NCBI RefSeq assembly: GCF_000337615.1
Contig: NZ_AOII01000041.1
Location: 1-64,000, forward strand
Length of the DNA stretch: 64,000 nucleotides
Direction of reading: 5' to 3'
DNA from: Natrinema pallidum DSM 3751
GTDB lineage: Archaea > Halobacteriota > Halobacteria > Halobacteriales > Natrialbaceae
Shown: piece after piece, positions 1 to 64,000 of the stretch
Layout: every line of letters begins with the position of its first letter
How positions within the stretch are numbered: position 1 is the stretch's first letter
Notes under the pieces: generated by a model
Database searches by the model: none
The model's input: the letters and a program-made list of their open reading frames with translations, nothing else
What the model was told of the DNA's origin: nothing
Position numbers and translations under genes: made by a program

Positions 1-84
1 TACGAAGAGCTTCGTCGAGTCATCAGCAGCAATGAGATGCTCTCACGGGCTCACGCTGTGCCGGCTGTCGAGACCTCGGGGTAA
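1..84 (+). CDS. C-terminal end of an unidentified gene (cut by window edge)
   Basis: An open frame runs from the first base to a TAA at 82-84 and encodes the last 27 residues of a protein (YEELRRVISS then NEMLSRAHAV, ending VETSG). The start lies outside the window, so only the tail is visible. It is hydrophilic and shows no recognisable motif. The following 220 bases are AT-richer and look like the promoter region of the next gene. The fragment could also be a chance open frame, because it is short; no function is assigned. Confidence 0.4.
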   Translation, partial: YEELRRVISSNEMLSRAHAVPAVETSG

Positions 85-198
85 ACACGTACTATAAATC
101 AAATAGAGGGTGCTGTTTTCAGCCGTCTCAGTGGCTCAGCCAGGAACTCTATGGGGGTAAACACATGCGATAATTATAAACATTGTCCATGCATGTTT

Positions 199-232
199 CC
201 TAGTAGCACTGTATACCTAATACACCTAGTAG
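199..232. repeat. Direct repeat CCTAGTAG, 26-base period, upstream of the PHP gene
   Basis: CCTAGTAG occurs at 199-206 and again at 225-232, and a further CCCTAG lies just after. The copies sit about 75-105 bases before the next start codon, upstream of its likely TATA element, so they could be paired protein-binding sites. With only two short copies chance cannot be excluded. Confidence 0.3.
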
Positions 233-304
233 GCCCCTAGAGATCGCGACGGTCGGGACGGGAATGAAGAAATGCCTTTAGCAACGGGGCCGTTCGGATA
301 CCGT

Positions 305-1084
305 ATGACATATGCGGACTTACACGTCCACACGACCCGCTCGGACGGCAGCCTCGCGCTCGAGGCGGTCCCCGAGGCCGCTCGTCGCGGCGGCGTCGAG
401 GTCGTCGCGGTGACGGATCACGATCGGGTCCAGCCCTTCGACGGGCCGGTCGTCGAGCGCGACGGTGTGACGCTCGTACACGGAATCGAGTTGCGGGTCG
501 AGACGCCGGGGGGACAGCGGATCGACCTGCTGGGGTACGGACTCGAGCCGAGCGCGTCGCTCGAGGCGATTCTCGCCGACATTCAGGACAACCGGATCGA
601 ACGCGGGCGGGCGATCGTCGACTGCGTGGAGTCGCGACTGGGGATCGATCTCGACGTGACCATCGACGGCGGATTCGGGCGACCGCACATCGCGCGAGCG
701 ATCGAGGCCCATCCCGGAACAGAGTACGAGTATCAGGGCGCGTTCGATCACCTCATCGGCTCCGACTGTCCGTGTTACGTGCCCCGGGACGTCCCGTCGT
801 TCGAGACGGGGCGGGACGCACTGGCCGAGTCGTGTCGGCTCGTCTCGCTTGCGCATCCGCTGCGATACCGGGACCCGGACCGCGCGCTCGCGCTGGCGGC
901 CGACCTCGATGCCGTCGAACTCCAGTATCCCTACGGCCGGGATGTCGCCCGCGAGCCGGTCAAGCGCGCCATCGAACGCCACGACCTGCTCGCGACCGGC
1001 GGCAGCGACGCTCACGACGACCGCCTGGGAATCGACGGCCTCTCTCGGCGCGCGTACGACCGACTCGGGTTGACAGATAACTAA
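305..1084 (+). CDS. PHP-domain metal-dependent phosphoesterase
   Basis: A 259-residue protein of the PHP (polymerase and histidinol phosphatase) family, related to cytoplasmic phosphoesterases acting on nucleotides or RNA ends. Visible metal-binding motifs in order are HVH near residue 7, TDHD near 39, GIE near 64, GRPH near 122, AHP near 185 and GSDAH near 237, so the catalytic set is complete. The ATG at 305 is preferred to an in-frame ATG at 272, because the PHP fold begins immediately after it (MTYADLHVH) and because an A/T-rich element (CCTTTAG, about 274-280) lies 25-30 bases upstream, as expected for a leaderless haloarchaeal transcript. The exact substrate cannot be told from the sequence. 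A second, distinct PHP protein is encoded at 14699-15454. Confidence 0.9.
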   Translation: MTYADLHVHTTRSDGSLALEAVPEAARRGGVEVVAVTDHDRVQPFDGPVVERDGVTLVHGIELRVETPGGQRIDLLGYGLEPSASLEAILADIQDNRIERGRAIVDCVESRLGIDLDVTIDGGFGRPHIARAIEAHPGTEYEYQGAFDHLIGSDCPCYVPRDVPSFETGRDALAESCRLVSLAHPLRYRDPDRALALAADLDAVELQYPYGRDVAREPVKRAIERHDLLATGGSDAHDDRLGIDGLSRRAYDRLGLTDN

Positions 1085-1140
1085 CCCAAATCCTGGCCGC
1101 GAGCGGAGGGTTCAATGTGACGTGGTCCCAACAGCGGGAT

Positions 1141-1305
1141 ATGAACTGCCACTACTGTGACCGCGAGGCCGCCTTTGCGGCTGAGTCCGATGGACTCAAA
1201 GTCGGCCTCTGCGAGGAACACTTCCGCGAGCGGTTACAGGAACTCGCCGAAGCCGACGGGCTCGAGAGCCTGAAGGAGAAAGTCGACGTCGATCGCGCCG
1301 AGTAA
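1141..1305 (+). CDS. Small CxxC zinc-finger-like protein
   Basis: A 54-residue protein beginning MNCHYCDREAAF. The pairs C-x2-C at residues 3-6 and C-x2-H in GLCEEHF near residue 29 would make one zinc knuckle, followed by an acidic helical tail. The ATG at 1141 is chosen over an upstream GTG at 1117 because the zinc motif starts right after it. It lies 56 bases after the PHP gene on the same strand and may be cotranscribed. Tiny proteins of this form are common in haloarchaea; no function is known to me. Confidence 0.7.
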   Translation: MNCHYCDREAAFAAESDGLKVGLCEEHFRERLQELAEADGLESLKEKVDVDRAE

Positions 1306-1321
1306 GCGTCGCCGCGTCGTT

Positions 1322-2885
<1,564 letters not shown>

Positions 2886-3298
2886 CGACGGTCTCGACCG
2901 CTGCCGATTCTCTCGTGTGAGCCCCCGAATCGAAACCGACCACGTTCTGCCGCAGGGAACGGTCGATTAGACGAACGTCAATATCGTCCCCGGATCGCGT
3001 GACGGGGCGGCAATATCTGCCGCGCGCGGGCGCAATCGCGTCGGGACGGCCCGTTCGGGCGACGATTCGCGGGGAAAGTATTCGATTTCGAGCCGTTCGC
3101 CACCCGATCCTGGGTGACAAACACGTAAAATATAACCGCCGCTCGAAAAAGACGTGATTTCCAATGCCCTTATATGCATTAAATCTGCTTTAGCATTGGA
3201 CGGATAAACCTATTACAGCCAATATTCCGCCCATTCGTCAACGCTAATCCTTAAATAGAGCAGAGACAATCGACCCAAACGTGATTAAGAGGACGATC
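2886..3298. other. Intergenic region: amt regulatory region
   Basis: No credible gene is seen in these 413 bases. The first half is GC-rich and featureless. From about 3120 the sequence becomes AT-rich and holds a perfect inverted repeat (CCAATGC at 3161-3167, GCATTGG at 3193-3199) and a TATA-like CCTTAAATAG at 3249-3258, about 40 bases before the leader ORF at 3299. This looks like the control region of the ammonium transporter gene. Confidence 0.6.
3161..3199. promoter_or_regulatory. Inverted repeat upstream of the amt promoter
   Basis: CCAATGC (3161-3167) and GCATTGG (3193-3199) are perfect reverse complements separated by 25 bases, and a further GCATT lies between them at 3176-3180. The element ends 50 bases before the TATA-like box at 3249. 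It is a candidate binding site for a nitrogen-responsive regulator. The regulator is not known. Confidence 0.4.
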
Positions 3299-3379
3299 AT
3301 GAACGAAGCTGCACTAAAAGAGGGCGATCGTATGGTGAGTGGAAGTTGCAGTGACCGGGAGAGAGGGGTGAGTATCTGA
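3299..3379 (+). CDS. Possible 26-residue leader ORF translationally coupled to amt
   Basis: ATG at 3299 opens a 26-codon frame (begins [15 protein letters not shown]) that stops with TGA at 3377-3379, so the stop shares an A with the ATG of the transporter gene (TGATG). A GGACG element lies 4 bases before its ATG and the TATA-like box at 3249-3258 would place the transcript start near 3280, upstream of it. This suggests that the transporter is translated after a leader peptide. The peptide has one cysteine, one lysine and no repeated amino acid typical of attenuators. It could be a chance frame. Confidence 0.4.
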
Positions 3380-5079
3380 TGGAGCCGACGCTCCTGCAGA
3401 CCGACGTGGACCCACAGGTCATCGCCGACGGGGTCAATCTCCTGTGGGTGCTCGTCGCGACCTTCCTGATCTTCTTCATGCACGCCGGCTTCGCCATGCT
3501 CGAGGCGGGACAAGTGCGCTCGAAGAACGTCGCCAACCAGCTGACGAAGAACCTGTTGACCTGGAGCGTCGGGGTCGCCGTGTTCTTCCTGATCGGTGCG
3601 GCGATCTCCGGCGTCGTCGGCGGCGATGGATTCTCGCTGACGTTGGCCGCCGAAAACCCGAACGCGTGGGTCGACTGGCTGTTCGGTGCCGTCTTCGCGA
3701 TGACGGCGGCGACCATCGTGTCGGGAGCCGTCGCCGGCCGTGCGAAGCTTCGTGCGTACGTCGGCTACACCTTCGTGCTGGCCGCGGTCATTTACCCGGT
3801 CGTCGCCGGGATGGGGTGGGGCACGGCAGGGCCGCTCACTGCAGATGGCGTGCTCGGTGCCGTTATCGGAGCCGGATTCCACGACTTCGCCGGCGGGATG
3901 ATCGTCCACGGAATGGGCGGCATCGCCGGTCTCACCGCTGCCTGGGTGCTCGGCCCGCGCATGGACCGGTACAACGACGACGGCAGTGCAAACGTTATTC
4001 CCGGCCACTCGCTGACCTTCGCCGTGCTCGGAACGCTCATCCTCGCGTTCGGCTGGTACGGCTTCAACGTCGGAACCGCGGCGACCGTCTTCGAGGTCAC
4101 CGACTCCGGTGACCTCGCGCTCGCTTCCTTCGCGACCGTCGGCCGCGTCGCCCTGACCACGACGCTCGCGATGGCGTGCGGTGCGATCGGAGCCGGCCTC
4201 GTCGCGTGGCTCAAGACCGGCAAGGTCGATACGCTCTACGTCGCGAACGGCCTCCTCGCCGGTCTGGTCGGCATCACCGCGATCCCCGACACCACTGCGT
4301 GGTGGGGCGCGTTCGTCGTCGGCGGCATCGCCGGCGCACAGTTACCGATCGTCTTCGAGTTCGTCGAGGACTACCTGAAGATCGACGACGTCTGTGCGGT
4401 CTTCCCCGTCCACGGCTCTGCGGGTATCATCGGAACGCTCCTGTTCCCGTTCGTGGCGGCACCGGGCGTCGTCGATAGCGTCGGGACCGCGTTCGCGGCG
4501 CAGATCGCTGGCGTCGCCGTCATCACCGTCTGGACGGTCGCTGCGACCGCGATCGTCTTCGGCGCGTTCAAGGCCGTCGGACAGGCCCGCGTCTCCGAGG
4601 AACACGAACGCGACGGCCTCGACGTCTCCGAACACGGCGTCGACACCTACCCCGAGTTCGGCCAGCCCGATGTCGCCACCGATGGCGGCCACACGGAGGA
4701 GATCATCCGTTCCGACGGCGGCGATCCGAACGACGGGCGGATCAAGATGGTCACCGCGATCGTCCGCCCCGACCGCCTCGGCGCGATCAAGCAGTCGCTG
4801 GCCGAAGCCGGCGCACCGTCGCTGACCGTCACCAACGTCTCCGGTCGCGGCTCTCAGCCCGCGAAGAAGGGCCAGTGGCGCGGCGAGGAGTACACGGTCG
4901 ATCTCCACCAGAAGGTCAAAATCGAATGCGTCGTCGCCGACATCCCCGCCCAGGAGGTCGTCGATGCCATCCGCGAGGGTGCCGAAACCGGCGAACCCGG
5001 CGACGGCAAAATCTTCGTCATGCCCGTCGAGGGCGCGACGCAGATCCGCACCGGCAAGACCGGACCCGACGCCGTCTGA
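3379..5079 (+). CDS. amt: Ammonium transporter with fused C-terminal PII (GlnK-like) domain
   Basis: A 566-residue fusion. Residues 1 to about 400 form an Amt/MEP ammonium channel of about 11 membrane helices with the twin pore histidines in [10 protein letters not shown] and PVHGSAGI. After a linker, residues from about 455 on ([14 protein letters not shown]) form a complete PII signal domain: T-loop with tyrosine in [10 protein letters not shown], the VKIECVV strand, and the C-terminal [11 protein letters not shown] segment. Free GlnK proteins normally bind Amt trimers to close the pore when nitrogen is replete; here both parts are in one chain, with the acidic segment SDGGDPNDG at the junction resembling the N terminus of free haloarchaeal GlnK. 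The start at 3379 overlaps the stop of a small leader ORF. No separate glnK is seen nearby. Confidence 0.95.
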
Positions 5080-5295
5080 ATTCGGGACGCGGCCGACCGT
5101 GCGGTCCCCGTCGATTCGATCGAAGGCACCGGCAGTCGATGCGGTCTCGTCCGGTTCCCCGGTTTCTCGAGCGACCACGAGTGGCGGGTGAGCGGCCGAG
5201 TAAACGACCCCACGCGTACACGTTCGGCAGTTCCTGCCGGCGGATCGGCGTCGAACCTCGGTACTACTTTGCCCCGCGACTGCGAAAGCCCGCGC

Positions 5296-6642
5296 ATGAC
5301 CGAGGACAATTCACGCGAGCTGTACGACCGGGCGCTATCGGTGATGCCCGGCGGTGTCAACTCAGCGGTTCGCGCGGCAATCGAACCCTATCCGTTCTTC
5401 GTGCGGAAAGGCGAAGGCGGTCACGTCATCGACGCCGACGGGAACCGCTATATCGACTGGGTGATGGGGCTCGGCCCGCTGCTGTTGGGTCACGACCTCC
5501 CCGAGCAGGTCCAGGCCGCCATCCAGCAGAAGGCCAGCGAGGGACCGATGTACGGCACGCCCACGCCGGTCGAAGTCGACCTGGCGGAGTTCGTCGTCCG
5601 CCACGTCCCCAGCGTCGAGAAGATCCGGTTCGTCAACTCCGGGACCGAAGCCACCACCTCCGCCGTGCGACTCGCGCGGGGGTACACCGGCCGGAACAAG
5701 ATCGTCGTCATGCAGGGCGGCTACCACGGTGCCCAGGAGTCGACGCTGGTCGAGGGCGACGCCGACGATCCGAAACCGTCCTCGGCGGGGATTCCGCAGT
5801 CGTTCTCCGAGCACACCCTTCCCGTCCCGTTCAACGACGAGGAGGCCATGCGCGAGGTCTTCGAAGACCACGGCGACGACATCGCGGCGGTCCTCACCGA
5901 ACCCATTCTGGGTAACTACGGCATCGTCTACCCCGAATCGGGCTATCACGAGTTCCTCCGCGAGATCACCGACGACCACGGCTCCCTGCTGATCTTCGAC
6001 GAGGTCATCACCGGCTTCCGCGTCGGCGGGCTGGGTTGTGCACAAAGCGAATTCGGCGTCACGCCGGACCTGACGACGTTCGGCAAGATCATCGGCGGCG
6101 GCTTCCCCGTCGGCGCGATCGGCGGTCGCGCCGAGATCATCGAGCAGTTCACACCCTCCGGCGACGTCTTCCAGGCCGGCACCTTCTCGGGTCACCCCGT
6201 CACGATGGCGGCCGGCCTCGAGACGCTGAAGTTCGCCGCCGCAAACGACGTCTACGACCACGTCAACGGACTCGGCGACCGGCTCCGGCATGGGCTGACC
6301 GACATCGTAACCGATCAGGCCCCCAGCTATACCGTCACCGGAACGGACAGCCTGTTCAAAGTAATCTTTACGCGGGACGGGCCGGGTCCGGACTCGCTCG
6401 AGGAGCAGTGCGAGGCCGGCTGTCGGCAGGACCCGACCTGTTCGCGATACGACTACTGTCCGAAAAACGCCGCGGACGTCAAAAACGCCGAGACGGAGCG
6501 CTGGCGGCGCATCTTCTGGGGCGAAATGAAAGATCGGGATGTCTTCCTCTCGCAGAACCAGTTCGAGTGTCAGTTCGTCAGTTACGGCCACACCGTCGCG
6601 GACGTCGAGGAGACGCTCGAGGCGTACAAGGAAGCGCTCTGA
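5296..6642 (+). CDS. hemL: Glutamate-1-semialdehyde 2,1-aminomutase
   Basis: HemL converts glutamate-1-semialdehyde to 5-aminolevulinate, the substrate of HemB, using pyridoxal phosphate. The 448-residue sequence is a class III aminotransferase: [12 protein letters not shown] at the N terminus, [14 protein letters not shown], the aspartate motif [12 protein letters not shown], and the PLP lysine in [18 protein letters not shown]. It is slightly longer than bacterial forms because of a cysteine-rich segment near residues 370-400 ([10 protein letters not shown] then [10 protein letters not shown]), a feature seen here that may be lineage-specific. The ATG at 5296 is chosen over a frame opening at 5188; a TTTGCCCC-type promoter element lies about 27 bases before it. 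Confidence 0.96.
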
Positions 6643-6780
6643 TCGCGTCCCGTTCGGTGTGTTCCCGACGGCGAACTCGCCGCGACCGGCGGTATCGGCG
6701 GGGCCGACGGCGTCACGGCCGCGCGCTCACGGCTCCCGACCGAGCGTCGAACGGCGAAAACCGAGGCGGAGTCACCAGGG

Positions 6781-9096
6781 TCAGTCGTCGTCGCTGACCG
6801 GGTCGGCCGGGCTGCGGTCGCCGAAGATTCGGTCGGCGATGACGTGACCGCTCGTCTCCTCGGCGGTCGCCTTCCGCTGGAAGAGGAGTTTCGCAACGAC
6901 GTCCCAGGCGAACAGGACCGCTCCGAGGATCAACAGCGTATCACCGGGCATACGCAGCCAGAACAGCGTCTGGATGAGCCCGCCGTTGTAGAACTCGAGG
7001 CTTCGCGAGGCGGCATACCCCTGCGTGAACGCGGTCTCGAGTTGGAGGAAACCGACGGGGAGCAGCGACAGGAACAACATCAGCGCGAGGCCGAGGTTGC
7101 ACAGCCAGAACGACCAGCGCAGCCGGCGTTCGGACCAGTGGGTGTTACGAGTGGTCACGCGGAGGATGTAGACGGCCATTCCCATCGCGAGGAAGCCGAA
7201 CGCACCGAACATCGCGCCGTGGGCGTGGGCGACCGTCAGATAGGTCCCGCTCTCGAAGTAGCTGATCACCGGCAGGTTGATGAAGAAGCCGATCACGCCG
7301 GCCCCGAAGAAGTTCCAGACGGACGAGGCGACGATGAAGTAGAAGGCCATTCGGTAGGGGAAGTCCGTGCCGGCGGTGTCCATCGCACGGTACTGTCCCA
7401 GCGCCTCGTAGAGGATAAAGAGCAGCGGGATGAACTCGAGGGTCGAGAAGACGCTCCCGATCGGCAGCCAGACTTCGGGGAGGCCGGCCCACCAGTAGTG
7501 GTGAGAGACGCCGATGATGCCGCTGCCCATGACCAGCGCGGCCTGGAAGATGACGGCTTTCTCGGCGGATTTCTTGGTGAGGAGGTTCATCGAGACCAGC
7601 GTCAGCGCGATAACGACGATGATGAAGAACTCGAAGACGCCTTCGACCCACATGTGGACGACCCACCAGCGCCAGAACTCCGTCATGACGAAGTTCGTCT
7701 CGGGCGTGTAGAGGAAGCCGGCCATGAACAGCAGGCCGATAGACCCGCCCGCGTAGACGATCATATGGGCCAGCCCGTAGCGGGGTTCGCGGTCGAGTAA
7801 CGGTTTGAACCCGCGTGCGACCAGGGCAGTCCAGCCGAGGAAGCCGACCAGCAGCCCGGCCTGCCAGATACGGCCGATCTCGACGTACTCCAGCCCCTCG
7901 TTGCCCAGGAGCCACCAGAGTTGGCCGTCGAAGACGTTGTTGATGCCAAGCCAGATGCCGGCCAGACCGCCGACGGCGACGACGAGCAGCGCGCCGATCA
8001 GACCCTTGATGTAGAGGGCCTGCTTGCGCGGTTCGTGACCCGTCAACAGCGGCGCGAGGAACAGTCCGGCACCGAGCCACATCGTGGCGATCCAGAGCAC
8101 GCCGAGGTCGACGTGCCAGGTCCGGGCGATCGACCAGGGAAGCCACTGGAGGATGTCGAACCCGAGTAGCTCGTTGAGGCCGAAGAAGCCGTCACGCTCG
8201 ATGTAGTAGTGGGCGAGCAGACCGCCGAGGAACGTCTGGAGAACGAACAGCACCGCCCCGATGAGGATAAATCTGGTACTCAGTAGCTGACTCGGCGTCA
8301 GATCGATCTCCTTCGGATGGGGGATCGAGACGCCCCCGGCCTCCGGTTCGGGGAGTTCGACGGCCTGGTAGAGCCAGATCGCGATCCCGGCACCGGCGAC
8401 CAGCAACACCATCGCGATGACGCTCCAGGTCATCACGGCCCCGCCGGCGTCGTTACCCGCGGCCGGCGAGTACGGGAAGTCGTTCGTGAACGAGACGTCG
8501 GTTCCCGGACGGTCGGTGTGAGAAATCCAGGCGGTCCACAGCGCGAAGTCGGCGAACTGCTCGGCCTCTTCCTCCGTCGGAATCAGCCCCTCCTGAATCC
8601 CCCGCTCGCGGTCGCCCTCGTGGTACGTCTCGACGTAGTCCTGACGCACCTGCTCGTGGGCATACGCCTCCGCCGCGGAGTACTCGACCCGCTCGCCGTG
8701 GGTACTCGACTGGAGTTCCTGACGAACCGTCTCGTCGATCGCGGCCTGTTCGGGCGTCTCGAGGTCCTCGTAGGCCGTCTCGTACTCCTCCTGCGCGTAG
8801 TAGTCGCGCATGTAGTCGGTCTTCAACTCGAGGGTATCGGCCGTGTAGTCGACGTCGTAGTAACTACCGCGGCCCAGCATCGACCCCTGGTTCATCAAGC
8901 CGTTCTCCTGGAAGACGGTTTTCCCGGACTGCACATCGTCGCTCGTCGCGACCGTTTCGCCGTCCGGACCGACGATCGTGTTCGGGATCTCCGGTTCGTT
9001 CTCGTAGGAGAGCCACGCCCCGCCGCCCATGACGACGAGGTTCACGACGAAAATCGTCGCGAGAAACATGGCGAGTTGTTTTCTGGATATCTGCAT
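6781..9096 (-). CDS. norB: Quinol-dependent nitric oxide reductase, large subunit (qNOR type)
   Basis: A 771-residue membrane enzyme that reduces two NO to N2O. It belongs to the heme-copper oxidase superfamily and has about 14 membrane helices. An N-terminal helix and a soluble domain of about 200 residues (to about residue 220) fuse the cytochrome-c-like part to the catalytic core, the hallmark of quinol-type NOR. Key motifs include VVHMWVEGVFEF, SHHYWWAGLPE and YLTVAHAHGAMFGAFG, which supply heme and FeB ligands. The ATG at 9096 (MQISRKQLAMF) is preferred to a TTG at 9129. The gene lies 186 bases downstream of a globin gene on the same strand and is inserted among hem genes. It detoxifies NO or serves the last-but-one step of denitrification. 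Confidence 0.95.
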   Translation of the reverse strand: MQISRKQLAMFLATIFVVNLVVMGGGAWLSYENEPEIPNTIVGPDGETVATSDDVQSGKTVFQENGLMNQGSMLGRGSYYDVDYTADTLELKTDYMRDYYAQEEYETAYEDLETPEQAAIDETVRQELQSSTHGERVEYSAAEAYAHEQVRQDYVETYHEGDRERGIQEGLIPTEEEAEQFADFALWTAWISHTDRPGTDVSFTNDFPYSPAAGNDAGGAVMTWSVIAMVLLVAGAGIAIWLYQAVELPEPEAGGVSIPHPKEIDLTPSQLLSTRFILIGAVLFVLQTFLGGLLAHYYIERDGFFGLNELLGFDILQWLPWSIARTWHVDLGVLWIATMWLGAGLFLAPLLTGHEPRKQALYIKGLIGALLVVAVGGLAGIWLGINNVFDGQLWWLLGNEGLEYVEIGRIWQAGLLVGFLGWTALVARGFKPLLDREPRYGLAHMIVYAGGSIGLLFMAGFLYTPETNFVMTEFWRWWVVHMWVEGVFEFFIIVVIALTLVSMNLLTKKSAEKAVIFQAALVMGSGIIGVSHHYWWAGLPEVWLPIGSVFSTLEFIPLLFILYEALGQYRAMDTAGTDFPYRMAFYFIVASSVWNFFGAGVIGFFINLPVISYFESGTYLTVAHAHGAMFGAFGFLAMGMAVYILRVTTRNTHWSERRLRWSFWLCNLGLALMLFLSLLPVGFLQLETAFTQGYAASRSLEFYNGGLIQTLFWLRMPGDTLLILGAVLFAWDVVAKLLFQRKATAEETSGHVIADRIFGDRSPADPVSDDD

Positions 9097-9126
9097 GACA
9101 ATCGGACCTCGAACCTGAACCCCCCT

Positions 9127-9176
9127 CAAATAACCCAGTAGTTCCTACGATCTGGAAGAAGGCCCGAACACGTTCG
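9127..9176 (-). promoter_or_regulatory. norB promoter with CGAAC-N2-GTTCG palindrome
   Basis: CGAACACGTTCG at 9165-9176 has perfect five-base arms around two bases. About 35 bases closer to the gene, a reverse-strand TATA-like GTTATTT lies at 9127-9133, about 30 bases before the ATG at 9096. A related palindrome precedes the globin gene (9690-9702). From memory, an inverted repeat CGAAC-N4-GTTCG upstream of the TATA/BRE has been reported for NarO-controlled denitrification genes of Haloferax; spacing here differs. Confidence 0.5.
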
Positions 9177-9282
9177 CAGGGGCTGTTAGGGGACGTGAGT
9201 TCGTAGCGATCCCCCAACCGTCCGTCGATCGACGGCGGTCGGGGGCTCCGACCCGCTCACGAAGCGGAACGGGCGAAAACAG

Positions 9283-9648
9283 TCAGTCCGCGGCCGTGAC
9301 GATCGCGTCCTGATAGCTCGCGATTTCCTCGAGAACCGACTCGCGGTCGTCTTCGTCGACGTCGAACTCGGCGGGCGCGTCGTCGAGGTGCGTCGCGATG
9401 GCCTGGAAGTCCGTCGGCGTGATACCCATATCCGCGTGAACGGCTTCCATCTCGCCGCCATCGTACTCGACCGGACCGCCGGTGACCGAACTGATGAACT
9501 GGGCCTGATGTGCGCGCTGTTTCTGCATATCGACGTCGTCGAAGTAGCCGACGACCTGGTCGTCCGCCATGATACGGTCGTAGAATTCGTCGACGACAGC
9601 CGTAATCGCGTCTTCACCGCCGAGTCGCTCGTAGAGGGTGTCTGCCAT
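9283..9648 (-). CDS. Truncated hemoglobin (group I, 2-on-2 globin)
   Basis: A 121-residue truncated globin, the usual length. It begins MADTLYERLGGEDAITAVVDEFYDR, typical of the family, and continues through VVGYFDDVDMQKQRAHQAQF, where the histidine of RAHQ fits the proximal heme ligand, then the glycine-rich ISSVTGGP turn. The ATG at 9648 was chosen because the family N terminus starts there; a TATA element TTTATATTA lies about 25-33 bases upstream on the reverse strand (9673-9681). Such globins bind O2 and NO and can oxidise NO to nitrate. Placement 186 bases before the NO reductase gene on the same strand supports a role in NO protection. Confidence 0.92.
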   Translation of the reverse strand: MADTLYERLGGEDAITAVVDEFYDRIMADDQVVGYFDDVDMQKQRAHQAQFISSVTGGPVEYDGGEMEAVHADMGITPTDFQAIATHLDDAPAEFDVDEDDRESVLEEIASYQDAIVTAAD

Positions 9649-9672
9649 TCGGTCAAATATTCGACTGCCACG

Positions 9673-9707
9673 TAATATAAATAGCATCCCGAACGTGTTT
9701 CGCGAAA
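9673..9707 (-). promoter_or_regulatory. Globin promoter with CGAAC/TTTCG imperfect palindrome
   Basis: On the plus strand CGAACGTGTTTCG spans 9690-9702 and overlaps a perfect palindrome TTTCGCGAAA at 9698-9707. The reverse-strand TATA (TTTATATTA) is at 9673-9681, directly gene-proximal. The CGAAC half and its CCCGAAC context match the palindrome upstream of norB, so the two genes may share a regulator. Confidence 0.45.
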
Positions 9708-9857
9708 ACATTGTGTGTCAACCTCAATCGAATGAGTTCGGAGCCACTGCAGCAGTTCCATCACGCGACCCGATTCCGTTCCGGTTCGTGAAATCGCGTG
9801 CGTTTCCCGCGTCGGACAAGCGTGCGCTTTTCATACTCGAGGCACCGACTGCACCCT

Positions 9858-10997
9858 ATGAGAACGCGCGGGACGTTGCGACTGGCGACGAGGGGGTCCA
9901 CACTCGCCCGGCGACAGGCCACCCTGGTACAGGAGGCCCTCGAGGAACGGCGGTACGAGGTCGAACTCGTCACCGTGGAGACGACGGGGGACCAGATCAG
10001 AGACGAATTGATCCATCAACTCGGGAAGACCGGCGCGTTCGTCCGCGAACTGGACGAACGCGTCCTCGACGGGGAGCTCGACGCCGCGATCCACTCGATG
10101 AAGGACATGCCGACCGAACAGCCCGCGGAACTCGTGACCGCAGCGGTCCCCGAACGGGGACGGCCCGGCGACGTCCTCGTCACGCCCGACGGGGCGACGC
10201 TCGAGGAACTGCCATCGGGCGCGACCGTCGGGACCTCGAGTCTCCGCCGGCGCGCGCAACTGCTCTCCGAGCGCTCGGACCTCGAGGTCGAGCCACTGCG
10301 CGGGAACGTCGACACGCGCCTCGAGAAGTTGCTCGCGCCCGCGCTGCAAGCGGAACACCAGGAGCGCTCGGAGGCGGACAAAGAGCGCAAGGGCAACACC
10401 GGTAACGAGGACTTCGAGCCCGAATACGACCGCACGGTCGACGAGTGGTTCGACGATCTCTCGGAACTCGAGAAGGGCGCGCTCGGCCGCGAGGTCGAGA
10501 CCGAGTACGACGCTATCGTCCTCGCTGGCGCGGGCCTCGAGCGCAGCGGGCTCGCCCACTACGTCGACTATCAGGAGTTGTCGACGTCGACGTTCGTTCC
10601 CGCACCGGGACAGGGGGCGCTCGCGGTGACCGCACCCGACGGGGAGACGGCTCGGGATATTCAGACGCACATCGATCACCCGCGAAGCCGCGTCGAGACG
10701 ACCGTCGAGCGGACGATTCTGTCGGAACTCGGCGGCGGCTGTATCGCGCCGATCGGCATCTACGCGATCGTGCAGGGCGAGTACGTCCACACGAACGTCA
10801 GCGTCTTCGACCGCGACGGCGAGGAGTCGGTGACCGCCAGCCGGGACCTGCCGGTCGAGACGTACGCCGATGCCGCCCGCTCGTTCGCGCGGGACCTCGC
10901 GGATCGCGGCGCGGCGGAACTGATCGAGCAGGCCCGAGCGGCGGCTGACGGCGACGACGGGACCGCCTCCGAGGGAGATAAGCCTGAGGGGAAATAG
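9858..10997 (+). CDS. hemC: Porphobilinogen deaminase (hydroxymethylbilane synthase)
   Basis: HemC polymerises four porphobilinogens into hydroxymethylbilane. The 379-residue chain shows LRLATRGSTLARRQA at the start, the substrate-binding IHSMKDMPTEQP, TSSLRRRAQL, PAPGQGALAV, and the cofactor-attachment cysteine in ELGGGCIAPIG. An extra acidic, charged segment of about 55-60 residues (about residues 160-218) sits between RLEKL and YDAIVLAGAG, where bacterial enzymes continue directly. The ATG at 9858 is preferred because the family N terminus starts there and a TTTTCATA-type box lies about 25 bases upstream. The SUMT gene follows after 14 bases and hemD after that, indicating an operon. Confidence 0.96.
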   Translation: MRTRGTLRLATRGSTLARRQATLVQEALEERRYEVELVTVETTGDQIRDELIHQLGKTGAFVRELDERVLDGELDAAIHSMKDMPTEQPAELVTAAVPERGRPGDVLVTPDGATLEELPSGATVGTSSLRRRAQLLSERSDLEVEPLRGNVDTRLEKLLAPALQAEHQERSEADKERKGNTGNEDFEPEYDRTVDEWFDDLSELEKGALGREVETEYDAIVLAGAGLERSGLAHYVDYQELSTSTFVPAPGQGALAVTAPDGETARDIQTHIDHPRSRVETTVERTILSELGGGCIAPIGIYAIVQGEYVHTNVSVFDRDGEESVTASRDLPVETYADAARSFARDLADRGAAELIEQARAAADGDDGTASEGDKPEGK

Positions 10998-11011
10998 CTA
11001 GCGAGTACCGA

Positions 11012-11809
11012 ATGTCAGACAACGCTATCGACGTCGACTCGGGCACCGTCTACCTCGTCGGCAGCGGACCCGGCGACCCCGACCTCTTGACCGTCAAGGC
11101 AATGCGCCTGCTCGAGGCCGCGGATGTCGTCCTCCACGACAAGCTACCCGGCCCTGAAATCATCGATATGCTCCCCGAGGACCGCCGCGAGGACGTCGGC
11201 AAGCGCGCCGGCGGCGAGCGAACGCCGCAGTCGGAGATCAACGAGCGACTGGTCGAACTCGCCCGCGAGAGGAACGCCGTCGTCCGGCTCAAGGGCGGCG
11301 ACTCCTTCGTCTTCGGTCGCGGCGGCGAGGAGGCGGAGTACCTCGCGGCCCACGACGTGCCGTTCGAAGTCGTCCCCGCCGTCACCTCGGCGATCGCCGC
11401 ACCCGCGGTGGCCGGAATTCCAGTCACGCACCGCGATCACGCCTCCTCGGTTTCCTTCGTGACGGGCCACGAGGACCCCACGAAGGAGGAGTCGGCGGTC
11501 GACTGGGACGCCCTGGCCGCAACCGGCGGTACCATCGTCGTCCTGATGGGTGTCGGCCGGCTCCCGGACTACACGGACGCGCTGCTCGAGGCTGGCATGG
11601 CTCCCGAAACGCCGGTCGCACTGGTCGAGCGGGGCACCTGGCCGGGCCAGCAGGTCGCGACGGGGACTCTCGAGACCATCGTCGACGCCCGTGACGAGGC
11701 GGGTATCTCCCCGCCCGCGATAACGGTGATCGGCGATGTCGCCGGCACGCGCGAGTCCATCGTCGACTTCTTGCGAAACGACTACGGGACAGCCGAGGAC
11801 GAGGCGTAA
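11012..11809 (+). CDS. cobA: Uroporphyrinogen-III C-methyltransferase (SUMT)
   Basis: This 265-residue enzyme uses S-adenosylmethionine to methylate uroporphyrinogen III at C2 and C7, giving precorrin-2, the entry to siroheme, cobalamin and, in archaea, the siroheme-dependent heme route. Family motifs are the N-terminal VYLVGSGPGDPDLLTVKA, VVRLKGGDSFVFGRGGEEAE, and the SAM-pocket region PAVTSAIAAPAVAGIPVTHRD. It is a stand-alone methyltransferase without the dehydrogenase/ferrochelatase part found in CysG. It sits between hemC (14-base gap) and hemD (3-base gap), so substrate supply and use are encoded together. Confidence 0.95.
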   Translation: MSDNAIDVDSGTVYLVGSGPGDPDLLTVKAMRLLEAADVVLHDKLPGPEIIDMLPEDRREDVGKRAGGERTPQSEINERLVELARERNAVVRLKGGDSFVFGRGGEEAEYLAAHDVPFEVVPAVTSAIAAPAVAGIPVTHRDHASSVSFVTGHEDPTKEESAVDWDALAATGGTIVVLMGVGRLPDYTDALLEAGMAPETPVALVERGTWPGQQVATGTLETIVDARDEAGISPPAITVIGDVAGTRESIVDFLRNDYGTAEDEA

Positions 11810-11812
11810 CCG

Positions 11813-12556
11813 ATGAGTATCTCACCTACAGTGGCCGTCTTCCGCCCCGACGACGACCGCCTCGAGCGGGCCGTCGACGTGCTCGAGACCCTTGGAGCCG
11901 AGCCGGTCCCCGACCCGATGCTGGCAGTCAACGCGACCGGCACGGTTCCTCGAACAGACGCCGAGTACGTCGTCTTCACCAGCAAGACCGGCGCGGCACT
12001 CGTCTCCGAGGCGGGCTGGGAGCCGGGCGACGAGATCGTCTGTGCGATCGGCCCGGCGACGGCCGACGCGCTCCGTGAAAAAGGGTATGCGGTCGACCTC
12101 GTCCCCGACGAGTTCACCTCGAGCGGGCTCGTTACGGCGCTCGAGAGCCGGGTCGACGGCGCGCGCGTCGAGGTCGCGCGTAGCGACCACGGCAGTTCGG
12201 TGTTGCTCGAGGGGCTCGACGACGCGGGCGCGTACGTCCACGAAACGATCCTGTATCGGCTCGTTCGGCCCGAGGAAAGCGGCCGCTCGGTCGAACTGGC
12301 CGCCGAGGGGGACCTCGACGCCGCCTGTTTCACCTCGTCGTTGACCGTCGAGCACTTCCTCGAAGCCGCCGCCGAACGCGGGGTTCGCGAGGACGCACTC
12401 GCGGGACTCGCGGATGCGACCGTCGGCGTGATCGGCGAGCCGACGGCCGAGACTGCCGCCTCGCTCGGAATCGACGTCGACGTGGTGCCCGCCGAGGCCA
12501 CGTTCGATGCGCTCGCTCACGAGACGGTCGCAGCGATCCCGAGTCGGAGCGAGTGA
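11813..12556 (+). CDS. hemD: Uroporphyrinogen-III synthase
   Basis: HemD cyclises hydroxymethylbilane with inversion of ring D to give uroporphyrinogen III. The family is poorly conserved in sequence. The 247-residue protein shows the expected two-domain pattern: an N-terminal VAVFRPDDDRLERAVDVLETLG, YVVFTSKTGAALVSE near residue 48, a hinge with VARSDHG, and the second-domain segments AACFTSSLTVEHFLEAA and VGVIGEPTAETAASLG. The start is 3 bases after the SUMT stop codon, so translation is probably coupled. The operon context makes the assignment secure. Confidence 0.94.
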   Translation: MSISPTVAVFRPDDDRLERAVDVLETLGAEPVPDPMLAVNATGTVPRTDAEYVVFTSKTGAALVSEAGWEPGDEIVCAIGPATADALREKGYAVDLVPDEFTSSGLVTALESRVDGARVEVARSDHGSSVLLEGLDDAGAYVHETILYRLVRPEESGRSVELAAEGDLDAACFTSSLTVEHFLEAAAERGVREDALAGLADATVGVIGEPTAETAASLGIDVDVVPAEATFDALAHETVAAIPSRSE

Positions 12557-12640
12557 GCCCGTCTCACGGGGCCACCCGTCCCGGGGAAGAATCGGCGATC
12601 TGGAAGGCTTTATTTATCGCCGACGGGGCAGGTGTCATTC

Positions 12641-12970
12641 GTGACCGACCGTCGTCCCGTCCTCAAAACGATCGCCATCGGTTTGAGCAGCGCGGCCGGG
12701 TGTCTCGGCACGACCGGCGATGACGCCGTCAAACGACTGGCCCCCGAACGGGAACTGTGGTCGTTCGAAGCCGACGGTCGACTCCTCGCGACTCCCGCCG
12801 TGTCCACGTCGGTAGCCTCGATCGGAACGTCTACGCGCTCGATCCGGAGACGGGCGAGGCTCACGCGGTTCGAAACTGACAACGTCGTCATCGCCGCACC
12901 GGTCGTCGCCGACGACGTTGCTTACATCGCGAGCAACGACGGACGGGTCTATGCCCTCGACGTACTCTGA
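12641..12970 (+). pseudogene. Frameshifted PQQ-type beta-propeller lipoprotein remnant
   Basis: A short reading frame (GTG at 12641, or GTG 12632) begins with a lipobox-like SSAAGCLG and a beta-propeller repeat (ELWSFEADGRLLATPAVS), loses the pattern, and regains it in RFETDNVVIAAPVVADDVAYIASNDGRVYALD. The missing middle (VHVGSLDRNVYALDPETGEAH) is readable in another frame from 12802 until a stop after 12870. Two compensating indels therefore split what was one PQQ-repeat segment. Family members normally carry six to eight blades; only about two remain before the stop at 12970, so it is also truncated. A TATA element (TTTATTTATC, about 12609) is intact. Sequencing error could explain the indels but not the short length. 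Confidence 0.7.
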
Positions 12971-13137
12971 TTCGAGGCCTCCCCTCCCGATGAGAGACTC
13001 GTGTGCGAGGGCGGCGGCCTCGATCACCGTACTGACTGGTGTGGCGGATCGAACGGGAACCGTACTCGATAGCGATCGGACTCGCCACGATCCGCGTGAC
13101 CGCACCTTTATCCCCGAAGCCGCCCCACAATCCCTCG

Positions 13138-14622
13138 ATGGCAGGGCCGGTTCCCGAACTCGAGGATCGCGCGAGGGCGTGCGCAACACGGCTGTGCACG
13201 GCCGATCGCGTGTTGCTCGCTTCCCACATCGACGCCGACGGACTCACCAGCGCCGCGATCGCTGCACAAGCGCTCGAGCGCGCGGAAATTCCGTTCGAAA
13301 CGGTCTTCGAGAAGCAACTCGACGAGGACGCGATCGCCGCGATCGCGGCGACCGACTACGAGACCGTTCTCTTTACCGACTTCGGGAGCGGCCAGCTCGA
13401 CATCATCGGCGACCACGAGGATGCGGGCGAGTTCACGCCCGTCATCGCCGACCACCACCAGCCCGCCGACCGGGACACGGAGTTCCACCTCAACCCGCTC
13501 CTGTTCGGCATCGACGGGGCCTCGGAACTCTCGGGTGCCGGCGCGAGTTACGTCCTCGCCCGGGCGCTGGCCGACGTGTCCGACACCGATCCGGAGACAT
13601 CGGTTGCGGCCGATGGAGGGGCCGCCACCGCGTCGGGGACCGCGAACGCCCGCGCCGACAACCGCGACCTCGCCGCCCTCGCCGTCGTCGGTGCCGTCGG
13701 CGACATGCAGGCCGCCGGCGGCGAACTCCACGGCGCGAACGAGGGCATCGTCGAGGAGGGCGTCGCGGCCGGCGTCCTCGAGACGGGGAAGGACCTCGCA
13801 CTGTACGGCAAACAGACCCGGCCGCTCCCGAAACTGCTCGAGTACGCCACCGACGTCCACATCCCCGGCATCTCGAACGACGAGAACGGCGCGCTTCGCT
13901 TTCTCGACGGGCTCGACCTCGAGTTGCAACGCGACGGCGAGTGGCGGCGCTGGGCCGATCTTTCAAACGACGAGAAACGGACGGTCGCCAGCGCGCTCGT
14001 CCGGCGTGCCGTCTCGAGCGGCGTGCCCGCGACGAAGATCGACGGGCTCGTCAGTACGGCCTACGTCCTGTGCGAGGAACCCGTCGGGACCGAACTCCGG
14101 GATGCAAGCGAGTTCTCGACCCTGTTGAACGCGACCGCCCGCTACGAGCGGGCCGACGTCGGGCTGGGTGTCTGTCTCGGGGACCGAGACGGCGCGCTCG
14201 AGCGGGCGCGCCAACTGCTGCGGGAGCACCGACGGAACCTCTCGGCGGGCATCGATCTCGTCACGAGCGAGGGGGCGACCCAGGAGGAGCACGTCCAGTG
14301 GTTCCACGCGAGCGACGAGATCCGTGAGACCATCGTCGGTATCGTCGCCGGGATGGCGATGGGGAACGCGGGGATCAGCCGCTCGAAGCCGATTATCGCC
14401 TTCGCCGAAAAGAACGACGAGGAGATCAAGGTCTCATCGCGAGGCACCCACTCGCTCGTCCGGCAGGGACTCGACCTCTCGGTCGTGATGGGCGAGGCCT
14501 CCCGGGCCGTCGGCGGCGACGGGGGCGGTCACGACGTCGCGGCAGGGGCCACGGTTCCGAAAGGGAAAGAGGACGTGTTCGTCGAACGCGCCGACGAAAT
14601 CGTCGGCGAGCAACTCTCCTGA
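13138..14622 (+). CDS. DHH-family phosphoesterase, archaeal RecJ-like exonuclease
   Basis: A 494-residue DHH/DHHA1 protein. The N-terminal half holds the metal motifs LLASHIDADGLTSA near residue 25, TDFGSG near 80, and VIADHHQP near 102, with NPLLFG after it. The C-terminal half contains a glycine-rich DHHA1-like end, GGDGGGHDVAAGATVP. Archaeal RecJ-like proteins degrade single-stranded DNA or RNA and some associate with the replicative helicase or with DNA polymerase D. The ATG at 13138 is preferred over 13039 because a TATA-like CCTTTATCC sits about 25-30 bases upstream. An acidic, alanine-rich insert near residues 150-178 is probably a haloarchaeal surface loop. A T-rich run at 14639-14644 may be its terminator. 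Confidence 0.9.
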   Translation: MAGPVPELEDRARACATRLCTADRVLLASHIDADGLTSAAIAAQALERAEIPFETVFEKQLDEDAIAAIAATDYETVLFTDFGSGQLDIIGDHEDAGEFTPVIADHHQPADRDTEFHLNPLLFGIDGASELSGAGASYVLARALADVSDTDPETSVAADGGAATASGTANARADNRDLAALAVVGAVGDMQAAGGELHGANEGIVEEGVAAGVLETGKDLALYGKQTRPLPKLLEYATDVHIPGISNDENGALRFLDGLDLELQRDGEWRRWADLSNDEKRTVASALVRRAVSSGVPATKIDGLVSTAYVLCEEPVGTELRDASEFSTLLNATARYERADVGLGVCLGDRDGALERARQLLREHRRNLSAGIDLVTSEGATQEEHVQWFHASDEIRETIVGIVAGMAMGNAGISRSKPIIAFAEKNDEEIKVSSRGTHSLVRQGLDLSVVMGEASRAVGGDGGGHDVAAGATVPKGKEDVFVERADEIVGEQLS

Positions 14623-14698
14623 TCCCAACAGGCGACCGTTTTTCGAACCGGCTCGGAGAACGAAGTCCTACAAGGAGGCGAGCGACTCGAGACGCGAC

Positions 14699-15454
14699 TC
14701 AGGTCGATCCGTCCATCGAGGCCGGGACCGTCGGTAACAGCGGCGCGCGCGAGGTGAACATGTAGGCCGTTTTCCGCACCGCACCCTTCCCGTACTGGAC
14801 GGCGCTCTTGTGGATCGGTGTCCGCTTCCCGCGGATCTGGGTCCGGCCTTCGAGGATGGCCTCGACGAGATGGGCACCGTCGATGTCGGCTTTCGTCGGG
14901 GTTGCCGTGTCGGGTGTCACGACGACCTCGGTGTAGGCTTTGCCGACGTTCGGCAGGTAGTGGGCGTCGCTGGCACCGATCTGTGGATAGTCGCGGCGCT
15001 CGGCGAACGTCCGGGCGCGTCGATTGCGGTAGCCGGTAAAGACCATCGAGTTGTAGGTCTCGATCGCGTCGGCGTCCTCGATGGTGCCTTTTCGGACACC
15101 GTGTCGGCTGCGCTGGAACGGATGGGGGACGATCGCCACGCCGCCGAGTTCGCGGACGGTTTCGACGGTCTCCATGAACGGTTGCCCGGCATCGGGCCGC
15201 GTCTCGACGCCGATCGCCAGCAGGTGGCCGTGCTGCGTCGAGACCTCGACACCGGGGATACCGATCAGCCCGTAGTCGGGCGCGAGATCGGCGGCACGCC
15301 GTGATTCATCGATCTCGTCGTGGTCGGTGATAACGACACCGTCGAGCCCGATATCGGCGGCATGCTCGAGGATGAGTTCGATCGGTTCGTGCCCGTCGTA
15401 GGAGTCGTCGGAGTGGACGTGAAAGTCGATCGCGAACGTGATCTGAGTTGTCAT
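14699..15454 (-). CDS. PHP-domain phosphoesterase
   Basis: A 251-residue PHP protein. Motifs in order are DFHVHSDDSYDG near residue 10, VITDHDE near 41, PGVEVST near 66, VPHPF near 107, and GASDAHYLP near 159, so the metal ligands appear complete. The segment THGHLLAIG-like strand (QHGHLLAIGV) is typical of the family. The ATG at 15454 is preferred over a TTG three codons upstream. It is convergent with the RecJ-like gene (76-base gap). It is only distantly similar to the PHP protein at 305-1084, so this is not a local duplication. Substrate unknown. Confidence 0.9.
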   Translation of the reverse strand: MTTQITFAIDFHVHSDDSYDGHEPIELILEHAADIGLDGVVITDHDEIDESRRAADLAPDYGLIGIPGVEVSTQHGHLLAIGVETRPDAGQPFMETVETVRELGGVAIVPHPFQRSRHGVRKGTIEDADAIETYNSMVFTGYRNRRARTFAERRDYPQIGASDAHYLPNVGKAYTEVVVTPDTATPTKADIDGAHLVEAILEGRTQIRGKRTPIHKSAVQYGKGAVRKTAYMFTSRAPLLPTVPASMDGST

Positions 15455-16345
15455 AGGGGCCAACGGTGCAGCGGGAGCGCTACCACCAATAACTCGTTAT
15501 CCCGCATAAACACTGTGCTGCCGCCGGCAGTCACGGATCGGTCGAAATTCAATATATCGTTACTTGGTTTATTGGTCGGATCGTCCGTCCCCGAGGGCAG
15601 ACGCTGAGGGCTCGAGACGGGGCCACGCGGCCGAAACCGATCGACAGCCGTTCCAACGGTATTGACGACCGAAAACGTCGGGAACCGACGGCCCGTCGAA
15701 ACAGGTCTCGCCGAAAGCCGGTTCGACGCCGCACTTCGACGGTGGCACGGTTCGAGTGCCCGTCGCAGTTCGATCCTCATGCGCTCTCACCCTGGGTTCG
15801 ACGACCGCGGATGGGAGAGGACGGGCCGCTCGAGAACTGCCGCGCGGGCGAGTTCGAGCGTGTCGATGGAACTCCGTGGACACCACGAGTTCGTCCGGGA
15901 ACTCGTCGATTCGGACCGTAGCCGGCCCGATGAGGTCGCCCGTGCGCTACCCAGAAGCAGGCGGTCAGCAGCCCTCCACCGGTCACTCGGAGCACTCGCG
16001 TCGCCGATGGCGTCGGAGTCGAATGGACAAACACCGTTCGCGCCGCTTCGCAAGACACTGGTGACGTGGCCGTGCTCGAGGCGATTCGCTGCGGTTCGTC
16101 CGCACCGAAAAGAGAACGATCAGCCGCGCGGGTCGGTTTGGTGGCCGAACTGCTCGCGAACGGTTGCACCACCGGCGATGCCGCAGGTCGCCCCAGAACG
16201 GTCGTGTGGAACGTCGGTCAGCGGCGCAAAGACTCGAGTTCCGAACCGGAAACGACGGAGCGGATCGACTTTCTGCCCGTGAATAAATTGTATATCGCTA
16301 CATGAAATTGCCGGTCGGCGTGCCAGGAATCGTCGCGGAGCGTGA
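15455..16345. other. Long region without a credible gene, possibly decayed coding DNA
   Basis: About 890 bases hold only open frames rich in arginine and serine with no family resemblance. Between 15860 and 16290 short stretches read like normal haloarchaeal protein but in different frames: MELRGHHEFVRELVDSDRSR from 15867, then VAVLEAIRCGSSAPKRE from about 16066 with VAELLANGCTTGDAAGR following. The change of frame suggests a decayed gene, perhaps a DNA-binding protein, but no identity can be given. The first 200 bases (15455-15660) look like the promoter region of the reverse PHP gene. Confidence 0.4.
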
Positions 16346-16396
16346 TTAGGCGGGCCTAAAATTCGGTGGACTTATCATGTTTTAGGTTAGCCTAAA
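16346..16396. promoter_or_regulatory. Two DtxR-type palindromic operators flanking a promoter
   Basis: TTAGGCGGGCCTAA at 16346-16359 and TTTAGGTTAGCCTAAA at 16381-16396 both have perfect six-base arms of the TTAGG/CCTAA type. The second matches the core of the bacterial DtxR iron-box, and haloarchaea have DtxR-family metal regulators (SirR, Idr types). Centres are 36 bases apart. A TATA-like CTTATCA at 16371-16377 lies between them, which would put the transcript start at or just after the second palindrome. Binding would block the promoter, so the genes that follow are probably repressed by metal. Confidence 0.75.
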
Positions 16397-16524
16397 TGAT
16401 AAGCGAGCGGTCCCCGATGGTACTGGTGAGAGCGGATAGCGGTAAACGGGCTTCAGTCCGACTCTCGCCGGCGCGAACGGTCGGGACGGCCGCGACGGAA
16501 CCCGAACACGACTGGAGGAAACCC

Positions 16525-17463
16525 ATGGTCGGAACGACACTCCGCGACATTCGAACCCACATCGAACGACTGGCCAGCGACGACGGGGAGTACTACGTCG
16601 TCTGTGCGCGCTCCGGCGAACGACCCGTGCCGGTCGCCGGGAAGCGGTTCGCGACCCGGACGGACGCGGCCGACGCCGCACAGGCGACCGAACAGTACCG
16701 CGCCGCGCTCCGACGGTACGATCCGCAGTTGCCGTTTTACGATCCGGTCGCCTGTCAGGAACGGCCGGCGGACGCGAACGCAGCGGCGCAGGCGGCCGGG
16801 GAGTCCAACGCTCCCACGCGAGCGCTTGGGAACGGCGATACCCAGACCACCCCGCCATCGGTCGATCGGGACCCCTGGGACGACAGCCCGTTGATCAGTT
16901 TCTGCCACGACGTCTCGGGGGCCGTCTTCGAGTCGCTCTCAGCCCGCGACCACGAGGACGCTGAGCGGGCGATCATGGAGACGTACATGGCCGCCGCCGA
17001 AGCGACGACCGACCGGAACACGCTCTGTCTGGTCTTGCTCGAGACCATGGCATCGGAGCTCGAAGCGCACCTCGAGACGGCCGAACGGATGCAGGTACTC
17101 CGGGCCGCGGCGACGAACCTCTCGCCGGTCGAACCGGCGGCCGATCCGGTGGAAGCGAGCCTCGCCTTTCTGGACTCGCTGTCGCTGATCCGGGAGTACG
17201 GCGTGACGCGGGATTCGACCGATTCGACGGACGGGACCGACGACGTCTGGACCGTCTCCCTGCGGGGCTACGCGATCGAGTGTGGCGAGTCCCGGTTTCC
17301 GACGCTGCCGATCGGGATCGATATTCTGCGACGGTCGGGAACGCCGGACGAACCGCTGGGCGTGACCGACGTCACCGCGCTCGGCGAAGGCGACTGGCAG
17401 TTCGTCCTGCGAAGCGATGCGACGGCGAGCGGACTCGTCTGTACGTGGGGGGAGCGTCAATGA
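16525..17463 (+). CDS. Uncharacterised haloarchaeal protein, first of a metal-box-controlled pair
   Basis: A 312-residue soluble acidic protein. The N-terminal 75 residues (VGTTLRDIRTHIERLASDDG, then YYVVCARSGERPVPVAGKRF, ending in YDPQLPFYDPVACQE) form a compact domain that I recognise as a recurrent haloarchaeal domain of unknown function. An alanine-rich linker follows, then a helical domain (LISFCHDVSGAVFESLSARD) and a C-terminal beta-rich part. The ATG at 16525 is decided by a strong Shine-Dalgarno GGAGGAA at 16514-16520; the in-frame ATG at 16396 overlaps an operator. A 130-base leader follows two DtxR-type boxes. The next gene overlaps its stop (ATGA). No catalytic motif is visible, and function is unknown. 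Confidence 0.8.
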   Translation: MVGTTLRDIRTHIERLASDDGEYYVVCARSGERPVPVAGKRFATRTDAADAAQATEQYRAALRRYDPQLPFYDPVACQERPADANAAAQAAGESNAPTRALGNGDTQTTPPSVDRDPWDDSPLISFCHDVSGAVFESLSARDHEDAERAIMETYMAAAEATTDRNTLCLVLLETMASELEAHLETAERMQVLRAAATNLSPVEPAADPVEASLAFLDSLSLIREYGVTRDSTDSTDGTDDVWTVSLRGYAIECGESRFPTLPIGIDILRRSGTPDEPLGVTDVTALGEGDWQFVLRSDATASGLVCTWGERQ

Positions 17464-18260
17464 CCGGATCGACCGCCGTTCATCGGGCACTCGACTGTGT
17501 CGACGAGGAACGGGCAGCCGTCGAGAAACGGGACGCGGCGTTCGAGGCGTTCGCACGGCGCGTTCGCGAAGTCCCGGCGGAGCGTCCCGCGGCCGCCCGC
17601 TCCCAGCAAGCGGTCGCAGCGACACCGGCGATGGCGACGACGGTTCAGACCGGGCGATCGACTACGACGGGCGATCGCTGTGTCACCGTTCGGGAGGCGT
17701 TCGCCGAAACCGTCCGTCCCCACAGTATCGCCGACTGCGAGGCGGACGAGTCGCTCACCGAGACGATCGCCGCGGAACTGAGCGAAGACATCGCCGTCGC
17801 GCTCGCGTCGGAAACGGGCTGGACGCCGCCGCTCAAACGGGCCGTCCTCGAGACGGTCGAGACCAGGCGAACGGAAGCAGACGTCGTCCAGCAAACCCTC
17901 CGGAGCGAGCGGGAGACGCTCACGGACGCCCGCGACGAGATCGACGACATCCTCGCGTGGCTCCAGTCGATGGCCGACGAGTCGCTCCTCCAACGTGACT
18001 TCGAGACGTTACGGGAGAACCACGATCGACTCGCGACCTATCGGGATCGACTCGAGACGCTCACGGCGGACCGACAGGCGCAGTTTACCCGCTCGACGAA
18101 CCGCTACGGACCGGGCGGGACCCGATATCGAACGCTGGTCGAATCCGTCTACTCGGACTGTGCGGTCCGATACCCGCTGCTCTCGAGCGCGACGCGGCTG
18201 TACGGGATCTGCGGTGACTGTCAGCGGACGGTTCGAGCGCACCTGTCGCGGCGCGTGTAA
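17460..18260 (+). CDS. Uncharacterised coiled-coil protein, second of the pair
   Basis: A 266-residue protein with no membrane helix. A helical N terminus (VHRALDCVDEERAAVEKRDAA) is followed by a variable segment, a conserved-looking domain starting VREAFAETVRPHS near residue 77, and a long heptad-type helix (residues about 150-210, TEADVVQQTLRSERETLTDA). The end carries a C-x2-C pair in YGICGDCQRTVRAHL, which with upstream cysteine could bind metal. The ATG overlaps the previous stop codon (ATGA), so the two genes are translationally coupled and fall under the same DtxR-type boxes. Similar proteins are confined to haloarchaea as far as I know; function unknown. Confidence 0.78.
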   Translation: MTGSTAVHRALDCVDEERAAVEKRDAAFEAFARRVREVPAERPAAARSQQAVAATPAMATTVQTGRSTTTGDRCVTVREAFAETVRPHSIADCEADESLTETIAAELSEDIAVALASETGWTPPLKRAVLETVETRRTEADVVQQTLRSERETLTDARDEIDDILAWLQSMADESLLQRDFETLRENHDRLATYRDRLETLTADRQAQFTRSTNRYGPGGTRYRTLVESVYSDCAVRYPLLSSATRLYGICGDCQRTVRAHLSRRV

Positions 18261-18290
18261 GCCGACGGGACGCGACCGCGAACCTGGCGG

Positions 18291-18683
18291 CTACTCGGAG
18301 GACGCGGACATCCCGCTCGGCACGAGATCGGAGAGCGAGACGCTATGGAGGACCTCACGGACCGTGAACGGGTCGTCCGCCGCCGAGACCGTATCGTGAA
18401 TGCGATGCATACACTCGAGCAATCCGTCGACGGCGGCTCGCTGCGTCGAGACGCGGCCGATCGACTCCGAGATCGCACGGTCCGTGAGGAAATACCGATA
18501 GCGAAGCTCCCAACACCGACAGAGACCGAGCCCCGGATGCGACCGGTCGGCCGCGGTGGCCTCCGCGATCAGTTCGATCGGGGGGCGGCTGTGCCGATAG
18601 GTGAACCGTTCGTCACGGCGTTCGGCGAGTCCCCATCTCGGCGGAAGCGCCTCCGGCGGGATGGGGTCCTGTGTAGCGGCCAT
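18291..18683 (-). CDS. Uncharacterised haloarchaeal protein, 130 residues
   Basis: A soluble helical protein with codon use like its neighbours. The core (PPIELIAEATAADRSHPGLG, LCRCWELRYRYFLTDRAI) contains a C-x-C pair and an aromatic cluster, followed by a helical domain that includes LLECMHRIHDTVSAADDPFT. I do not recognise the family. A reverse-strand TATA (GTATATAGG, about 18741-18749) lies about 60 bases before the ATG. The gene is convergent with the metal-box pair, with only 30 bases between the stops. Confidence 0.65.
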   Translation of the reverse strand: MAATQDPIPPEALPPRWGLAERRDERFTYRHSRPPIELIAEATAADRSHPGLGLCRCWELRYRYFLTDRAISESIGRVSTQRAAVDGLLECMHRIHDTVSAADDPFTVREVLHSVSLSDLVPSGMSASSE

Positions 18684-18903
18684 GTACGTTCGATGTCGCC
18701 CAGACAGGGAGTGTCCGTTCCGCTTGCGAGCGCGTGGTCCTATATACCGTCCCCCTACTACGGCAGCGACCTGTCACGTTTTCGGGTCGACACGGTCGGT
18801 CCGCGATGCGAACGTGCTTCGGTGCGGTCGATCCGGACCGCGGCGTGCCCGCGAAGCGAGGGGGATCGTCCGACTTTTGTCTCCGCCAGCGCTGAACTAG
18901 GGT

Positions 18904-19221
18904 ATGGCCGACTTCGATCCCGAGAAGTTCGAGGACAAATACGCCAACTACTTCCCCGAACTCCAGCAGGCGTACAAGAACGCGTTCAACCGGATGAACG
19001 ACCGCTACGACTCCCAACTCGTCCACGCGATCGACCAGGAGGTGTTGAACGAGAGCGAACCGTTCTACGAGGGCGACGGCGAGTTCCGCGTCGAACTCCC
19101 CGACGAGCCCTACGATCGGCTCTCGGGTGTGCTCGTGGAAGAAGAACGATTCGACGATGTCTTGGAGACACACGTCGAGGAGATCGAGACCGAGCTCCGG
19201 CGAGTATTCGGGTTCAACTAG
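18904..19221 (+). CDS. Small conserved haloarchaeal protein (DUF5783-like)
   Basis: A 105-residue acidic protein starting ADFDPEKFEDKYANYFPELQ. It is predicted mostly helical, with aromatic residues and no cysteine or membrane segment. I recognise it as a conserved haloarchaeal family of unknown function, probably DUF5783. A T-rich promoter element (CTTTTGT, about 18874) lies 25-30 bases before the ATG. The NifU-like gene follows on the same strand after 78 bases. No function can be assigned. Confidence 0.8.
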   Translation: MADFDPEKFEDKYANYFPELQQAYKNAFNRMNDRYDSQLVHAIDQEVLNESEPFYEGDGEFRVELPDEPYDRLSGVLVEEERFDDVLETHVEEIETELRRVFGFN

Positions 19222-19299
19222 GGGGGTAGCCGTCGCCGACGCCGGCAGGCGAACATGGAGGACGGAAGGTTTAGGGGGGCTGATACCCAATGGATTTCC

Positions 19300-19665
19300 A
19301 TGAGCACGGAAACCCAGAACGACGGGGACGACCTCGAGGACCGCGTGACGAACTTCCTGCGACGGAACTTCCCGCAGATCCAGATGCACGGCGGCAGCGC
19401 AGCGATTCAGGACATCGACCGCGAGAGCGGCGAAGTCAGCATCGCCCTCGGCGGGGCGTGTAGCGGCTGCGGTATCTCGCCGATGACGATCCAGGCGATC
19501 AAGAGCCGGATGGTCAAGGAAATCCCCGAAATCGAGAAAGTCAACGCGTCCACCGGCATGGACGGCGGCGACGAGGAGATGGGCGGCATGAGTCCCTCCT
19601 TCCCCGGCGAGACCGTCGACGACGACGGCGGCAACGCCGACGAAGGACCGGAAGCACCGTTCTAA
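19300..19665 (+). CDS. NifU C-terminal domain (Nfu-type) iron-sulfur carrier
   Basis: A 121-residue protein of the Nfu family, which holds and delivers Fe-S clusters. The fold is clear: VTNFLRRNFPQIQMHGGSAA, then VSIALGGACSGCGISPMTIQ with the cluster-binding C-x2-C near residue 50, then IKSRMVKEIPEIEKV. The C-terminal 30 residues are a disordered acidic tail. ATG at 19300 is chosen because the family N terminus follows it, and a GGTTTAGG-type element lies about 30 bases upstream. The same window contains ferredoxins and a DUF59 protein, but no other SUF/NIF scaffold gene is adjacent. Confidence 0.92.
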   Translation: MSTETQNDGDDLEDRVTNFLRRNFPQIQMHGGSAAIQDIDRESGEVSIALGGACSGCGISPMTIQAIKSRMVKEIPEIEKVNASTGMDGGDEEMGGMSPSFPGETVDDDGGNADEGPEAPF

Positions 19666-19792
19666 CTCGTCCTCGTCCGGCGGAGGTCGAACACCGATTC
19701 GATGGGTTTGCTAACGTGACCGCAGAGCCCCGACTCCGTGATCCGTCGGTATAGTCGGGGCAGTCCCCGAGAAGCGCGATCGTGGACGGCCC

Positions 19793-20701
19793 TCATCGCA
19801 CGTCGCGGCCGCGCTCCCAGGTCCTGACCAGTGTCGTGAGCGTCCGGTTCGTCGGTACCTCGAGCCCCAACGCTGCCGCTCGGTCGACGACGTGGCCGTT
19901 GATCGCGTCGATCTCGGTGCGCCGTTCGGCGAGAACGTCCTGGCGCATCGAGGACGTGTTCGTGGCCGTCGCTTCGGCGACGGCTTCCATCGCGGACCGC
20001 GCCTCACGGTTCGAGAGGGGGACATCACAGGCACGAGCGACGCGGGCCGTCTCTCGGACGGCCGCCCGCGAGAGGCCATCGGCCGGGTCCTCGAGCACGG
20101 CCCCGTTTTCTATCGCTGTCAGGGCCGTGACCGGGTTGATGCCGGCGTTGACCGCGAGTTTCTCCCACAGGCGTCGGGGCATGTCCTCGGCGACGGTCGT
20201 CTCGAGGCCCGCCGCCGCGAACGCCTCGCCGAGTCGGACCGCAAGCGCCGACGGGCCGCCCGCTCGCGCACCGAGGACGACCTCACCGACGCCAGTACAG
20301 TCGACGACGCCCGGCTCCCGCAGGACCGCCCCATAGGTCGCCGTCCCGGCGAGAACTGGGGCCTCGAGTCGCGCCGCAAGCGTCGCTTCGTTTCCCATGC
20401 CGTTCTGGAGCGAGAGAACGCCGTCGAACGTTCCCGTCGCGAGCCGTTCGGCGGCCGCTGCGGTGTCGAACGACTTGACCGTCACGAGGGCCAGATCCGC
20501 CTCGAGTCCGGTTCCGTCGGTCGTCGCCGCCGGAAACACGCGGTCGGGGGAGTCCGCTACCGCTCCCTCGAGACGCAGCCCCGACTCGTTGACGGCGCGG
20601 GCGTGGGCCTCGCGAGCGACGAGCGTGACGTCGTGCTCGCGGGCGAGCAGCCCGCCGATGAGACTGCCGAGGCTCCCGGCACCGAAAACGACGAGTTCCA
20701 T
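19793..20701 (-). CDS. panE: 2-dehydropantoate 2-reductase (ketopantoate reductase)
   Basis: This enzyme reduces ketopantoate to pantoate with NADPH in pantothenate and coenzyme A synthesis. The 302-residue protein begins MELVVFGAGSLGSLIGGLLA, the nucleotide-binding GxGxxG site, and continues with VTVKSFDTAAAAERL (catalytic lysine), LQNGMGNEATLAARL, and the C-terminal helical domain with EKLAVNAGINPVTALTAIENG containing the second catalytic lysine and asparagine. The start at 20701 places the Rossmann strand at the N terminus. It stands alone between the NifU-like gene (convergent) and the surface glycoprotein gene (same strand, 116 bases downstream of that stop). Confidence 0.93.
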   Translation of the reverse strand: MELVVFGAGSLGSLIGGLLAREHDVTLVAREAHARAVNESGLRLEGAVADSPDRVFPAATTDGTGLEADLALVTVKSFDTAAAAERLATGTFDGVLSLQNGMGNEATLAARLEAPVLAGTATYGAVLREPGVVDCTGVGEVVLGARAGGPSALAVRLGEAFAAAGLETTVAEDMPRRLWEKLAVNAGINPVTALTAIENGAVLEDPADGLSRAAVRETARVARACDVPLSNREARSAMEAVAEATATNTSSMRQDVLAERRTEIDAINGHVVDRAAALGLEVPTNRTLTTLVRTWERGRDVR

Positions 20702-20817
20702 GGCTCGAGGTGGTGCGAGCGCGATGATAACGATTACTGTCGGCGGCCGTACTCGAGACGGCAAAAGAGTTTGCCGTGGATATGGCGGCTACCGTACGAT
20801 CGAACGCGAAACGACGG

Positions 20818-23265
20818 TTAGTGGTGCCGATCGTCGCGACGAAGTGCCAGCACGGCTGCGAGCAGCGCGCCGATCGTAACGGTGATGCCAAAGCCCGGCA
20901 TCCCGTCGTCGCTGATCTCATTGGACGCTTTGTCACTGGTATCGTCGGCCGTGTCGTCACCGTTGTCGTCGGATATGCCGTCGCTGCTCTCGTCGGCCGT
21001 GTCGTCGGAGTGGTCATCATCCGAGTTCTCGTCGTCCGATCCGCCGTCAGCAACGTCTTCGGGCTCCTCGGTGATCCGGATGTCCGCTCTATCGGTACTA
21101 TCGCCGTCGTTGGTTTCGATGGTATAGGTACCGGGGTCGATACCCTCGGTGTCCAGTGTAACGTTCCACCGACCGTCAGCACCCCACTGCTCGGTCAATG
21201 CGAGATCGAACTGCGTGGCGGACGGACCATCGGTGACCTCCACCGAGATGGTGTTATCGTCGGGCTGGCGGTTCGTGACGCCTGTAACGGTCATCGCTTC
21301 TCCGGCGACGACCGTGCCCTCGCCAGCGCTGGCGCTCGAGACGTTCTCGATCGTGGTCTGTGGGTCGGTGTACTGGAACTGGAACAGACGGGAAATGTCG
21401 TCGCTCCCGGAGTCCCGCGTCGTTTCGCTCGCGATTCGTTCCATGACCTGCTGTTGGGACGTGGACCCGGTGTTGAGCTGTGTGTACATACTCACGAACT
21501 GTTGTTCGACGGTACCGCCGTCGACGCTTTCGACCGATCCGTCCCCGGGGACGTTGTCACGGCCCTTCGAGTAGACGCTCATATAGACCGTCCCCTGGTT
21601 GATACTGGTATCAGTGCCGATCTCGGGTCCGAGATTGTTCCCGACCTGAATGTCTTCCGTCTCGAACACGTACTCCGAGTCGGTCGAGATCGGTCTCCGA
21701 TCGTACGTCCCGTGCGGGCCGTAGAAGGACACGTATACCGAATCCTGGCCGGGAGCGGTCCCGCGGATCGAAAGCGTCTCCCCGTCGGCGACTTGGCCGT
21801 CGATAATACTGACGTGGTCGACGGTCAACTCGCCCTCAACCACACGCAACGACGAGGTGGTGCTCGTCCCCTGGTTGAAGTCCGACGTGGAGATGGTGTT
21901 ATCGTCGGCCATCACCTCGTCAGCATCCGACTGGTCGATGACGCCGAAGCGGTACGTACCGGGCAGGCTGAGGCTATCGGAACCGGCCCCGCCGTCCCTG
22001 GAGAGCACGTAGTCCTCCTCTTCGAAGGTACCGTCGGAGTCGACGGCGATCCCCTGCTCGACGAGTCTCCAGTCGGCGTTATCGCGAACGAAGACCGCGA
22101 CTTCGTCGGAGCCGTCCGCGGTACCGTTGATATCGATTTCGGACCCGATGACGTAGGAGTTCTCCGGGTTCTCGATCGTGATGTCGCCTCCCGAAACGTC
22201 GAGCGAGACGTCATCGATGGAGTCTGCACCGGCATCGACATCGGCAGCATCCACGCCGGTGTCGTAGACGTCTACGTCAACGGAACCGTCGTCGAGGTAC
22301 TGGGTTTCGATCTGGCCGACGGCCGTCGTGCCGCCGATCCCGACTTCGGCCCACGCGAAGTCGATGTTCTCAGTGTCGTCGCTCCCGGGATAGACGCCAA
22401 CTGCTTCCGTATCGTCGACGTTCCGGAAGATGCTCTCGGCATTGTCGGCAGTGATGCCGTCGCGGAATTCGGAGCGTTCGATCACAACGAGATGGGTGTC
22501 GCCATCGCTCCCCCCGCTGACGGTGTACCCGACGTTGTCGCCACGGACGGCACTGTCGGTGTCGACCTCGAGACCGAGGTCGGCATCGGTCCGCAACTCG
22601 ACCGGTGCGGTTTCGACCGCATCACCGGAGTCGAGGTTCCCGGCACCCTGTGCGGTGACCGTGTATTCGCCGGCGTCCTCGGTGGAGAGATCCAGCCCGA
22701 TGCTGTCGCCGGTTTTCTCGATCGTATTGTCATCGGTGACCTGATCCGTGACGTCAGTGCCGCTCTCGTCTTCGACGGAGATGTCGATGTATTCCGCATC
22801 GTCGAAGGAGTACTCCACGGCAACACTCATCGTATCGGCGTCTTCGGTCGAGATACTCGAGCCGTCGACGGCGTTGACGCTGCCGTCGTCGTACACGTTG
22901 TTGATCGTGAGGCCGGTCACGCGCGGGGTAGTGACAATCACGGTGTTCCCGTCACCGTCCCCGTACGTGCCGGTGAGCTGTGTCTCCGGAACGGGGGGCG
23001 CGAGCTGTTCGCCCTCGGCACCGCCGTTCTCCACACCGTTCAGCGTGTCTCGGGTGAAGTCATCGGAGAACTCGAAGTCGTCTTCGCCCTGATAGACGAC
23101 ATCGCCGGGATACACCGTCTGATCATCGTGATATCTCGCGTTCTGTGCAGCCGTTGCTCCGCCGACAAACGCTGCGGACATCGCAACGACGGAGAGTACC
23201 ATCATCGCAGTGAGGAGCACTGCCCGACCCTTCTCGTGGACGGTTGCCGCGTCAGTTTCGGTCAT
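20818..23265 (-). CDS. S-layer-type surface glycoprotein with PGF-CTERM anchor
   Basis: An 815-residue secreted cell-surface protein. Residues 1-40 are the haloarchaeal S-layer signal (EKGRAVLLTAMMVLSVVAMS followed by AAFVGGATA). The mature part is very acidic and beta-rich with repeated immunoglobulin-like segments, many N-x-S/T sequons, and a threonine/aspartate-rich stretch near the end (DDENSDDDHSDD). It ends DDGMPGFGITVTIGALLAAV plus an RRDDRHH tail, a PGF-CTERM signal processed by archaeosortase A and linked to lipid. ATGs at 23268 and 23265 are adjacent, and either could start. It may be a secondary S-layer or adhesion protein; the genome's main S-layer gene need not be this one. Confidence 0.9.
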   Translation of the reverse strand: MTETDAATVHEKGRAVLLTAMMVLSVVAMSAAFVGGATAAQNARYHDDQTVYPGDVVYQGEDDFEFSDDFTRDTLNGVENGGAEGEQLAPPVPETQLTGTYGDGDGNTVIVTTPRVTGLTINNVYDDGSVNAVDGSSISTEDADTMSVAVEYSFDDAEYIDISVEDESGTDVTDQVTDDNTIEKTGDSIGLDLSTEDAGEYTVTAQGAGNLDSGDAVETAPVELRTDADLGLEVDTDSAVRGDNVGYTVSGGSDGDTHLVVIERSEFRDGITADNAESIFRNVDDTEAVGVYPGSDDTENIDFAWAEVGIGGTTAVGQIETQYLDDGSVDVDVYDTGVDAADVDAGADSIDDVSLDVSGGDITIENPENSYVIGSEIDINGTADGSDEVAVFVRDNADWRLVEQGIAVDSDGTFEEEDYVLSRDGGAGSDSLSLPGTYRFGVIDQSDADEVMADDNTISTSDFNQGTSTTSSLRVVEGELTVDHVSIIDGQVADGETLSIRGTAPGQDSVYVSFYGPHGTYDRRPISTDSEYVFETEDIQVGNNLGPEIGTDTSINQGTVYMSVYSKGRDNVPGDGSVESVDGGTVEQQFVSMYTQLNTGSTSQQQVMERIASETTRDSGSDDISRLFQFQYTDPQTTIENVSSASAGEGTVVAGEAMTVTGVTNRQPDDNTISVEVTDGPSATQFDLALTEQWGADGRWNVTLDTEGIDPGTYTIETNDGDSTDRADIRITEEPEDVADGGSDDENSDDDHSDDTADESSDGISDDNGDDTADDTSDKASNEISDDGMPGFGITVTIGALLAAVLALRRDDRHH

Positions 23266-23723
23266 CATTAGCTTCCAGCACCGAGTTTCCTGGCCGTATT
23301 CCGCCTCACGTTGAACGGCCTCGAGCGGGCTCGGTGCGACTCGGGCTCCCTGCACCCGGCAAGCACGAACGTGCGTGTCCGGTCGGTTTTACTCGGTACC
23401 TCGGCAACAATTGCGCCTTTGTTTGATAATAGTTCACTCATTGCGAACCGTTTTCGCAGTGTGTAACGATTGTTAATAAGACTGTCGATTTACACAACCA
23501 ATATTTGTGAAGAAAACGTCGCGGACGATGCGCCCCGACGAAACCGATCACCCGGACGGGACTCGCCGCGCCGCTACCGGAATACCCGCCTTCCGACGGT
23601 GAACGACGGGATGACGACGCTCACTACTGAGACCGCGACCGAAAAACGGCCCGACCGTCGATGAGGGGCGAGGGTTCAGTGTCATCGAGAGAGGACCGAT
23701 CGCTGAAACGGGTCTGCCGTCTC
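23266..23723. other. Intergenic region upstream of the S-layer-type gene
   Basis: About 458 bases with no credible gene. AT-rich DNA at about 23400-23510 (around GTTAATAAGACTG and TTGATAATAG) may hold the promoter of the surface-protein gene with a long 5' leader of over 100 bases. The part from 23520 to 23720 is GC-rich and probably the 3' end of the neighbouring rubredoxin-like transcript. I see no repeats or RNA genes. Confidence 0.4.
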
Positions 23724-24032
23724 TCAATCTTCGGTCCAATAGTACAGTTCCTCCCGGTCGGCACCACAGGAGGGACACGCGTCGGGGATATCCTGGTCGA
23801 GTCGACCCAGTTCGCCACACTCCCAGCAGCGCCACATCAGTTCGGCCTCGCCGAACGCCTGACCCGACCGGACGTGTTCGACGCTCATCCCTTCGATGCC
23901 GTCCCGGAGCGTGATGTAGAGGCCGTTCTCGTCGATTCCCCGAACTCGCCCGATTTCCGTGCCGTCCTCGGCGTAGACCGTCGTCCCGAACGCCAGTCGC
24001 GGCTGTTCTTCTTTCATGTGTACCACTCGCAT
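23724..24032 (-). CDS. Rubredoxin-like zinc-ribbon protein (copy 1)
   Basis: A 102-residue protein with a beta-barrel-like N-terminal part (FGTTVYAEDGTEIGRVRGID) resembling a PRC-barrel, then SVEHVRSGQAFGEAELMWRC, and a C-terminal rubredoxin-like ribbon with two C-x2-C pairs (CWECG and CPSCG) ending YYWTED. The four cysteines would bind iron or zinc. The next gene upstream on the same strand encodes a close paralogue. ATG at 24032 or 24017 could start. Function is unknown; a haloarchaeal family, probably DUF7130-like. Confidence 0.85.
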   Translation of the reverse strand: MRVVHMKEEQPRLAFGTTVYAEDGTEIGRVRGIDENGLYITLRDGIEGMSVEHVRSGQAFGEAELMWRCWECGELGRLDQDIPDACPSCGADREELYYWTED

Positions 24033-24113
24033 GGACCTACACCGTGAGCGGGAATAAATCCTAATGTGCTATAGAGAATTACGCAGTGCCACCAGCGGAG
24101 CGACAGCAACGAG

Positions 24114-24452
24114 TCAGTCCTCGGTCCAGTACATCAGGTCCTCCCGTTCGGTGTTGCAGTTCGGACACTCGTCGGGCAGTCCATCGTCGATCTCGCCCAT
24201 CTCGCCACACTCCATACATCGCCACATCAGGTGCGCCTCGCCGAACTCGTGGCCCGAACGGGCGTGTTCGACGCTCATCGCTTCGGCACCTTCGCGGGTC
24301 GTGACGAAGAATCCGCTCCGCTCGAACCCCCGAATGCGACCGAGTCGGTTACCGTCCTCGTCGTAGACGGATTGCCCGAAATTGAGGTTCTCGATCTCCT
24401 CGACGGCCGCGTCGTCCCCTTCCGTCGCCGGCGTCTCGCCAGTGTTGACCAT
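24114..24452 (-). CDS. Rubredoxin-like zinc-ribbon protein (copy 2)
   Basis: A 112-residue paralogue of the adjacent protein. It shares the N-terminal FGQSVYDEDGNRLGRIRGFE pattern, the SVEHARSGHEFGEAHLMWRC block, and two C-x2-C pairs (CMECG, CPNCN), ending MYWTED. Its acidic N terminus is about 15 residues longer. The 81-base gap and same orientation indicate a tandem duplication, and both may be read from one promoter. Divergence between copies is moderate, with the ribbon most conserved, so both are likely functional. Confidence 0.85.
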   Translation of the reverse strand: MVNTGETPATEGDDAAVEEIENLNFGQSVYDEDGNRLGRIRGFERSGFFVTTREGAEAMSVEHARSGHEFGEAHLMWRCMECGEMGEIDDGLPDECPNCNTEREDLMYWTED

Positions 24453-24862
24453 GACCGGGCTACATCCGCGACGTGAATAAAGTCACAGCGCGCATTGTGC
24501 AAGCGGTTGCTCGAGGTCGCAAACGTCGCTGTGAGCACGAAGCTGCGGTAGTCACGACACAACCAGCCATGATAGGAGGGAACACGGTAATAGAAAGTGA
24601 TATACGGTCCTGGGATAGAGGTGGAGGGTATGATACACACCCACACATACAAGTCTCCATCCACTGACTTTTCGGCCGGGGAACGCTTTCCCCAGTTACG
24701 AGGGATGGGGCAGCCGTCGTTCGGTTCCACCGGGATGAAACGGACCGGGGTGGGACGGTCGGGAGACAAAAGTTGCCCATTGTGGCCACTAGACACGGCT
24801 ATCAGGCGAAATCCGACTGCTAATACGGCCTCGGTCCTTCCCCCCTGTGACGTGATTCGATC
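24453..24862. other. Intergenic region between divergent genes
   Basis: About 410 bases without a credible gene. It lies between the reverse rubredoxin-like pair and the forward hydrolase and should hold both promoters. A CGTGAATAAAGTCA element at about 24470-24483 fits a reverse TATA about 25 bases before the ATG at 24452. The centre (24580-24665) is AT-rich with ATGATACACACCCACACATAC. No RNA gene or repeat is seen. Confidence 0.4.
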
Positions 24863-25774
24863 ATGAGCGGCACCGGCGTCGCCACCATCGGCGACTGTCG
24901 AATCGCCTACCGACGTGCGGGAACGAGCGGGCCGCCGATCGTCCTCTGTCACGGCGCGGGGATCGACGACGCGACCGTCTCGTGGCGACACGCGATCAAC
25001 GCACTCGCGGCCGACTACCGCGTCTACGCGCTCGATTGGCCCGGATACGGGAACAGTACGGGCGAGGTCGATCACACCGTCGAGACCTACGTCGACGTGC
25101 TCGAGGGCTTCCTCGAGACGCTCCCCTTCGAGCGCGTCTCGTTGGCCGGCATTTCGATGGGGGGTGGAGTCGCGCTCGGCTACGCGCTGGACAACCCCGA
25201 CCGCGTCGAGCGGTTGGCGCTCGTCGACAGCTACGGGCTGGGCGGCAAACTGCCGAGTGCGCTCCAGTGGAAGGTGCTATCACAGGTACCCGGCGCGACT
25301 GAGTTCGGCAAGATCGCGGCCAGCACCTCCACCAAGAGCGTTCGCATGGTCCTTGATAGTCTCGTCGCGGACGCCGACCGACTGCCCGACCGCTTCGTCG
25401 ACGACATCAGGCAGAAACTGATGGAACCGGGCTCGATACGGGCCTTCGAGGAGTTCCAGAACAACGAACTCTCCTTCAACGGCCGCGTCGCGACGAACTT
25501 CGTCGACGACCTCGAGTCCCTGTCGGTCCCGACGCTGCTGATCCACGGCCGGGACGATCCGCTGGTACCCGTCGAGTGGTCGAAGCGAGCAGCGACCCTG
25601 ATCCCGGACGCCGAACTGACGCTCGTCGACGACTGCGGCCACTGGACGCCTCGAGAGCGACCGGAGCGGTTCAACGAGCACCTTCGGAACTGGCTGCCGG
25701 ACCCCCACCACACACCGGAACCGCGATACACCAAGGAAGGGATGCCGGGAGTCACGCGCGCCAGCAGCGATTAA
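24863..25774 (+). CDS. Alpha/beta-fold hydrolase
   Basis: A 303-residue soluble hydrolase of the alpha/beta superfamily. It shows the oxyanion region IVLCHGAGIDDA near residue 30, the nucleophile elbow in GISMGGGVALGYA near residue 95 (serine 96-97), the acid in LLIHGRDDPLVPVEW near 230, and the catalytic histidine in CGHWTPRERPERF near 260, so the triad is complete. A helical lid lies between. The likely substrates are small esters or other carbon-carbon or ester bonds; the specific reaction cannot be read from the sequence. The C-terminal 25 residues are a proline-rich extension beyond the fold. Confidence 0.9.
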   Translation: MSGTGVATIGDCRIAYRRAGTSGPPIVLCHGAGIDDATVSWRHAINALAADYRVYALDWPGYGNSTGEVDHTVETYVDVLEGFLETLPFERVSLAGISMGGGVALGYALDNPDRVERLALVDSYGLGGKLPSALQWKVLSQVPGATEFGKIAASTSTKSVRMVLDSLVADADRLPDRFVDDIRQKLMEPGSIRAFEEFQNNELSFNGRVATNFVDDLESLSVPTLLIHGRDDPLVPVEWSKRAATLIPDAELTLVDDCGHWTPRERPERFNEHLRNWLPDPHHTPEPRYTKEGMPGVTRASSD

Positions 25775-26028
25775 GGCCGCGTCGCTCGTTATTCGGTTTC
25801 AATTCGGCCGGGAGCGCGTGTTCGCCGCGCTCCGCGGCGAATCGCGCGACCCGGGGGAGGGCAGGCCCTTCCCCAGTATCGACCGCGAGCGAAGCCGCGG
25901 CTGAGCGAGCGGGCCGACGACTGATGTGAGCGAACGACCGGCGGGAGTGAGAGAACGGACGGAGGAGTGCTTTCGATCGAACTGTTACCGCGGGACAGCT
26001 TTGGTAGCCCGCAGAGTGCCATTTCGGT

Positions 26029-29000
26029 TCACATGAAGTCCTCGATCCCGCTCTGCTTGTTCTTGTCGTTTTCGAAGATACTCTCGAGTGAGCGCTCCAA
26101 GACCTCTAAGCGTTGTTTCGTGTAGTCACGGCAGTCGTACTCGTCGGCGACCTGAATGGCGGTCTGCATGTACTTGTTGACCGATCCCTTGTGAACGGTG
26201 AGATTGACGCGACCGCCACACTCCCGACAGTCGCCGGTCAGGGGCATCCGCCGGAACTTCTCGCCGCAGTCGAGACAGCGCGTTTCCTGTCGGGAGAAGG
26301 CCCGCAGGTTCCCGATGAGGTCCGGCAGGAAGTGGTACTCGATGACCCGTTCGGCCACGTCCGTCTCGTCGACGGCCTCGAGTTTGCGCGACAGCTCGAG
26401 CTGGGCGTCCATCTTGTCCATCATCGAGCCCAGCGTCTTGTACGCCGAGAGGTCCGGCCCCATCGCGATGTTGGTGGTATCGTGGGTGTGGTCGAAGCCG
26501 GTGTACTCCAGGTCGGTACCGAGGTTTTCCTCGGCGATTTCGATGTCGACATCCTCGGGGTCGGCCTGCTCGCGGGTCGCGAGATAGAAGTCGCGGGGGT
26601 ACTGCGTGACGACGTCCATGTTGTGGGCTTCGTCGTCGATCTCGGAGGGATCGATCCGGGAGGACATGACCAGCGGGGCGTCCATCTTCCCCCCGCGCTG
26701 GTCGGGCAGAAACGTCTTACTAAAGTTAAGTAACCCGTCAAGTAGCAGCATCACGCAGTCCTCGTCACCGTCACAATTCCGTCGTTTAGCGGCGTGAAAG
26801 TACGGATGTGCGTATCCCACGGCCGCGCTCGTGAAACCAATCACCCTCCCGACAGTTGCTGCCGAGGTGTGAGGGGCCATCCCGAAGACGAGTTCCCCCA
26901 CCAAGTCCTGGCGGTCCTCGAACTCGTAGAAGGACCCGAGGCCGTAGTACTGCTCGAGCAGGTCGTCGATGAAGCCGGCGGTCCGCAGCATGTGTTCGGC
27001 CGCGCCGTCCGAGAGGACGATGTCCTGCACTTTGAGTTCGACCAGCTGGTCCTCGTGAGTCAGGGGTTCGCCGTGGATGTCTTCCTCGTAGCCGAGCGCC
27101 TGGAGTTGGCCGACATCGATATCGAGTTCGCTGGCCCGAACCGACGTGACCGGGAGGTCGGTCATGTCGTAGCGGACGGTCCCGTCCTTGAACGAAGAAA
27201 CGTCGTGTTTGGCCCGCAGAATGCCCTTCTCGATCGGTTCGGGGACCTTGATCCGCGACGAGAGTCCCTTGACGCCTTTGAGGATCTCGAAGGCGTTCTC
27301 GCGTTCCCCAACTGACTCGAGGGCGCTTCGGAACTCGTCGTTGACGTCGATTTCGCGGGTCTCGACGCAGGTACCCTCGCGCTCGCAGCGGTCACACTCC
27401 ACGCGGCCGGCCTCGTCGGGCTCGAGGGACTGGTCGCAGTCGGGGCAGCGATAGTCCGGCGTGGTGCGGTCGTCGCAGTCCGGACAGCGGTTCTTGAAGG
27501 TCTCGGTCCCACACGAGTTACAGCGCTGGCGACCGACCTCGAGTTCGACGACGCCGGGGGTGTCGGACATCGTCTCGGCGTGTTTGGCGGCGTCGGCGAC
27601 GTTGCGCTGTGTACCGCCGGCCTCGCCGATCGGGAACAGCGTATGGACCGCCGGGCTCAGATCGCGGCTCTCGGACTTCTCCGGTCGGCCCATCCGGTTG
27701 CCGATCCGCGTGGGCGCGCGTTCGCGAACCTGGAACGGCGCGACCTCGTTGACCGCCTCGATGGCGTTGTCGCCCGCCGCTTCGTGACCCCAGGTACGGG
27801 CGCGATCGGAGAGGTCGTCGTCCGACCACGTCCGCTCGAGTTCGATCGCCGTCGCCCGTTCCTCGCGCTCGAGCGCAGCGCCGTCGGCGGCAGTACGCCG
27901 GGGCTCGAAGCCGACCGAGCGGACGAACGGCCGCCAGTCGTCGATCTCGATGCGGTCCTCGCCGGGCCGCTGACGGTGTTCGATGACGATCGTCTCGAGG
28001 GCGTCGGCGACGGTGTCGTCGGACGCGAGGACGAGGATGCTGTCGTCCCCGTTGCCGTCGACGCTGCCGTCGCCGTCGCGCTCGATCCGACCCTCGGCGA
28101 CCGCCGCCGCGAGGTCGCAAAAGGCGTCGACCGAGATGTCGTGCCATAGGTAGGTGTACTCGGGATGGAGGGGGGCATCGTACTCCGTGGCCCACTCGAC
28201 GGCCTCCTCGGGGTCGGGAAACTCGAGATCGATCCGTGGATCGTCCTCAAGGGCCTGTACGTCGACGCCGGCGGCCGCAAGGTCCTGAACCCACCACTCG
28301 TAGGTGTAGGAGGCGGGCGCAAGGGGGTGGTTGTTCTCGACGAATTCACCGTAGTTGACCAGGTATTCGCCGAGGTCGAGGATTTTCTCGACGCCGTTTC
28401 TGATCTCGAGGGCATCTTCGGGGTCGTCGATCCGGCGGACATCGCCGTTGGCGAGTTTGACCGTCGGCCCCTCGATGGAGTCGACGGGGACGACGCCGGC
28501 GGCCTTGCCGGGCCGTTCGGTCTTGATCTGAGTGCCCGTCGCGAGGAAGTCGTCGACCAGGTGCATCGCGGCGGGGTGGACGCCGGCGGTCGCGAAGCCG
28601 TGGTTGCGCGCGCGGCCGTAGCGCAGTCGGAACCCGCCCTCAGCACAGGGATGGGAGAAGACCGGTCGGCCGGCGATCAGGTCCCGGAGGAACTTCTCGG
28701 AGGTGTCGACGCGGGGCGGTCCCTCGGGGTCGTCGGCGGTGTCGTCACCGTCGTCACCATCGTCCCCGTCGTCCGTGTCCGCGTCCACGTCGGCGTCGTC
28801 CGACGACACATCGTCGGCATCGTCCCCGTCGTCGGCGGCCTCGGCCTCGTCGTCGTAGTTACCGTCGATGAGGTCCTGCAGCCACGGCCAGTCGATCTCG
28901 TCTAGGTTCCGGGTGTAGCGCTGGATCTTCGGGGCCTTCAGCGCGATCCCCTCCCCGAGGACGAGACACATCCCGCCGCGGGCGCTGTTGGTATCGACCC

Positions 29001-29691
29001 GCTCGAGGTCGCGGAAGCCCGAGACCTCCTCGTCGCCGGTGGCCTCCCCGTCTAACATGATCGGGAGGTGGTTGGCGATGAATTTGGCCTCCTTCGCCTT
29101 CGGGCAGTACTGGAGTCCCGTCTCCTTGTCGTAGAGGGCGATCTCCTCGGCGTAGCGCTCGACCTCCTCCTGGCGGGCGTTGAACTGCTCGATGCCGACG
29201 AGTGCGCGCGTGTAGTCGGCCACGAGCACCGACAGCGCCTGTGCAGTCCCCCCGGCGGAGCGGATCGGGCCGGCGTAGTAGACGTTGACGAACTCCGTCC
29301 CGTCGTCGTTCTCGAGGATTTCGACCTTGTCGATCCCCTCGATCGGGGCGGCGACGACGCCCTCCGTCAGCAGGGCGACCGCGGTCCGGACCGCACCCTC
29401 GACCTTGCCCGCTCTGGTCTCGTAGTCACCGACGCGTCCCTCGGCGAAGTCCTCGGCGAGTTCGAGGGCCGCCTCCTCGCGTGACATCTGGCACTCGAGT
29501 TCGCGGACCCGCTCGGCGACGCCGTCGATCCCGAGGATGTTCTCGACGCGGTCGGCCATGTCCTTGGCGACCGGAATCTCGACCTCCGGTTTCGGATCGC
29601 CGCCCCGTTCTTTGGCCCGTTCGGCGACATCGAAGGCGTCATCGAGTTGGTCCTCGAGCCGCCGGAAGTAGCGTTCGTCTTCCGGGCGCAT
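26029..29691 (-). CDS. polC: DNA polymerase D (family D) large subunit DP2
   Basis: The 1220-residue catalytic subunit of the archaeal replicative polymerase PolD, which works with the small exonuclease subunit DP1 and the PCNA clamp. Supporting features are the N-terminal RPEDERYFRRLEDQLDDAF, YYAGPIRSAGGTAQALSVLV near residue 140, zinc ribbons with C-x2-C pairs near 715-780, the catalytic acidic motif NCDGDEDCVMLLLDGLLNF near residue 970, and a further C-x2-C ribbon near 1160. The end QSGIEDFM fits a PCNA-interacting (PIP) box. An acidic aspartate-rich insert at about residues 277-327 is a haloarchaeal linker. No intein is present. It is read from the PPC-domain gene immediately upstream (1-base gap). 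Confidence 0.96.
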   Translation of the reverse strand: MRPEDERYFRRLEDQLDDAFDVAERAKERGGDPKPEVEIPVAKDMADRVENILGIDGVAERVRELECQMSREEAALELAEDFAEGRVGDYETRAGKVEGAVRTAVALLTEGVVAAPIEGIDKVEILENDDGTEFVNVYYAGPIRSAGGTAQALSVLVADYTRALVGIEQFNARQEEVERYAEEIALYDKETGLQYCPKAKEAKFIANHLPIMLDGEATGDEEVSGFRDLERVDTNSARGGMCLVLGEGIALKAPKIQRYTRNLDEIDWPWLQDLIDGNYDDEAEAADDGDDADDVSSDDADVDADTDDGDDGDDGDDTADDPEGPPRVDTSEKFLRDLIAGRPVFSHPCAEGGFRLRYGRARNHGFATAGVHPAAMHLVDDFLATGTQIKTERPGKAAGVVPVDSIEGPTVKLANGDVRRIDDPEDALEIRNGVEKILDLGEYLVNYGEFVENNHPLAPASYTYEWWVQDLAAAGVDVQALEDDPRIDLEFPDPEEAVEWATEYDAPLHPEYTYLWHDISVDAFCDLAAAVAEGRIERDGDGSVDGNGDDSILVLASDDTVADALETIVIEHRQRPGEDRIEIDDWRPFVRSVGFEPRRTAADGAALEREERATAIELERTWSDDDLSDRARTWGHEAAGDNAIEAVNEVAPFQVRERAPTRIGNRMGRPEKSESRDLSPAVHTLFPIGEAGGTQRNVADAAKHAETMSDTPGVVELEVGRQRCNSCGTETFKNRCPDCDDRTTPDYRCPDCDQSLEPDEAGRVECDRCEREGTCVETREIDVNDEFRSALESVGERENAFEILKGVKGLSSRIKVPEPIEKGILRAKHDVSSFKDGTVRYDMTDLPVTSVRASELDIDVGQLQALGYEEDIHGEPLTHEDQLVELKVQDIVLSDGAAEHMLRTAGFIDDLLEQYYGLGSFYEFEDRQDLVGELVFGMAPHTSAATVGRVIGFTSAAVGYAHPYFHAAKRRNCDGDEDCVMLLLDGLLNFSKTFLPDQRGGKMDAPLVMSSRIDPSEIDDEAHNMDVVTQYPRDFYLATREQADPEDVDIEIAEENLGTDLEYTGFDHTHDTTNIAMGPDLSAYKTLGSMMDKMDAQLELSRKLEAVDETDVAERVIEYHFLPDLIGNLRAFSRQETRCLDCGEKFRRMPLTGDCRECGGRVNLTVHKGSVNKYMQTAIQVADEYDCRDYTKQRLEVLERSLESIFENDKNKQSGIEDFM

Positions 29692-29692
29692 G

Positions 29693-30112
29693 TTAGAGCC
29701 AGAGGTCGAGTTCGGTGGTGTCGTCGTACTCGCGCTCGAGAGGCTCCTCGAAGACGCGCATGTGGACTTCGCCGGCCCAGACTGTCGCCTCGTTCAGGTG
29801 GCCGGCGACCGACTCGCCGTCCGGCCCCGAGAGGACCGCGTGAGTGTGGGCAAAGCGTTCGCCGTCGAACCACGAGACGTTCCCCGTACAACTCGCGACC
29901 TCGAGCGGGTCGTCGAACGCGATCGACTCGTACTCGCAGGCGTCCTGATCGTAGAACCACAGTTCGGCGTCCTGGACCGCACCGAGCGCTGTAAACCAGG
30001 CGGCGTCGGCCTCGACCGCGTCGGCGAGCGACTCGATCTGGGCCCGCCAGTCGGCACCCGTCTCGAGGCGGGCGACGTACTCACCCGTGGTCTCGACGGC
30101 TCGATAGTTCAT
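29693..30112 (-). CDS. PPC (DUF296) domain protein upstream of polC
   Basis: A 139-residue protein consisting of a single PPC/DUF296 domain, the fold used in plants next to AT-hooks and in prokaryotes as a stand-alone trimeric protein of unclear function. Visible elements are RLETGADWRAQIESLADAVE, AWFTALGAVQDAELWFYDQ, and HAVLSGPDGESVAGHLNEAT with AGEVHMRVFEEP. The stop is one base from the polymerase start, so both are probably on one transcript; this pairing suggests a nucleic-acid-linked role but does not prove one. ATG at 30112. Confidence 0.85.
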   Translation of the reverse strand: MNYRAVETTGEYVARLETGADWRAQIESLADAVEADAAWFTALGAVQDAELWFYDQDACEYESIAFDDPLEVASCTGNVSWFDGERFAHTHAVLSGPDGESVAGHLNEATVWAGEVHMRVFEEPLEREYDDTTELDLWL

Positions 30113-30330
30113 ATCCAGCTACTGGATCGGCCGATAGAAAAAGCTCATCGTTTGTTCGGAGGGGAATACGGACGTGACTGTGGTAGTAGCAAACATCGAT
30201 GGCTATTAATAATACGAACTACTTCCCACACAGATATGGGAGACCATCACCATCGAACATGCATGACGCCTCGACAACTAGTTACGTTCCAGGATAGAAC
30301 TTTCCGGCATATATAGCGTTAACACCAAAA

Positions 30331-30340
30331 ATTATATATT
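30331..30340 (+). promoter_or_regulatory. TATA box of the peptide importer operon
   Basis: ATTATATATT at 30331-30340 lies about 26-35 bases before the ATG at 30366 and is the strongest TATA in this AT-rich 250-base leader. It implies a nearly leaderless transcript for the operon. An upstream GTTC-N7-GAAC pair (about 30285-30299) might be an operator, but this is weak. Confidence 0.6.
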
Positions 30341-30365
30341 CCATCTCATAGGAGTTGTCATTGGT

Positions 30366-31949
30366 ATGTCAAACCACACGTCAGAACTGTCCCGACGACG
30401 GCTACTCGCGTCGGGCACTGCCGTCTCCGCGGCAGCGATCGCAGGGTGTATCGGTGGGAGCAGTAGCGACGGTGAAGTGTTCCACTACACGCAGGAAAAG
30501 TCTCGAGAGGACCAGTACGATCCTATCGTCTCGAACGACACCTACAGCTTTCAGGTGATCGAACGGGTCTTCGACGGACTCTACGAGTACAACGAGGGAC
30601 TCGAATTACAGCCCAAAATCGCGGCGGGCGAACCGACGGTCGAGCGCGATGGAACCCGGTATATCTTCGACATCAAGGAGGCCGCAACGTTCCACAACGG
30701 TGACGACGTGACCGCCGCCGACGTGGGTCACTCGTTTACCGCGCCGGTCGAAGAGACAACGGAGAACGCCGCCGAATACAACATGATCGAGAGCACCGAG
30801 GTCATCGACGACTACCAGCTACAGGTCGACCTCGGTGACGATCCGTACGGCCCGTTCGAACTCACGACGATGGGCGTCCCGGTGGTTCCCAAGGACATCC
30901 GGACCGACGATCGCGACAAGTTCAACAAGGACCCGATCGGTGCGGGGCCGTTCAAGTTCGCCGAACCCGGGGACAACTACGTCGAGGTCGAGAAATGGGA
31001 CGACTACTGGGGCGATCTGGAACCGAACGTCGAGCGAATCCGCTTCAAAGCCCACGACGACAACGCAGGTCGCGTCTCCAGCATCCGTTCCGGAGACACC
31101 GACGTGATCTCGGAGGTTCCCAACGAGGACTGGGACGTGCTCAAGAACGAAGAGAACATCAACCTCCATTCCTCGGAGAGTTCGACGTACATGTACATGG
31201 CCTTCAATTGTAACGAAGGGCCGACGACCAATCTCGAGGTACGACAGGCGATCGCCCACTCGTTCTCGATGGAGAGCTTCATCGAGAGCAGCGCCGAAAA
31301 CGTGACTACCCCGATGTACAGTCCGATTCCGCCGGTCGTCAACGAAGTCTGGGGGTTCCCGGAAGACGAGTACAAGGACATGCTGCCGGAGTACGACCCC
31401 GACCGAGCGAAGTCGTTGCTCGACGAACACGCACCGGACGACTTCGAGCCAACGATCCTCACGCCGTCGGGACTTCGGGCACAGCTCGCGGAACGAATCG
31501 CCACCCGACTCGACGCAATCGGCTACGGTGCCGACGTCCAACAACTCAACTTCGCGACGCTGCTCGACAAGTACCACACGGGCAACGCCGACGATTACCA
31601 GATGTACCTGCTGGGATGGTCCGGCGGTGGCGACCCGGACGACTACTTATATGCACTGTTCCACGAGAGCCAGACCGGTGCAACCGGCAACCAGGGCCAC
31701 TACTACGAAGGGAGCGATTCCTTCCACGACGACCTCCTTCGGGCGCGGAACATGGCCGACCAAGATGAGCGATACGACATCTACGACCCCATTATTCGGG
31801 AGATCGTCGAGCAGATTCCGGTCCTGCCGGCGTTCACGCAGGACAACACGATGGCGTCACGCGACTACGTGAACGACCTCCAGGCCCATCCGGACTCCGC
31901 GACGAACCCGGTCTTCGTCTCCGATTACGCCAACGTCTCAATAGAATGA
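30366..31949 (+). CDS. Dipeptide/oligopeptide ABC transporter, substrate-binding lipoprotein
   Basis: A 527-residue solute-binding protein (SBP family 5). It has a Tat signal with SRRRLLASG near residue 10 and a lipobox ending AAIAGC near residue 28, so it is exported folded and lipid-anchored outside the membrane. Family features include ERVFDGLYEYNEGLEL, AATFHNGDDVTAADVGHSFT, GAGPFKFAEPGDNYVEVEKW, and a late QIPVLPAFTQDN. It delivers peptides (or in some members sugars or metal complexes) to the two permeases encoded next. The operon order is typical: binding protein, two permeases, two ATPases. Confidence 0.94.
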   Translation: MSNHTSELSRRRLLASGTAVSAAAIAGCIGGSSSDGEVFHYTQEKSREDQYDPIVSNDTYSFQVIERVFDGLYEYNEGLELQPKIAAGEPTVERDGTRYIFDIKEAATFHNGDDVTAADVGHSFTAPVEETTENAAEYNMIESTEVIDDYQLQVDLGDDPYGPFELTTMGVPVVPKDIRTDDRDKFNKDPIGAGPFKFAEPGDNYVEVEKWDDYWGDLEPNVERIRFKAHDDNAGRVSSIRSGDTDVISEVPNEDWDVLKNEENINLHSSESSTYMYMAFNCNEGPTTNLEVRQAIAHSFSMESFIESSAENVTTPMYSPIPPVVNEVWGFPEDEYKDMLPEYDPDRAKSLLDEHAPDDFEPTILTPSGLRAQLAERIATRLDAIGYGADVQQLNFATLLDKYHTGNADDYQMYLLGWSGGGDPDDYLYALFHESQTGATGNQGHYYEGSDSFHDDLLRARNMADQDERYDIYDPIIREIVEQIPVLPAFTQDNTMASRDYVNDLQAHPDSATNPVFVSDYANVSIE

Positions 31950-32063
31950 TTGATTTGGCTGGGAGAGATTCGCCGGGAGTACCGACGATTCCCTGAGCAT
32001 AGCGGGTTGAACGACCGCAAACGAAGATGACCGCGACGAATCAACGGACAGATTCACGGATTC

Positions 32064-33065
32064 ATGAAATTACTCAAATACGCGACATACAGGCTCTTGC
32101 AGTCGATCCCCGTCCTCATCGGGATCTCCATCATCACGTTTCTGCTTGCGAACCTGGGACCGGGCGACCCGGTCAGTCTCATGCTACAGGGGCAGGAACA
32201 AAACGAGGCGTTGGTACGGGCGATCGAACAACGGTACGGACTCAACAAACCGCTCCACGAGCGGTACCTCACGTACATGGGCGGCCTGCTAGAGGGAGAC
32301 CTCGGGCAGAGCATCCACTATCGACGGCCGGTAACCGATCTAATACTGGAACGGGTCGGGCCGACACTTCTATTGGTCCTGTCGGCATATGCGTTCGCCC
32401 TCGTCACGGCGATCCCGCTCGGAGTCATCGCCGCCAACAAGCGAAACGAACCGAGCGATCACGCGTCCCGAGTTGCCGCGCTCATCGGTGTCAGCACCCC
32501 ATCGTTCTGGATCGGGATCGTGCTGATATTGATCTTTGCCGTCAAACTCGAGTGGTTACCGTCGAGCGGACTCATCTATCCGTGGCGGCCCCCCAGTACC
32601 TATCGGTCGATAGACGGCCACCTCGAGCTGTACTATCAGTCGCTCAGACACTTGCTGTTGCCGATGATCGCACTGGGAACGCTGCAGATGGCGACGATCA
32701 TGCGCGTCGAACGGACCCAGATGATCGAATCACTGCAAGGCGAGTACGTCAAACTCGCCCGCGCGTACGGCGTTCCCGAGCGAACGATCCTGCGAAAGCA
32801 CGCGTTTCAGGTCGCCCAGTTACCGATCGTCACCATCGTCGGGGCCAACCTGTCGACGGCGATCGGCGGTGCCGTCATCGTCGAGACGGTGTTCAACATC
32901 AACGGCATGGGACAGCTATTCGTCGACTCGATCCAGCAAAACGACTATCAACTCATGATGGGGGTGACGATGATGCTTGGCGTGTTGTTCGTGCTCGGCG
33001 TCATCGTTACCGACATCTCGTATGCGTACATCGATCCACGGGTCACCTACGGTGAGAGTGAATAA
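32064..33065 (+). CDS. Peptide ABC transporter permease (DppB-like)
   Basis: A 333-residue permease with six membrane helices. It begins KLLKYATYRLLQSIPVLIGI, the standard DppB/OppB N-terminal helix, and contains the EAA-loop segment YVKLARAYGVPERTILRKHA near residue 230 that contacts the ATPase, plus VETVFNINGMGQLF. The gap after the binding-protein gene is 114 bases and there is no obvious terminator, so it is part of the same operon. The next gene starts 2 bases after its stop. Confidence 0.95.
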   Translation: MKLLKYATYRLLQSIPVLIGISIITFLLANLGPGDPVSLMLQGQEQNEALVRAIEQRYGLNKPLHERYLTYMGGLLEGDLGQSIHYRRPVTDLILERVGPTLLLVLSAYAFALVTAIPLGVIAANKRNEPSDHASRVAALIGVSTPSFWIGIVLILIFAVKLEWLPSSGLIYPWRPPSTYRSIDGHLELYYQSLRHLLLPMIALGTLQMATIMRVERTQMIESLQGEYVKLARAYGVPERTILRKHAFQVAQLPIVTIVGANLSTAIGGAVIVETVFNINGMGQLFVDSIQQNDYQLMMGVTMMLGVLFVLGVIVTDISYAYIDPRVTYGESE

Positions 33066-33067
33066 CT

Positions 33068-34099
33068 ATGGCAGTCGGTGAATCACAACTCGACGGCGAG
33101 ACGGAATCGGGAGCCGAAGACGAAGTCGAGGCACGTGTCGGGTGGCGGTACACCGTCGCACGGATCAAACAGGACACGACGGCCCGGTTGGGGTTGTACG
33201 TCGTGTCGTTTACGTTGTTCGTCGCGATGTACACCCTGATCGACAGCAACCTGTCACGGCTCACGTTCGGACAGGTGTCCAATTACACGTTCGCACAAGT
33301 GCTGCCGTTCTTCGATCACCCTACGCACATTCCGGATCCGGGTGAGGGCACCCAGCACATGCCGCCGTACTTCCCGCTGGCGGAGCAGTCGTGGAACCCG
33401 TTGCCGGCGGGCGGCACGCTCGAGCATCCACTGGGAACCGACCACACCGGCCGGGACTACTTCACCAGAGTCGTCTACGGCACGCAGGTGTCGGTGTTCG
33501 TCGGGCTCATCTCGACGTTTATCGGCCTCAGCGGTGGAACGGTCATCGGTGCCGTCGCGGGCTACTACGGTGGAAAAGTCGACGACATCCTGATGCGGAT
33601 CGTCGAGACGGTGTACGCCATCCCGCCGCTGATCCTCATCATCGTCTTCACCGTCTTCATCGGCGGGGCCAGCATCTGGTATGCGGTACTCGGTGTCGGG
33701 ATCGCCTTTATCCCGATCTTCGCCCGCATCATCCGGAGCCAGGTCCTGAGTGTCCGCGAAATGGACTACATCGAAGCCGCTCGAGCGGCCGGCGTGAGAG
33801 ACCGCAACATCATCATGCGACACGTCGTCCCCAACAGTTTCGCCCCGATGCTCGTGTACGCGACGCTCCAGATCGGCGTCACCATCCTCATCGTCGCGGG
33901 ACTCTCCTTCCTCGGGTACGGTGCACAGCCACCGACCCCGGACTGGGGACAGATGCTCAACATCGCGCATCGCAACTACATGCATTCGAATATCTGGCTC
34001 TCGATCTGGCCCGGTATCGCGATCATGATCACCATCATGGGCTTCAACCTGTTCGGCGACGGCCTGCAGGACGCCCTCGACCCACAGATTGACGATTAA
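33068..34099 (+). CDS. Peptide ABC transporter permease (DppC-like)
   Basis: A 343-residue permease. The N-terminal 40 residues are an acidic cytoplasmic extension, followed by a membrane helix, an extracellular stretch of about 70 residues containing HPLGTDHTGRDYFTRVVYGT, and the transport core with the EAA loop MDYIEAARAAGVRDRNIIMR. It ends GDGLQDALDPQIDD, which is typical of DppC. Two bases separate it from each neighbour in the operon, indicating coupled translation. It pairs with the DppB-like protein to form the channel. Confidence 0.95.
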   Translation: MAVGESQLDGETESGAEDEVEARVGWRYTVARIKQDTTARLGLYVVSFTLFVAMYTLIDSNLSRLTFGQVSNYTFAQVLPFFDHPTHIPDPGEGTQHMPPYFPLAEQSWNPLPAGGTLEHPLGTDHTGRDYFTRVVYGTQVSVFVGLISTFIGLSGGTVIGAVAGYYGGKVDDILMRIVETVYAIPPLILIIVFTVFIGGASIWYAVLGVGIAFIPIFARIIRSQVLSVREMDYIEAARAAGVRDRNIIMRHVVPNSFAPMLVYATLQIGVTILIVAGLSFLGYGAQPPTPDWGQMLNIAHRNYMHSNIWLSIWPGIAIMITIMGFNLFGDGLQDALDPQIDD

Positions 34100-34101
34100 C
34101 T

Positions 34102-35268
34102 ATGAGCTCCGAACCACTACTTCGCGTCGAGAACCTCAAGACGCAGTTCTTCACCGAGGAAGGTACAGTACGCGCGGTCGACGGCATCTCGTTCGAGGTC
34201 CGCGAGGGCGAGATCGTCGGCCTCGTCGGCGAGAGCGGCGCCGGGAAGTCGGTCGCCTCGATGAGCATCATGGGACTCGTCGAGAGTCCCGGCGAAATCG
34301 TCGGCGGCGAGATCACGTACAAGGGCGAGACCCTCTTCGGCCTCGAGGAGGGGCCGGACGGCGAACTCCGGGAGCGCGACGACATGCTCTCGAGCGAGGA
34401 GATTCGCACCCGAATCCGGGGCAACGAGATCGCGGTGATCTTCCAGGACCCGATGGAGTCGCTGAACCCCGTCTTCACCGTCGGCGGCCAACTGCGCGAG
34501 TTCATCGAACTCAACCGCGGGCTGCCGGAGGACGAGGCGCGAACGGAAGCGATCGACATGCTCCGCGAAGTGGGCATTCCGGACCCCGAAGAGCGCTACG
34601 ACGAGTACCCCCACCAGTTCTCCGGGGGGATGCGCCAGCGCGTCCTCATCGCGATGGCGCTAGCCTGTGAGCCCAGCCTCATCATCGCCGACGAGCCGAC
34701 GACGGCCCTAGACGTCACCGTCGAGGGACAGATCCTCGATCTCGTCGACGACCTCCAGGAGAAGTACGGGACGAGTTTTATCTGGGTCACCCACGATCTG
34801 GGCGTCGTCGCGGAGATCTGCGACCGGGTGAACGTCATGTATCTCGGCGAGATCGTCGAGAAAGCACCGGTCGACGACCTGTTCTACGATACCAAACATC
34901 CCTACACGAACGCCCTGTTGAACTCGATTCCCCGTCCCGACCGGACCGTTACGGAACTCGAGGCGATCGAGGGTGTGATGCCCGAAGCGATCAGCCCGCC
35001 GTCGGGCTGTCGGTTCCATCCGCGCTGTCCGGACGCGCGGGAGGTGTGTAAACGCGCCCATCCCGAGGCGAAGACGGTCGCCGACGCCGATGGGGAGCCA
35101 CATCAAGCGGCCTGTGTGAAACACGACGCGTTCGATGCGGGCTACGACCAGAGCTCGCCGCTCGAGGGAGCCGCGGTCGACGCCGGACCGGCGGCGGTCG
35201 AGGAGCCGGAGTCCGAGCTCACGGCAAATCCGGCCGGCGACGACAGCGGAGGTGAGCAGCGTGAGTAG
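34102..35268 (+). CDS. Peptide ABC transporter ATPase (DppD-like)
   Basis: A 388-residue ATP-binding subunit. Walker A is [11 protein letters not shown] near residue 48, the Q-loop is [11 protein letters not shown], the signature is FSGGMRQRV, Walker B is [12 protein letters not shown], and the switch histidine is in VTHDLG. After the core comes the oligopeptide-family C-terminal part with cysteines in [18 protein letters not shown] and AACVKHD, which in DppD/OppD proteins can hold an Fe-S cluster. A disordered acidic tail of about 45 residues follows. The next ATPase gene overlaps its end by 8 bases. Confidence 0.95.
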
Positions 35269-36595
35269 CGGCATTCGAATGGACGAGGACAGCGGCTACG
35301 ACAGCGACGACGCCCTGCTCGAACTCGACGGCGTGACGAAGTACTTCGGGCAGGAGTCGGGGCTGTTGGCCGGACTGGAGTTCGAGCCAAATCAGTTCCC
35401 GCCGGTCAACGTCAATCGGGAGACGGTGAAGGCGGTCGACGACGTTTCCCTCGAGATCCAGCCCGGCGAGACGCTCGGGCTCGTCGGCGAGTCCGGCTGT
35501 GGCAAGAGTACGCTCGGGCGGACGATCCTGCGGTTGCTCGAGCCGACCGACGGGGACATCTACTTCAAAGGCGAGAACCTCGCCGACCTCGGCGGGGGAG
35601 AACTCCGCCGGATGCGCTCGGACATGCAGATGATCTTCCAGGACCCACAGTCCTCGCTGGATCCCCGGATGAAGGTCGGCCAGATCATCGAGGAGCCGAT
35701 GCGGGCCCACGATATGCTCGACGACGAAGGGCGGCGAGCGCGGGCGAAAGAGCTTCTCGAGAAGGTTGGCCTCGATCCGCGCCACTACAACCGGCATCCA
35801 CACGCGTTCTCCGGCGGCCAGCGACAGCGGATCAACCTCGCACGGGCGCTATCGGTCGACCCCGATTTCGTCGTCTGTGACGAGCCGGTCTCCGCACTGG
35901 ACGTCTCGATCCAGGCGCAAGTGCTGAACACCATGGAATCGCTCCAGGAGGAGTTCGGGCTCACGTACCTCTTTATCGCCCACGACCTCTCGGTCATTCG
36001 GCATATCAGCGACCGCGTGGCGGTGATGTACCTCGGAAACATCGTCGAACTCGCCGAGAAGGAAGAGCTGTTCGAGAACCCCCAGCATCCCTACACGCGT
36101 GCCTTGCTCGATTCGATTCCCGTCCCGGACCCGCGAGAGAACGGTGTTCGGGGCGTACTCGAGGGCGAGGTGCCGAGCCCGGTCGACCCGCCGTCGGGGT
36201 GTCGGTTCCGAACGCGGTGTCCGCGCCTGATCGCACCCGATACATACGACTGGTCCGAGGAGAAGTGGGCACAGACGCGAGCGTTCATGCGGGCAGTCAA
36301 GCGACGCTCGTTCGAACCGATGCCGGCCGCTCGGATCGAGGCCGAGTTCTTCGACGGCGACCGGCCCGGAGGCGAGGCGGGATCGATCATCGACGAGGCG
36401 ATCGATCTCGTCGCCAGCGACGGCGGCGGCGGTGGGGACGGTGACGACAAATCCGACCGGTGGGCGACCGCGACCGACCTGTTGCTCGAGTCCTTCGCCG
36501 AGCAGAGCATCTGTGCACACGAGCGACCGGCGTACGACCTCGAGTCAGAACACGGCGACGGCGACCACTTCGCGGCCTGTCACCTGCACCGGTGA
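35261..36595 (+). CDS. Peptide ABC transporter ATPase (DppF-like)
   Basis: A 444-residue ATP-binding subunit. Walker A is [11 protein letters not shown], the Q-loop [11 protein letters not shown], the signature FSGGQRQRI, Walker [13 protein letters not shown], and the switch IAHDLSV. The start is taken as GTG at 35261, because GGAGGTGA at 35248-35255 is a strong ribosome-binding site at the right distance; ATG at 35279 is the alternative. The start overlaps the upstream stop by 8 bases. The C-terminal cysteine region ([11 protein letters not shown], later [12 protein letters not shown] and HFAACHLHR) is split by an insertion of about 100 residues, longer than usual for this family. Confidence 0.94.
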
Positions 36596-36597
36596 GG

Positions 36598-37043
36598 GTC
36601 CGGACCGAGCCTGCACCGATCGCTGACCGAGAAGCGGAACCGGCCGTGCGAACTGTTCACTGATACGCCGGTCAGTGATGGTTAAACACGGTCAATCATC
36701 GCAAAAACCCTTAAGCCGCTGCCGGAACTATTTACTCATACATGAGTAAGACACTCGCCATCCTGGCAGCGCACACGAAAACCGGTGCGAAGGTACAGCG
36801 AACGATCGAACACTCGCCCTCGTTTTCGGGCGTCCAGACGAGCGACGACGGCCAGCCCGAGACGCGCGTTTCACCGGGCGGGTTCCTGACCGGATAGCCG
36901 AACAGTCGATCCGCGACGGCACCGAACCCTGATCGCTCGAGATCGGAGTCGACACGACGGATTATGGACGGCACGGGGCCGCGGGACCCGATGAGTTTCG
37001 AGTCGGCACGGCCGATCACGCTGAAAGCGAGGAGTCAATCGCG
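36598..37043. other. Intergenic region with a weak small ORF
   Basis: About 446 bases after the peptide importer. A TATA-like CCTTAAG at about 36708-36714 lies 28-34 bases before an ATG at 36742 that opens a 51-codon frame (listed separately). The remaining sequence, 36898-37043, shows no gene in either strand. Confidence 0.4.
36742..36897 (+). CDS. Possible 51-residue small protein
   Basis: The frame begins SKTLAILAAHTKTGAKVQRT and ends SPGGFLTG. It has a suitably placed TATA element and no overlapping credible gene, but the composition (serine, glycine, threonine-rich second half) is not strongly protein-like. It could be a small leaderless gene, the start of a decayed gene, or chance. No family is recognised. 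Confidence 0.3.
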   Translation: MSKTLAILAAHTKTGAKVQRTIEHSPSFSGVQTSDDGQPETRVSPGGFLTG

Positions 37044-37676
37044 TCACTCGCAGGGAAGTGTGGCAATCGAACAAGGTTCAGATAAGTCCCGGTAGATGAC
37101 GGTATTGCTCGAGGAGAGGTCCTGAAACTGCACCGAGGTCGGTTTTGCGTCCACGCAGAGAGTTTTCGTCTCGCCGCTATCGACAGTCTGAGTGTTGGTC
37201 GTGCCGCCGTTGCAGTTCGACGTGGTGTGGTGGACCGTCACCGACGACCCCTCCGTGACTTCGATTTCGAACTCCGTCGCGCCCTTGTACTCGTCCAAAT
37301 CGTATTCGGCGTAATCGATGACGTTGAACGCGAAGTCGGTCGAGCCCTGCGGATCGAGGGTAAGCGTCCGATCAGTGCGACCGTCAGGATTGAGCAGCCA
37401 CCCTTGTCGTTCATTGGGGAACACCGTCGTCTCGAAATACCCCTCGGAACTGTCTCTCGATGAGTCGTAACTCCCACACGGGTACACATACGAGGCGTCG
37501 AGTTCGTATCTCACGTCGATCGGTTCCGCGGACGTATAGAGGTCGAGTTCATCCGCGGTAAACCACGGGTCGCACCCGTTCGCTGCTGCACCGGTATTGG
37601 CGAGTCCGATCGTTGCGACGGTACCGACTGCGACGCCAGCGCCGTTCTTCAATATTGATCGTCGGTTGTATTTCAT
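37044..37676 (-). CDS. Tat-exported secreted protein of unknown function
   Basis: A 210-residue protein with a Tat signal: NRRSILKNGAGVAVGTVATI then GLANTGAAANG, with likely cleavage after AAA near residue 32. The mature part is beta-rich, with cysteines in GCDPW, YPCGSY, SNCNGG, TLCVD and the C-terminal EPCSIATLPCE, which could make three disulfides. No lipobox or membrane anchor is seen, so it is probably free outside the cell. The upstream region has a reverse TATA near 37715-37725. Not recognised. Confidence 0.7.
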   Translation of the reverse strand: MKYNRRSILKNGAGVAVGTVATIGLANTGAAANGCDPWFTADELDLYTSAEPIDVRYELDASYVYPCGSYDSSRDSSEGYFETTVFPNERQGWLLNPDGRTDRTLTLDPQGSTDFAFNVIDYAEYDLDEYKGATEFEIEVTEGSSVTVHHTTSNCNGGTTNTQTVDSGETKTLCVDAKPTSVQFQDLSSSNTVIYRDLSEPCSIATLPCE

Positions 37677-37898
37677 TACTGCACCTACACCATCAACAGT
37701 TGTTAACGTGAATGTTCGACATAAAATTTTGTGTACCTAATGTATATGGGTTCTGGACGGAGAATTGTTGCAGGCCCGCATTCCGATCACATTAGTTGCT
37801 ACCATACGTCACGAATCCTACGGCCGAAGACAAATGGATCGGTCGTAGTGGATCGGAGCGAGCGGTCGGGTAGTACCACCGATCGGAGAGCGCCAGTG

Positions 37899-38414
37899 TC
37901 ACTCGAGTCGGATCGTCGTCACGTCCGCGGGCCGAGCCGCCCCCTCGGCGGTCGCGACGAACGCCCGAATCTCGTGTTCGCCGGCGTCGGGGACGATTGA
38001 TTCGTGGCGATCGCCGCCGGTTCGCTCGAGGCGACCGTTCCAGGTCACCGAGACCCGTTTTCGCTCGCCGCCACGGAAATCGAAGGTCGCGGGCCGCTCC
38101 GGTGTGTACCGGCGCTCGTCGCTGGCCTCGAGGTAGCCGTCGACGGTCCAGCCCCAGCGCCGTTGCCGTGGCGTCGGGAGTTCGACGGGCACCGGGAGCC
38201 GATTTTCGAACGTGACGGTGATCTCGACGGGCTCGTCGCGCTCGTAGACGTCTCGGTCGGTCGTGACCGACACGGTGATCGCGCGCCGGGCGACCGCGCG
38301 GGGAACCAACGACGCGAGGACGGTGACCGGCGAAAAGCGCGAGCCGTCGCGCTCGAACCCGAACTCGTCGCTCGAGTCCTGCGACTCCTCCCGTCGCGGC
38401 CGAGAGCGCTCCAT
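37899..38414 (-). CDS. Uncharacterised protein with an Ig-like beta domain
   Basis: A 171-residue protein. The first 40 residues are charged; residues 45-165 look like a single immunoglobulin-type beta sandwich, with ISVTTDRDVYERDEPVEITV-like strands (actual AITVSVTTDRDVYERDEPVE), FENRLPVPVELPTPRQRRWG, RKRVSVTWNGRLERTGG and AGEHEIRAFVATAE. This pattern resembles intracellular BsuPI-type inhibitor folds. There is no signal peptide, so it is cytoplasmic by sequence. Function unknown. Confidence 0.7.
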   Translation of the reverse strand: MERSRPRREESQDSSDEFGFERDGSRFSPVTVLASLVPRAVARRAITVSVTTDRDVYERDEPVEITVTFENRLPVPVELPTPRQRRWGWTVDGYLEASDERRYTPERPATFDFRGGERKRVSVTWNGRLERTGGDRHESIVPDAGEHEIRAFVATAEGAARPADVTTIRLE

Positions 38415-38584
38415 GGATGCAGCGACCGGTGCGTCGTACTAAACGGTAGCGGTCGTCGACCGTCGCCGCGACCGGCCGGTTCGCGGTGAGTTCGGCGGCT
38501 GCCGTCCGGTCGGCGGTCCGGTCGGGCAGCGATCACAGCCGGCAACGGACAATGAGACACGAAACGATCCCCTCCCACCCCCAG

Positions 38585-38746
38585 TTATCGCCAGGCCGAA
38601 AGCGTCGGTGCGTCATCTGCCTGCATCGACAGCCAGGCACCGTCCGCGGAGATGTCCGCGATGACGTACTCGTCGCTCGTAGCCGTCGAGTCGATCGAAC
38701 CGACGATCGTATCATCGGACGCCATGGCGTGGGGGTTCGTCGCCAT
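38585..38746 (-). CDS. Small haloarchaeal protein, 53 residues
   Basis: The protein starts MATNPHAMASDDTIVGSIDS and ends WLSMQADDAPTLSAWR. The block EYVIADISADGAWLSM is a pattern I associate with a small conserved haloarchaeal family of unknown function (DUF7556-like). A reverse TATA (GTTTATATG, about 38767-38775) lies 25-30 bases before the ATG at 38746, which supports that start; ATG at 38725 is also possible. It is divergent from the CBS-domain gene. Confidence 0.7.
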   Translation of the reverse strand: MATNPHAMASDDTIVGSIDSTATSDEYVIADISADGAWLSMQADDAPTLSAWR

Positions 38747-38878
38747 GTGAGAGAGTGACAACCAGATACATATAAACTCATCGAATCGGACTGTCCAGCT
38801 GCGGGACTGATCGGAAGCCAAACCGATATCGGGTGTGAAACACTGGGTTTATACTCATTTTCGCCGTACCGTGGGGAT

Positions 38879-39733
38879 ATGAACGTAGCCGACGCGATGA
38901 CGCCCCGCGAGGACGTGGTCACTGCCGACCTGCCGGGTACTCGTTCGGACGTACTCGAGTACCTGCAAGAACAGTCGTTCTCGTCCGTCCCGGTCGTCAA
39001 ACCGACCGACAACGGGCCGGAGTACCGCGGTCTCATTTCCCGAGAGAGCCTCATCGAGCAGCCCGACGAGGACCAGCTCGTGATGCTGATGGAAGAGAAC
39101 GTCCCGACGACGACCGCCGAGACGAACCTCGAGGACGTCGCGCGAACGATGGTCGAGGCGAACGCGCGCCGCGTTCCGGTCGTCGACGGCGAGTTCGAGG
39201 GGATCGTCACCGTCACGGACATCATCCACGCGATCGCGACGGGCGATCAGCCGACCGAGGGCACCGTCGGGACCTACGCGAGCGGGGACGTCAACACGAC
39301 CTACGAGGGGACGCCCCTGCCCGTCGCCGAGCGGGAACTCTCCTACGCGAACGTCCCCTACGCCATCGCGCTCGACGACGACGGTCGCATGAGTGGTGTC
39401 CTTACGGAGGTCGACGTGCTCGAGGTCGCCCGGATCGTCGAGGGCGAGGAGGAGACGGGCGACAACTTCGGCGATCAGGACGACGACTGGTCCTGGGAGG
39501 GCATCAAGGCGGTCGGCAGTCGCTATCTCCCCACGCGGGACATCGAGCTTCCGGCGGGGCCGGTCCGGGAGTTCATGACCGACGAGGTCGTGACGGTCTC
39601 GGCAGAGATGTCGATCCAGGAGGCCGCCCAGCGGATGATCACCAACGACATCGAGCAGATTCCGATGGTCACGGGCGAGGACCTCGTCGGCGTCGTCTGT
39701 GACGTCGATCTACTGGAGGCGCTCTATGAGTGA
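38879..39733 (+). CDS. CBS-domain protein (four CBS repeats)
   Basis: A 284-residue cytoplasmic protein built almost entirely of CBS motifs, two pairs, which usually bind adenine nucleotides or SAM as energy sensors. Repeats start at ADAMTPREDVVTADL, VPTTTAETNLEDVARTM, then the degenerate third (TYEGTPLPVAEREL), and REFMTDEVVTVSAEMSIQEA. A TATA element (GTTTATACTC, about 38848) is 25-30 bases before the ATG. Its last 8 bases overlap the start of the glycyl-tRNA synthetase gene, so the two are in one transcript, and the protein may sense charge or energy for that operon. Confidence 0.9.
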   Translation: MNVADAMTPREDVVTADLPGTRSDVLEYLQEQSFSSVPVVKPTDNGPEYRGLISRESLIEQPDEDQLVMLMEENVPTTTAETNLEDVARTMVEANARRVPVVDGEFEGIVTVTDIIHAIATGDQPTEGTVGTYASGDVNTTYEGTPLPVAERELSYANVPYAIALDDDGRMSGVLTEVDVLEVARIVEGEEETGDNFGDQDDDWSWEGIKAVGSRYLPTRDIELPAGPVREFMTDEVVTVSAEMSIQEAAQRMITNDIEQIPMVTGEDLVGVVCDVDLLEALYE

Positions 39734-41507
39734 GCACGAGCACGCGGCGAGCGCGGACGAACCGACGAGCGAGAAACTGGTCGAACTGGCCAAGCGGCGG
39801 GGCTACTTCTTCCAGTCCTCGGGGGCGTACGGCGGCGTCGGCGGCTTCTACACCTTCGGCCCCCAGGGCGCGGCGCTGAAGGGCAACGTCGAGGACGCCT
39901 GGCGCGATCGCTTCGCGGTCGCGGAGGGCAACATGGAGATCGACGCGCCGACGATCATGCCCGAACCCGTCTTCGAGGCTTCGGGCCACCTCGACGGCTT
40001 CGACGACATGCTCGTCGAGTGTCCCGACTGCGGCGAGAGCCACCGCGCGGACCACGTCGTCGAGGACAACACCGACTACGAGGACGCCGAGAGCCTCCCC
40101 ATTCCCGAGGTCGAGGAGGTCATCGCCGAGTACGAACTCGTCTGCCCCACCTGCGGTGCGGGGCTCGCGGGGCAGGCCGTCGACGCGTTCAACCTCATGT
40201 TCGCGACGAACATCGGCCCCGGCGACTCCGACCCCGGCTACCTGCGTCCCGAGACCGCCCAGGGCATCTTCGTCGAATTCCCGCGGCTCAAGGAGTACGC
40301 GCGCAACCAGCTCCCCTTCGGCGTGACCCAGATCGGCCGCGCCTACCGCAACGAGATCAGTCCCCGGCGCTCGATCATCCGCACCCGCGAGTTCACGCAG
40401 GCCGAACTCGAGTACTTCATCGATCCCGAGGAGGACGAGCCGGACCTCGAGAGCGTCGCCGACGTCAAGGTGACGCTCTACCCCGCCAGCGAGCAGAACA
40501 AAGAAGACGGCGAGGAGATCCGGACGACGATCGGCGCGGCCGTCGACGACGGAACAATCGCCAGTCCGTGGGTCGCGTACTTCCTCGGCGTCGCGAAACC
40601 CTGGTACGATGCCGTCGGCGTCGACATGGATCGGTTCCGGTTCCGACAGCATCTCTCGGGCGAACGCGCCCACTACGCGGCGGACTGCTGGGACGCCGAA
40701 AGCGAGATCGACGGCAACTGGATCGAGATGGCCGGCTTCGCCTACCGGAGCGATTACGACCTCTCGAAACACGCCGAACACTCCGGCGACCGCTTTACGA
40801 TCTTCAAGCAGTACGACGAGCCCAAAACCGTCGAGCGCGCGACGGTCGATCCCGACATGAGCTACCTCGGCCCGGAGTTCGGCGGCGACGCACAGGCCGT
40901 CGTCGGGGAACTCGAGGCGCTCGCCGAACGGGACCGGTCGGCGTTCGACGGCGACACCGTCGAGATCGAACTCGAGGGCGAGAGCCACGAGATCCCCGTC
41001 GAGAAGACCGGCTTCGCCGTCGCGGAGCAAACGGAAGCGGGCGAACACATCGTTCCGCACGTGATCGAACCCTCCTTCGGGGTCGACCGGCTGGTCTACA
41101 CCGTCCTCCACCACGCCTACCGCGAGGATGAGGTCGCCGGCGAGGAACGGACCTTCCTCGAACTCGATCCCGAGGTCGCACCCACGTTCGTCGGCGTCTT
41201 CCCCCTGCAAAACGACGGCGAACTCGAGGAAGCGGCACGGGACATCGCCGCGGATCTCCGCGAAGCGGGCCTATCGGTCACGTACGACGACTCGGGGAAC
41301 ATCGGTCGGCGCTACCGCCGCCAGGACGAGGTCGGCACACCGTTTTGCGTGACGGTGGATTACGAGAGTATCGAACAGGACGAGGGTGGCGTCACGGTCC
41401 GCGAACGCGACTCGACGGACCAGAAGCGACTCGCGATCGACGAGCTGCCCGAGACGCTGTCGGCGATTCGCGCCGGCGATCTCGCGTTCGACGATCTCGA
41501 GGAGTAG
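39726..41507 (+). CDS. glyS: Glycyl-tRNA synthetase
   Basis: A 593-residue class II synthetase of the alpha2 archaeal/eukaryal type, which charges tRNA-Gly. It contains KRRGYFFQSSGAYGGVGGFY at the N terminus, the motif 2 region RPETAQGIF, RNEISPRRSIIRTREFTQAE, motif 3 in EPSFGVDRLVYTVLHHAY, and the anticodon-binding domain (AGLSVTYDDSG-type strand in EAGLSVTYDDSGNIGRRYRR). Two C-x2-C pairs (CPDCGES, CPTCGAG) probably bind zinc near residues 100-150. Start ATG at 39726 overlaps the CBS gene by 8 bases. Confidence 0.97.
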   Translation: MSEHEHAASADEPTSEKLVELAKRRGYFFQSSGAYGGVGGFYTFGPQGAALKGNVEDAWRDRFAVAEGNMEIDAPTIMPEPVFEASGHLDGFDDMLVECPDCGESHRADHVVEDNTDYEDAESLPIPEVEEVIAEYELVCPTCGAGLAGQAVDAFNLMFATNIGPGDSDPGYLRPETAQGIFVEFPRLKEYARNQLPFGVTQIGRAYRNEISPRRSIIRTREFTQAELEYFIDPEEDEPDLESVADVKVTLYPASEQNKEDGEEIRTTIGAAVDDGTIASPWVAYFLGVAKPWYDAVGVDMDRFRFRQHLSGERAHYAADCWDAESEIDGNWIEMAGFAYRSDYDLSKHAEHSGDRFTIFKQYDEPKTVERATVDPDMSYLGPEFGGDAQAVVGELEALAERDRSAFDGDTVEIELEGESHEIPVEKTGFAVAEQTEAGEHIVPHVIEPSFGVDRLVYTVLHHAYREDEVAGEERTFLELDPEVAPTFVGVFPLQNDGELEEAARDIAADLREAGLSVTYDDSGNIGRRYRRQDEVGTPFCVTVDYESIEQDEGGVTVRERDSTDQKRLAIDELPETLSAIRAGDLAFDDLEE

Positions 41508-41697
41508 GCGACGGCACCCGCATTGCAGAGAGGCCGTTTTGCGACGGGGGTGGGAACGATCTCGGTCCCACTTTGCGGAACGATACGCGACGGCGCACGG
41601 TGAAAATCGGCATCGGTCGTCGCCACGCCTTTAAATAATATATAGTACTCGGGAGAACTAACCGACGGACTGAAGGTCACCTCTCCCAAGGCAGGAC

Positions 41698-42291
41698 ATG
41701 ATGGCCGACGAACTGAAGCGGCGACTCGTCCACGCCAGCGGTTCGGGGCTGGTCGCCCTCTATCTGCTCGCCGACTTCCTCGAACTCGGGCTCACCTGGC
41801 CTCGATTTCGGGTCCTCATGATCGTCCTCGCGACCGGCGCGCTCGTCCTCGAGTTCCTGCGACTCCAGGTCGGGCTCGACTGGCGGCTCTACGACGTCCT
41901 CACCCGCGAGTACGAACAGGATAACCCCGCCGCGTACGCGCTCTACCTGATTAGCATGGCCGCCGTCGTGGTGATCTTCAAACCGGCGATCGCGCTGCCC
42001 GCGATGTTGATGCTCGCGCTCGGCGACCCGATCAGCGGGGCCGTCTCGGACAACACCCTCCAGCGGGTCAAATCACCGACGGTGCTGGGCACGATGTTCC
42101 TCGTCTCGACGATCATCGCGCTCCCGTTCCTGCCGCTCACGGCGGCGCTGCTCGCCGCAGCGGGCGCGACGCTCGCCGACGGCGTGACGGTCGAAATCCG
42201 CACCTACATCATCGACGACAACCTGACGATCCCGATCTACGCCTCCTGTCTGGCGTATCTCGTCCTCGAGTTCACGCCGGTGTCGATGTAG
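41698..42291 (+). CDS. Polyprenol/dolichol kinase-like membrane protein
   Basis: A 197-residue protein with six predicted membrane helices, in the SEC59/DGK1/VTE5-type family that phosphorylates dolichol, phytol or diacylglycerol using CTP. It begins ADELKRRLVHASGSGLVALY with the R-x-x-H motif, and has MLMLALGDPISGAVSDNTLQ, the GD-x2 active-site motif, near residue 103. A strong TATA (CTTTAAATAATATATAG, about 41630-41646) is present upstream, allowing a leader of about 30 bases. Which lipid it phosphorylates is uncertain. Confidence 0.85.
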   Translation: MMADELKRRLVHASGSGLVALYLLADFLELGLTWPRFRVLMIVLATGALVLEFLRLQVGLDWRLYDVLTREYEQDNPAAYALYLISMAAVVVIFKPAIALPAMLMLALGDPISGAVSDNTLQRVKSPTVLGTMFLVSTIIALPFLPLTAALLAAAGATLADGVTVEIRTYIIDDNLTIPIYASCLAYLVLEFTPVSM

Positions 42292-42333
42292 GCTCGCCGA
42301 CCGCCACACCGGTCGTTCGGCCGTGAGGCCGGA

Positions 42334-42834
42334 TCAGGCGTTCAACCGCCAGAGCTCGAAATTGAGGACGACTGCGAACGTTACCCACGCGAGATACGGG
42401 ACCAGCAACGCTCCAGCGCGGCGGTCGACCCGTCGGAAGGCAACGAGCGTTCCGACGACGAGCCCCCAGAGGACGACGACGATCCCCAGCGCGACCAGCG
42501 GGGCCTCGAGCGCGAAGAAGGCGGGCGTCCAGGCGACGTTGAACAGCATCTGGAGGACGAAAGCACCGAGCGCGAGGCGACGCCCGTCGGCGTCGCTGCG
42601 CCAGACGAGCCACAGCGCGATGCCAAGGAGGATAAAGAGGAGCGTCCAGACGACCGGGAACGCGATCGTTGGCGGATAGAACCACGGTTTCTCGAGGGCG
42701 CGGAACCACGGCGTGTCGGGCGAGGAGAACACGCTGGGAGCCGCGCCGACGATGGTGACCAGCAGGACGAAGCCGATCGCCGTGAGGATTGAACCGCCGT
42801 CCGGGAGGTGGTGGGTGATCGATCGGAACGCCAT
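42334..42834 (-). CDS. tspO: TspO/MBR family protein
   Basis: A 166-residue membrane protein with five helices. TspO proteins bind porphyrins and have roles in tetrapyrrole transport or degradation and stress. Family features include the aromatic-rich WFRALEKPWFYPPTIAFPVV motif near residue 45, LQMLFNVAWTPAFFALE near 95, and a late WVTFAVVLNFELWRLNA. It is convergent with the polyprenol-kinase-like gene (42-base gap). The window also encodes much of the tetrapyrrole pathway, but the two are over 30 kb apart. Confidence 0.93.
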   Translation of the reverse strand: MAFRSITHHLPDGGSILTAIGFVLLVTIVGAAPSVFSSPDTPWFRALEKPWFYPPTIAFPVVWTLLFILLGIALWLVWRSDADGRRLALGAFVLQMLFNVAWTPAFFALEAPLVALGIVVVLWGLVVGTLVAFRRVDRRAGALLVPYLAWVTFAVVLNFELWRLNA

Positions 42835-42933
42835 ACACGTCCTACGTCACCGGCGGGGTTATACGAGGGGCCCGCGCGGGGTCGACTACGGACCCGGCTG
42901 CCGGCGACGGGTGGGAACGAGCCGTATCGGAGG

Positions 42934-43800
42934 CTACACGTTGTGAGGCACCCGATGGACGACCTCGGTCGTTCCGTCGATGGTGGCGGACACGACCAGT
43001 TCGTCCCCGTTCGGATCAAGGGTGATCGTGGCGGTGTCGGTCGCGCTCGGATCGTCCATCGTAGCGGAGGCACCGAAAACCGTCGATTCGACGGTCACTA
43101 CGTCGACATCCGGCGCGTCCGCGAACTCGACTCGAGCGCGGTGTCTGGCACCCGACGTGTCGAACGAGACCGCGTCGACGACGCGTCCCTCTTCGTCGAT
43201 GATCGAGTCGTCGCGAATCTCGTCGGGGTCGGACCGGGCGGGAAGCCACCAGAGAATCGTCCACTCCCCGTTCTCGGTGACCAGAACGATCTCCACCTCG
43301 TCTTCGAACGCCTCGCCGGCCGTGTCGCCGGGTTCCATCGTCGCCGAAACTAGCGCCGTGTCACTGCCCTCGACGACCGTCGCGAGGTCGTCCTCGACGA
43401 ACAGCTTGGCACCCGGGATCGCACGGAGGTCCGCGACGGTGAGACCGGTGTCGTCGAGTTCGGTGTCGAACGACTCGATATCGAGCCCCGGTCGGTCCGT
43501 GCCCTCACCGTCCGTCGTCGCATCGAAGTTGTCCGGATGCAGGCTGCTCGAACCGTGGACGAGAGCGGCAAACGCGTCGCCGTCGCCGGCGTCGACGGCG
43601 CGGAGAAACGCTCGAGCCGTCGCTTCCGGACCGTCCGGCGTCGCTTCGATAGTCCGTTCGTCGGTCGCGTCGTCCTCGTCGTTATCGTCGGGTTCGTCGG
43701 CGATACCGCCAGTGCTCGCGAGGGGACTCTCGTCGAGACAGCCTGCAAGACCGGCGGTACCGACGAGGCCAGCGGCAGCGAGATAGTGTCTGCGATGCAT
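42934..43800 (-). CDS. Predicted lipoprotein of unknown function
   Basis: A 288-residue secreted lipoprotein. It has an HRRHYLAAAGLVGTAGLAGC signal with lipobox cysteine near residue 21. An acidic, threonine-rich linker (about residues 28-55) precedes a domain like a nuclear-transport-factor-type fold (ATARAFLRAVDAGDGDAFAA near residue 60), followed by GEWTILWWLPA and a beta-rich C-terminal domain ending EVVHRVPHNV. The ATG at 43800 is supported by the signal peptide; a longer frame upstream lacks coding character. It is probably a haloarchaeal-specific protein on the cell surface. Confidence 0.8.
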   Translation of the reverse strand: MHRRHYLAAAGLVGTAGLAGCLDESPLASTGGIADEPDDNDEDDATDERTIEATPDGPEATARAFLRAVDAGDGDAFAALVHGSSSLHPDNFDATTDGEGTDRPGLDIESFDTELDDTGLTVADLRAIPGAKLFVEDDLATVVEGSDTALVSATMEPGDTAGEAFEDEVEIVLVTENGEWTILWWLPARSDPDEIRDDSIIDEEGRVVDAVSFDTSGARHRARVEFADAPDVDVVTVESTVFGASATMDDPSATDTATITLDPNGDELVVSATIDGTTEVVHRVPHNV

Positions 43801-43879
43801 TGCGTCCCATTCGAGGCTGAACGGATGGAAGAACCCCCAGTCGATTTTGGCGGACGGCGACCGACGATCGACTGCTCTG

Positions 43880-44014
43880 GATCGGCGGTTGGTGGGCACC
43901 AAACGGCTCTGTCTCCCGGCGGGGCTGGGGAAGACGACGGTGTGTCTGTTTGTCACCGCCAATCGGCCGATGGACGCCGACAACTCCCGAGATGATGTCC
44001 GGCAGTCTCGTTGA
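43880..44014 (+). pseudogene. Fragment of hef helicase (Walker A region)
   Basis: In one frame ending at TGA 44012-44014, the DNA reads DRRLVGTKRLCLPAGLGKTT followed by VCLFVTANRP, matching Hef residues around its Walker A (CLPTGLGKTTVSLLVTARR). Nucleotides 43908-43960 match hef 47110-47162 at about 47 of 53 positions, including an exact run of 23. Sequence before and after is unrelated, with a deletion relative to hef just upstream of the motif. This is a broken partial copy of hef, same orientation, about 3.1 kb upstream of the real gene. It cannot make a functional protein. Confidence 0.75.
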
Positions 44015-44049
44015 GGGGGGTGGCCGCGAATGCCCGACCGGTGACCGAG

Positions 44050-45021
44050 TCACGATTCCCGTTGGAGCCTCGAGAGCGATTCAATTCGATCGGTCGTCGG
44101 TGGGTGTGTACCGAGGAATCGGCGGTTGAGTTGGTAGAGTCGTTTTCGGAGCCACCAGTACGACGGCTCAGCATCGCCTTCGGGACCGAGCATGATCTTT
44201 TCGGGTGTCATCGGTTCCAGTGGCAGAATCGAGAGCGAAGAGACAGCCGAACCGTCTCGGAGGTCACGCTCGGGTGCCTCGGAAATTTCCCGATCTAATC
44301 GAGAGAGCGCACTGGCGAGGGCGGCGGGTGAGCCGGTCACCTCCGCGGCGGCCCGGTCCGCAGCGCGTTCCCTGGCTCTGGAGAGGTGAGCCGTGAGGAG
44401 TCGTCCGACGACCCACACGGCGGTCGACAGAAATACGAGTAGCACGGCCGTCACGATCCCGGGATGATCGATCCGTGCGAGTCGTGACCGGAGTCCGGCC
44501 GCGAGAACGACGGGAAGGGAAACGACCGTCATGACCATCGCGTCTCGGTTTTTGACGTGAGCGAGTTCGTGAGCGATTACCGCTTCGAGTTCGTCCGGAT
44601 GATCGAGCGTCTCGATCGTTCCGCGCGAAAACACCAGATGGATGTTCGTCGGTCGAAATCCGACCGCCAGCGCCTCGGGAGCGTCGCGCTCCGAGACGGC
44701 GATCGTCGGCGGTGGCACGTCCAACTGAGCAGCGACGCGAGTCGCTGTCCGGTGCAACTTCGGAGCCGTCTCGCGATCGACCGGATGTGCATCCGAAAGC
44801 CGTTCGATCGTCTCGAGGTGTCTGTACTCGATATACGCGATCGCGACTACTATCGTGACCGTAACACCGGCAGCGATCGAGACGGGGGACGCACTTCCGA
44901 TCAGGACGAGTCCGCCGTAAAACGTCGCCCACACGCCGACGAGGAGTCCGATCGCGACTAAAACTAGTCCGGCGAGCGAAGCGACCATCCGTAATTGTAA
45001 TCTGCGTACTGCGGAGGGCAT
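44050..45021 (-). CDS. M48 family metalloprotease (HtpX-like)
   Basis: A 323-residue membrane protease. Two N-terminal helices (ASLAGLVLVAIGLLVGVWAT and a second near residue 50) precede the zinc motif in EAVIAHELAHVKNRDAMVM near residue 155, which contains HELAH; two more helices follow, and the third zinc ligand glutamate is probably in RARERAADRAAAEVTG. Proteases of this class degrade damaged membrane proteins. ATG at 45021 is preferred to TTG 45048. The gene lies between a hef fragment and an AT-rich islet, so it may have come with that insertion. Confidence 0.9.
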   Translation of the reverse strand: MPSAVRRLQLRMVASLAGLVLVAIGLLVGVWATFYGGLVLIGSASPVSIAAGVTVTIVVAIAYIEYRHLETIERLSDAHPVDRETAPKLHRTATRVAAQLDVPPPTIAVSERDAPEALAVGFRPTNIHLVFSRGTIETLDHPDELEAVIAHELAHVKNRDAMVMTVVSLPVVLAAGLRSRLARIDHPGIVTAVLLVFLSTAVWVVGRLLTAHLSRARERAADRAAAEVTGSPAALASALSRLDREISEAPERDLRDGSAVSSLSILPLEPMTPEKIMLGPEGDAEPSYWWLRKRLYQLNRRFLGTHPPTTDRIESLSRLQRES

Positions 45022-45219
45022 ACGCGATATTTCGAGACAGTTTTTCAAAAGCGCAATGGTGACGGATTACTAACTACAGGCCGTCTCTCATATATTTTCG
45101 GAGAGTAGCTACTACGCACTCGAGTAGCCGCTTCGCGGCCAGTACGGATCATGAAGCAGTCATGAACGAGCGAGGATTCCGGCGTGATGAATCTCTCATT
45201 GAATTCGATATGGGTGTCA

Positions 45220-45546
45220 TCACTGTTCGAGAGATCTGGTTCTGTGAGTTCGTATTCCACCGACAAGCGCTCCACCTCCAACGACCACGAGAACACCGAT
45301 AGTAAGGAGACTTGCACCTCCACGCATGAGAAAGCCGGCGATGGCGAGCGAGAGGATACCGAAGCCAGCCATAATATACCCGAACATCGTTGGACGTACA
45401 ATTACGATCAAAAGACCCAACCAAACGATTGTTGGATAGAGAGAGAATATACTCACTCCAGCCATAAAGTACCCAACAATACTAATGGCAAATATTAAAA
45501 GTGCTAGAACCAAATACACGTATTGCCAGCGTTCCAGCGAAGTCAT
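45220..45546 (-). CDS. Small membrane protein, 108 residues
   Basis: Three to four hydrophobic helices (YLVLALLIFAISIVGYFMAG, TIVWLGLLIVIVRPTMFGYI, FGILSLAIAGFL, LLTIGVLVVVGGGALVGGI) and a short charged C terminus. It is AT-richer than most of the window. A reverse TATA (AATTATAC, about 45560-45567) lies about 20 bases before the ATG. It follows the Tat-exported protein gene on the same strand after 168 bases. No family is recognised; small multi-helix proteins next to exported peptides are sometimes immunity factors, but this is only a guess. Confidence 0.65.
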   Translation of the reverse strand: MTSLERWQYVYLVLALLIFAISIVGYFMAGVSIFSLYPTIVWLGLLIVIVRPTMFGYIMAGFGILSLAIAGFLMRGGASLLTIGVLVVVGGGALVGGIRTHRTRSLEQ

Positions 45547-45714
45547 ACAGTTTTTGCTACTGTATAATTATTCATTAATCTTTCTATAGTCAGAACAAGA
45601 TTATACGAACTAGATATGGCACTATGTCTTTTGATTTGTCGAAATTACTAGATAATCGGAAATGCAAAATATGTGTTTCAATATGTGACAAATATTGGTT
45701 TTTTACGTTTGTGT

Positions 45715-46485
45715 CTACGGAATTGCACCAGGAATAGGCGGGGTAGCAGCCATCGTCGCGAATGCAACTGCAATTCCAATGGCCGTGAGGATCAGAAGCA
45801 CTCCCGGCGGACTTATGCCTGCCGCATCGTACAGATCCTCTGCGAAACTGTAACTTAGGTCGTACAGCGCTTGAGCGAGTTCGCGAATCGATACCTCTCG
45901 TGGATCCGGCATATCCGGGCACTTCGTCACAACACACGCCTTCTGACCAGTGCTTGTCAGTTCGAGATAGAAGCACCCGTTGGCTTCGTTGATCATCGCG
46001 TTAAAGCCGATCTGGTATTGAATGTCTCCTTCGACCTCGCCGTCATCAATGTGGACACTGGGCCCGTAGCCGAGCGTCATACCGACACGTCTCCCGGTAA
46101 AGTTGACATCTCCGCAGGAAAGCGGCATCTCCGTCACTGGGTTATTAGCGAGTGCGCAGAATTCGTCACCGAGTGGAATGTCAACGCACCAGTTAAAAGG
46201 CAGTCCGGTCGGAACGCCGGGAATCCAACTCGGCCAGTTCGGTGTCACTACACCGTCGTCGTCGAGTTCCTTCCGAATCTCTTGTCGGGCTATTCGGTTG
46301 AGCTCGGCAACGACAGCATCTTTCTCTTCTTCAGTGAATTCGTACTCGGTGGCGTTCTCAGATGCATTCTCCTTCGCTTGTGCGCTTCCTGCTGCGGAGA
46401 GAAGAACACCGGAACTCGCAATACCGAAACCCGCTTTTCGGAGGATGTTTCTTCGATTAACATCACTGTCTTCTTTCCCAACCAT
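45715..46485 (-). CDS. Tat-exported six-cysteine protein with C-terminal hydrophobic helix
   Basis: A 256-residue protein. A Tat signal (NRRNILRKAGFGIASSGVLL then SAAGSAQAKEN) ends near residue 38. A charged helical propart-like segment to about residue 80 is followed by a domain with six cysteines (WCVD, EFCAL, LSCGD, GCFY, ACVV, KCPD, residues about 100-195), able to make three disulfides, and a C-terminal amphipathic helix plus a hydrophobic helix (GVLLILTAIGIAVAFATMAA) ending PPIPGAIP. This would anchor it in, or insert it into, a membrane. The organisation recalls Tat-exported halocin precursors but the cysteine pattern is not that of halocin C8. Not recognised. G+C is clearly below the window average. 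Confidence 0.7.
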   Translation of the reverse strand: MVGKEDSDVNRRNILRKAGFGIASSGVLLSAAGSAQAKENASENATEYEFTEEEKDAVVAELNRIARQEIRKELDDDGVVTPNWPSWIPGVPTGLPFNWCVDIPLGDEFCALANNPVTEMPLSCGDVNFTGRRVGMTLGYGPSVHIDDGEVEGDIQYQIGFNAMINEANGCFYLELTSTGQKACVVTKCPDMPDPREVSIRELAQALYDLSYSFAEDLYDAAGISPPGVLLILTAIGIAVAFATMAATPPIPGAIP

Positions 46486-46989
46486 ATCCGATTAAAACCA
46501 TTTCCCCCAGCATATTAGTTTTTATATCATTAGTAGTATTAGGAAACATTAATAGTTATAACTATTAATAATAATAAGTGTGTTCATACCAGTACTAGAC
46601 CTCAAGAATTATATCGGAACGGCAGTCTCGCGGTCGACTATGGCTCGAGAACCACCAAAATTAGTCCCAAGAGCAATTATGTGTGGCCAAAACTGTCCCG
46701 ATATAATTGGCGGAAATGATCCGGATTGAGCCTTCGAGCGGGCGGCCAGGGAGGACTAATCGGACATCGCTGGAGTAAGGAGAGCGAACTGATCGGAGTT
46801 ACAAGGATGGTATCACAATACGAGGTTATTACGTCCAGTGCGAGACCGAAGAGTACAACATGTATACCACAATTCATGATCCAGCAGGGTAGTCGACGTC
46901 GAACATGATTCGAATACACCGTGAACGACCGCGTTCACTTTCACCCCGCTTTCTCAATGCTTAACCGCGACCGTCTCGAATCGCCGGCA
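46486..46989. other. AT-rich intergenic region upstream of hef
   Basis: About 504 bases with no credible gene. The left third (46486-46600) is very AT-rich and carries the promoter of the reverse Tat-protein gene (TATA about 46519-46529) and a 22-base perfect palindrome (46548-46569). The right part to 46989 has mixed composition and only short frames. It should contain the hef promoter, but no clear TATA is placed near the chosen start. Confidence 0.5.
46548..46569. promoter_or_regulatory. 22-base perfect palindrome upstream of the Tat-protein gene
   Basis: Bases 46548-46569 are a perfect palindrome with eleven-base arms (half-site ATTAATAGTTA). It lies about 20-30 bases upstream of the likely TATA of the reverse gene at 46485. 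Position and symmetry fit a dimeric regulator site; an AT-rich terminator hairpin for DNA on the other side is the alternative. Confidence 0.55.
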
Positions 46990-49437
46990 ATGGCAGCACA
47001 GGACGAGGACGTCGCTTCTATCGAGCATCCGCTCCTCGAGCCCGACTTCTTGGAGCGGCGACTCTACCAGCTGAAGCTCGCGGGGACGGCCGCGAACCAC
47101 CACACGCTCGTCTGTCTCCCGACGGGGCTGGGGAAGACGACGGTGAGCCTGCTGGTCACCGCACGGCGACTCGAGGAGGTCGGCGGCAGGGCGTTGATGC
47201 TCGCGCCGACGAAACCGCTCGTCCAGCAGCATGCGGACTTCTACCGCGAAGCGCTGCAGATCCCCGACGAGGAAATCGTCGTCTTCACGGGCGACGTGAG
47301 CCCGGACGATCGCGCCGCGACGTGGGAGTCGGCAACCGTCGTGATGGCGACGCCACAGGTGATCGAAAACGACCTCGTCGGGAGTCGAATCTCGCTCGCC
47401 GACGTGACCCACGTCACCTTCGACGAGTGTCACCGGGCGACCGGCGACTACGCCTACAACTACATCGCCGAGCGCTACCACGCCGACGCCAAGCGGCCGC
47501 TCGTGACGGGGATGAGCGCCTCGCCCGGTGGCGACGAGGAGGCCATTCTCGAGGTCTGTGAGAACCTCGGCATCGACGAGGTCGAGGTGATGACCGAGGA
47601 GGACGCCGACGTCGACGAGTTCACCCACGACACCGAAGTCGAGTGGGAGCGTATCGACCTGCCCGACGAGGTCCTCGAGATCCGCGACGCGCTACACGAG
47701 GTGATCACGGAGCGCCTCGAGAAACTCAAGGAACTCGGGGTCGCGAGCTCGACCCAGCCCGATCAGTCCCAGAAGGACCTGAATCGGATGCGGGCCGAGT
47801 TGCAAACGTTGATCAACAACGACCAGTCTGAGGGGTTCGAGGGGATGTCGATCCACGCCGAGGTGATGAAGCTCCGGCAGGCCGTCACGCTGGTCGAGAC
47901 CCAGAGCGTCGAGGCGCTCCGGCGGTACTTCGAGCGCCAGCGCAATCAGGCCCGGACCTCGGGCGCGTCGAAGGCCAGTCAGCGGATGGTTTCCGATCCG
48001 CGCGTGCGCGAGGCCATGCGGAAAGCCGAAAGCTTCGACGAGATCCACCCCAAATACAGGAGAGCGCGCGTGCTGCTGGCGGAAACGCTGGGACTCGAGG
48101 GCGGCGAGCGGGTGATCGTCTTCACCGAGTCCCGCGACACGGCGGAGGCGCTGACCGACTTCCTCTCGGACAGCTTCGACACGAAGCGGTTCGTCGGGCA
48201 GGGCGACCGCGAAGGCTCCGACGGGATGACCCAGAAGCAACAACAGGCGGTCTTAGACGAGTTTCGCGCCGGCGAGTTCGAGGTCCTCGTCTCGACGTCG
48301 GTCGCCGAGGAGGGGCTGGACGTGCCCGAGGTCGACCTCGTCCTCTTCTACGAGCCCGTGCCGACGGCGATCCGCTCGATCCAGCGGAAGGGACGGACGG
48401 GTCGACAGACCGAGGGTCGGGTCGTCGTCCTCATGGCCGAGGACACCCGCGACGAGGCCTACTTCTGGATCTCCCGGCGGCGCGAGAAGGAGATGGAATC
48501 GGAACTGCGTGAACTGAAAGGACTGGCCCCCGAAATCGCCGAGGAACTCGACGACTCACAGCAGTCACTGACCGATTTCGAGGGGGCAGGCGAGGGCGGG
48601 GTGAAAGTGGACGGGAACGACGAACACACCGACGCCGTTGGCGATTCCTCCAGCGGAAGCGAGGGGGTTGCAGCGGGGCCGGGACTGCAGGCGTTCGGAG
48701 AACGCAACTCGGAAACGGGTAGTGATCAGGACACTGGAGACGAGGCGGACGAGATCGAGACCCACGAACCACACGCCGACGGCGACACCGTTGCGGTCGT
48801 CGCCGACCAGCGGGAGATGGACGCGAACATCGCCCGGGACCTCTCGCGACGCGAGGAGTACGAGATCAGCCTCGAGACGCTCGACGTCGGCGACTACGTC
48901 CTCTCCGATCGGGTCGTCGTCGAGCGCAAGTCCGTCGCGGACTTCGTCGACTCGCTGGTCGGCGGCGACCGCTCCGTCTTCGAACAGGTCGGCGCGATGG
49001 CCCGCCACTACTCGCGGCCGATCGTCGTCATCGAGGGCGAGGGGCTGTACGAACAGCGGGACGTCCACCCGAACGCGGTCCGGGGAGCGCTCTCGAGTCT
49101 CGCGGTCGACTTCGGGGCGAGTGTCCTGCGGACCGACGACGAGGACGATACGACCGAACTACTCGCGGTGATCGCCGGCCGGGAACAGGAGACCGCCGAC
49201 CGGGAGGTGTCGGTCCACGGCGAAAAGGGGACCAAGACCCTGCGCGAACAACAGGAGTACGTCGTCTCCTCGATCGCCGAAATCGGGCCCGTCACGGCCA
49301 GGTCGCTGCTCGAGGAGTTCGGCACCGTCGAGGCGGTGATGATCGCGACCGAAGACGAGTTACAGGAAGCGGACGGCGTGGGGACAGTGACCGCCGAGCG
49401 GATTCGGGAGGTCATCGGAAGCGACTACACGGGCTGA
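46990..49437 (+). CDS. hef: Hef-type helicase/nuclease (FANCM/XPF homologue)
   Basis: An 815-residue fusion of a superfamily 2 helicase with an XPF-type nuclease, which acts on stalled replication forks. Motifs are Walker A LPTGLGKTT near residue 48, the DECH box in HVTFDECHRATG near 145, SASPGGDEEA, helicase VI-type QRKGRTGRQTEGRV near 465, then an acidic linker, the nuclease motif VVERKSVADF near residue 645 with VIEGEGLY, and a C-terminal helix-hairpin-helix pair ending AERIREVIGSD. The nuclease ERK motif is intact, so it should cut DNA. ATG at 46990 is chosen over 46921 because MAAQDEDVASIEHPLLEPDF fits the family N terminus. Confidence 0.95.
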   Translation: MAAQDEDVASIEHPLLEPDFLERRLYQLKLAGTAANHHTLVCLPTGLGKTTVSLLVTARRLEEVGGRALMLAPTKPLVQQHADFYREALQIPDEEIVVFTGDVSPDDRAATWESATVVMATPQVIENDLVGSRISLADVTHVTFDECHRATGDYAYNYIAERYHADAKRPLVTGMSASPGGDEEAILEVCENLGIDEVEVMTEEDADVDEFTHDTEVEWERIDLPDEVLEIRDALHEVITERLEKLKELGVASSTQPDQSQKDLNRMRAELQTLINNDQSEGFEGMSIHAEVMKLRQAVTLVETQSVEALRRYFERQRNQARTSGASKASQRMVSDPRVREAMRKAESFDEIHPKYRRARVLLAETLGLEGGERVIVFTESRDTAEALTDFLSDSFDTKRFVGQGDREGSDGMTQKQQQAVLDEFRAGEFEVLVSTSVAEEGLDVPEVDLVLFYEPVPTAIRSIQRKGRTGRQTEGRVVVLMAEDTRDEAYFWISRRREKEMESELRELKGLAPEIAEELDDSQQSLTDFEGAGEGGVKVDGNDEHTDAVGDSSSGSEGVAAGPGLQAFGERNSETGSDQDTGDEADEIETHEPHADGDTVAVVADQREMDANIARDLSRREEYEISLETLDVGDYVLSDRVVVERKSVADFVDSLVGGDRSVFEQVGAMARHYSRPIVVIEGEGLYEQRDVHPNAVRGALSSLAVDFGASVLRTDDEDDTTELLAVIAGREQETADREVSVHGEKGTKTLREQQEYVVSSIAEIGPVTARSLLEEFGTVEAVMIATEDELQEADGVGTVTAERIREVIGSDYTG

Positions 49438-49506
49438 GCAGCCGAGCGATCCGGTGGCCGGGTTGTGATCGGCCAAGCGCAGTACTCGAGCGACCGGGGT
49501 CACGGC

Positions 49507-50358
49507 TCAGTCGTTCATTTCGGTCGTGAGACCCGTCTCCCGGTCATCCGACGCCGAAACGGGCTCACCCTCCGCACGAGCGACGAGCCGTTCGGCGGTG
49601 AGGACACACCACACTCCGAGTACGACGCCCGCGACGACATCGATCAACCAGTGAATCCCCAGATACATCGTCGAGAAGACGACGAGGGCGGCGACGACCG
49701 ATGCGATCGGGTACCATCTGGGGTATTCCCGGCGCGACCGCCAGGCGAATATCGCGACGATGATCGCCAGCGACGTGTGGAGCGACGGGAAGACGTTCGT
49801 GTTCGCCGACACCTCCGCCGTGAGTTCCTGTGTCTGCGGGTAGAACTCGTACATGAGCCCGCTGACGGTCGACAGATGATTGCGCGGTCCGTAGGCGACG
49901 AACAGCGTATAAAACACCGAGCCGACCAGGGTGTTGAGGGCGTACGCGATGAGCAGTTGCTTGAAGCGTCGCTGGGTCGCCAACAGGAAGTAGAGCACGA
50001 GAGCGGACACCAGCAGGTACGGGAACCCGAACATGTACATCGCGGAGAAGAATCCGATCAACGAGTCGGGAACGATCGACTGCAGGCCGGCGACGAACGA
50101 GCCTTCCACGGCGTAGATCTCCGCGGTAATGTCCCAGTCGAGCGCATACGAGAGTTCCAACCTGCGGTAATGCGTCCATCGCTTCACCAATAACACCAGC
50201 AGCGTGACGCCGAGATAGGGCGCGATACTCCGGCCCCGGTCCTCGAGTTCGGCGATCGTTCGCGGGAGCGCCGAAGAGCGGACACAGAGCGCACAAGTGG
50301 CTGTAACGCCGATACAGACGGTTGCCATCGTAATGAACGTAACGTATCCTAATGCCAT
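49507..50358 (-). CDS. PAP2-superfamily membrane phosphatase
   Basis: A 283-residue protein with six or more membrane helices and the PAP2 acid-phosphatase motifs: a GPRNH segment near residue 155, NVFPSLHTSLAII near 185 (PSGH-type motif, with LH replacing GH), and the third motif TMYLGIHWLIDVVAGVVLGV near 230 with catalytic histidine and aspartate. Such enzymes remove phosphate from lipid phosphates or make phospho-head-group lipids. The orientation is convergent with hef (69-base gap). The specific lipid is unknown. Confidence 0.88.
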   Translation of the reverse strand: MALGYVTFITMATVCIGVTATCALCVRSSALPRTIAELEDRGRSIAPYLGVTLLVLLVKRWTHYRRLELSYALDWDITAEIYAVEGSFVAGLQSIVPDSLIGFFSAMYMFGFPYLLVSALVLYFLLATQRRFKQLLIAYALNTLVGSVFYTLFVAYGPRNHLSTVSGLMYEFYPQTQELTAEVSANTNVFPSLHTSLAIIVAIFAWRSRREYPRWYPIASVVAALVVFSTMYLGIHWLIDVVAGVVLGVWCVLTAERLVARAEGEPVSASDDRETGLTTEMND

Positions 50359-50762
50359 CGGTGGCTCGCCTCCGTCTCAGGGGGTGGCAAATGATCGCGA
50401 GCCGCGGGCGAACGAGTATCCGGACACGAGGGAGGGCGACGAGTCGTGCGTGGTGGCTACGCTTGCGGCTTCGACGATGCGCGAGTCGAAGCCGTCGGGC
50501 CGACGGACACTCGGATCGTGACGGCTCAGCGCCGCGTGTTCCTATCGGGTGGTAACATTCTACTTAATTTAAATCTACTGATACCCAACGTGGCCGAGTC
50601 GGACGGGACGCGGGACCGCGAGGCACCGGTGAAAAGCCACCTCTGTGTGACGTGTACGGTCGTGACTCGATGGTGCTCAAACCGAGCGACCGTCGATGGA
50701 TTCAGCGTGCTGTCGTCCGTCGACGCCGGCTACAGTCGGCATTGCCGCCGTCTCGAGGACGG
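50359..50762. other. Intergenic region upstream of the PAP2 gene
   Basis: About 404 bases with no credible gene. An AT-rich patch at about 50563-50585 (CTACTTAATTTAAATCTAC) looks like a promoter but lies over 200 bases from the reverse gene start at 50358, and no good gene starts just to its right on the forward strand. The function of this patch is open. Confidence 0.4.
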
Positions 50763-51509
50763 TCAGCGCAGCGTTGCCAACGTCTCGCCGGCTTCACGAG
50801 CCGCCTCGAGACAGTCCGCCGCGTAGCGGGGGTCGTCCGTGGCGGCGGCCGCTTCGGCGAACTTCTCGAGCGACCGGACGAGCGCATCGCGAGCGGCATC
50901 GAGATCGCCGTCGGCCGAGGACGGACCGGTTGCGGGAAGCGGTCGGTTGCGGTCGGAGCCGGACCGACGGTCGTCGGGGCGGGGAGTCGAAGCGGCGCGG
51001 TCGGCCGACGTGGCGTCGGGACGGGACTGCGAGGGGCCGTCGTCTCGAGCCGGCGTCGACGGCTGCGGTTGCCGGTCCGGGGTCGGCGCACTCGTCTCCC
51101 GTCCGCGGTCGGCGTCGCGCGGGTCGGTCGCCGTCGTCTGGTTGGACGCGGACGCCGTCTCGGCCGCTGTCGGCGCGGCGTCGTCGGTATCCGGCGCGGT
51201 CGCGTCGGCGGCGTCGGGTCGATCGGCGGACTCACCGGCGGCAGTCCCGTCGCCCGCACCCTCTGCGGCCGACTGGGCCTCGAGATCAGTCCCCTGGACG
51301 GCGTCGGGGTTCCCGTGACAGCTGGGGCAGAAAGTCGTTCCGTCGTCCTGGAAGAGGGGGTCGCCGCAGGTCCCGCAGTGAGCGTTGGTCATCGTCGCAC
51401 CCTTGAGCAGTAGGTCGCTCATCCGCTGGGTCGCCTTACGCTCTTCTTTGTCCTGCTCGTACTTCTCTCGAAGTTTCTCGCGCTCGGCTTCCTTGTCGAA
51501 GTCACTCAT
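50763..51509 (-). CDS. Zinc-finger protein of the Sjogren-autoantigen p27 (SSSCA1) family
   Basis: A 248-residue protein. Its N-terminal 70 residues hold a charged helix (DFDKEAEREKLREKYEQDKE), MSDLLLKGATMTNAHCGTCG, and FCPSCHGNP, forming a four-cysteine zinc ribbon of the type shared with human autoantigen p27. Residues 75-195 are a low-complexity, alanine/aspartate/proline-rich disordered region. The end is a helical segment (LDAARDALVRSLEKFAEAAA). The function of archaeal members is unknown. The gene is followed on the same strand by the LOG-like gene after a short gap on the other side (75 bases). Confidence 0.88.
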   Translation of the reverse strand: MSDFDKEAEREKLREKYEQDKEERKATQRMSDLLLKGATMTNAHCGTCGDPLFQDDGTTFCPSCHGNPDAVQGTDLEAQSAAEGAGDGTAAGESADRPDAADATAPDTDDAAPTAAETASASNQTTATDPRDADRGRETSAPTPDRQPQPSTPARDDGPSQSRPDATSADRAASTPRPDDRRSGSDRNRPLPATGPSSADGDLDAARDALVRSLEKFAEAAAATDDPRYAADCLEAAREAGETLATLR

Positions 51510-51584
51510 ATTCGTCTAGAGGCGGCGGACCGTCGAAAAAGCTGCGAAGGGGAGGGCGGCCCCATCGACGGAACCGCGCTCGAC

Positions 51585-52049
51585 TCACCGCGGTCGCTCA
51601 AGCGCGGCCTCGGCGGCATCGACGGCCTCGGTGGGGGTGTCGGCGGTTTCGATATCGATCTCGAGGGCGGAGATGTCGTGGGTCCCGAGGCCGACGACGG
51701 GACGGTCGTAGACCCCGGCGAAGCCGATTTCGGAGAGGGTACCGACGCCGCCGGCCAGCGCGATGACCACGTCGCCGTTCAGCGGGACGAGCGCGTTCCG
51801 GGCGTGGCCGAGACCGGTCGCGATGGGAATGTCGACGGCGTCGTTGGCGGTCCCGCGGCGCTCGCCGGGGAGGATGCCGATCGTGGTTCCGCCCTCGGAC
51901 TTCGCGCCGCGACAGACCGCCGCCATCGTTCCGCCGCGACCGCCGCAGACGACGACGTGACCGCGAGCCGCGAGTTCGCGGCCGAGCGCTTCCGCGCGGG
52001 CTGTCTGTTCGTCCGTGATCGTCCCGCCGCCGATGACGCTGGCGCGCAT
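51585..52049 (-). CDS. LOG/TIGR00725-type nucleotide-binding protein
   Basis: A 154-residue Rossmann-fold protein with the pattern GGGTITDEQ at the N terminus, VVCGGRGGTMAAVCRGAKSE near residue 33, TIGILPGERRGTAND, and ALAGGVGTLSEI near residue 102. The GGxGT motif and P-G-x-R region relate it to LOG phosphoribohydrolases (cytokinin riboside 5'-monophosphate type) and the TIGR00725 family. The start at 52049 gives the natural strand at the N terminus; ATG at 52076 is possible. The biological substrate is uncertain. It is divergent from malate dehydrogenase. Confidence 0.87.
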   Translation of the reverse strand: MRASVIGGGTITDEQTARAEALGRELAARGHVVVCGGRGGTMAAVCRGAKSEGGTTIGILPGERRGTANDAVDIPIATGLGHARNALVPLNGDVVIALAGGVGTLSEIGFAGVYDRPVVGLGTHDISALEIDIETADTPTEAVDAAEAALERPR

Positions 52050-52289
52050 ACGCGAGACACCGCGGGCGGCGACCATGATCGGTTCGGTCTCGAGTCGCCG
52101 GGGACTCGAGCAGCGGTGAGCGTCGGATCGGGGAAACGGCAGTGAGCGGCCGCTCGAGCAGGCGGGCATACCACGGTCCACGGAGCACGGGACGGAATAC
52201 GTCAGTCGTCGAAATATTTATCGCCGAATCGGTTCGAAGTCAGAGGTTTCGACGGATTTAACGTGTGTGGTGGGGAATCATTACGTGGT

Positions 52290-53204
52290 ATGACGAAAGT
52301 GAGCGTGGTCGGCGCGGCCGGGACCGTCGGGGCCGCTGCGGGCTACAACATCGCGCTTCGGGACGTTGCGGACGAGCTCGTGTTCGTTGACATTCCGGAC
52401 AAGGAAGACGACACGATCGGCCAGGCCGCCGACGCCAACCACGGTGCGGCCTACGACTCGAACACGACGATCCGACAGGGTGACTACGAGGACACCGCGG
52501 GATCGGACGTCGTCGTCATCACGGCGGGCATCCCGCGTCAGCCGGGGCAGACGCGGATCGATCTGGCGGGTGACAACGCTCCGATCATGGAAGACATCGG
52601 CTCCTCGATCGCCGAACACAACGACGACTTCATCACCGTCACCACGTCGAACCCGGTCGACCTGCTGAACCGCCACCTCTACGAAACGGGCGAGCGCGCC
52701 CGCGAGAAGGTGATCGGCTTCGGCGGCCGACTCGACTCCGCTCGGTTCCGGTACGTCATTTCCCAGCGCTTCGACGCTCCGGTTCGGAACGTCGACGCGA
52801 CCATCCTCGGCGAGCACGGCGACGCACAGGTCCCCGTGTTCTCCAAGGTCCGGGTCGACGGACGCGACCCCGAGTTCGACGAGGACGAGAAAGAAGAATT
52901 ACTCGAGGAGCTCCAGACCTCGGCGATGAACGTCATCGAGAAGAAGGGCGCGACCCAGTGGGGGCCGGCGACCGGCGTCGGCCACATGGTCGAAGCCATC
53001 CTGCGTGACACCGGCGAGGTCCTCCCCGCGAGCGTGACACTCGAGGGCGAGTTCGGCCACGAGGACACCGCCTTCGGCGTGCCGGCGAAGCTCGGTTCTG
53101 ACGGCGTCGAGGAGATCGTCGAGTGGGACTTAACCGAGTACGAACGCAACCAACTCGGCGAGGCCGCCGAGAAGCTCTCCGAGCAGTACGACGAGATTTC
53201 GTAG
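52290..53204 (+). CDS. mdh: Malate dehydrogenase
   Basis: A 304-residue NAD-dependent enzyme of the LDH-like MDH group, which oxidises malate to oxaloacetate in the citric-acid cycle. It has [20 protein letters not shown] (nucleotide site), [13 protein letters not shown] with the arginine that selects dicarboxylates, [13 protein letters not shown], and the catalytic histidine in [14 protein letters not shown]. The length equals known haloarchaeal MDH. ATG at 52290 is preferred because the dinucleotide fold starts at residue 4; TATA-like TATTTATC (about 52212) and GATTTAAC (about 52254) precede it. Confidence 0.97.
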
Positions 53205-53285
53205 ACGACGATTACCCGTCGCGATTTTTCGCGGCCATCGTCACCGGGTACTCAGCGGAGCCGAGGACAGAGCGACGGAGCCGTC

Positions 53286-53531
53286 TCAGGGAATCAACTG
53301 CTCGCCGTCGTCGTCGTAGATTTTGATCGCGTCGACGGGACAGGACCGGGCGGCGAACTTCGCGTCCAGTTCCGCATCAGCAGGGACCTCACGGACGAAG
53401 ATGCCGTCTTCAACTTCCTCGCTGTCGGCCAGAACTGCCTTTCCCTTCGATTTGTCTTTCTCGAAGGCGTCCCATTCGGCGACGCACTGGAACATCCCGA
53501 TACAGGTGTCCTCGTCGAATTCGACCTTCAT
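53286..53531 (-). CDS. Small ferredoxin, probably 3Fe-4S type
   Basis: An 81-residue ferredoxin. Cysteines are in DTCIGMFQC near residues 9-16 (C-x2-M-x2-C instead of C-x2-C-x2-C) and ARSCPVDAI near residue 63, three in all. The missing second cysteine suggests a 3Fe-4S cluster, or a 4Fe-4S cluster with a non-cysteine ligand. A helical insertion (KDKSKGKAVLADSEEVEDG) separates the halves. ATG at 53531 is chosen because the family start KVEFDEDTC follows. It is convergent with mdh (81-base gap). The partner is unknown. Confidence 0.92.
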   Translation of the reverse strand: MKVEFDEDTCIGMFQCVAEWDAFEKDKSKGKAVLADSEEVEDGIFVREVPADAELDAKFAARSCPVDAIKIYDDDGEQLIP

Positions 53532-53723
53532 ACGAGGGTGTTGGGTCGATCGGCGTAAATCGGTAGCGGTCGCCAATCGAGGCCCACGGTATCAGTTGTG
53601 ATGCTCTGGCGTGGCTTTATCCTTCTGCGGATCACCCCTCGAGTTTCGAGAGCGATGCGGCACGACGGAACCGAGGAGTCCATGGTCCACTGTCGAGCCA
53701 ACGCTTTTCCACGAGGTCGTAGA

Positions 53724-54953
53724 ATGACAGGTACGAGAGACGGAATGGTCGCACTTTCCTCCGCGGTCCTCGTCGGGACCGCCATCCTGACCTGTCTGTT
53801 TATGGCGTGGGTACTCGGGGCGAACAGCAACTCGCCGCCCTTCGCTCCCGCGATCGGTGCGAACGCCATCTCGACGATGCAGGCGGCGTTCGTCATCGGA
53901 CTGCTCGCGGCTGCGGGTGCCCTCATGCAGGGCGGCAGTATCTCCAAGACCGTCGGCGCGGATCTGATCGATGGGGTGACGATCACGCCGCTTGCGGCCA
54001 CCGCGGGGCTGCTGACCGCGGCGGGGTTCATGGCGGTCGGGATCTACACGCGGTATCCGATCCCCGCGGCGTTCGCGACGACGGGCGCGATGGTCGGTGT
54101 CGGCCTCTCGCTGGGCGGCGATCCGGCGATCGACACCTACCGACAGCTCGGACTCTTCTGGCTGCTGGTGCCGATCATGTCCGGCGGATTGGCGTACGCG
54201 ACGGCGACCGTCCTGCGGCGCGACGACGTTCCCGAGACGGTCGGCGTTCCGCTGCTAGCCGGTATCGTCGGGGCGATCGTTGCCAACGTCCGCCTCGGCG
54301 TGATTCCCGATCCGACCGCCGAACAGGGCACCCTGGCCGGCTTCGTCTCCCGGCAGTTCGGCGGCGGACCGGCGCTCGCCGCCGGCGTCGATCTCGGAAC
54401 CGTCCTCGTGACCGTCGGGGTCGGCGTCCTCGCGTTCTACTGGAGCCGCGAGCGCGTCCGGGTCTCCGTCGAGAACGGCATCCGCTCGTTCCTGCTCGTC
54501 CTCGGCGGCATCGTCGCCTTTTCCTCGGGCGGCTCGCAGGTCGGCCTCGCGACCGGCCCCCTCGAGAACCTCTTTCGCGTCGAACTCGGCCTGCCGGGCA
54601 TCCTCCTGCTCGCGATCGGGGCTACCGGAATCCTCGCCGGTGCCTGGATGGGCGCGCCACGGTTGCTGCAGGCGACGTCCCGGGAGTACGCTCAACTCGG
54701 CGCTCGCCGCTCGATCGCGGCGCTGGTCCCGGGGTTTATCATCGCACAGTTGGCGATCGCGCTCGGGATCCCCATCTCGCTGAACAACATCATCCTGTCG
54801 GGGGTCATCGGCGGCGGGCTGGCCGGCGGCTCGGCGGGCGTCTCCCGGCGCAAGATCGGCGTCACGATCACCTTCTGGCTGGTGACGCTCTCGAGTTCGG
54901 TCGTCGTCAGTTACGGCCTGTATCGGCTGTTCGCATCGGTTATCCGCGGCTAG
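53724..54953 (+). CDS. Inorganic phosphate transporter, PiT family
   Basis: A 409-residue membrane protein with about 10 helices. The inverted duplicated PiT signature is visible as FMAWVLGANSNSPPFAPAIG near residue 27 and LGIPISLNNIILSGVIGGGL near residue 355. It uses cation-coupled transport of phosphate or sulfate. The large open frame before ATG 53724 has poor coding character, so 53724 (MTGTRDGMVALSS) is used; ATG 53745 is also possible. A universal stress protein gene lies convergent downstream. Regulation is not visible. Confidence 0.92.
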   Translation: MTGTRDGMVALSSAVLVGTAILTCLFMAWVLGANSNSPPFAPAIGANAISTMQAAFVIGLLAAAGALMQGGSISKTVGADLIDGVTITPLAATAGLLTAAGFMAVGIYTRYPIPAAFATTGAMVGVGLSLGGDPAIDTYRQLGLFWLLVPIMSGGLAYATATVLRRDDVPETVGVPLLAGIVGAIVANVRLGVIPDPTAEQGTLAGFVSRQFGGGPALAAGVDLGTVLVTVGVGVLAFYWSRERVRVSVENGIRSFLLVLGGIVAFSSGGSQVGLATGPLENLFRVELGLPGILLLAIGATGILAGAWMGAPRLLQATSREYAQLGARRSIAALVPGFIIAQLAIALGIPISLNNIILSGVIGGGLAGGSAGVSRRKIGVTITFWLVTLSSSVVVSYGLYRLFASVIRG

Positions 54954-54978
54954 CCTCGGGTCGTTCCGACGAGGCGCG

Positions 54979-55416
54979 TCAGTCGAGCACCGTCACCGGC
55001 TGTGCGGTGCGGTCGACCACCGTGGCGGCGATGTCGCGACCGAGAAACCGCCTGAAGAATCCCGTCGATCCCGTCCGAGAGCCGTACATGACGACGTGAT
55101 CGATCCCCTCCTCGGCGGCGTACTGCGGGACGACGGTTCCGGGTCGCCCCTCGGCGGTCTCGATCCGGACCCGGTCCGAGGCCGCATCGGCGACTGACTC
55201 GAGCAAGTCGGTTGCGCTGGCCCGCGTCTGCGCCCGCCGGTCCTCGCTTCGCTCGAGAATGCCGCCCTCGCTGAGCGGCGCGTCCAGCGGCGTTATGACG
55301 GCGAGCAGTACGATGTCGGCGGCAGGAAAGGTCTCGAGGGCGTAGGCGAGTGCCTCGTCTTCCCGCGGACGGCCGAGCGTGGGAACGAGAACGTGGTCGG
55401 GATGGGAGTCGGCCAT
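54979..55416 (-). CDS. Universal stress protein (UspA family)
   Basis: A 145-residue single-domain Usp protein. It begins DHVLVPTLGRPREDEALAYA and has the family glycine-rich nucleotide segment near the end, HVVMYGSRTGSTGFFRRFLG then DIAATVVDRTAQPVTVLD, in which the GSRxG-x9-G pattern indicates ATP binding. The start at 55416 is chosen for the first beta strand. It is divergent from hel308 (168 bases) and convergent with the phosphate transporter (25 bases). Confidence 0.92.
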   Translation of the reverse strand: MADSHPDHVLVPTLGRPREDEALAYALETFPAADIVLLAVITPLDAPLSEGGILERSEDRRAQTRASATDLLESVADAASDRVRIETAEGRPGTVVPQYAAEEGIDHVVMYGSRTGSTGFFRRFLGRDIAATVVDRTAQPVTVLD

Positions 55417-55584
55417 ACGGGCCTGTTCGACCGCCGGTCGCATCGGTCTATCGGCGTCGAACGACTCGGACGGGAGAAGAAACCAACCGGCTACTCGAGC
55501 GCACGCGAACAACCCGATTGCTCGCCGTGAATCGGGGCGGCAAAAGACGATACTTTAAACCGCGGGACGCGCCAAGGGAGGACA

Positions 55585-57954
55585 ATGAATATCGAGGAGC
55601 TGTCGGGGCTCCCGGCCGGTGCCGTCGACCACTTCCGGAACGAGGGCATCGAGGAGCTCTACCCGCCACAGGCAGCGGCGGTCGAGGCCGGCGCGACCGA
55701 GGGTGAGAACCTCGTCGCAGCGGTCCCCACCGCCAGCGGGAAGACGATGATCGCCGCCCTATCGATGCTGTCGGCGATCGAGCGCGGCGGGACGGCGCTG
55801 TACATCGTCCCCCTGCGGGCACTCGCCAGCGAGAAGAAAGACGAGTTCGAGGCCTACGAGCGCTTCGGCGTCACGGTCGGCGTGACGACTGGCAACTACG
55901 AGAGCACCAGCGACTGGCTCGCGACGAAGGACATCGTCGTCGCCACCAGCGAGAAGGTCGACTCGCTCGTCCGCAACGGGGCCGACTGGCTCTCGGATCT
56001 TACCTGCGTCGTCTCGGACGAAGTACACCTCATCGACGACCGGAATCGGGGGCCGACGCTCGAGGTGACCCTCGCGAAACTCCGCAAGCTCAACCCTCGT
56101 ATGCAGCTGGTCGCGCTCTCCGCGACGGTCGGCAACGCCGACGAAATCGCCGACTGGCTCGACGCCGCGCTGGTCGATACCGACTGGCGACCGATCGACC
56201 TGCAGATGGGCGTTCACTACGGCAACGCACTGAATTTCGACGACGGCTCGACCAGAGAGGTTCCCGTCGAAGGCAGCGAAAAACAAGAGGCCGCCCTCGT
56301 CCGCGACATCCTCCAAGAAGAGGGCTCCTCGCTCGTGTTCGTCAACTCTCGACGGAACGCTGAGGCCGCCGCACGACGGTTAGGCAGCGTCTCGAAGAAC
56401 GAACTGACCTCCGAGGAGCAGACCGAACTCGCGGAACTGGCCGCCGAGATCCGGGACGACAGCGACACCGAGACGAGCAAGGATCTGGCCGAGGCCGTCG
56501 AACGCGGTTCGGCCTTCCACCACGCCGGCCTCTCGAGTACCCAGCGAACCATCGTCGAGGATGCCTTCCGGGACCGACTCCTAAAAGTGATCTCGGCGAC
56601 GCCGACGCTCGCCGCGGGGGTGAACACGCCCGCCCGCCGCGTGATCGTCCGCGACTGGCGGCGCTTCGATCCCAGCGCCGGCGGCATGGCTCCGCTGGAC
56701 GTCCTCGAAATCCACCAGATGATGGGGCGGGCCGGCCGCCCAGGGCTCGACCCCTACGGCGAGGCCGTGTTGCTCGCGAAGAACCACGACGAAAGCGAGG
56801 AGCTGTTCGACCGCTATATCTGGGCCGAGCCCGAGCCGGTGCGCTCGAAACTGGCGGCCGAGCCCGCCCTGCGAACCCATGTCCTCGCGACCATCGCCTC
56901 CGGCTTCGCTCGCACGCGCGGGGAGTTACTCGAGTTCCTCGAGGCCACCCTCTACGCCAGCCAGTCGAGCGAGGCCGGCCGGCTCGAGACGGTGACCGAC
57001 ACGGTCCTACAGTACCTCGAGTCAAACGACTTTATCGAACGCGAGACCAGTGGCAGCAACGGTACCGAAGGGGACGACGACGGAGCGTTCACATCGGCGG
57101 CCGCTCTCGCAGATGACGGCGGCCGCGACGAGGAACTCGAGGCGACCAGCCTCGGGCACACCGTCTCGCGGCTCTACCTGGATCCGATGAGCGCCGCCGA
57201 AATCGTTCACGGGCTTGCGGACGCCGACGAGCGTCCGACCGCGCTGGGACTCTATCAACTGATCTCACGGACGCCGGACATGTACGAACTCTATCTGCGC
57301 TCCGGCGAGGACGAACGATTCGGCGAACTCTTCTACGAACGGGAGGCCGAACTGCTGGGGAACGCCCCAAGCGAGTTCGAGGAGGAACGCTTCGAGGACT
57401 GGCTCTCGGCGCTCAAGACGGGCAAACTGCTCGAGGACTGGGCGACCGAGACCGACGAGGAGCAGTTGACCGACCGCTACAAGATCGGGCCGGGCGACCT
57501 CCGCGGAAAGGTCGACACCGCCGAGTGGCTGCTCGGGGCGGCCGAGTCCCTGGCCGCGGAGATCGACAGCGAGTGGACCGTCGCCGTCCGGGAGGCCCGC
57601 GCCCGCGTCGAACACGGCGTGGGTGAGGAACTACTCGAACTCGTCGGGGTCGGCGGGGTGGGCCGCAAGCGCGCCCGCCGGCTCTACGATGCGGGGATCG
57701 AGGAGCCCGCCGACTTACGGACTGCGGACAAAGGCGTCATCCTCGCGGTTCTCAAAGGACGGAAGACGGCCAAGACCATCCTCGAGAACGCGGGCCGCGA
57801 GGATCCCTCGATGGACGGCGTCGAGCCGAGATCGAACGGGGCAAACGACGGGGACGGGAACGCGGCGGCGAACGCGCGCGGGGACCGCACGGCAACGGAC
57901 GTGACTGAAACGACGGACGCGGACGACAGTCAAGCGAGCCTGGGTGATTTCTGA
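55585..57954 (+). CDS. hel308: Hel308-type DNA helicase
   Basis: A 789-residue superfamily 2 helicase of the Ski2/Hel308 group, which unwinds forked DNA and helps restart replication. Motifs are [14 protein letters not shown] near residue 52 (Walker A), [12 protein letters not shown] near 142, [16 protein letters not shown] near 175, [17 protein letters not shown] near 312, and [15 protein letters not shown] near 380. The C-terminal ratchet and helix-hairpin-helix region includes [19 protein letters not shown] near residue 690. A TATA-like ACTTTAAACC (about 55551) lies 25-30 bases upstream. Its final bases overlap the Cgi121 gene by one base (TGATGG). Confidence 0.96.
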
Positions 57955-58460
57955 TGGCGCTACTCGAAGGCCGACTCGAGATCGACGATGTTGACGCGTT
58001 CGTGGCAACCCTCGGTGAGATCGGGGACCGCCACGACGTGACGGTTCAGGCGTTCGATGCACGGTACGTCGCCGACCGACGCCACATAGCGCGGGCGGTC
58101 GAGTTCGCCGACCGGGCCATCGAACGGGGGGAGAACGTCGCCCGGGACCGGGCCGTCGAGATTCTCCTGTACGCCGCCGGCCGGCGACAGATCGACCGCG
58201 CCCTCGAGATGGGCGTCGGCGAAGGGGAGCACCGAGCGGTCGTGCTCGTCGACGGCGCTCACGACGGGGACGAAGCGGCCGCACTCGAGGAACTGCAGGC
58301 GCTGGGCGCGTTCGTCGAGCGGGACTCAACGCTCGAGACGCGGGATTCCGAGACGCTGTGTGATTTCTTCGACATCACCGATATCGAGCGGGCGGCCACA
58401 GACGCGCCACTGTCGGCGCTGGTTCATGAGCGGGTCGCACTGCTCGAGGTCGAAAAGTAG
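57954..58460 (+). CDS. cgi121: KEOPS complex subunit Cgi121
   Basis: A 168-residue subunit of KEOPS, which makes the t6A modification on tRNA together with Kae1, Bud32 and Pcc1. Sequence features are ARYVADRRHIARAVEFADRA near residue 38, ENVARDRAVEILLYAAGRRQ near 60 and IDRALEMGVGEGEHRAVVLV near 80, matching the family core. The start overlaps the hel308 stop (TGATG), so they are translated together. Association of cgi121 with hel308 is common in archaea; the functional reason is not known from sequence. Confidence 0.93.
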   Translation: MALLEGRLEIDDVDAFVATLGEIGDRHDVTVQAFDARYVADRRHIARAVEFADRAIERGENVARDRAVEILLYAAGRRQIDRALEMGVGEGEHRAVVLVDGAHDGDEAAALEELQALGAFVERDSTLETRDSETLCDFFDITDIERAATDAPLSALVHERVALLEVEK

Positions 58461-58520
58461 CCTCGCGGTGCCGAGACGTCCCGCGAGGGGAACGCCGGGT
58501 GTACGGACAGCGGACCGCAG

Positions 58521-59297
58521 TCAGTCGTCGGCCGACTCCTCGGTACGGCGTTCTCTGGCTTCTCGAAGGCCATCGCAGATGCCGCCCTGGCTCGACAGAT
58601 TGACCTGTGCGAGCCGCCCCCGACGGTGGACGAGGGCGAACGACTCGGCGTCGATGGGATCGCCCTCCGGCGTTCGAAACAGGGGGTCGGCTGGTTCCGA
58701 AACGAGGGCAGTCTCGCGGGCTTTGCGGAGGTACCGCTCGATCGGAGCGTTCGGAACGGTGACCGCGAACGAACGATCGGGGACGTAGACGGCGACGGTG
58801 TCCGTCGAGTCGGTCATCTCGAGGTCGTCGCGGCTGAGAGCGACGATCGCTCCGGCGTCGAGACCGGCGTCAAGCAGCGCCTCGATCGCGTCGTACTGGC
58901 GGGCGACACGAGCCTTCTCGTCGAGTTCCGCACGGACTGCTGCGACGTCGCCGTCGGCGTCCGGAAACGCCTCAGCGAATGACAGACCTTCGTTCACGCC
59001 GCGGTTGATCTCCGCCTCGTGCATGTGATCGTGGAGCGTAATCCGACTCTCTTCGACCGCCGGCAGGGACTCGACCTCGTCGCGGGCGTCGATCGCCATC
59101 ATCCAGGCGAACGCCGGCGAGCACAACGCAGTCGGGAGCGTGAGGTCGACACCGACGCGTTCGCCGTCGATATCGATCCGGTCGATGTACTCGAGTTCGA
59201 CGATCGAGCGATCCAGTTCCGGATCGGTGACGCGGTCCAGTCGGTCGCGGATGGCCGCTCGAGTCGGAGCGGTGTCGTCGGAGGTTTGTGTACTCAT
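58521..59297 (-). CDS. DUF59 (MIP18-type) protein next to amidohydrolase
   Basis: A 258-residue protein. The N-terminal 100 residues are a DUF59/MIP18 domain (DRLDRVTDPELDRSIVELEY, with TALCSPAFAWMMAIDARDEV and a cysteine near residue 60), a fold used in Fe-S cluster assembly. The C-terminal part is extra, helical, and includes NRGVNEGLSFAEAFPDADGD and SSQGGICDGLREARERR. It starts 5 bases after the amidohydrolase gene on the same strand, so they form an operon. In actinobacterial propane monooxygenase operons, proteins of this type sit with an amidohydrolase and an alcohol dehydrogenase; no monooxygenase is seen here. Confidence 0.88.
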   Translation of the reverse strand: MSTQTSDDTAPTRAAIRDRLDRVTDPELDRSIVELEYIDRIDIDGERVGVDLTLPTALCSPAFAWMMAIDARDEVESLPAVEESRITLHDHMHEAEINRGVNEGLSFAEAFPDADGDVAAVRAELDEKARVARQYDAIEALLDAGLDAGAIVALSRDDLEMTDSTDTVAVYVPDRSFAVTVPNAPIERYLRKARETALVSEPADPLFRTPEGDPIDAESFALVHRRGRLAQVNLSSQGGICDGLREARERRTEESADD

Positions 59298-59302
59298 GCT
59301 CG

Positions 59303-60367
59303 TCAGTCGTCCGCAGCAGTGGGTTCTTCGCTGGCGTAGTGATCCCCGAGATCGAACTGCTGGCTGATCTCGTCATCTCGGAACGCCTGCCGTTTTTGCT
59401 CGATATCGATGTCGTAGAGGGCGGCGATGTTCTCGCCCATGACTTTCTTCTTGGTCTCGAGGTCCCACTCGACGCCGTACTCTGCGCGGTGCTCCTGGGT
59501 GAGTTCGGCTTCCATGACCTCCTCGACGAGCCAGTCGGGGTTCCAGATGGCGTAGTCCGAGCCGAAGATTACGCGGTCCTCGCCGAGCCACCAGAGGAGT
59601 TCGGACATGATCTCGGAGAACTTGCCCGGCCGGTTCTGGGCGAACGGTGCGGCGACGGCCAACCCGCCGTAGACGTTGTTCTCCTGGGCGGCGATCCAGC
59701 AGAAGTCGTCGAGACGCGGCAACCCGACGTGTTCGACGATAAAGTCGAGCTCCGGGAACGACGAGGCCGCATCGTCGATGTCCGCGACGTCGAACGCGTC
59801 GCGATTAAGGGGGCGGATCGTCGGCCCCTTGTGCGCGTGGATGTTCTCGATCCCGAGTTCCTGGCACGTCTCGAGGAATTCGAAAGACTCCTCGTCGTCC
59901 AGTCGCCACCCCTTCGAGTCACCGCGCCACTCGGCAGTGTAGAGTTTGACGCCGGGAATATCGTAGTTCTCGTGGAGTTCCTCAAGGTACTCGAGGCCCT
60001 CCTCCCCGTCGCGCGGGTCGAAGGTGCCATTGAGGACGAACCGCTCGGGATACTCGGTTGCGAGTTCGGCGTTCTGCTCCGTCGTGTTGAACCCTTCAGT
60101 GTAGAAATCGGTGAGGTACGTCGGCTGGAAGATCCCCATGTCTGCGGCGGCGTTGCCGAACAGATCCTCGACCATTCGGTCGGCACCGTATTCGCGATAC
60201 TCGTCCATGTCCCACTGCCGTTCCTCGGGCGTGAACGTCGTGTGGTAATCATAGAAACACTGGATGAACTCTTCCCCACCCTCGTGTTTGATGTTTTCCT
60301 CCGTGGCGTCCCACAGATGGACGTGGCCGTCGATTACGAAGATTTCTTCTCCGTTGTGCTGGTACAT
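59303..60367 (-). CDS. Amidohydrolase-family metal-dependent enzyme
   Basis: A 354-residue TIM-barrel enzyme of the amidohydrolase-2 type. It has the N-terminal metal motif VIDGHVHLWDA near residue 12, a histidine in NIHAHKGPT near residue 195, FIVEHVGLPRLDD near 232, and the late aspartate in VIFGSDYAIWNPDWL near 285. It is followed in 5 bases by the DUF59 gene and is divergent from the alcohol dehydrogenase at 60555. The ATG at 60367 is used because an upstream start gives a poor-character N terminus. Reaction unknown; in bacterial homologous clusters this protein supports alkane monooxygenase assembly or function. Confidence 0.88.
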   Translation of the reverse strand: MYQHNGEEIFVIDGHVHLWDATEENIKHEGGEEFIQCFYDYHTTFTPEERQWDMDEYREYGADRMVEDLFGNAAADMGIFQPTYLTDFYTEGFNTTEQNAELATEYPERFVLNGTFDPRDGEEGLEYLEELHENYDIPGVKLYTAEWRGDSKGWRLDDEESFEFLETCQELGIENIHAHKGPTIRPLNRDAFDVADIDDAASSFPELDFIVEHVGLPRLDDFCWIAAQENNVYGGLAVAAPFAQNRPGKFSEIMSELLWWLGEDRVIFGSDYAIWNPDWLVEEVMEAELTQEHRAEYGVEWDLETKKKVMGENIAALYDIDIEQKRQAFRDDEISQQFDLGDHYASEEPTAADD

Positions 60368-60406
60368 CGCACACTGTTTATCGGTACCACACCACATTAC
60401 CCTTTT

Positions 60407-60422
60407 TTCGTACAGATACGAA
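60407..60422. promoter_or_regulatory. Dyad in the divergent amidohydrolase/ADH promoter region
   Basis: TTCGTACAGATACGAA is a perfect six-base-arm inverted repeat with a four-base spacer. It lies 40 bases upstream of the amidohydrolase ATG and 133 before the alcohol dehydrogenase ATG, within the 187-base shared region. The ADH has TATA candidates TTTTATAT (about 60470) and ACTATTATG (about 60517). The dyad could serve a regulator of both transcripts. Confidence 0.5.
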
Positions 60423-60554
60423 TCACACTGCGAGTTGAATATGCATGGTCAAAATTAGCGTATCCGCGATTTTATATCAATCCTCAAATATTCACGCGGA
60501 GCGATACTCGAGGGGACTATTATGCCGAATGCCGACGAACTGTGACGCGGTACC

Positions 60555-61598
60555 ATGCAAGCAGCCAGGCTCCACGAGTACACCGACGACATGAGCGACG
60601 CGCTGCAGGTCGAGGACATCGACCGCCCTGACCTCGAGCGCTCGGATCAGGTACTGATCGAGGTCGAGGGAGCAGGATGGTGTCAGACTGATAATCATAT
60701 CATCGAGGGGATGTGGACCGACTACGCGCCACAGGATCTGCCGATGACGCTGGGTCACGAAAACGCGGGCATCGTCGCCGAGACCGGTGAAGAAGTGACG
60801 CTGGTCGCGGAGGGGGACCCCGTGATCTGCCATCCCGTTCAGACCTGTGGCATCTGTCGGCCCTGCCGGCTCGGCGAGGACATGTACTGCGAGAACAGTG
60901 CGTTCAACGGGCTCACTACCGACGGCGGGTTCGCCGAATACCTGCAGACGAACGAGCGGGCGGTCATTCCGCTACCCGACGTCGTCGACCCGACGGACAT
61001 CGCACCGCACGCCGACGCGGGAATCACGGCCTACCACGCCATCAAAAAGGCGGTCGACGAACTGAACCCCGGCGACACCTGCGTCGTCATCGGCGTCGGT
61101 GGCCTCGGACACATCGGGCTGCAGTGTCTCGACGCGATGAGCGCCGCGGACATCGTCGCCGCGGATATCAAAGACGAGGCGCTCGAGTTGGCCGAAGGGC
61201 TGGGCGCTCGCCACGCCGTCAACTCCGCCGAGGAGGATCTCGCCGACGTGGTTGCGGACCTGACCGACGACGAGGGAGCCCAGCAGGTCGTCGACTTCGT
61301 CGGCCGCGACGAGACGACCGCACTGGCACCCGAGATCGTCGCCGCCGGCGGTGATCATCACATCGTCGGCTACGGCGGGCACGTCCACGAACCCAGTCAG
61401 GCGCTGGTCAACGGCGAGTTCTCGTTCCGCGGCACGCTCGTCGGCAAGTACGCCGAGTTGCAGGAACTCGTCGCGCTCGTCGAGCGGGGCGACGTCGAAC
61501 TGCGTACCGAACGCCACGACCTCGGCGAGATCAACACGGTCGCGGAACGGCTCGAGCACAACGAAATCGAGGGCCGAGCGGTGATCCAGCCGCCCTGA
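60555..61598 (+). CDS. adh: Zinc-dependent alcohol dehydrogenase
   Basis: A 347-residue medium-chain dehydrogenase. The catalytic zinc cysteine is in GAGWCQTDNHIIEGMW near residue 38, the GHEN motif follows near residue 64, and the structural zinc cysteines are in TCGICRPCRLGEDMYC near 96-111. The nucleotide site GVGGLGHIGLQCLDAM near residue 178 and the following acidic strand end AADIKDE indicate NAD preference. It would oxidise primary or secondary alcohols such as 2-propanol. Divergent pairing with the amidohydrolase/DUF59 operon suggests they share one pathway. Confidence 0.93.
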   Translation: MQAARLHEYTDDMSDALQVEDIDRPDLERSDQVLIEVEGAGWCQTDNHIIEGMWTDYAPQDLPMTLGHENAGIVAETGEEVTLVAEGDPVICHPVQTCGICRPCRLGEDMYCENSAFNGLTTDGGFAEYLQTNERAVIPLPDVVDPTDIAPHADAGITAYHAIKKAVDELNPGDTCVVIGVGGLGHIGLQCLDAMSAADIVAADIKDEALELAEGLGARHAVNSAEEDLADVVADLTDDEGAQQVVDFVGRDETTALAPEIVAAGGDHHIVGYGGHVHEPSQALVNGEFSFRGTLVGKYAELQELVALVERGDVELRTERHDLGEINTVAERLEHNEIEGRAVIQPP

Positions 61599-61772
61599 CG
61601 AACGCAGCCCGCACCCCGCCCTCGATTCGCTTCCATCAGCCAAACCCGCTGCAGTGGCGCGCGACCGTGCGCCCACGCGACAACGAGGAGCATACGACGG
61701 AACTCGGGTCCGGTAACCGGCGGTGAGCCGACCATTCCGAACCGACGCTACGCTCTTGTGTGATCGGACGAT

Positions 61773-63164
61773 ATGCCGTACATGGCCACTCTCGAGGACC
61801 CGATCGATATCGGCGGGCTGACGGTCCCCAACCGACTCTACCGCGCGCCGCTGCTCGAGTGTGCGGGCAACGGTCCCGACGCGGTCGACACGCTGATCGA
61901 CGACCTCGAGCCGGCCGCCGAATCGGGCGTCGGCCTCATCTGTCAGGGTGCGACGATCGTCCGCGGCGAGGGCGGCTGCGCCGCCCCGGGGATGACCCGG
62001 GTCCACGATTCCGACTTCGTGGCACGGCTGTCGCGGCTGACCGACCGCATCCACGACCACGGGAGCCGGATCGTCCTCCAACTCGAGCACGGCGGCCTCC
62101 GGAGCATGGAGACCTGGCACGCCGAGTACCGACGGGAGCATCCGGCCCTCGAGCAACTCGCCGTCTCGGAGCCGCCATGGCAGTTGCGCACCCTCGATCG
62201 ACTCGGCTTGCTGGAGTACGATCCCCACGTCCTCACGACCGCCGAGGTGTACGGCCTCGCGGCGGATTTCGGCCGTGCGGCCGCCCGCGCCGTCGAAGCC
62301 GGCTACGACGGCATCCACCTCGCCGGCGCGAACATGGGGATCGTCCAGCAGTTCCTGTCGCCCTTCTACAACCGGCGGACCGACGAGTTCGGTGGGAGTC
62401 CGGAAGCGCGACTCGAGTTCCTCGCGATCGTCCACGACGAGATCCGCGAGCGGGCCGGCGACGTGCCCCTGCTGACCAAGGTGCCGGCCGAAACGCCCGC
62501 CCCACCCGCACCGGTCGTCCGCCGAAAGCTCTCGCTCGCGGACGGTATCGAAATCGCCCGTCGGCTCGAGCGGATCGGCTACGACGCGGTGGTCCCCGTC
62601 CAGACCTCCGTCGTCTGGGATATGAGCATCGTCCGCGGAGAGTATCCCGAGCGAGCGTGGGAGACCGAGACTCTGCGTAATGAGTACGACGCAGCGTTCG
62701 GCGGCGCGACGCGCAGACGACTCGTCGCCCTCGCGAACCGAATCCAGTCGCTGCAGTACGATTTCGAACCCGCGTGGAACGCGGACTTCTGCCGACGCGT
62801 ACGCGAACAGGTCTCGATCCCCGTCCTCGGGGAGGGCGGGATCCGCGAGCGGGAAGAGATGGACCGACTGCTCGGCTCGAGCGGGCGGCGCGAGGACAGA
62901 GACGACGACGGCGATGGCGACGCGGCACCCGCCTGCGACATGGTCGGGATGGCCCGGCCTTTCTACGCCGAGCCGCGGCTGGGTGCGCGGCTGCTCGAGA
63001 CCGGATCGGACGCGGAAACGCAGCGCGTGCTCTGTGAGAGCTGCAACAACTGTACGGTACCGCAGGTCACGGGTGCACCGGGGATCTGTCGGACGCCTGC
63101 CGTGCTCCGACGACGCGGCGAACTCGAGCGGGAGGGTGCGTACGACCGGACTGCAGGAGAGTGA
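61773..63164 (+). CDS. Old Yellow Enzyme-family FMN oxidoreductase
   Basis: A 463-residue NADH:flavin oxidoreductase of the 2,4-dienoyl-CoA reductase-like type, TIM barrel only. Features are IGGLTVPNRLYRAPLLECAG near residue 12, QLEHGGLRS near 108, AGYDGIHLAGANMGIVQQFL near 178, FYNRRTDEFGGSPEARLEF near 197, and the FMN phosphate region VLGEGGI near 350. The C-terminal C-x2-C-x2-C-x11-C motif (ESCNNC then GICR) may bind a 4Fe-4S cluster as in the longer family members. The second domain of those enzymes is absent. An acidic insert at about 367-389 interrupts the barrel end. ATG 61773 or 61782. Confidence 0.9.
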   Translation: MPYMATLEDPIDIGGLTVPNRLYRAPLLECAGNGPDAVDTLIDDLEPAAESGVGLICQGATIVRGEGGCAAPGMTRVHDSDFVARLSRLTDRIHDHGSRIVLQLEHGGLRSMETWHAEYRREHPALEQLAVSEPPWQLRTLDRLGLLEYDPHVLTTAEVYGLAADFGRAAARAVEAGYDGIHLAGANMGIVQQFLSPFYNRRTDEFGGSPEARLEFLAIVHDEIRERAGDVPLLTKVPAETPAPPAPVVRRKLSLADGIEIARRLERIGYDAVVPVQTSVVWDMSIVRGEYPERAWETETLRNEYDAAFGGATRRRLVALANRIQSLQYDFEPAWNADFCRRVREQVSIPVLGEGGIREREEMDRLLGSSGRREDRDDDGDGDAAPACDMVGMARPFYAEPRLGARLLETGSDAETQRVLCESCNNCTVPQVTGAPGICRTPAVLRRRGELEREGAYDRTAGE

Positions 63165-63165
63165 G

Positions 63166-63915
63166 TCAGGCCGTGACGGTGTCGCTCGTCAGTTCCTTGA
63201 GCGTTCCTTCGATCGTATAATCGGGGGCCGCGACCCTGAATCGAGAGTCGGTCGAGCCCGCATAGTGGAGTTGGAGCGTGTACGAGCCGTCGTCGGCAAT
63301 CGGTGCCGCTTCGGCGCGGTCCGCATCGAGTTGCTTGAGCATGACCATCTCGCCGGCGTCCGTGGCGTCGGCCTGGCCGCGAATCTCGTAGGTCGTTCGC
63401 TTCTGCGAGACCTCGGACCCCTCGAGCGGATAGCCGCGATCGACCCAGGCGTTGAATCCCTCGTCGAGCGCGTAGACGTTCTCGTAGCCGTTCTCGATCA
63501 GTTTCCCGGCTCGCAATCCGGAGAGGTGATGTGGACAGCCACAGTAGGTCACGATCCGTTGGTCTTTGGACCAGTCCGCAACCGGATCATCGTCCGGCGT
63601 GTACGGTGGAGCAGTACTTAGCGCCGCACCGGCGATGTGGGCTTTCTCGTACTGATCAGCGCCGCGGGCATCGGCGACTCTGGCCTCTTGCCGTTGATAC
63701 CAGTAATAGACGTCATCGATGGGGGCCAACGGCACGTCGACACCATCGAACGTCTGCGTTTCGTACGAACTGGGATCGATCGATCGCTCTTCGGGTTCGG
63801 ACTCCGAGCCCGGGCCGTATCCATCACCCTCGTTATCACCGCCACCGCCGAGGCAACCCACGACGGCCGTCACGGACGCCGTCGATCCCACTGCGAGAAA
63901 CTGCCGTCGGTTCAT
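63166..63915 (-). CDS. Rhodanese-domain lipoprotein
   Basis: A 249-residue exported lipoprotein. The signal MNRRQFLAVGSTASVTAVVG with lipobox cysteine in GCLGGGG near residue 21 predicts a Tat lipoprotein. After an acidic linker, a rhodanese domain runs from about residue 65 to 165: VADARGADQYEKAHIAGAAL, active-site loop in VTYCGCPHHLSGLRAG with the catalytic cysteine, and GFNAWVDRGYPLEG. The C-terminal part is beta-rich. It could transfer sulfane sulfur or handle cyanide/thiosulfate at the cell surface. Convergent with the oxidoreductase gene (1-base gap). Confidence 0.9.
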   Translation of the reverse strand: MNRRQFLAVGSTASVTAVVGCLGGGGDNEGDGYGPGSESEPEERSIDPSSYETQTFDGVDVPLAPIDDVYYWYQRQEARVADARGADQYEKAHIAGAALSTAPPYTPDDDPVADWSKDQRIVTYCGCPHHLSGLRAGKLIENGYENVYALDEGFNAWVDRGYPLEGSEVSQKRTTYEIRGQADATDAGEMVMLKQLDADRAEAAPIADDGSYTLQLHYAGSTDSRFRVAAPDYTIEGTLKELTSDTVTA

Positions 63916-63973
63916 AGGCCGACTATACGCGAGTCACCCCAATATGGGTTCTGGTAACGGTCAGATCGGTCGA

Positions 63974-64000
63974 CCAACCCCTTCGTTTCAACTGGAAACG
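63974..64000 (-). promoter_or_regulatory. ORB-like element at the window edge
   Basis: The plus strand ends CGTTTCAACTGGAAACG (63984-64000), with perfect six-base arms CGTTTC/GAAACG, and CCAACCCCTT precedes it at 63974-63983. Read on the minus strand this is TTTCCAGTTGAAACGAAGGG plus GT, similar to haloarchaeal origin recognition boxes bound by Orc1/Cdc6. It is cut by the window end, so nearby copies or an orc gene cannot be seen. Confidence 0.45.

Follow-up and report, generated by a model that had tools for sequence, protein, structure and literature searches.

Paired DtxR-type boxes precede a DUF7552-DUF7551/DUF7260 gene pair that is very likely part of the iron-starvation response of Natrinema pallidum

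The DUF7552-DUF7551/DUF7260 gene pair of Natrinema pallidum DSM 3751 is very likely part of the iron-starvation response. In the reading that we favor, to which we assign a probability of about 0.78, the pair is an iron-repressed operon whose products assist the handling of siderophore iron or its regulation. This reading is carried by the boxes in front of the pair, by a genome-wide iron regulon marked with the same box, by the deep conservation of the box before the DUF7551 family, and by operon links to siderophore-uptake and DtxR genes, all of which were directly observed.

The promoter and the gene pair

An earlier note had placed two DtxR-type boxes flanking a TATA-like element at positions 16,346 to 16,396 of the window, i.e. 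of the whole stretch of 64,000 nucleotides that was analyzed. Both sequences are present exactly there (Table 1). As in a DtxR/Idr regulon, the promoter carries a palindromic TTAGGN4CCTAA operator, here as two exact copies starting at 16346 and 16382. They are the sole matches with fewer than two mismatches in the window, for which mononucleotide composition predicts 0.02 exact matches. Box 1 is an imperfect palindrome with 12 of 14 positions pairing and a mismatch at the center. The core of box 2, TTAGGTTAGCCTAA (16382-16395), agrees without a mismatch with bases 1 to 14 of the classical 19-bp DtxR consensus TTAGGTTAGCCTAACCTAA (PMC7762939), which bears out the likeness claimed for it earlier. 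The boxes are spaced 36 bp start to start, and the gap of 22 bp between them contains CTTATCAT. In archaea, the TATA box is located about 25 bp 5' of the transcription start; thus, box 2 would cover the start region and box 1 would lie upstream of the BRE. A pair of repressor sites placed in this way would presumably keep TBP/TFB and polymerase off the promoter and could provide the tight metal-dependent control that had been anticipated for a double operator.

Table 1. Features of the promoter and the gene pair in the window
Feature	Position	Strand	Remarks
Operator box 1, TTAGGCGGGCCTAA	16346..16359	.	5' of TATA/BRE region; exact TTAGGN4CCTAA match
TATA-like element, CTTATCAT	16371..16378	+	In the gap between boxes 1 and 2
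Operator box 2, TTTAGGTTAGCCTAAA	16381..16396	.	Over the expected transcription start region
Probable untranslated leader	16397..16524	+	Shine-Dalgarno GGAGG at 16514-16518
Gene 1, DUF7552 (PF24422) + DUF7551 (PF24420), 312 aa	16525..17463	+	Pfam; start MVGTTLRDIR
Gene 2, DUF7260 (PF23921), 266 aa, helical	17460..18260	+	Pfam

The start codon of gene 2 overlaps the stop codon of gene 1 (ATGA). Relatives of the gene 1 protein from different genera start with M[VI]GTTL, corresponding to the ATG at 16525 in the window. Counted from the core box, the leader measures 129, 128, and 127 nt in the closest relatives, i.e. it differs by single-base indels that break the frame, and the GGAGG before the start of gene 1 is kept in most relatives. 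Because of these single-base differences and the retained GGAGG, 16397-16524 was read as an untranslated leader. A leaderless start at the ATG at 16396, right after box 2, would extend the protein by 43 residues and was rejected on account of the conserved MVGTTL and the frame-breaking indels. Thus, the ATG at 16396 is probably not a start codon, and gene 1 probably begins at 16525. Relatives have leaders of anywhere between 0 and about 140 nt, and no Rfam match indicative of a structured RNA was found in the leader.

The gene 1 protein contains the near-invariant residues Cys27, Cys127, His128, Glu136, Glu147, Tyr154, Glu159, and Cys168. Conserved in the gene 2 protein are Cys74, His188, Cys251, Cys254, and His261, with a CxxC-x6-H motif at the C terminus. 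Such conserved Cys, His, and Glu residues would suit the binding of a metal or an Fe-S cluster. In Pfam and NCBIfam, neither protein belongs to any family besides its DUFs, and a sequence search against solved structures (PDB) gave no match for either. The AlphaFold2 models were of good confidence (mean pLDDT 87.4 for the gene 1 protein and 83.5 for the gene 2 protein) but had no significant match to a known fold. The best PDB fold matches of the gene 1 model, chains of soluble guanylate cyclase (E 0.037, probability 0.51, TM 0.23), were not significant and were too weak to be relied on; the DUF7551 protein had no Pfam match at E<5 to HNOB/V4R, the H-NOX/V4R-type ligand-binding fold. Thus, the earlier description of a pair without known function holds, in that no functionally known relative was found by fold or sequence. 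No paper naming these DUFs was found in the literature searched, and an earlier listing of the operon in regulon papers is possible.

With regard to the surroundings in the window, about 870 bp between a PHP-domain gene and box 1 (15470-16340) contain no convincing gene. The pair is followed in the genus by a DUF5783 gene and a NifU-like gene (18904-19665 in the window). NifU-like genes also occur near DUF7551 in six genera, including Halovenus, Halogeometricum, and Haloprofundus.

The box regulon and its conservation

In the Natrinema genome (3.9 Mb), 24 exact TTAGGN4CCTAA sites were found, as opposed to a single site for the reversed-pattern control and about 1.4 predicted from composition. 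When one mismatch was allowed, the signal fell into the background (32 versus 49); exactness therefore matters, and one-mismatch boxes were dropped as genome-wide evidence in favor of the exact sites alone. The genes adjoining the 24 exact sites were called and scanned for families. Six units of FecB-type binding protein or FecCD carry boxes, among them FecCD and FecB units on contig C20 and FecB-type binding proteins on contigs C68, C74, C89, and C109. Further boxes are located at a ferric-type solute-binding protein with its permease (C69), at an ABC ATPase with a TOBE domain (C45), and at a class III aminotransferase and its partner gene (C40), which may be of siderophore type by analogy with dat/bdb of Haloferax (PMC11349517). 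A DtxR N-domain gene (C101), an HVO_A0261-type regulator (C68), a DUF5059-plastocyanin protein, a methyltransferase, glycosyltransferases, and a gluconate-dehydrogenase-type gene are boxed as well; the box on C73 lies near the contig end. The motif scan before metal genes that the earlier note had called for thus placed the box at genes for siderophore uptake, siderophore-biosynthesis-type genes, ferric ABC genes, and a DtxR paralogue. The box is enriched before the iron-acquisition genes of its own genome, as in a DtxR/Idr regulon, and because the targets with recognizable function are mostly iron genes, the boxes are a genuine iron regulon signal of DtxR type. Across the class, the box was present in 242 of 242 haloarchaeal genomes sampled, with 2969 sites in total.

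Some boxed genes are worth recording for themselves. Four boxes occur within 11 kb of contig C69 (L023:2476-13500) around glycosyltransferases, the ferric-type ABC operon, and the gluconate-dehydrogenase-type gene, possibly an iron-controlled cell-surface or redox cluster. On contig C26 (L017:2531-4999), a DUF5059-plastocyanin lipoprotein gene follows a pair of boxes, one of them with one mismatch. In Halorubrum (L182 and L187), the gene immediately 5' of DUF7551 encodes a homologue, and the lipoprotein therefore probably belongs to iron acquisition. An ORF of 55 residues (L026:2555-2722; homologues in L146, L177, and L200), located downstream of a box and near Dps/ferritin, is a small conserved uncharacterized protein of the box regulon.

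Conservation of the operator was followed before DUF7551 orthologues. Each of the 13 same-genus genomes examined has the exact double box, with its 36-bp spacing, in front of the orthologue. Orthologues from Natrinema and Haloterrigena keep the TATA-like element in the 22-bp gap, and those from other genera have TATA-like sequences at the corresponding site. The ATG follows box 2 immediately (CCTAAAATG) in Halosimplex, Halorussus, Halorientalis, and Halopiger goleimassiliensis, where a TATA-like sequence lies just upstream of the box and a leaderless start is implied. In a separate collection of 80 named loci, which has some genomes in common with the same-genus set, an exact box was present within 400 bp of the DUF7551 start in 52 and two boxes in 20. 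The 658 kb of flanking DNA contained 46 other boxes and none for the reversed control. A box lies further upstream in approximately 19 of the remaining 28 loci, as read by hand from the table, and such distal boxes typically precede a FecB gene or another gene of the operon containing DUF7551. As evident from these loci, spacing is nearly fixed, with 24 of the 25 box pairs within 60 bp being 34-36 bp apart. Together with the footprinting, this recurrence supports a double operator across the promoter. Counting against the favored reading, some Haloferax and Halogeometricum genomes contain one DUF7551 paralogue beside Trk-type genes that is not preceded by boxes. DUF7551 is encoded in 142 of the 242 genomes; its absence from 100 marks it as accessory, not essential.

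Genes for FecB, FecCD, FecE, a thioredoxin-reductase-like FAD protein, or Dps were found within about 4 kb of DUF7551 in 36 of 80 loci and 22 of 34 genera. Across the 97 genomes in which both families were looked for, 17 of 49 cases have DUF7260 downstream of DUF7551 and in the same orientation. Outside the genus, the direct or close neighbors of DUF7551 also include homologues of other boxed genes from the Natrinema genome (DUF5059, 58% identity; GT2, 73%; the methyltransferase, about 33-39%; also the 55-residue ORF). Genome-wide regulon, phylogenetic footprinting, and gene neighborhoods agree in linking the boxes to the iron response.

DtxR-family proteins and alternative explanations

As expected for a DtxR/Idr regulon, the genome encodes at least three DtxR-family regulators, located on contigs C91, C45, and C101. 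The 226-aa protein from C91 is the only one of the three with canonical metal ligands. Its ligand motif EADRLEH has Asp where DtxR and IdeR have Cys, a position linked to metal choice. C45 (L213:1246-1677) encodes an Idr-like DtxR of 144 aa whose ligand positions are altered and whose C terminus is rich in Cys (CPDCFDAEQDCC); nearly all members of the class appear to have this form. The third protein, a short paralogue of 124 aa (C101, L028:1246-1617), has a box of its own that would be autoregulatory. Its aligned ligand positions read ETYVVLS and EAMALTG; the R-H-H-R..E and H..EA..LEH pattern is absent, the locus gave no PF02742 match, and it thus does not have the dimerization-domain ligands of a canonical metal-sensing DtxR. 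Profile scores for the short DtxR split into a high group, present in 89 of 242 genomes, and a lower group. A short DtxR as the sole reader of the box was rejected, because boxes were found in 153 genomes that lack it.

Chance palindromes, or sites of a regulator unrelated to metals, are a most improbable explanation of the boxes. The imperfect center of one box and the loss of signal at one mismatch would fit it, but chance would not produce 24 exact sites against one, the 34-36-bp spacing, retention in every congener and in many further genera, and iron genes as targets. A manganese response, with the boxes under MntR/TroR-like control, is improbable too. It could draw on the Asp in place of Cys in the only DtxR with intact ligands, but the recognizable targets are iron and siderophore genes, and none of the genes adjoining the 24 sites was seen to encode a manganese transporter. 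With targets in siderophore uptake (FecB/FecCD), ferric ABC transport, and biosynthesis of siderophore type, iron is favored over manganese.

The main rival is of a different kind. The pair might be a regulatory module in which the DUF7551 and DUF7260 proteins relay a signal of iron or redox state to the ligand-less short DtxR and so tune the box regulon. Linkage is consistent with this: wherever the high-group short DtxR is linked to DUF7551 (14 cases) or to DUF7260 (7 cases), its gene lies directly downstream and in the same orientation. It is also commoner in genomes with DUF7551 (80 of 142) than in those without (9 of 100; Fisher p 5e-15, uncorrected for relatedness), and the median number of boxes per genome, likewise uncorrected for shared ancestry, is 19 where both are present and 7 where neither is. 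The missing His, Glu, and Cys ligands of the short DtxR and the conserved Cys and His residues of both proteins of the pair would suit such a relay. On the other hand, the short DtxR of the window genome is encoded on another contig, many DUF7551 loci contain transport genes and no DtxR, and no known sensory fold was recognized. We consider a purely regulatory function rather unlikely and favor an iron-repressed accessory function in the use of siderophore iron.

Proposed function and comparison with known systems

In the favored model, an iron-signaling DtxR-family repressor of the Idr/SirR/TroR type would occupy both boxes around the BRE/TATA element in iron-sufficient cells. Box 1, just 5' of where TFB and TBP bind, and box 2, across the start region, would together shut out the basal factors. 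Upon iron starvation the repressor would leave, and the DUF7552-DUF7551 gene followed by the DUF7260 gene would be transcribed, their translation being coupled. The products would most likely assist siderophore-iron uptake from within the cytosol, e.g. by binding the imported ferric complex or the released iron next to an FAD reductase. Alternatively, they might serve the regulation of uptake together with the short DtxR paralogue. Iron repression, the repressor's identity, and what the products do biochemically are the inferred elements of this scheme.

Haloarchaea import siderophore iron, and its fate inside the cell as well as the division of work among DtxR paralogues are poorly known. We tentatively propose that DUF7551-DUF7260 and the ligand-less short DtxR may form a previously undescribed haloarchaeal module of iron handling or sensing, switched on by the box that it helps to control and supplying either the release of siderophore iron inside the cell or the iron signal that the short DtxR cannot bind. 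A widespread family tied to an iron box, FecB-type uptake, and a ligand-less DtxR offers a concrete and testable entry point. The promoter itself, as judged from its sequence, would be a clear archaeal design, with two repressor sites 34-36 bp apart and a TATA element between them.

A recurrent same-strand neighbor of DUF7551, the thioredoxin-reductase-like FAD protein, is presumably comparable to FAD-dependent ferric-siderophore reductases of the IruO type. Its genomic context suggests a siderophore-reductase role; unlike in those loci, the gene is not beside the pair in the window. The closest known system is the haloarchaeal DtxR-type iron regulon (Idr1/Idr2 in Halobacterium; Idr, SirR, and TroR with the ferR signal in Haloferax; PMC11349517). 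It likewise has boxes, apparently of the TTAGG-N4-CCTAA type, before FecB/FecCD and siderophore genes and several DtxR-family regulators per genome, but the DUF7551-DUF7260 operon is not named among the targets in the texts consulted. In Haloferax, the ferR regulon signal is carried by all fhu siderophore-uptake genes and operons, and iron starvation raises the level of several Fhu proteins (PMC11349517). A keyword search of passages on the Haloferax iron-starvation proteome returned no DUF7551 protein by name. The actinobacterial DtxR/IdeR box of 19 bp shares its first 14 positions with box 2. It differs from the operator described here, a palindrome of 14-16 bp that is paired at 34-36 bp around an archaeal TATA/BRE, whereas actinobacterial DtxR/IdeR promoters have bacterial -10/-35 elements. 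Box and regulon type are thus already known, and the new part is the role of this gene pair.
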